From a virus: 21,935 nt of DNA. The DNA is taken from the IMG/VR virus record IMGVR_UViG_3300000226_000016, positions 1-21,935 of that record. The stretch is one strand, 5' to 3'. A model generated the notes under the pieces. That model was not told where the DNA came from. It did no database searches and worked only from the letters and a program-made list of their open reading frames with translations. The first letter of the stretch is position 1, and every line of letters begins with the position of its first letter. Positions 1-21,935 of the stretch are shown piece by piece. Position numbers and translations under genes: made by a program.

Positions 1-573
1 CATTCGAGGTGTATAGAATTTTTTCTTAGTTGGACTCCAAACTGTAATTCTTTCATCTACTAATTGTAGGAAATCTTGGTCCGCTGACAATATAGTAACA
101 TCTTCATCTAATAAAGTGTGAGCTATATAAGCTATTGTGTCATCAGCTTCAATTCGGTCTATTGAAATAACGTTAATAGGAAGAAAATCTAAATATTCAA
201 TTAAACGAGAAAACTGAATTTTCATTGCATTTTTTTCTTCAGAAGCATTTTTAAATGCATCCCATCTAGTAATTCGTTTACCAGGTTTTCTGTTAGCTTT
301 ATATTCAGGATGTATTTTTCTTCTACGTTGGCTACCACCTTGACCATCATAAACTACAATTACTCTAGTTGGGTTTACTTCTCTAATAGCATAAGCTAAT
401 GATCTTAAAAAACCAGTTAGTCCTCCTACAGGCACACCATTGTCATTTAGGGCTCCATTTACTGCGAATGCTCTTAAATAGAGGTTTAAACCATCTACTA
501 TTAACACCCTATTATTTACCCCTAAATCGCCCGGTTTTTGAACGTTATCTAATAAACTGAATATATCCTCCAT
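1..573 (-). CDS. 5'-3' exonuclease (FEN/Pol I 5'-nuclease family), C-terminus cut by window edge
   Basis: Only the first 191 residues are present, because the gene runs off the left edge. The visible part matches the 5'-3' exonuclease fold of Pol I N-domains, T5 exonuclease and T4 RNase H: VDGLNLYLRAF (first metal-binding Asp, D27), VVYDGQGG (D76), the basic stretch RRRKIHPEYKANRK (84-97), EADD (142-145) and SADQDF (D165, D167). Such enzymes remove RNA primers and flaps during lagging-strand synthesis, in the cytoplasm. The ATG overlaps the uvsX stop by one base (TAATG), which suggests translational coupling. Because the nearby polymerase lacks any 5' nuclease domain, this protein probably supplies that activity separately. 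The family call is firm; whether it is closer to T4 RNase H or to the Pol I type is not settled. Confidence 0.88.
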   Translation of the reverse strand, partial: MEDIFSLLDNVQKPGDLGVNNRVLIVDGLNLYLRAFAVNGALNDNGVPVGGLTGFLRSLAYAIREVNPTRVIVVYDGQGGSQRRRKIHPEYKANRKPGKRITRWDAFKNASEEKNAMKIQFSRLIEYLDFLPINVISIDRIEADDTIAYIAHTLLDEDVTILSADQDFLQLVDERITVWSPTKKKFYTPRM

Positions 574-1715
574 TATGAAAGATTTTCATCAATTTCAATG
601 TCTGGATCTAATTCTTGTGGATCTTCATGTTGATATTTCATAACATAAGCATCACAAGTGTCTCTATACATAGCTTCTTTAATTTCAGGTCTTTCTTTAC
701 ATAATTTTTCTAATTCTTTACCTGAAAAAGTTACTATTTCACCTGTTTCGGTGTCTGTGTATTTACAAATTGGGCCTGATTGTTTGCAAACTTTGTAGTT
801 TTTCATTAGTTTTAACCAACCACCATAATTGTCTATACCTTGTCTGTAAAAAACATTGTATCGAACTTTTCTGTTTGGTGGACCCATTCTGTTTTTAACT
901 ACTATAGCTTCAACTTCGGAGCCTACAACTTCATCCACCCCATTGATTTTCTCTTTAAGTTTCCCAACTTGTTTGAGTCTTAATCTAACTGATGCATGAA
1001 ATTGTAAGGCTTTACCACCGGAAGTAGTATATTGATCAGCAAATGGCATTGCGCCCATCTTTTGTCTTAGTTGGTTCGTGAATACTAAAAGTATTTTTTC
1101 CTTACCAATTAAGTTAGTAATTTTACGCATAGCTTTGGATAAAATGATTGCCTTTTGAGTGGCATAACCATCTTTTTCAAAGTCAGCGGCTGACTCAATT
1201 TTAGTGGTAGCTGCGGCTACTGAATCTACAACAATAGTTACAAGTTTATTAGGATTCTTTTCTCGGACTTTGAGTATAACATCTTCAATTGCTTCCATGA
1301 TGTCCTCAACTGTCTCTAATGGTAAATAAACCATCTTTTCAACGTCGACTCCAATTGCTTGTAAAAACTGTGCGTTTAACGATGACTCAGTGTCAATGTA
1401 TACCGCAATACCATCTTTCTTTTGTGTGTTTGCTATAACGTGAGATGCTAACAGAGACTTTCCACTTTGTTCTAAACCAGTTATTTCAACTATTTTAGAA
1501 ACGGGCAATCCCCCATCAGGTCGATTTGAAATGGCCAAATCTAATACTGTTGACCCCGTAGATACCCAATCATTAACGTCAGTTGGTGAATCTTCACTGC
1601 CATCTAGAAAATAAGCTACTCTGTGATGGGTTTTGCTAAACTTCTTGTTTAGCGAATCAGCTAGAAGTCCTGTCAGTTCATCTCTATTTGTGTCTTCTTT
1701 TTTCTTTTTTGCCAT
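573..1715 (-). CDS. uvsX: UvsX/RecA-like recombinase
   Basis: A 380-aa RecA-family strand-exchange ATPase. Visible motifs are Walker A GLEQSGKS (80-87), the catalytic glutamate in DTESS (E110), Walker B VTIVVDSVAA (159-168), and a loop L2 region with TNQLRQKMGAMPF (213-225) followed by TTSGGKALQFHASVRL (230-245), close to the RecA pattern. The N-terminus is lysine-rich and the C-terminus acidic. It should form filaments on ssDNA for recombination-dependent replication and repair, with the gp32-like SSB encoded just upstream. Start and stop overlap both neighbours by one base (TAATG), so SSB, recombinase and exonuclease look like one translationally coupled unit. Calling it UvsX rather than host RecA rests on the phage context and size. 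Confidence 0.93.
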   Translation of the reverse strand: MAKKKKEDTNRDELTGLLADSLNKKFSKTHHRVAYFLDGSEDSPTDVNDWVSTGSTVLDLAISNRPDGGLPVSKIVEITGLEQSGKSLLASHVIANTQKKDGIAVYIDTESSLNAQFLQAIGVDVEKMVYLPLETVEDIMEAIEDVILKVREKNPNKLVTIVVDSVAAATTKIESAADFEKDGYATQKAIILSKAMRKITNLIGKEKILLVFTNQLRQKMGAMPFADQYTTSGGKALQFHASVRLRLKQVGKLKEKINGVDEVVGSEVEAIVVKNRMGPPNRKVRYNVFYRQGIDNYGGWLKLMKNYKVCKQSGPICKYTDTETGEIVTFSGKELEKLCKERPEIKEAMYRDTCDAYVMKYQHEDPQELDPDIEIDENLS

Positions 1716-2473
1716 TAGTCGAATAATTCATCAAGTTTATTATCGATAGTCTTTTTAGTTTTAGAAGGTGCTGCTTTTACTTCAGTTTGTTTTCCTCCAT
1801 CTTCTTCAGATGGTTTTAAATAACCTTGTAATTCGTCCTTCATTTCTTCAAAAGTATATTTCTTAAATAAAGAAACTAAATCCTTTTGATTTTCTAAAAG
1901 TGATGTTGCTTTTGTAGCATCATCTACCAACGGTGTTTGGTTTGGTTTAACACGGATTGTTGTTGTGTTAAACATTTTACCTGTTTCTGCTGCTGGGATT
2001 ACTTCTACAGTAACGTCACGTCCTTTTTGAATGTCCGTAATATCACCATAATCTTCGTCAGCCATAACACCTAATAGTTCTTGATAAACCATTTTTCCAA
2101 ATTCATAAAACCTAACTCCTTTGTCTTCTTCTCCTCTTACTAATACTGGAGCAAATACACGAAGTTTTGGGTATAATTTTTTAGCTAATTCCATATTTTC
2201 ACTGTCACCTGATTTTTTTAATTGAGTGGCAAATTCTAAAATTGGATCTGATTCGCTAAAGTTAGACAAAGCAATCATTCTTGGTTTACCAATACCGAAG
2301 TAAAAGTATAATTCCGAGAACGGAAAGTCTTTGTTGTGTGTGTAAGGTACTATTCTTACTACTGATTTTTCACCTACTGGTGGTCTCCAAAAATTGTTTT
2401 TGAAGTCGCTAGAGCCACCTCCCCCTTTGTTGTTTAGCTTTGCTAAACGGTTCTTGATTTCATTTAAATCCAT
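1715..2473 (-). CDS. 32: gp32-like single-stranded DNA-binding protein
   Basis: A 252-aa protein with the layout of T4 gp32: a short basic N-terminus (LNEIKNRLAKLNNK), a Gly/Ser-rich link, an OB-type core starting near FWRPPVGEKSVVRIVPY with an aromatic-rich FPFSELYFYFGIG segment, and an acidic tail ending DNKLDELFD. In T4 the basic N-terminus gives cooperative binding and the acidic tail recruits replication partners. It is shorter than T4 gp32 (about 300 aa) and contains no cysteine at all, so the zinc site of T4 gp32 cannot be present. It sits directly upstream of uvsX with a TAATG overlap. A long A/T-rich leader and an inverted repeat lie upstream of the start. Confidence 0.85.
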   Translation of the reverse strand: MDLNEIKNRLAKLNNKGGGGSSDFKNNFWRPPVGEKSVVRIVPYTHNKDFPFSELYFYFGIGKPRMIALSNFSESDPILEFATQLKKSGDSENMELAKKLYPKLRVFAPVLVRGEEDKGVRFYEFGKMVYQELLGVMADEDYGDITDIQKGRDVTVEVIPAAETGKMFNTTTIRVKPNQTPLVDDATKATSLLENQKDLVSLFKKYTFEEMKDELQGYLKPSEEDGGKQTEVKAAPSKTKKTIDNKLDELFD

Positions 2474-2510
2474 GTTATTGTTTTTGTTAATTAAATGTGA
2501 ATGTTATCTT

Positions 2511-2534
2511 ATTACTTCATGTAATATATGAAGC
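2511..2534 (-). promoter_or_regulatory. candidate promoter/operator upstream of gp32-like gene
   Basis: On the minus strand this reads GCTTCATATATTACATGAAG and continues TAAT. CTTCAT and ATGAAG form a 6-bp inverted repeat around ATATTAC. The left half resembles the CTTCATATTTATA motif found upstream of the tail genes, but the GGAAC part is missing. It ends about 40 bases before the start codon. It could be an early or middle promoter variant or a protein-binding site. Confidence 0.4.
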
Positions 2535-2560
2535 ATTTTTGGCTAAACCAAATTTTTCTA

Positions 2561-2953
2561 CTAAAGATTTATGATTGTTTTTACTTTCGTGTCTATACGA
2601 TTAAAACCCTCTGTTTGTATCAGTAAGATACAATTTCTATAATCATTCCAATTTACAGCGAATGACTTGTCTAAAACTCCATTATTTAAACTCTTTATTA
2701 CTTCATTAAGTGCATTAATTGTGTATAAAGTGTTTGTTTGTTTTTTTCTGTGTACTAAAATAGTATTGTCTACCATAGTATCTCTTGTTGAATTATTCAT
2801 GTCTACATTATATGTAAGCATAATTTTTTCCCCATCCAAACTTTCTAACACAAAAAGTTTATTAAAGAGAATAACATAAGATGTTTGAATTGTGTTTGCT
2901 ACTTCTTCATATGCATCTACTGTTGTAAAAGTACAGTATAATCTGTTGTTCAT
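2561..2953 (-). CDS. conserved-looking phage protein of unknown function
   Basis: A 130-aa protein I cannot assign. It looks like a small soluble alpha/beta protein: an N-terminal strand region (RLYCTFTTVD), a hydrophobic VILFNKLFVLES segment, NTILVHRKKQTNTLYTINALNEVIKSLN in the middle, and a Trp/Tyr motif NWNDYRNCILL near the C-terminus. There is no signal peptide or membrane segment. It lies between the polymerase and the gp32-like gene, so a replication-related role is plausible by position only. A copy of the shared promoter motif and a short hairpin lie immediately upstream, which suggests it starts its own transcript. The ATG at 2953 is the first in-frame start after that motif. Confidence 0.7.
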   Translation of the reverse strand: MNNRLYCTFTTVDAYEEVANTIQTSYVILFNKLFVLESLDGEKIMLTYNVDMNNSTRDTMVDNTILVHRKKQTNTLYTINALNEVIKSLNNGVLDKSFAVNWNDYRNCILLIQTEGFNRIDTKVKTIINL

Positions 2954-2960
2954 AAATAAC

Positions 2961-2973
2961 CGGAATTTTTCCG
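2961..2973 (-). promoter_or_regulatory. short hairpin in the leader of the 130-aa gene
   Basis: CGGAA, loop AAA, TTCCG form a perfect 5-bp stem ending 7 bases before the start codon and directly downstream of the promoter-like motif. It could affect translation initiation or transcript stability. It has no T-tract, so it is not a terminator. Confidence 0.35.
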
Positions 2974-2988
2974 AGTATAAATATGAAA
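2966..2988 (-). promoter_or_regulatory. candidate phage promoter (shared motif) upstream of 130-aa gene
   Basis: The minus strand reads TTTCATATTTATACTCGGAA. This matches the CATATTTATA-nn-GGAA motif upstream of sheath, tube, gp26, tape measure and the 99-aa gene, with one extra base before GGAA. It overlaps the last bases of the polymerase gene and lies about 20 bases before the ATG. Confidence 0.5.
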
Positions 2989-2989
2989 T

Positions 2990-4273
2990 TTAAATTAAAG
3001 CACCATAATGTGTACCCGTTTTTAATTTCACAGGGAACTTATCGTTAAGTATATTCTGTAAATCAATTAATGTTTGTTTACCATCAGATTTAGCTACATC
3101 AAATACAAACGCATCATATATGTAAAGAACTAATTTTGTTTCCTTTGTTTTTAAATAATCTTGTATAATTTTTATCTTACGAATGTTGGTTTCTGTTTCG
3201 GTAGCTTGTATGTAATAATTGAATAATTTTTGTGAATGTATTTTAGGGTGGTCTTTTTTCTTAATTGTATAACTACCACATTTGATTTCTCCTTTTTTAT
3301 TAAATTCTTCCCAAATAATGTCTATAAATTGTTGTGTTTTAAAGAAAAAGGGGTGATGTAAGTTCGCCTTGTCTATACCTCCATATATCTGTTTGAATGT
3401 AAGTGTTTTACTTTCTTTATATTGTTGTGGGGTAATTTCCTTGGATTTAAAATAAATTTCCGCGAGTGTGTTGTGTACATTGCCCTCGAATTGGTAGTCG
3501 ACTATATCGCCTATTAGGCGGGGATGATAGCCATCATAATCCATTTCTACAAAAAAGTTGTTATCTGGTTCGAAACAATCACGTTCTCCATTATCGTGTT
3601 TTAGTCCAACAAAATTTAATCCATTAAAGTTATTTACAGGTCTTCCGGTTGTAGTGTATGGGTTATACCATCCGTATATATGGTCTTCTTTTATGGAGAA
3701 TTTTTTGCTTTTTAGTGTAAAGTAGTCATCAAACTTGTCATTGAATTTTAATGCATTCTTCTCTAATTCATGTAAGACAGGCAATAATATATCGTTAAAA
3801 TAGTCATTAGTTTCCTCGGGAGAACAATCGATTATAGCGCGTAACTTAGCTTCGCAGCGCTCTAGGTGTTTCCCTATAGGTATCATTTTATTCACCTTTG
3901 TCTGCGGGAATTTTCGACAATACCATTGGTGTGCTTGGGTTGTATGTTTGTCCAATAAATGTATTGTATGTTGTATATCCGTATACGGGATGTGTGGGGC
4001 CGCGTGTAAAGCGGCTTTTTTATCTAAAACAACAAAATCATAATTTGCCAATATACTTAGTATAACATCTTTATCCCAGTTTATACATTCTGTGTGGTTA
4101 ATCGGTATTATATAACTTTCAAAGTTTACATTAAGATAAACAGCTATGATTTCAGCTAACGCAGGGTGTGTGTTATCATTACCCTGAATAAATTCAAGAT
4201 AAGGTGATTCACTATTAGACAGTTTGTCTTTTAGCTTGTTTAGTTGGTTTTTTGTTTCGATAAGATAGAACAT
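2990..4273 (-). CDS. family A DNA polymerase, polymerase domain only
   Basis: A 427-aa protein with the family A polymerase motifs in order: TTTGRP (207-212, the Pol I T.TGR element), motif A VEMDYDGYHPR (242-251; D245 is the expected metal ligand), motif B KESKTLTFKQIYGG (286-299; finger-helix Lys and Tyr-Gly kept), a QATETE segment (356-361), and motif C LYIYDAFVFDV (383-393; D387). Motif C departs from the usual HDE: His is Tyr and the Glu is Ala. The roughly 190 residues before the polymerase core show no clear 3'-5' exonuclease motifs, and the 5' nuclease is a separate gene at 1-573. T4 itself uses a family B polymerase, so this is a different replication core. Split family A polymerases are described in the T4-related Rhodothermus phage RM378. 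Confidence is high for the family and moderate that it is the main replicase. Confidence 0.85.
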   Translation of the reverse strand: MFYLIETKNQLNKLKDKLSNSESPYLEFIQGNDNTHPALAEIIAVYLNVNFESYIIPINHTECINWDKDVILSILANYDFVVLDKKAALHAAPHIPYTDIQHTIHLLDKHTTQAHQWYCRKFPQTKVNKMIPIGKHLERCEAKLRAIIDCSPEETNDYFNDILLPVLHELEKNALKFNDKFDDYFTLKSKKFSIKEDHIYGWYNPYTTTGRPVNNFNGLNFVGLKHDNGERDCFEPDNNFFVEMDYDGYHPRLIGDIVDYQFEGNVHNTLAEIYFKSKEITPQQYKESKTLTFKQIYGGIDKANLHHPFFFKTQQFIDIIWEEFNKKGEIKCGSYTIKKKDHPKIHSQKLFNYYIQATETETNIRKIKIIQDYLKTKETKLVLYIYDAFVFDVAKSDGKQTLIDLQNILNDKFPVKLKTGTHYGALI

Positions 4274-4294
4274 ACCTTATCAATATATGAAAAG
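4271..4294 (-). promoter_or_regulatory. possible promoter-variant or leader motif before polymerase gene
   Basis: The minus strand reads CTTTTCATATATTGATAAGG and then TATG, where the ATG is the polymerase start. TTCATATATT is shared with the element upstream of the gp32-like gene. It is so close to the ATG that a promoter here would give an almost leaderless transcript, so it may instead be chance or a ribosome-binding element (AAGG). Confidence 0.22.
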
Positions 4295-4311
4295 TTTTTT
4301 AATAAACCAAA

Positions 4312-5019
4312 TTATAAATCAGATATGTTTACTTCTCCATATTTTATGATTAGTTTTTCTTTATCTAATGAACTAAACATATTCCATTGTTCTAAAGTAA
4401 AAGTAGGAATTTCATCTAACATTTGGTTTGGATTTTTTAAATTTTTTAATAAGTTTTTATCTTCTTCAAATCTTACATATTCATCAAACGGAGTAAAAAT
4501 TGATTTTATATATGGGTTTTTTTTATAATGAGTGATTAATATTGATTCATTATTAAAAACAGCATCCTCTCCTATTAACCCCCATTTAACATTACCTATA
4601 GTGTATAAATTATTATCCATAATAGATTGAAATTCGTCCATATATTTTTTACTAGTTTCGTATATTATATTGGGTTCATTATTTTTATATAAATAAAATC
4701 TAGTAAAATGTCCTTTTTTATAGTCTTTTTCTGTTGGTTGGGGTTTTGTTGCTGGTATGTTTCTTTTTGTTTTTAAAAGATTAAACATATCTTTTCCGGT
4801 GTCAGAAGAAGAATATAAGAGTGCTCTTTGGTTTCTATCCATATTAGTAGTAGGATCTTCTAATAATTTTAAAGGGGGACCATTTAATTTAGTTCCCGCT
4901 ATATATGAGTTAGTAGATGTGTGGATATATTTACCTATATATTCTACATTATCACTAGTAGTGGCTAATAACCCTCCATTAGTATATTTTATTGAGTATT
5001 TTGATTTAGGTAAATACAT
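4312..5019 (-). CDS. unknown protein coupled to the baseplate hub gene
   Basis: A 235-aa soluble protein with no signal peptide or membrane segment. The N-terminal 45 residues carry a Tyr/Gly-rich beta-type pattern (VEYIGKYIHTSTNSYIAGTKL) that resembles short proteins I have seen near tail genes of other marine T4-type phages. The remainder is charged and helical, with a C-terminal stretch rich in Glu, Lys and Leu. The start overlaps the hub gene stop by one base (TAATG), so it is probably translated with the hub and may be a baseplate component or assembly factor. No function can be assigned from sequence alone. It is the last gene of the tail block before the replication genes. Confidence 0.75.
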   Translation of the reverse strand: MYLPKSKYSIKYTNGGLLATTSDNVEYIGKYIHTSTNSYIAGTKLNGPPLKLLEDPTTNMDRNQRALLYSSSDTGKDMFNLLKTKRNIPATKPQPTEKDYKKGHFTRFYLYKNNEPNIIYETSKKYMDEFQSIMDNNLYTIGNVKWGLIGEDAVFNNESILITHYKKNPYIKSIFTPFDEYVRFEEDKNLLKNLKNPNQMLDEIPTFTLEQWNMFSSLDKEKLIIKYGEVNISDL

Positions 5020-8000
5020 TAGCTTTCTCCTATTTGTTTAGTTCCACTTAATGTGTCTCCGTTATTAAGATCAAATTCCATAAAATCAGGTCGGAAGTCT
5101 GGTTTTTGAGGGTTGCCTTCCTTTTGTGCTAATTGCCATCTAGTATGTATAAGATTTATAACAACATTTTTAACATATGTTTTTTTAATTTGTTTATTAA
5201 CTCCTGTTCCTCCATAATTTCCAAGATTCCCCGCTCCTGTTTTTACAGATCCTAAAACATCAGACATGGATCCATTACTTCTAGTTGCGTATTTTTGGGC
5301 AGCATAGGTTATAACGGGAGCTGATGCCCATTCCCAACCTACATCATTTACAGCATTAATTAGGTCTTGTTCTGTTCCTGAGTTTTCTCCTTTTACATAT
5401 TTTCTTAATCTAGATCTTTTTTGTAAAATTAGTATATCTCCTAATTTTTCTTGCATTGGTCCATCAAATATATCATTATCATTCCAATGTGGAGGTAAAT
5501 GGTTTCCATTCAGAGTTTTTGGTATTATTTGGTATTTACCTGCTGCAAATATATGACATCCATTAATATCCATATTATCATTATAAGGCCCTCCTGTGTT
5601 TTTAGAACACCCATCAGATGCTGGTACCCTATGAGGTTCTTTCATTCTTCTATTTAATTCTTTCATAGTTAAAGTATTAATAGGAGGTTTTCCTAATGCG
5701 TCTTTATTTGATTTACTTCCTTTTACGGATGAACATGGCATTGTTTCGTAATTTCCTCCTGGTTCACCTGCACCATAATTATAAACTCCATAAGGATAAG
5801 GACCATCTGTTCCTTCAAGTTGACTTAAAAGATCTTTTAATGGAGTTAATTCTGTTCCTGTACCTCCATCAACTGTATTTTTTAATTCACTAAGTTTAGT
5901 CATTCCCGCAGCAGGTGTTGAAGGTGTTTGTGTAACTGGAGTTTGAGTTGTAGTTGTTGTTGTTTTAGTAGTTTTTGGTCCTGTAGCTACTACCCCAACA
6001 GATGCTTTTGTAGATGGGGCTGTTTGGAAAGGTAATAAAGTTAATTGTCCATTTATAGTAGTAGTCCAATCATTTCCTGCTGTTATTTTTTGTGATTCAC
6101 CTGTTGTTACAAAAGCTACGTCTGATTCTTTATAGCCTCTAGGTAGTCTTGTAGGATCTATTGTAAATACATTTCCTATTACAATACCCCCTATACCATC
6201 TAATTTAGCGTTAAATTTTAAAGGAATTACTGATGACGCATTAGGCATTTTAGGGGTAGGTTTGGGTTGTCCTATATAGTATTTTGTACCGGATAAAGGT
6301 CCAGATGAATATGTTCCATTTGAATTTTCATAGCCCATTATTCTTAACACTTGTTTAAATAATGATTTTTGTTTAGTAGGAGCAGAATATACATCAAAAA
6401 CTGAAAATCCTCTACCATCAGCTGCTTCCTGATCTCCTGCTTCCGTTTGACCATATCCTATACGAAGCATTGCATCAAAAACAACTAAATCCTTAGCGGT
6501 GTTTTCTAGGTTTTCTGCTTTTTGTTCGTATCTTTTTTTCCATTTTTCCTTTTGTTCATCAGTTGGTGGAGTTTTTTCTGTGTTTCCTTTTGATTCTATA
6601 AATCTACTTTTTATATTTTTTGCCATTGCTGCAAAAGTAGCTCCATCTAAATCTTGCATACTATCTGGGTTCTGCATAGCTATTCCTATAGTAGCTGATA
6701 AAGCACTAGGAATAAGTGAATTATAAGTGAAATCTCTAACTATTGTTGAATTTCCTTGAATATTCATTTGATGAATTTTTGTAGGATCAGGTAAATCAGC
6801 TTCACATACCTGCATATCAATTATTCTTATTAGGTCCGGTTTTTCATGGTCTACATGAGGTATAAATTTATGTGCTCCTCCACATGCCTTATTTACACCA
6901 CTCCAAATAGCCTCTAGGTATTTGTAAATACTAAAATCGTCTTTTCTGATATAGGTATCATCTTCTTGATCATATGCCATATCTTGGTATGTATTAATTA
7001 AATAATCTATATTAAACATAATATTACCTATAGACCTTAGTTGTTCTTCTTCTTTTAAATTTTCTATATTAATAAAATCTTGAATTTTTGACCTTTTTGG
7101 ATCAGTGGGAGAAGATAAATACATTAAATCAAAAGGAGGATAATTTAACCATTGAGAATTAGTTTCTCTACCCCCAAAATCCCCTCCCTTACATCCATGA
7201 GGTAAAAAACAAACACTATGATCAAAAGACCTATCACACATTTGAGCTGGTGTTCTGTTTAGAAATTTTGTTGTTCCCTCTGGAGTATATGAATAATGGA
7301 ATCCTGTTCCGAAACCCTTCATTGGTACATCAGCATATGTGTATGGTCTTAATCTTGTTGAAGGGTGTGATGATCTTGTATCTCCTAATGTCCCCCCTGG
7401 ATTATGTTCTTCATTTTGGATATATTTTGTTGCTATTTTTATTATAGGTTCATTAAGTGATTGTTCATCTATATTATCACCTGCTCCTTCTGTATCGCTG
7501 TTAGCTAAAGGAGTTATAGCATATTTATTTAACAAGTAAGCTACCGCATCCCATTTTATAAAACCCGTTTTCCATCCTGCTCCTGGCCAATCTATATCAT
7601 TTAACTTTCCATCATTTACTTCTTTTTCGTTATTTTCTAAATAGGCATGAACATCCTCATGTGAATATCCAGGCATTTTATTTCTAACACCATGGTGGTT
7701 TAAAAAATTAGTTATATAATCACTTTTTAACTGAGCTTCAGTTTTTGCATATGAGTTTGGTATATTTTTAAAATAATCATTAATTTTATCTAAATCAAAA
7801 TACATAAAAGCTCTTTCTAAACACGCTACATAATCTTTAATAAATTCTTTATTATTAGCATTACTCCCCGACCAAAGATTCTGCATTCTTTCAGCTTCTT
7901 CAAGTGATACTTGTGTAAAATTATTAATATTTTTACGTTTCCATGTGTATCCATAAACTTCATCTGTCATTAATAAATAACATTGTAAATCTATTAATAT

Positions 8001-9095
8001 TAACTGAAAAGCATCTAAATCTCCTTCATCTGGTTTAAATTTATCATATAACTCTCCTAAAGCATTAACCTCTGCATCTAAATTAGGACCTCCTCCTGTA
8101 GATTCTACTGTAAAAGGGGCTAATACTTGACCAGTGTATGCTGATGTTCCTCCTCTTCCTTTTAAAGATTCTATAATTTCTCCCATAGCAGTTATTTCTG
8201 TACTACAGTCAAAACCTCCATCTTTTCTGGCTTTAAAAGCAAAGTTTTTACACATACCCATAAGACCATCATAATTCCCCCCTGTTTTTTCTTTATTAGA
8301 TATAATTTTCCTATATACAGCATTCATTCCCCCTTGGTCTTTGTTCCAAAATTGAGGCATAATAGGTAGAGATGAGTCTGTTATTAATTTTCCATCATTA
8401 TTTACATAAGTTGTCCATCCCCATTCTAGTAAAATGGGAACTCCTGGTCTCATATAAAGTAATTCTAATATTTCTAATTGACGTTGATTATGGCATTTAA
8501 AATTTATTTTTCCTTCTCTAATAGAACCATAAGCTGATTTTGTTTTTATTGTAGCATCTATAATTCCCGGCATTGGTACTATACCATAATCGTCCCCATT
8601 TTTATTTATAGAATTACCCCTAGTAAGAGCATCTCCATAAGTTGAATTTTTTTTATTTATAGCGTTAGTCCATCCTGATTTTGGTTTGGCATTTATTAAC
8701 CAATCCATTGTTGGTTTATTGTTTGAATCTACTGTTTGAAAATCCTTGTGTTTATTTCCTGTGTTTAATGTTCCTCCTTCTAATATGTACATTTTAGCTA
8801 AATCAGACCCTGCTGTTATTCCTTGGTCTAATTCCCATGGTTCTAAAACATTATATACTCCTGCGTGTGTTAAGTCGGCCCCTGAGCACATTCTTATAAC
8901 GCATGTTCTGTTTAATGTATTTGCATAAAAAGCCCCATAAGGTATATTTACCTTACTCCCTCCTGCTGCTTGTGAGAATTTTAATGTTCGTGAATTAAAT
9001 CTAGAATTACCATCATTTCCTAAGCTAATAATAGCTTGTCTTAGTTCTAGTTGTTTTTTAACATATTCTCTAAAACTTTCTTTAAATATAGACAT
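5019..9095 (-). CDS. baseplate hub protein fused to a C-terminal muramidase domain
   Basis: A 1358-aa protein. The N-terminal and central part looks like a gp27-type hub: NFKCHNQRQLEILELLYMRPG and then VPILLEWGW (about residues 196-226), and a late domain (about 970-1030) with LDGIGGIVIGNVFTID and NDWTTTINGQLTLLP, typical of tube-like hub folds. A Thr/Pro-rich linker follows (about 1040-1060, with TTTTTTQTPVTQTPSTP). The C-terminal 270 residues resemble the lambda R/GH104 type of peptidoglycan hydrolase: LEGTDG (E1094, likely catalytic), AAGKYQIIPKTL, and an AVNDVGWEWASAP segment. The lysozyme domain would cut peptidoglycan during tail penetration. In T4 the hub (gp27) and lysozyme (gp5) are separate proteins. 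It is preceded by the LysM/gp53-like gene with a 3-base gap and overlaps the next gene by one base. The hub call rests on motif memory; the hydrolase is better supported. Confidence 0.8.
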   Translation of the reverse strand: MSIFKESFREYVKKQLELRQAIISLGNDGNSRFNSRTLKFSQAAGGSKVNIPYGAFYANTLNRTCVIRMCSGADLTHAGVYNVLEPWELDQGITAGSDLAKMYILEGGTLNTGNKHKDFQTVDSNNKPTMDWLINAKPKSGWTNAINKKNSTYGDALTRGNSINKNGDDYGIVPMPGIIDATIKTKSAYGSIREGKINFKCHNQRQLEILELLYMRPGVPILLEWGWTTYVNNDGKLITDSSLPIMPQFWNKDQGGMNAVYRKIISNKEKTGGNYDGLMGMCKNFAFKARKDGGFDCSTEITAMGEIIESLKGRGGTSAYTGQVLAPFTVESTGGGPNLDAEVNALGELYDKFKPDEGDLDAFQLILIDLQCYLLMTDEVYGYTWKRKNINNFTQVSLEEAERMQNLWSGSNANNKEFIKDYVACLERAFMYFDLDKINDYFKNIPNSYAKTEAQLKSDYITNFLNHHGVRNKMPGYSHEDVHAYLENNEKEVNDGKLNDIDWPGAGWKTGFIKWDAVAYLLNKYAITPLANSDTEGAGDNIDEQSLNEPIIKIATKYIQNEEHNPGGTLGDTRSSHPSTRLRPYTYADVPMKGFGTGFHYSYTPEGTTKFLNRTPAQMCDRSFDHSVCFLPHGCKGGDFGGRETNSQWLNYPPFDLMYLSSPTDPKRSKIQDFINIENLKEEEQLRSIGNIMFNIDYLINTYQDMAYDQEDDTYIRKDDFSIYKYLEAIWSGVNKACGGAHKFIPHVDHEKPDLIRIIDMQVCEADLPDPTKIHQMNIQGNSTIVRDFTYNSLIPSALSATIGIAMQNPDSMQDLDGATFAAMAKNIKSRFIESKGNTEKTPPTDEQKEKWKKRYEQKAENLENTAKDLVVFDAMLRIGYGQTEAGDQEAADGRGFSVFDVYSAPTKQKSLFKQVLRIMGYENSNGTYSSGPLSGTKYYIGQPKPTPKMPNASSVIPLKFNAKLDGIGGIVIGNVFTIDPTRLPRGYKESDVAFVTTGESQKITAGNDWTTTINGQLTLLPFQTAPSTKASVGVVATGPKTTKTTTTTTQTPVTQTPSTPAAGMTKLSELKNTVDGGTGTELTPLKDLLSQLEGTDGPYPYGVYNYGAGEPGGNYETMPCSSVKGSKSNKDALGKPPINTLTMKELNRRMKEPHRVPASDGCSKNTGGPYNDNMDINGCHIFAAGKYQIIPKTLNGNHLPPHWNDNDIFDGPMQEKLGDILILQKRSRLRKYVKGENSGTEQDLINAVNDVGWEWASAPVITYAAQKYATRSNGSMSDVLGSVKTGAGNLGNYGGTGVNKQIKKTYVKNVVINLIHTRWQLAQKEGNPQKPDFRPDFMEFDLNNGDTLSGTKQIGES

Positions 9096-9098
9096 AAC

Positions 9099-9416
9099 TT
9101 ATTGATTATTTATTTCTTCAAATTGTTCTACTATTGCATTAACATTAGCAGGTATTCTTACTTGAGCTCCTACTGGTATATATATACTATCTCGGGGAAC
9201 CAAATTAGGATTAGCTATATTAATAACCCACCATAAATCTACATCATTATAAAATCTTTTAGCTAATAAATCCATTCTTTGATTTACGGTTGCTACTATA
9301 TATATATCTTCTTCATTAATAGGGGGAAGAGGATATAATACATTTCTATAATGTTGTTTAAACGATTGGTCTTTATATGTTTTTGTTTTTATATTTAATC
9401 TTCTTGGTTTAGGCAT
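9099..9416 (-). CDS. 53: LysM-type baseplate wedge protein (T4 gp53-like)
   Basis: A 105-aa protein with a LysM-like core: the segment IVATVNQRMDLLAKRFYNDVDLWWVINIANP followed by the LVPRDSIYIPVGAQVRIPAN ending (about residues 40-94). The RMDLLA...D..LWW.I...N......I..G..IRIP pattern is that of T4 gp53 and of phage tail protein X. These proteins sit in the inner baseplate next to the hub and tube and probably act structurally rather than binding peptidoglycan. The N-terminal 35 residues are basic. It lies between the 822-aa baseplate protein and the hub gene, three bases upstream of the latter, as expected for a baseplate cluster. Confidence 0.75.
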   Translation of the reverse strand: MPKPRRLNIKTKTYKDQSFKQHYRNVLYPLPPINEEDIYIVATVNQRMDLLAKRFYNDVDLWWVINIANPNLVPRDSIYIPVGAQVRIPANVNAIVEQFEEINNQ

Positions 9417-9435
9417 ATCTAATATTATTAATCAT

Positions 9436-9447
9436 CACCTGGAGGTG
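9436..9447. repeat. short inverted repeat between two baseplate genes
   Basis: CACCT-GG-AGGTG lies in the 47-base gap between the 822-aa gene and the LysM gene. A two-base loop is too tight for a normal RNA hairpin, so as a DNA or RNA element it would be a weak site. No T-tract follows. The function is unclear. Confidence 0.25.
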
Positions 9448-9463
9448 TTAAAGGGGTTGCAAC

Positions 9464-11932
9464 TTATTCTGGTACTGTAACTTTAGCTAAAGTTAAAGGG
9501 ATTTCTGGAGCATCTATAGGGATTGATTTAATAGGAATTGATTTTAATGAAATTATTTCTTGTTCTGATCTTGTTCTATAGTTGTCTGGAGTTCCTACTT
9601 CTTGTAATTTTTTTTCTTTTAAAGGTTCTGAGTCATTTTTTTGTTTATATAATGGTTTTTTGGCTTCTTTTTGCCATCCTTGAATTGTTGCTCTTGCTAT
9701 ATTCTTTTCAACATCAACTTTTCCTTCATCTTTATGTCCTTTTGGATGTAAATTATTTTCTAACGTAGGTTGATACCATCTTTGCATATTATTAGGTATT
9801 GATCTATTGTTTGTATGTTTCATCATAAATGGAGAATCATTAATAGATTTTTGTGGTAAGAAGTTATGGATTGGTTGATATGTACAAGAGACATCTAATA
9901 CATGAGGCATTATACTCATACCATCTTTATCTTGTCCAGCTTCCCTATGACTAATATTTATTTCCCATGGGTAATTTTTATTCCATGATACATTAACTGA
10001 TTTAAAAAATCCAGGTACTCTATCAAGCCAGTCTCCTATAGTTAATTTCATATAAGGTCCTCTCATTCTAGTACCACCCCCATAATCGGGTGCTGTATTA
10101 CTTACAAGATAATTTAATTTTCTATATAAAGGCATCATTTCATGACGAGTTTGAGCTGCTATTTTAAATGAAAAACTTACTGATCTTGTAAATTTATCAT
10201 AAATGTAAAAATCTTCTCCTCTACCATTATAACTAATTGTATTCCATTTACCTCCATAATTATCTTTTAAAGAATCTAAAAGGGCTCTAAATACCATTAC
10301 ATTACTAGTATTTGGAGAATCTGTGTTAACTGCTTCTATTTGAAATCTTATAAAATCTCTTACTTCTGTTTGTGCAAAGTTTCCTTGGGCTTTAAAAATA
10401 TCTAAAGCATTTATTTTATCAATTGTATCTAAATCAAATTTATCATAACCATCAGTAGTATCACCAAATATATTTGTACCTGCTCCTTTATTTATTAGTT
10501 TACCTGGATTTCCTATTAATACCCTATTTTCTATGTGGTATGATCTATTTGCCCCATATACTGTTGTATCATAGTTTGTATACATAGTATCTACTCCTGC
10601 TTCTTTTTTAAGTCTTCTAAAATCAACAACATCTGAAACCAATATAGGGCTGTATCCTGATCCCACACCTGTTTTTGGGTGAGTATAAGAACGATCATTA
10701 TAATAATTATTTGGGTCAAAACCATGTCCTGCTTCTGGTTCTACTATATCATTTTCTACCCTTCCAAAACTATTTTGTTGTAGAGGGATATTGTTAATAC
10801 CCCCTATTTTTCCTGATGGTATACTATTAGGAATTGATGTATCATAAAGAGCTAACCCTCCATTTCTAGATAACCAATAATGCCCATAGGGAATATACCC
10901 ATATTCTGATCTTATCCATGGTTTATCATCATATAATGTATGACCAAAAGAGGTACCATTAGCTACTGGATATTTTCTTATTCTTGTTTTTCCTATACCA
11001 TAAGTAGAATCCGGTCCTCCCTGATAATCATATAATGTAGCATCATATTTTCCTGTGCCCGTTAATGCTTTACCTACATTACTTATAAATTTACCAAATT
11101 TTGATTTCTTTTTAGGTTTTCCTTCTTTCTTTTTTACTTCAAGTGTTTTAGTATTTGAAATAATTTCGTTTCCAAATAGATAAAGTAATCTATTATCTTG
11201 TTTTTTTAACTTCTCTTTATCAACTTCAATAGCTTGTTGTGGGCTATTAGAAATATTTTTTACCCATTCTTCATATCCTTTACTTTCAAAAATAGGATTA
11301 GTACCCTCTCTTTTTACATGACCTCCAAAAGCAGATACTGCTACTTGGGCTAATGTAGTTGCTCCAAAACTCCATTTTCTTTGGTTAGGTGCTCCTGATT
11401 TTCTTGTAGGTTGAGTTATTCTAGGGTTTGTTTTTTGAAGTTGTCTTTGTTTTATTGACCAAGCTATACCTTTAGAGGTAGTTAAAAATTTACCTATTCT
11501 TATAACATCTCTTAAACTTCTATTAGCAGCTGTCATTATACCTCCCCTAATAAAACCACTTGTTACATTATCAAAAAATCTAGTTGTAAATGGAGGGACA
11601 TCTATAACTGGAACTTGTACACTATTACCATCTACATCTATTGTTTTTTTACCTATTGGAGGTATATCAAATATAAGACCAGGAATATTATTTATTCCAG
11701 GTAATTTTCTAACCATAAAAGGTTTACCATTATGGGTATTATTATCATTAGGTGTGTTATGAGATATATTTCTTTGTCTAAATCTATTTTCTTTTGACGC
11801 ATCAAATATTCTTGTATATGATTTGTCAGTGTTAAAGCCCCCATTAATTATAGAGGTATTATGTTGAGGGTAAGCTGCTAGCCCATCACTTTTTTCTCTT
11901 GATAAATCTACTGTTAATTTTTTTAATCCCAT
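9464..11932 (-). CDS. large baseplate/tail structural protein, possibly tail-tube-initiator-like
   Basis: An 822-aa protein. N-terminal region: MGLKKLTVDLSREKS, then FDIPPIGKKTID and PPFTTRFFDNVTSGFIRGG. A basic segment with KGIAWSIKQRQLQKTNPR follows near residues 155-173, then TTLAQVAVSAFGGH. The C-terminal domain (about 530-730) has VRDFIRFQIEAV, DSLKDNYGGKWN, FTRSVSFSFKIAAQTRHEMMP, LYRKLNYLVSNTAPDYGGG, LTIGDWLDRVPGFFKSVNVSW and HVLDVSCTYQPIHNF. That last region has the look of a tube-like fold used by baseplate-tube junction proteins (T4 gp48/gp54), but this is inference. There are no membrane segments. It shares the MGLK(K/E)L start with the upstream 459-aa gene, whose stop is 3 bases away, so the two may interact or share a docking peptide. 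Confidence 0.62.
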   Translation of the reverse strand: MGLKKLTVDLSREKSDGLAAYPQHNTSIINGGFNTDKSYTRIFDASKENRFRQRNISHNTPNDNNTHNGKPFMVRKLPGINNIPGLIFDIPPIGKKTIDVDGNSVQVPVIDVPPFTTRFFDNVTSGFIRGGIMTAANRSLRDVIRIGKFLTTSKGIAWSIKQRQLQKTNPRITQPTRKSGAPNQRKWSFGATTLAQVAVSAFGGHVKREGTNPIFESKGYEEWVKNISNSPQQAIEVDKEKLKKQDNRLLYLFGNEIISNTKTLEVKKKEGKPKKKSKFGKFISNVGKALTGTGKYDATLYDYQGGPDSTYGIGKTRIRKYPVANGTSFGHTLYDDKPWIRSEYGYIPYGHYWLSRNGGLALYDTSIPNSIPSGKIGGINNIPLQQNSFGRVENDIVEPEAGHGFDPNNYYNDRSYTHPKTGVGSGYSPILVSDVVDFRRLKKEAGVDTMYTNYDTTVYGANRSYHIENRVLIGNPGKLINKGAGTNIFGDTTDGYDKFDLDTIDKINALDIFKAQGNFAQTEVRDFIRFQIEAVNTDSPNTSNVMVFRALLDSLKDNYGGKWNTISYNGRGEDFYIYDKFTRSVSFSFKIAAQTRHEMMPLYRKLNYLVSNTAPDYGGGTRMRGPYMKLTIGDWLDRVPGFFKSVNVSWNKNYPWEINISHREAGQDKDGMSIMPHVLDVSCTYQPIHNFLPQKSINDSPFMMKHTNNRSIPNNMQRWYQPTLENNLHPKGHKDEGKVDVEKNIARATIQGWQKEAKKPLYKQKNDSEPLKEKKLQEVGTPDNYRTRSEQEIISLKSIPIKSIPIDAPEIPLTLAKVTVPE

Positions 11933-11935
11933 ATT

Positions 11936-13315
11936 TTAAAATGTATTTCCATATTCTGGATGAGTATATCCTGATGGGCTTAATGTTGAATTTGCATCTG
12001 CTCTATCAAAAGGTGTTGGGTTTATATTGGGCCAAGTTCCTCCTGGTTGTCCTTGTGAATAATTAGATGTTTTTATTCCTCCAAAAGGGGATGGGTGGGT
12101 ATTATGATTAGGCCAATTTCCTGAATGTTGGTCTGTCATTAAATCTTTTAATAATGATGATTCTCTACCTTTGTCAAAAGTAGCTTCATTTATTGTTGTA
12201 TTATTACCTATATCTAAATCTGATTTATTTACTTTGGGCCATGTAGCTCCTGGTTGACCTGCTGAGTAAGAAGAATCTGGGTTTACAGTACTTTCATATA
12301 AACCCATTATAGAAACTGTGTTGTGTATATTTGAAGCTTCTCCTTGACTAAAATCGGGTCCATCTAATCCATCTAAATCTGCAAAATTTGTTGATTTTAC
12401 AGGTACGGGGCCTATAGGTACACTTGGTGCTATTGTTCCTGGTGCTATTCCTTGTTTCCATCCTTGAGGGCTGTTATATGCTTTAGCTAATTGTGTAGGG
12501 TTTGGGTCTCCAGTTTCTCCATGTACTTGACTTGGGTTTCCTTCTCCCACATCAAATTGAACTCCATTTTGGCCATTTAAATCAGCATAATGAGTTGATT
12601 TTACAGGTACTGGTCCTATAGGAATATCTGTTGGGAATTGTCCTGGTGCTAATCCTTGTGACCATCCTTGAGGGCTATTATATTCTTTAACTAATTGTGT
12701 AGGTGTTGCTCCTTGAGAGGGGTCTGCGTGTACATTACTAGGATTTCCTTCTCCTACATCAAATTGGGTTCCGTTTTCTCCATTTAAATCTTGATAATGT
12801 TTTGGATTAGTTGGAACTGGACCATAGGATTTATTATGAACAGAACTATAGTAAGATTCTACTAATTCTTTTGGTGATTTTTGGTTTGGGTCCCCATGTA
12901 CTTGACTTGGAGCTCCTTTATCAAAAGGAGGACCAGGATTACCATCCATATCTTGGTATTGAGATTGATTAGGTGAAGGATCATATGTTAATTCAGAATC
13001 AGAGCTTGCTACTGATTTATTTAACAAAGATACCATATGATCAGGTCCCCCTGTTTCTATTACGAAAGGCCCTTTAAAAGGAGCATCACTAATTGGGGAT
13101 GTATTTAATACGTCCCTATTATATTTTGTATCAGGAACCCCATTTATATCTTGGTATTTAGATGTTATAGGAAGATCCTTTAATGAATCTGTATGTACAT
13201 TTGAAGCTTCAGTAATGTGTCTTTGGAATTTTGGTCCTATTTGATCTTCCATTTTCCCTACTGGATCTGTTCCTTGTACTAAGTCGTGTTTTGATTTTAA
13301 TTCTTTTAATCCCAT
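11936..13315 (-). CDS. repeat-rich tail/baseplate-associated protein of unknown function
   Basis: A 459-aa protein, low in hydrophobic residues and rich in Gly, Pro, Asn, Ser and Asp, so probably extended or intrinsically flexible. A unit of about 68 residues recurs, each starting with Y(Q/A)DxNGxxGxxFDxGxxxxSxVH: near residues 54, 120, 174, 243 and 311. Copies at 174 and 243 are closest and also share TPTQLVKEYNSPQGWSQG and IGPVPVKST-type segments. A second element, YS(A/Q)GQPG(A/G)TWPxxN, occurs at 350 and 419. The N-terminus MGLKELKSKHDL resembles that of the downstream 822-aa protein. It lies between the tape measure and baseplate genes, 17 bases after the tape measure stop. I do not recognise the family. 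A baseplate-peripheral, scaffold or fibre-attachment role is conceivable from context only. Confidence 0.72.
   Translation of the reverse strand: MGLKELKSKHDLVQGTDPVGKMEDQIGPKFQRHITEASNVHTDSLKDLPITSKYQDINGVPDTKYNRDVLNTSPISDAPFKGPFVIETGGPDHMVSLLNKSVASSDSELTYDPSPNQSQYQDMDGNPGPPFDKGAPSQVHGDPNQKSPKELVESYYSSVHNKSYGPVPTNPKHYQDLNGENGTQFDVGEGNPSNVHADPSQGATPTQLVKEYNSPQGWSQGLAPGQFPTDIPIGPVPVKSTHYADLNGQNGVQFDVGEGNPSQVHGETGDPNPTQLAKAYNSPQGWKQGIAPGTIAPSVPIGPVPVKSTNFADLDGLDGPDFSQGEASNIHNTVSIMGLYESTVNPDSSYSAGQPGATWPKVNKSDLDIGNNTTINEATFDKGRESSLLKDLMTDQHSGNWPNHNTHPSPFGGIKTSNYSQGQPGGTWPNINPTPFDRADANSTLSPSGYTHPEYGNTF
12386..12796 (-). repeat. two tandem ~206-base repeat copies inside the 459-aa gene
   Basis: Codons for residues 174-242 and 243-310 form adjacent, clearly similar copies at the DNA level too. 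For example, TGAGGGCT(G/A)TTATAT and AATTGTGTAGG recur at matching positions on the plus strand, as does TTTCCTTCTCC(C/T)ACATCAAATTG. More diverged copies lie on both sides. This fits recent internal duplication. Confidence 0.7.
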
Positions 13316-13332
13316 GTTTTTATTTTTTTATT

Positions 13333-15510
13333 TTAAGGAAATAATCCCGATGATTTAGTATTAACCATATATACATCTTCACTATTTTTATCAGTTCTTG
13401 CAAATACATCATTTTCATTTTGTACTGTAACGTGAGTTTGGGTTGTTTGTCCTCCACCCCCACCTCCTCCTCCTCCATCTGAGTAATTTGTGTTTGAACC
13501 TTCAGGTGAAAATGTAGCGTCATTTGCTCTTCTACCTCCTAAATTAGTACCTGCTACTATTGTATCTTTATCATTAAATAAGGTAACTGATCCTTTTTCC
13601 ATTAATGCTCTCTTTCCATACCCTCCTCCTGCTCCTGGAACATCAGCAAAGTCATCTGCTTTCTTTTGATTTAAAGCAGCATTACCCGCAGCTAAAATAC
13701 CTACAGAAGCTGCTATTCCTGCTACTACCCCTAAAGGGCCTCTTGAAGCTAAAGAAGTAAAAGAGGCGAATGCTGCTTTTATTATGTAAAACCATGCTAC
13801 TCCTTTTAATATTTTTCCTAAAATCCCCATTTTATTTAATAAACCAGTTAAGGGGGATATAAAGTCTCCTATTGCTTTTCCTATCAATCCCGCTGTCATA
13901 AATATTTTTCCAAAAAAACCTGCTACTGCTGCCATTCCTGATAAAAATTCGCCAACAGGTCCTCCTACTAAATCTAAAAATGTTGTTTTTAATTGTACTA
14001 TTAAATCATTAAATTCTTCTTGTGCCGCTCTTTGTTCTAACATTTGAGCTGTTTCTTCATCATTATTATCCCTTGCTTCTTGGGCTAAAGCTTTTAAATC
14101 AGCTTTTTTCATTAATTGGTTGGATAATTGGTCTGCTGTCATACCAACAGATTTTGCTAATGCTTCTTGTTGTAAGACATTCATCTTACTAAAATCACCA
14201 AAATCTCCAACATTTTCATTGATTTCTTCAGTTAGAGTTTCATAATCACCTGTTAATGCTGCTAACCTGGCTTTTTCTAAATTAAGTTGTTTACCTGTTA
14301 GTAATTCTGCTTCTAATTCTGCTGATATGGATTCTTCAAAATTAAGCATTGTTTTTCCAGCTGCTGCTACTCCCTCAAGGGTCATACCTAATTCTTGTGC
14401 TTTTGCTACTGCTCCTGCTATTCTAGCTGGATCACCCCCCATTTGAGCAGATATTTGCCCTTGTATTTTACCTGAAGCTTCAAGGACCTTTTTTATATCT
14501 AATCTAGCTCCATGTTCTGCTTCCATGGCTTTTACTTGACCAATAGCTTCTAACTTTACCTGCTTCATGTCTTTACCAGATCTCAAAGCATGACCAGCAA
14601 ATCCTGCTATTGATTCTTCGGACATATCCATTAACTTCTGCATACGTCCTGCTTCTAAAACTATATCGTCTCTTATAATTGTAGAAGATGTTCCTAAAGC
14701 GTTGTTAACCATATTAAACCCAGCTGACATTTCTGTGCTGGTTATAGCCATTTCGCCACTTGAACGAGCTAAGTCAGTAAAATGATTCCTCATTATTCCT
14801 GCTTCTTCTCTAGATACACCTAAACCTTTTCCTAAAGCTGTAACTTGTTTATCGAATTCAAATCCTGCTTTTATTGCTGCTATAATCCATACAAATGGAT
14901 CTGTCATGTGTTTTTTTAATTGAGCCCCTACGGTTTTTAAACCCACACCCATAACACCAATTTGAGATGCCCCTCCTGCTGCGGCATCCTCCATTTCTTT
15001 CATGGCCTCATTGGTATCTAACATATCTCCTAATATAGGAATTTGGGATATTCCTTTTAAAGCAGTACCTAAGGAACCTGTTTTAGCATCTATGTCTTTC
15101 CTTTTTGTCTTTTCTTTCTCTAATTCTTGGTTTAATTTTTGAGCTATACCTAATTGATCTTGTGCTACTTTTAATCTATCTTTATCCTTCTTTGATGTAG
15201 CATCTTTTAGAAGTTTTGTTTCTTTTTCTAACTTAAATATAGTTTGGGCAGAAAGTAATATGTCCCTCTTTATATCTTTTTCTTTCCTTACAGCGTCTGC
15301 CCCAGCATTTTGACTAGCTAAAACCTGCTGGCCCATTTTCTGTAATTGTTTTGATATATTTAAAGATTCTCGCTCTTCAGTGGTTAATTTAGATCTTACA
15401 TTTAAGGCATCCTTAAGGTAATCTAACATTTGACCCTGATTTTTTACATCAATAGCATCAAATGCAGATGATTCTTCTGCTGCTTTAGATTTCTTTTTCT
15501 TTTTGGCCAT
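13333..15510 (-). CDS. tail tape measure protein
   Basis: A 725-aa protein with the usual tape measure build. It has a lysine-rich start (MAKKKKKSKAAEES), then charged coiled-coil-type helices (about 45-145), and a long helical Ala/Met/Glu-rich middle. A cluster of hydrophobic segments lies at about 515-625 (MAAVAGFFGKIFMTAGLIG, GVAWFYIIKAAFASF, LGVVAGIAASVGILAAG), with a further hydrophobic patch near PFVWIIAAIKAGF (205-217). Close to the end there is SVTLFNDKDTIVAGTNL and a run of nine glycines. It fixes tail length and may insert into the host inner membrane. At about 1.5 angstrom per residue, 725 aa suggests a tail tube near 109 nm, if no cleavage occurs. Its place directly after the chaperone-like gp26/74-aa pair and tail tube genes supports the call. 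It has its own promoter-like motif. Confidence 0.85.
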   Translation of the reverse strand: MAKKKKKSKAAEESSAFDAIDVKNQGQMLDYLKDALNVRSKLTTEERESLNISKQLQKMGQQVLASQNAGADAVRKEKDIKRDILLSAQTIFKLEKETKLLKDATSKKDKDRLKVAQDQLGIAQKLNQELEKEKTKRKDIDAKTGSLGTALKGISQIPILGDMLDTNEAMKEMEDAAAGGASQIGVMGVGLKTVGAQLKKHMTDPFVWIIAAIKAGFEFDKQVTALGKGLGVSREEAGIMRNHFTDLARSSGEMAITSTEMSAGFNMVNNALGTSSTIIRDDIVLEAGRMQKLMDMSEESIAGFAGHALRSGKDMKQVKLEAIGQVKAMEAEHGARLDIKKVLEASGKIQGQISAQMGGDPARIAGAVAKAQELGMTLEGVAAAGKTMLNFEESISAELEAELLTGKQLNLEKARLAALTGDYETLTEEINENVGDFGDFSKMNVLQQEALAKSVGMTADQLSNQLMKKADLKALAQEARDNNDEETAQMLEQRAAQEEFNDLIVQLKTTFLDLVGGPVGEFLSGMAAVAGFFGKIFMTAGLIGKAIGDFISPLTGLLNKMGILGKILKGVAWFYIIKAAFASFTSLASRGPLGVVAGIAASVGILAAGNAALNQKKADDFADVPGAGGGYGKRALMEKGSVTLFNDKDTIVAGTNLGGRRANDATFSPEGSNTNYSDGGGGGGGGGQTTQTHVTVQNENDVFARTDKNSEDVYMVNTKSSGLFP

Positions 15511-15520
15511 GTATAGTAAG

Positions 15521-15544
15521 TGTTATTCCGGTATAAATATAAAA
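15521..15544 (-). promoter_or_regulatory. candidate phage promoter (shared motif) upstream of tape measure gene
   Basis: The minus strand reads TTTTATATTTATACCGGAAT and then AACA. The TATATTTATA-CC-GGAAT core aligns without gaps to the motif before the sheath gene. It lies just after the terminator hairpin of the preceding unit and about 20 bases before the ATG, so the leader would be short. Confidence 0.55.
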
Positions 15545-15546
15545 AA

Positions 15547-15569
15547 CAAAAGCATCTTGCGATGCTTTT
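15547..15569 (-). terminator. intrinsic terminator after the 74-aa gene
   Basis: AAAAGCATC, loop GCAA, GATGCTTTT form a perfect 9-bp stem on the minus strand, followed by GTTTTTTAT. It starts two bases after the 74-aa stop codon and ends just before the tape measure promoter-like motif. Confidence 0.82.
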
Positions 15570-15570
15570 A

Positions 15571-15795
15571 TTAAAAGTTGTATGTGGATGAGGGATTAAT
15601 ATTTGGTGAATGAATTTTATCATCTCCTATATTAGATCTCCCTTGTTGTTTATCTATTTCTTCCTGTTGTTTTTTATTAAATTCGTTAATCTTATTAATA
15701 TGAAAGGATCTCATCCAAACAGGCATATTATATACTTCCGAGTGTAGAAACCCACCGCCTCCATGGTACACTAAGTCGTGAATCTGAGCGAACAT
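15571..15795 (-). CDS. small tail-assembly protein, probably also made as a frameshifted extension of the gp26-type protein
   Basis: A 74-aa protein from its own ATG: the segment IHDLVYHGGGGFLHSEVYNMPVWMRSF (5-31) followed by a charged helix (INEFNKKQQEEIDKQQGR). Its reading frame stays open upstream of the ATG back to 15849, 45 bases into the gp26-type gene. The extra codons read GLTPSYRNI before the Met, which looks like natural protein. A TTTTTTT run (15823-15829) in the overlap would let ribosomes move from the gp26 frame into this one by +1 or -2. The position between tail tube and tape measure is that of G/GT-type tail assembly chaperones. An AGGAACATA sequence before the ATG also allows independent initiation. 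Confidence 0.72.
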   Translation of the reverse strand: MFAQIHDLVYHGGGGFLHSEVYNMPVWMRSFHINKINEFNKKQQEEIDKQQGRSNIGDDKIHSPNINPSSTYNF

Positions 15796-15802
15796 TATGT
15801 TC

Positions 15803-16567
15803 CTATAGCTCGGCGTCAGGCCAAAAAAAGTTGGCAGTAATGGGTATTGTTAACGTCTCGAAGTCACCATTACTAGCTTCGCGTTCAAAGGTTAAATCTG
15901 TGTCTGGTTGGATTTCATTAATATATTGCCTTAATGCTCTAGCATCTCTAGCTAATAATCCTTTATCTACAAATTCTCTAATTGTCTTTTTTTCTGAATC
16001 ACCATTCACAGAATTAATAATATATTTCATACGAGTAGATAATTCTGGATTTGATTTTTTATTAATCTTTTTTAATCCTTTAATTTCTTTAGTTACTGCT
16101 ATATCTCTTCCATGTGTCATAAAACTAAATGTTATTTCTATTTTAGAAGTTGGTAAAGTGTAAGAAAAAATATTTGATTTAGCATTTTGGACTTCTTCAT
16201 GTAGGGGTTTATCTTCTATTGTAGTAAGATCAACTGAGTGGTTTTCTCCCTCATATTTAAAAGTATAATCACTACCATATCCTAAAATACGTGCTGCTAT
16301 TAATATAGCATTTTTATCACCTATTAATAAATCATCATAATTAATAGGTGTTACTATTAAAGATTTTATTAGTCTATCTATTACTGATCCATCTTTTATG
16401 TAATTTTGATTAGTTAATATGTCTTCCTCTAAAGCTGTCATATACTTCATTTCTATGGTTCCTTTAGATAAGGGTGATTTTGGGTCATACAATATCCCAG
16501 TTGATGGTAGTGTTACTTCTTCTGTAGGATATTGAAATTTGTTTTCTGTTTGTTGCATGTTTTCCAT
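15803..16567 (-). CDS. 26: T4 gp26-type baseplate protein / probable tail assembly chaperone
   Basis: A 254-aa protein with the signature of the T4 gp26 baseplate family: LPSTGILYDPKSPLSKGTI, then EMKYMTALEEDILTNQNYI and DGSVIDRLIKSLIV (about 20-72), followed by LLIGDKNAILIAARILGYG (79-97). It is somewhat longer than T4 gp26 (208 aa). In T4, gp26 takes part in hub assembly. The position here, between tail tube and tape measure, is where other tailed phages encode their tail assembly chaperones. The C-terminal end reads ITANFFWPDAEL, with the FF codons inside a T7 run six codons before the stop that could direct a frameshift into the 74-aa frame. It has its own promoter-like motif and follows an intrinsic terminator. 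Confidence 0.85.
   Translation of the reverse strand: MENMQQTENKFQYPTEEVTLPSTGILYDPKSPLSKGTIEMKYMTALEEDILTNQNYIKDGSVIDRLIKSLIVTPINYDDLLIGDKNAILIAARILGYGSDYTFKYEGENHSVDLTTIEDKPLHEEVQNAKSNIFSYTLPTSKIEITFSFMTHGRDIAVTKEIKGLKKINKKSNPELSTRMKYIINSVNGDSEKKTIREFVDKGLLARDARALRQYINEIQPDTDLTFEREASNGDFETLTIPITANFFWPDAEL
15820..15832 (-). other. candidate programmed frameshift site
   Basis: The gp26 frame reads AAC TTT TTT TGG, while the 74-aa frame reads TTT TTT GGC. A tRNA-Phe in the P site can re-pair perfectly after a +1 or a -2 slip. The product would be about 331 (+1) or 332 (-2) residues: gp26 to F248, then GLTPSYRNI, then the 74-aa protein. I did not identify a stimulatory hairpin downstream. Confidence 0.5.
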
Positions 16568-16590
16568 AACGTTATTTATTTATTAAAACT

Positions 16591-16614
16591 AGTTCAGATA
16601 TACATATATGTAGA
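16591..16614 (-). promoter_or_regulatory. candidate phage promoter (shared motif) upstream of gp26-type gene
   Basis: The minus strand reads TCTACATATATGTATATCTG and then AACT. CATATATGTATA is identical to the core before the 99-aa gene, followed by GAAC with two extra bases. It lies immediately after the tail tube terminator and about 24 bases before the ATG. Confidence 0.55.
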
Positions 16615-16615
16615 A

Positions 16616-16645
16616 TAGAAAAAGCGCCAAAAATAGGCGCTTTTC
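16616..16645 (-). terminator. intrinsic terminator after tail tube gene
   Basis: AAAAGCGCC, loop TATTTTT, GGCGCTTTT form a perfect 9-bp GC-cored stem on the minus strand, followed by more T residues (TTCTATT). It lies about 20 bases after the tail tube stop. This is the strongest terminator in the window. Confidence 0.9.
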
Positions 16646-16666
16646 TTTATATAAATGTTGATTCTA

Positions 16667-17152
16667 TTAGTAATTCAAGATGGCGTAATCCATTCTAATA
16701 GTAATTGAAATATTTGCTGGTGTGTCTGAAGCCCAATCAAAATCTCCAAAGTTAGCTGCTTTTACATAAGCTCCTTTACAAATCCATTCTTCAACAACAT
16801 CACCTACAGGACCTAATGCATTAAATCTAATGTCTTTTTTATAGAAATCAGAATAACCATCTCTACCTGTTACAGATTCGTGAGATAATCTAACCCATTC
16901 CATTACTGCTTGTGCACCTGATGGTGTTACTGGATCATAAAGATCGGCTGTGATGTCTTGCCAATCAGCTTTTCCTTTCAATTTTCTTTTCACGTTAATG
17001 TGGTCAAGAGTTACATCATTGAATGAAATATTTGGTCTACCTACTTTTTTTACTATAAATGCTGGAATTCCATCGATGTACATTACAAACCTATTTTGTA
17101 ATTTAGGTTCGAATGCTGTGAACATCATTTCGTTTGTATTTAATATTGCCAT
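16667..17152 (-). CDS. 19: tail tube protein (T4 gp19 family)
   Basis: A 161-aa protein, the same size class as T4 gp19 (163 aa). Family features are an N-terminal FEPKLQNRFVMYIDGIPAFIVKKVGRPN segment, the central KADWQDITADLYDPV, AVMEWVRL, and the C-terminal WICKGAYVKAANFGDFDWA with the final NISITIRMDYAILNY strand. Copies stack into hexameric rings to form the inner tube through which DNA passes. It lies directly after the sheath gene, the same order as T4 genes 18-19. It has its own promoter-like motif and a strong terminator, which fits separate high-level late expression of this abundant protein. AAAAAGATG surrounds the start. Confidence 0.95.
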   Translation of the reverse strand: MAILNTNEMMFTAFEPKLQNRFVMYIDGIPAFIVKKVGRPNISFNDVTLDHINVKRKLKGKADWQDITADLYDPVTPSGAQAVMEWVRLSHESVTGRDGYSDFYKKDIRFNALGPVGDVVEEWICKGAYVKAANFGDFDWASDTPANISITIRMDYAILNY

Positions 17153-17170
17153 CTTTTTATGTTGTTTTTA

Positions 17171-17192
17171 TTGTTCTATTATAAATATAATC
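17171..17192 (-). promoter_or_regulatory. candidate phage promoter (shared motif) upstream of tail tube gene
   Basis: The minus strand reads GATTATATTTATAATAGAAC and then AA. TATATTTATAATAGAAC aligns base for base with the 17-base motif before the sheath gene. It sits in the short sheath-tube gap, about 19 bases before the ATG. No terminator separates it from the sheath gene, so readthrough transcripts are also likely. Confidence 0.55.
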
Positions 17193-17203
17193 TTTTTCTA
17201 TTT

Positions 17204-19729
17204 TTATGCAGGGAATGTTGCTCCTGTTGGTAAAATGTTAAAGTCTAAGATTATATATTCAGCTGTTTTAGTTGGTTGTAAGAAAATACCACCTACTAAT
17301 TGATTTCTATCAACAACATCTGGTGTATTATTACTTTCATCCATTTGTACTCTAAATGCATATAATCCTTGTCTTTGTTGTACTGATTCTAAGTAAGGAT
17401 TAACTATATTTAAGAATCTATTTCTTGTTGCTGTTGTATTTTGTTCGAATACTAAGTATTTCGAAGAACTTGCAATAAATTTCTTAAGTGCAATTAATAA
17501 TCTTCTAACATTAATTCTATCAAGAGCTGTTGATCTTGATTGTAATGTTTTCTGACCCCAAATAACTGGATTTCCTATTCCAGGGAACGTTGCTATTGGG
17601 TTAATTTTATTATCATATAATTTATCTCTTTCAGCTTGGTTTAATCTTATTTTAGCTTCCATTACACTACCTAATATACCTCTATTTAAACCTGCTGGTG
17701 CAAACCATTCTGCTGCAATTGCATCTGAAGCTGCTATTGCTCCTGGTACAATTACTGATGGCGGTACTAATATTGGCTTATTAGCGGCAGTATCTAGTAC
17801 TTTAACCCATGGATAATAAACTGCAGCGTAGTTGCTGTCTAAACCAGATACTGTTGATACTGCGCTATTTACTGAAGCATCTACTTGTGCTAAATCCATT
17901 ACAAAGAAGCAATCTCCTCTATCTTCTGCCATTTCAACTGTGTAGTTTGTAACTAAAGGATGAAGTCCATGTATAATACCTGGTACAGCTACCATATTAA
18001 TATCATATTCGTCTTGGTTTGAAATAATATCTATTGCTTTTTTATACCCTAAATACCCCTTTTTTGTAGGTGAACTAAAATCAAATCCATATAAATTACT
18101 TCCGTTTGTATAAGCAGTTGCTAATGTTGTTTCTGATCCTGTAAATTTAACTATATCTGGTCTTAATCCATCTTCACCTCCTTGAAAAGGAACTGAGAAT
18201 TTTAATTGGTTAGCTGTTGGTCCTGTTGAACCATCTGATGATATTGATTGGCTTAATGAACCTGTCCATAAACTTGAACTTTTATGTCCATGATGATTTT
18301 CTACATTAAAGTGTTTTGATATATTACTTTCTAATGTAGATGGTAATGGTTTTATCCAATTTATATTTTCTGTAGATTTATCATCAAATTTCCACCCTAA
18401 ATATCCTTTACTTGAATAATTTGTTCCTATTACCTGTGTTCCTTCGTAAGATGCTGATGGGAAGACACAATTCATACTTAATGATGCTGTTGCTATTGGA
18501 TTATATACTGCTTTAAATCCTTTTGGAGACAATTTAGGTGTGTAAGCTTTTGAACTTACTGATTCTGCAACTTCTACTCTAACATAATCAGATATATTTG
18601 TGTAAAAACCTAATATTTCTACTTTATCTAAAGTATCATTATATTGTGGGTATTTGTCTCCAATTTTTCTACAGATATAATTTGGACTATCTGGATCTAA
18701 ATTTACATTAGAATATGTTTCTACTGGTTTTTGTGATCCGTCTGTGTCATTAAATTTTCTTATTGAAACTGTAAAAGTTGAGTATTGTTTTTTACCATCT
18801 ATATCTGCTGGTTCTTTTAAATTTGAAACAGATGCTTTATAATCCATATTACATGAAGTACCATGAGCTATTGTATGTAATTTAAATAAATCTTTTCCGT
18901 TTCCGTTTTGAAGTTGTGATTGAATCCAAGGTGTAGAAGCATATGAGTATCCTTCTGATTGTCCTATATTTCCATTAAAAGTTAAATTACTTGATTGTGA
19001 AACTATATATAATGAACTACCTGAAGTTAAATGTCCAAACCCTGAAGCTGAAGGGTATCCTGATATACTAGTATTAGCTACTCCTGTTACTAAAGATGTT
19101 TGTAATGACTCAAAATTATTATACATGTATCCTGCTGATCCTGAATATATAATAACTCCTGTTTTACTAGTATTTGCGTTATATCCTAATTGATCTGGAA
19201 GATATTGAGCACTAGCTGGATTTATTGATGCTGAATAGTTTTGTGTTGCTATTGAAGTTCCTGCTAATGTTAAAGCAAAATTAGTATTTAATGTTTTACC
19301 TCCACCTACAATACCTTCCAACAATGAACTTTGTAAACTTGGTTTAGATACTTGTTTAGATGGGAAAATTGTTGCGACAATTAGACCTTTATTAGCATGG
19401 GTAAATGATCCTGTTTTTGCTGCTAAACAGAAAAATTCATTTGTTCCGTTATCATATGTATAACCTCCTCCTGCTAATACTCTTGTTACAGTTACAGAGC
19501 CTGCTGCTCCTAAATATTCTTTTACTGTTTGAGGTACAAATGTTTCTGTTGATAAGTCTCCAAATTTTTTCGTGTATTCTCCAAAACTACTTACTACTGT
19601 TGGTACGAATGCTGGTCCTTTAACTGTTGGTCCGATAATAGCGGCCCCTATTTGTCCTATTCCTTGAGGTAAATAAGAAAGATCATTTTCTCTCGTAAAT
19701 ACTCCTGGTGAAATTATTTGTTCTGCCAT
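17204..19729 (-). CDS. 18: contractile tail sheath protein (T4 gp18 family)
   Basis: An 841-aa protein with clear sheath features at both ends. The N-terminus has ISPGVFTRENDLSYLPQGIGQIGAAIIGPTVKGPA and the EYTKKFGD pattern. The C-terminus has RLNQAERDKLYDNKINPIATFPGIGNPVIWGQKTL, then DRINVRRLLIALKKFI, FEQNTTATRNRFLNIVNPYL and a final AEYIILDFNI strand. These C-terminal domains form the contractile mesh around the tube. The protein is about 180 residues longer than T4 gp18 (659 aa). The extra length falls in the middle (roughly residues 100-500), which is Ser/Tyr/Asn-rich and less conserved-looking, so it probably makes surface-exposed domains. The start codon is preceded by AAAATAAAAAG. The gene is preceded by a promoter-like motif and a terminator. 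Confidence 0.95.
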   Translation of the reverse strand: MAEQIISPGVFTRENDLSYLPQGIGQIGAAIIGPTVKGPAFVPTVVSSFGEYTKKFGDLSTETFVPQTVKEYLGAAGSVTVTRVLAGGGYTYDNGTNEFFCLAAKTGSFTHANKGLIVATIFPSKQVSKPSLQSSLLEGIVGGGKTLNTNFALTLAGTSIATQNYSASINPASAQYLPDQLGYNANTSKTGVIIYSGSAGYMYNNFESLQTSLVTGVANTSISGYPSASGFGHLTSGSSLYIVSQSSNLTFNGNIGQSEGYSYASTPWIQSQLQNGNGKDLFKLHTIAHGTSCNMDYKASVSNLKEPADIDGKKQYSTFTVSIRKFNDTDGSQKPVETYSNVNLDPDSPNYICRKIGDKYPQYNDTLDKVEILGFYTNISDYVRVEVAESVSSKAYTPKLSPKGFKAVYNPIATASLSMNCVFPSASYEGTQVIGTNYSSKGYLGWKFDDKSTENINWIKPLPSTLESNISKHFNVENHHGHKSSSLWTGSLSQSISSDGSTGPTANQLKFSVPFQGGEDGLRPDIVKFTGSETTLATAYTNGSNLYGFDFSSPTKKGYLGYKKAIDIISNQDEYDINMVAVPGIIHGLHPLVTNYTVEMAEDRGDCFFVMDLAQVDASVNSAVSTVSGLDSNYAAVYYPWVKVLDTAANKPILVPPSVIVPGAIAASDAIAAEWFAPAGLNRGILGSVMEAKIRLNQAERDKLYDNKINPIATFPGIGNPVIWGQKTLQSRSTALDRINVRRLLIALKKFIASSSKYLVFEQNTTATRNRFLNIVNPYLESVQQRQGLYAFRVQMDESNNTPDVVDRNQLVGGIFLQPTKTAEYIILDFNILPTGATFPA

Positions 19730-19771
19730 CTTTTTATTTTGTTTAAAATTATGTTAGGTCTTAATTAGGTG

Positions 19772-19793
19772 TTGTTCCTATATAAATATGAAG
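19772..19793 (-). promoter_or_regulatory. candidate phage promoter (shared motif) upstream of tail sheath gene
   Basis: The minus strand reads CTTCATATTTATATAGGAAC and then AA, the best copy of the motif. It lies about 25 bases after the terminator hairpin and 42 bases before the sheath ATG, so it is well placed to drive sheath transcription. Confidence 0.6.
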
Positions 19794-19816
19794 GAGAATT
19801 ACAAACCAAACCAAAA

Positions 19817-19848
19817 CAGGCGATTAAGTATAAAAACCTAATCGCCAA
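19817..19848 (-). terminator. intrinsic terminator after the 99-aa gene
   Basis: GGCGATTA, a 12-base loop, TAATCGCC form a perfect 8-bp stem on the minus strand (19846-19839 with 19826-19819), followed by TGTTTTGGTTTGG, a T-rich but interrupted tract. It lies about 29 bases after the 99-aa stop and before the sheath promoter-like motif. The region 19730-19874 is otherwise non-coding. Confidence 0.72.
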
Positions 19849-19874
19849 TAAATATAATAGTATTTTGTAAGAGG

Positions 19875-20174
19875 TTACTTAGTTGGAGTGAATTCTCCTG
19901 TTTCAATATTTAAACTACCTATTCCATATTTCTTTGAAAAACTGTCAGCTAAAGTTGTTTCTTCAGTTTCAATAGATGTTAAATTTTGTTTTAATTCTTC
20001 TAATCTACTTTCTAATTGCATTTCAGAAAGTTTTAATTGACCTAATTGAAATACTACTGATTGAGTTTTATTTTGTAATTCAGTAATTGAATTTATTTCT
20101 TCTTGAGTAAATTTAATTGGTTGTCCTGATACTTCTGAAGGTGTTGGTAATTTTTCTTTTGTTTTTACTGCCAT
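19875..20174 (-). CDS. small coiled-coil protein of unknown function
   Basis: A 99-aa soluble protein with a long predicted coiled coil from about residue 24 to 75 (EEINSITELQNKTQSVVFQL, then GQLKLSEMQLESRLEELKQN), followed by a KKYGIGSLNIETGEFTP tail. The Q/L/E heptad pattern is strong. Similar small proteins with a GxGxLNxxTGEF ending occur near structural genes in other marine T4-type phages, as far as I recall, without a known role. The gene has its own promoter-like motif and its own terminator, so it is a separate unit between the fibre-like protein and the sheath. It could be a chaperone or assembly factor, but nothing in the sequence shows which. Confidence 0.75.
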   Translation of the reverse strand: MAVKTKEKLPTPSEVSGQPIKFTQEEINSITELQNKTQSVVFQLGQLKLSEMQLESRLEELKQNLTSIETEETTLADSFSKKYGIGSLNIETGEFTPTK

Positions 20175-20200
20175 AACTTAAATTTTATTAATAATTATTT

Positions 20201-20228
20201 ATTGTTCCTATATACATATATGCGAAGG
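20201..20228 (-). promoter_or_regulatory. candidate phage promoter (shared motif) upstream of 99-aa gene
   Basis: The minus strand reads CCTTCGCATATATGTATAGG and then AACAAT. The CATATATGTATAGGAAC core is a gapless match to the sheath motif. It begins 10 bases after the end of the fibre-like gene and ends about 27 bases before the ATG. Confidence 0.6.
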
Positions 20229-20237
20229 ATAAAAACA

Positions 20238-21917
20238 TTAATTTTTTAATTCATTTATTTGTTTTTGTAAATCTATTATATATAATGTTAATTCTTCAAC
20301 TTTTTCAAGTAATTTCATGTCTCTATCTCCTACTGATAATTCTTCCCATCCTTTTTTATCTTCTCTTGAAGGTATATTAGGTAAATGTTTTGATGATATA
20401 ATATATTCTTCTACTTCAGATAAAGGTTTTAATGTATATTCAGGTTCAAATACATAATCAGGCACATTTAAATTTGTTCCATCATCATTAAATTGTTTGG
20501 CATAAACCACTCCACTTGAACTTATATTAAAAGGAAAATATACAGGTGCAGTGTTTAAAAGTGGGTTTATTTCCATGAAGGATATAAGTCCTTCTCTTCC
20601 TTTTAATTCATATTCTGCTATACCTGAAGGGATGGGAGATACTTTAAATTCTAAATTACCTATAACCCCCTCACCTGAGGCGTGTTTTATTGTTGATGTT
20701 ATTTGAGCTACACTAGCTGATGTTACATATTTTTGGAGGGGATCATCTATTGCATGTATTGCATCTAATTTATTTAAGGATTCATCTACCCAATTTATTG
20801 TTCCTATTGTTTCCCCTTCTTTTGCAAATATAGGTTCTTCAAAAGTTCCTGGAGTATAAGATAATTGAATTATTCCCCCTATAGATTCAGAAGCTGCTGT
20901 TCCTGAGTATTTTTTAGCTGATAATCTACCATCTGATTCAAATATTAATTCTCTTACTCCATCTTCTGATCTAACTTTAAAACCATCTGATTTAATGTCA
21001 AATTTAGTTTTTGGGTTTGTTGTTCCAAATCCTAATCTTCCTTGGCCCCCTATTCCTCCTGAAGCATATAATATTGTTCTTTCACTTGAACCTGATTGGG
21101 CTAATGAAGAAGTACCTACAGACATTTTAAAAGATATATTATCTAAATTATCAATCCCCATAAACATAGAAGCAGAAGCTCGTATAAGTGAGGGACCTAT
21201 AGGCATGTTTTCACTACCTGATCCATCTGATAATGTTTGTTTTTTAGTTCCTAAATCAGGATGAAGAGATCCTGTGTAAAAAGTAGGTTCTGATACTCCT
21301 CCTCTATAATGGATGTAATGTAATGAACAAGTATAATTATCTATAAATCCTGTAGATGGGTCTTCTTCATCTTGGTGTTTACTTGTAGATAAATGTCCTG
21401 TTAAATATTGGTTAGAACCTGTAATTATATTAAATATGGCATTTCTTATTTCTAATGCTGTTTGTCCTTTTGTATATTCTATATCTCTATAATATGCTAT
21501 TGCATTTCCAGAAGCTGTTGCATATAAACTTCCAGAATCTACTCTACTTCCCGATACAAATTTTTTAGGAATACCCCCAATATCATCATCTCCATTATTA
21601 GTAAATAATTGTTCAGAATCAAAATGAGATGCTGTGTAAAATCTTATATAATATTCCCAAGCTTGATTTAGATTATTTACATCTTGTCCTGCTCCACGAC
21701 TACCACTTATTAATTCAAATTTTATATAAGGTTGAAGTCCTGAATTAGTTATAAGATTTTCTGAAATTGTACGAGGTATAATAATATTATAAGAAGCATT
21801 ATCAGAAGGGGCTGACCCTGTGTCTGTATAATAAGATTCTGAAGGGTAATATCTTATACCATCTATATCTATATCTATTATAGGGGATACTGTTTTATTT
21901 GTATATTGTCTTGCCAT
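20238..21917 (-). CDS. fibre-like/structural protein with a Bacteroidetes-type C-terminal motif
   Basis: A 559-aa protein, Ser/Gly/Thr/Tyr-rich and predicted mostly beta. About residues 298-325 carry GRLGFGTTNPKTKFDIKSDG, the 'GIGTTxPxxKLDI' pattern that marks the start of fibre tip or chaperone-linked regions. The C-terminus has VPDYVFEPEYTLKPLSEVEE (485-504), KHLPNIPS (510-517) and a final coiled coil, LLEKVEELTLYIIDLQKQINELKN (536-559). This C-terminal set is common in Bacteroidetes secreted and phage tail-fibre proteins and probably drives trimerisation. No S74-type autocleavage motif is evident. In-frame stops immediately upstream confirm the ATG at 21917. Its place before the sheath operon fits a tail or neck fibre (whisker-like) role; receptor binding is inference. 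Confidence 0.68.
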   Translation of the reverse strand: MARQYTNKTVSPIIDIDIDGIRYYPSESYYTDTGSAPSDNASYNIIIPRTISENLITNSGLQPYIKFELISGSRGAGQDVNNLNQAWEYYIRFYTASHFDSEQLFTNNGDDDIGGIPKKFVSGSRVDSGSLYATASGNAIAYYRDIEYTKGQTALEIRNAIFNIITGSNQYLTGHLSTSKHQDEEDPSTGFIDNYTCSLHYIHYRGGVSEPTFYTGSLHPDLGTKKQTLSDGSGSENMPIGPSLIRASASMFMGIDNLDNISFKMSVGTSSLAQSGSSERTILYASGGIGGQGRLGFGTTNPKTKFDIKSDGFKVRSEDGVRELIFESDGRLSAKKYSGTAASESIGGIIQLSYTPGTFEEPIFAKEGETIGTINWVDESLNKLDAIHAIDDPLQKYVTSASVAQITSTIKHASGEGVIGNLEFKVSPIPSGIAEYELKGREGLISFMEINPLLNTAPVYFPFNISSSGVVYAKQFNDDGTNLNVPDYVFEPEYTLKPLSEVEEYIISSKHLPNIPSREDKKGWEELSVGDRDMKLLEKVEELTLYIIDLQKQINELKN

Positions 21918-21935
21918 GTTTTATTATTTTTAATT

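Follow-up and report, generated by a model that had tools for sequence, protein, structure and literature searches.

Two open reading frames lie at the tail-chaperone position of a viral DNA of 21,935 nucleotides (IMG/VR record IMGVR_UViG_3300000226_000016; its full length is called the window here), and the question is whether they are two genes or a single recoded one. In phage lambda, the tail chaperones are a short product, gpG, and a frameshifted long product, gpGT (Xu et al. 2004, reviewed in PMC5009743). Such frameshifting is widely conserved, and the T4-type phages are the stated exception to it (PMC5009743). A preliminary description of the window proposed a programmed frameshift of either +1 or -2, which joins a gp26-type gene to a downstream 74-aa ORF as the T4-type equivalent of G and GT. 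The comparison of related sequences makes it very probable that the locus is indeed one recoded gene, encoding the tail assembly chaperone pair of a contractile-tailed phage distantly related to T4.

On the minus strand, the window carries, in this order, the sheath, the tube, the gp26-type gene, the second frame and a probable tape measure gene (Table 1). The last of these gave no family match in the profile searches of this window; its counterpart in phage immuto is annotated as a tail tape measure protein. Among the relatives, a tube gene lies upstream of the gp26-type gene in 120 of 129, and the second frame is followed by an ORF of 300 aa or more in 112 of 113. The overlapping pair is thus located between the tail tube and the tape measure, as is typical of G/GT-type genes. 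A pattern scan found three terminator-like inverted repeats against 0.9 expected. The terminator-like repeats of Table 1 flank the gene pair, which suggests that it forms its own transcription unit.

Table 1. Features of the tail-chaperone locus and its neighbours in the window
Feature	Position	Strand	Basis or remark
Tail sheath protein	17204..19729	-	phrog_23, E=9e-72
Tail tube protein	16667..17152	-	phrog_4542, E=1.7e-28
Inverted repeat between tube and gp26-type genes, possible terminator	16620..16644	.	Pattern scan
Short chaperone gene (TAC-N, G equivalent), gp26-type, 254 aa, C-terminus ...TANFFWPDAEL	15803..16567	-	phrog_150, PF12322
Predicted 5' RNA hairpin (GC.AGUAAUGG ... CCAUUACU.GC)	15834..15877	-	Ends 4 nt before first slip codon
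Spacer CAAC; with the first UUU in the P site, AAC occupies the E site	15830..15833	-	Sequence
Slippery run UUU UUU U (codons 15829-15827, 15826-15824, then UGG)	15823..15829	-	YTT.YTT.T in 135/135 distinct +1 junctions
Second frame (+1), predicted post-slip product GLTPSYRNIM..., end 15571	15571..15849	-	Open frame; GLTxxYR conserved in relatives without start codon
T-type C-terminal extension FFGLTPSYR...	15571..15828	-	AlphaFold2; DUF6760 match below cut-off
74-aa ORF as mechanically called	15571..15795	-	ATG not conserved
Terminator-like hairpin directly 3' of second frame	15545..15572	-	
Probable tape measure protein, 725 aa	13333..15510	-	Assigned by position and size only

The 254-aa and 74-aa ORFs, the T-run at 15829-15823 and the open frame from 15849 were all found at the coordinates given previously. 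In the overlap, the minus strand reads AAC TTT TTT TGG CCT GAC. The second frame is offset from the gp26-type frame by +1 (which equals -2), and a stop at 15850-15852 precedes the open stretch. A slip here would yield ...NFF-GLTPSYRNIMFAQIHDLVYH..., the predicted junction peptide of the fusion being ...ITANFFGLTPSYR, and a -2 shift would add one F.

The alignment of homologues put forward as a check on the frameshift was carried out with 80 relatives collected from IMG/VR via the 254-aa protein, 80 more via the fused alignment and 4 genome contigs. Four loci are cut by a contig end, and in all of the 160 that extend past the end of the gp26-type gene the second-frame domain is present. The slippery site and the frame offset are conserved in 134 of the 136 distinct related junctions, the other two being one -1 offset (L042) and one without overlap (L112); these counts are not independent events, given the common descent of the relatives and the use of the fused protein as query in the second scan. 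Every one of the 134 carries YTT.YTT.T (130 TTTTTTT and 4 TTTCTTT), to which the window adds one further TTTTTTT, and the protein identity of the relatives reaches down to 34%. The search patterns accepted synonymous alternatives and therefore could not introduce an artificial bias towards TTT. TTC makes up 13% of the Phe codons in these genes, yet the slip site is YTT.YTT.T in 135/135. It is followed by CCT in 135/135, against 44% of the Pro codons, and by GAC in 129/135, against 25% of GAT+GAC. This bias fits dual coding, in which WPD and GLT are read off identical bases. FFGLT is invariant in 26 fused proteins of 32-90% identity, and the related group in IMG/VR comprises at least 592 stretches. 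Thus, a slip site and offset are conserved ahead of a second frame that is open without a conserved start codon, which is the pattern of G and GT. A separate observation is that GC3 rises from about 20% to 51% just 5' of the slip site, over the final ~50 nt of the gp26-type gene; the rise is also seen in clades that have no clear hairpin.

The preliminary description was correct about the frameshift and overlooked a hairpin just upstream of the T-run. In the window, this predicted hairpin is moderate, with an MFE of -10.8 against -4.4 +/- 2.2 in synonymous shuffles (p=0.013) and z=-3.3 at the 4-nt spacer; the modal spacer of hairpin-bearing relatives is 3 nt. In the main clade, GACGG..CCGUC-NNN-UUUUUUU is predicted to fold as three stacked 5-bp stems. 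Its 23 distinct sequences give 88.7% of cells paired, a percentage favoured by the structure having been derived from the same sequences; the compensatory count is the better measure; it stands at 29 two-sided cells, and the covariation is 0.233. These latter two values were reached by none of 500 shuffles, and slid versions of the structure score lower. All main-clade members stand at the p limit (0.003) against protein-preserving codon shuffles. Other clades place unrelated stems at the same site, e.g., GAUCCC..GGGAUC-ACG in L117/L118. The mean stability z over 122 junctions is -2.3 upstream and -0.77 downstream of the slip site. The conserved hairpin next to the E-site codon is strongest in the main clade and extends to about half of all junctions, z being below -2 in 57 of 123 and at or above -2 in 66 of 123. 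In phage immuto, the upstream hairpin is absent. As about half of the junctions have no clearly significant hairpin, and immuto none, the hairpin cannot be obligatory. Two other candidate stimulators were set aside. A downstream structure is weak, as the mean z above indicates, and the GAGGAG-rich stretches ~23-26 nt upstream in several clades are too far for the known role of an internal Shine-Dalgarno (SD) sequence and are explicable as Glu codons.

It has been reported that upstream hairpins placed at CUUUGA stimulate +1 and attenuate -1 shifts on 70S ribosomes in vitro, with a +1 stimulation of about 60% of that by an SD duplex (PMC6321510). A 5' hairpin stimulates +1 in yeast too (PMC3639245), and a 2016 review listed +1 stimulation by a 5' structure, beyond bypassing, just as a possibility (PMC5009743). 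The chances appear about even that a natural, evolutionarily maintained 5' hairpin stimulates the +1 shift here, replacing the internal SD duplex. Such a replacement, if true, would suit phages of Bacteroidota, as the host ribosomes sequester the anti-SD (PMC9976891); prfB in that Bacteroidota class retains an SD-like stimulator (PMC8710568). We infer a Bacteroidota host only from Flavobacterium phage immuto and from MAG contigs.

The same fused product could arise in other ways. It may be argued that RNA polymerase slips on the T-run, with the nascent hairpin helping, so that some mRNA has one U less or two more. In a Roseiflexus IS element, a stem-loop beside U5C5 drives such slippage (PMC5009743), and the present layout of hairpin, spacer and U7 resembles that of the element; the U7 lineages alone do not separate polymerase slippage from a ribosomal +1 shift. 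Nevertheless, the relatives with TTTCTTT or TTTCTA have no T run longer than three and keep the offset unchanged, which makes this explanation unlikely. U7 is, moreover, a short run for polymerase slippage.

The -2 half of the earlier '+1 or -2' proposal fares somewhat worse. Here, the ribosome would make the identical fusion, with one Phe more, by moving back two bases as in phage Mu (PMC5009743), and the window's own U7 permits re-pairing of the P-site UUU in both directions. The relatives, however, point to +1 rather than -2. TTTCTTT, found at four junctions and also in the isolate phage immuto (TTT CTT TGG), offers +1 re-pairing only (UUU to UUC, or CUU to UUU), and the slip site of LR756508, AACTTTCTA (AAC TTT CTA TTC), likewise allows +1 and not -2. 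In addition, a hairpin behind the ribosome should oppose a backward movement (PMC6321510). The frame offset as claimed is thus retained, the comparative data favour +1, and a -2 shift is very unlikely. The first Phe codon, a UUU followed by Y, is the one +1-compatible site in all the +1 sequences examined, including SP-15 and LIS04. The slip would probably occur at this codon, which would place the hairpin immediately upstream of the E-site codon, just as the SD duplex is placed in prfB.

The 74-aa ORF does not hold as a gene in its own right, its ATG being not conserved. Among the close relatives examined, this ATG is found only in L002 and L004 (89-90% identical), and its position is replaced in L111, L113-L117 and beyond. 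From the slip site to 45 nt beyond the stop, only 14 of the 134 distinct +1 junctions have an ATG, and 32 have any of ATG, GTG or TTG; in most relatives, the first ATG falls within the conserved YNMPIWLR core. That re-initiation past the 0-frame stop yields a small protein of its own from the second frame, with no fusion, is hardly credible: the window's ATG does lie 10 nt from the first base of the stop codon with AGGA before it, and separate adjacent genes exist in L112 and several eCIS loci, but relatives at 65-70% identity lose the ATG and keep GLTxxYR, 102 of 134 have no ATG, GTG or TTG in the region at all, and the synonymous positions of the slip site are conserved. As the second frame usually has no start codon, the fusion is most probably the real long product of the gene. 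None of the three alternatives (-2 shifting, polymerase slippage and separate translation) explains all lineages. The GenBank annotations of L082 (MW353176.1), L085 and L086 miss the fusion; they either place small ORFs that start at internal ATGs or call no ORF there.

Of the profile families, phrog_150 (T4 baseplate hub) matches the 254-aa protein with E=5e-10 over positions 2-233; the PF12322 score is 19.2 bits, below its cut-off of 24.5. The second-frame domain of the window gives 18.9 bits (E=0.0016) with DUF6760 (PF20546), for which the cut-off is 27 bits. DUF6760 matches in 21 of 50 relatives with E up to 0.1, the best being 8e-6, and in Bacteroidota genomes it gave 3/395 hits, all of them within contractile-system loci. 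AlphaFold2 predicts three helices in the T part (residues 6-22, 29-34 and 37-63; mean pLDDT 75). T4 gp26 and gp51 both match PF12322 (8.8e-64 and 3.9e-52) and phrog_150, and gp51 alone carries a C-terminal extension. In the model of a close T4-like gp51 (L097), the helices of this extension span 206-221, 226-230 and 234-248 and resemble those of the T domain. With hhalign, the extension and the T domain align at E=0.004, a score reached by none of 200 column-shuffled decoys; the T profile was not significant against T4-like gp51 in HMMER. The T-domain model had no significant match in BFVD, and the gp51 model had none in PDB. The predicted structures and the alignment are only suggestive of homology between these extensions, for which the sequence support is weak. 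That gp26 and the second ORF are the T4-type equivalent of G and GT is supported here; for T4 itself, it is already known that gp26 and gp51 are such a short and long pair as separate genes (Vladimirov et al. 2022). As PMC10885494 reports with reference to that work, some T4-like phages have a short chaperone gene and a long fused one.

The domain pair is also found in other arrangements. In two lineages (L042/L059; LR756511), it is joined via -1 at U UUU UUC. The same -1 site was noted in L042, L059 and L087, with predicted downstream structures of -15 and -23 kcal/mol in 70 nt. Only one relative, L112 (3190-3300), has separate genes with the slip site gone: it reads TTC TTC TGG CCA GAT ATT TAA, and its T part stands as a distinct ORF that starts at an ATG and in which FFGLT is preserved (MDVSNKTRNQLAFFGLTPES). 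This single contig may represent either a gene split or a bypass-like gap; as a split, it would make the fusion dispensable at least once. In two Bacteroidota loci resembling contractile injection systems (L192:859-1623, L193:859-1623), PF12322 and PF20546 are in one ORF after a gp19-like tube gene. Further eCIS-like loci (L191, L194-L199; plasmids and one genome contig) have adjacent 'phage tail assembly protein' and DUF6760 genes, and in L191 the second frame overlaps and has no obvious start codon.

The comparison itself establishes the frame, the slip site, dual coding, the missing start codon, the gene position and, in the main clade, the covariation of the hairpin. From these we infer slippage, its direction, codon and rate, the action of the hairpin and the functions of the proteins as follows. 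Most ribosomes would make the 254-aa short form, the counterpart of lambda gpG (TAC-N). Some would instead slip +1 at UUU.U, the P-site tRNA-Phe shifting from its UUU to the UUU that overlaps it by two bases (UUC in some relatives); the first of the two Phe codons is the simplest place for this. These ribosomes would then read ..FF-GLT.. and complete a 331-aa long form, the counterpart of gpGT (TAC-NC), whose T domain is small and predicted to be helical. The hairpin may re-form behind the ribosome beside the E-site codon and favour the forward move, taking the role of the internal SD duplex of prfB. If the proteins act as in lambda, the short form might coat the tape measure and the T domain recruit the tube protein, neither product being expected in the virion.

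As far as sequences can tell, what is new is that gp26-type chaperones use a +1 shift accompanied by a conserved 5' hairpin, the chaperone frameshift itself being known. A large T4-related group thus appears to frameshift, and in the less usual +1 direction. The same or a closely similar domain pair is encoded variously through frameshifting, as separate paralogous genes, as adjacent genes or as an in-frame fusion. The hairpin would provide a natural and easily tested example in which a structure behind the ribosome promotes forward slippage, for which the examples so far are synthetic constructs. The annotation is also corrected in records like Flavobacterium phage immuto, where the T part was missed or called from an internal ATG.

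The locus shares with lambda gpG/gpGT the overlapping ORFs between the tail tube and tape measure genes and the short and long products; it differs in a shift that is probably +1 at UUU.Y rather than -1, in a G part of the T4 gp26 family and in the conserved hairpin 5' of the site. With T4 gp26/gp51, it has the gp26 family in common, along with a longer partner whose C-terminal extension (206-248) is predicted to be helical; in T4, these are two separate genes on opposite strands, with no frameshift. SPP1 gp17.5/17.5* (PMC6316719) is likewise a tail chaperone pair, and its UUUUUUC site is the one used by L042 and LR756511, although its shift is -1. Closer in direction is the haloarchaeal myovirus HSTV-2, in which the tail chaperone frameshift was judged very likely +1 (cited in PMC5009743); it belongs to another virus group and is compared by description only. 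The attenuator hairpin of SARS-CoV and the synthetic +1 stimulators (PMC3639245, PMC6321510) also lie a few nt 5' of the shift site, but the former attenuates -1, and +1 stimulation was shown in synthetic constructs only. In E. coli and Bacteroidia prfB (RF2), the duplex is formed between SD and anti-SD, unlike the intramolecular hairpin here, and a stop codon stands at the site; both have a YUU in the P site followed by U, a +1 shift and a duplex located upstream, roughly one codon away from the P codon.
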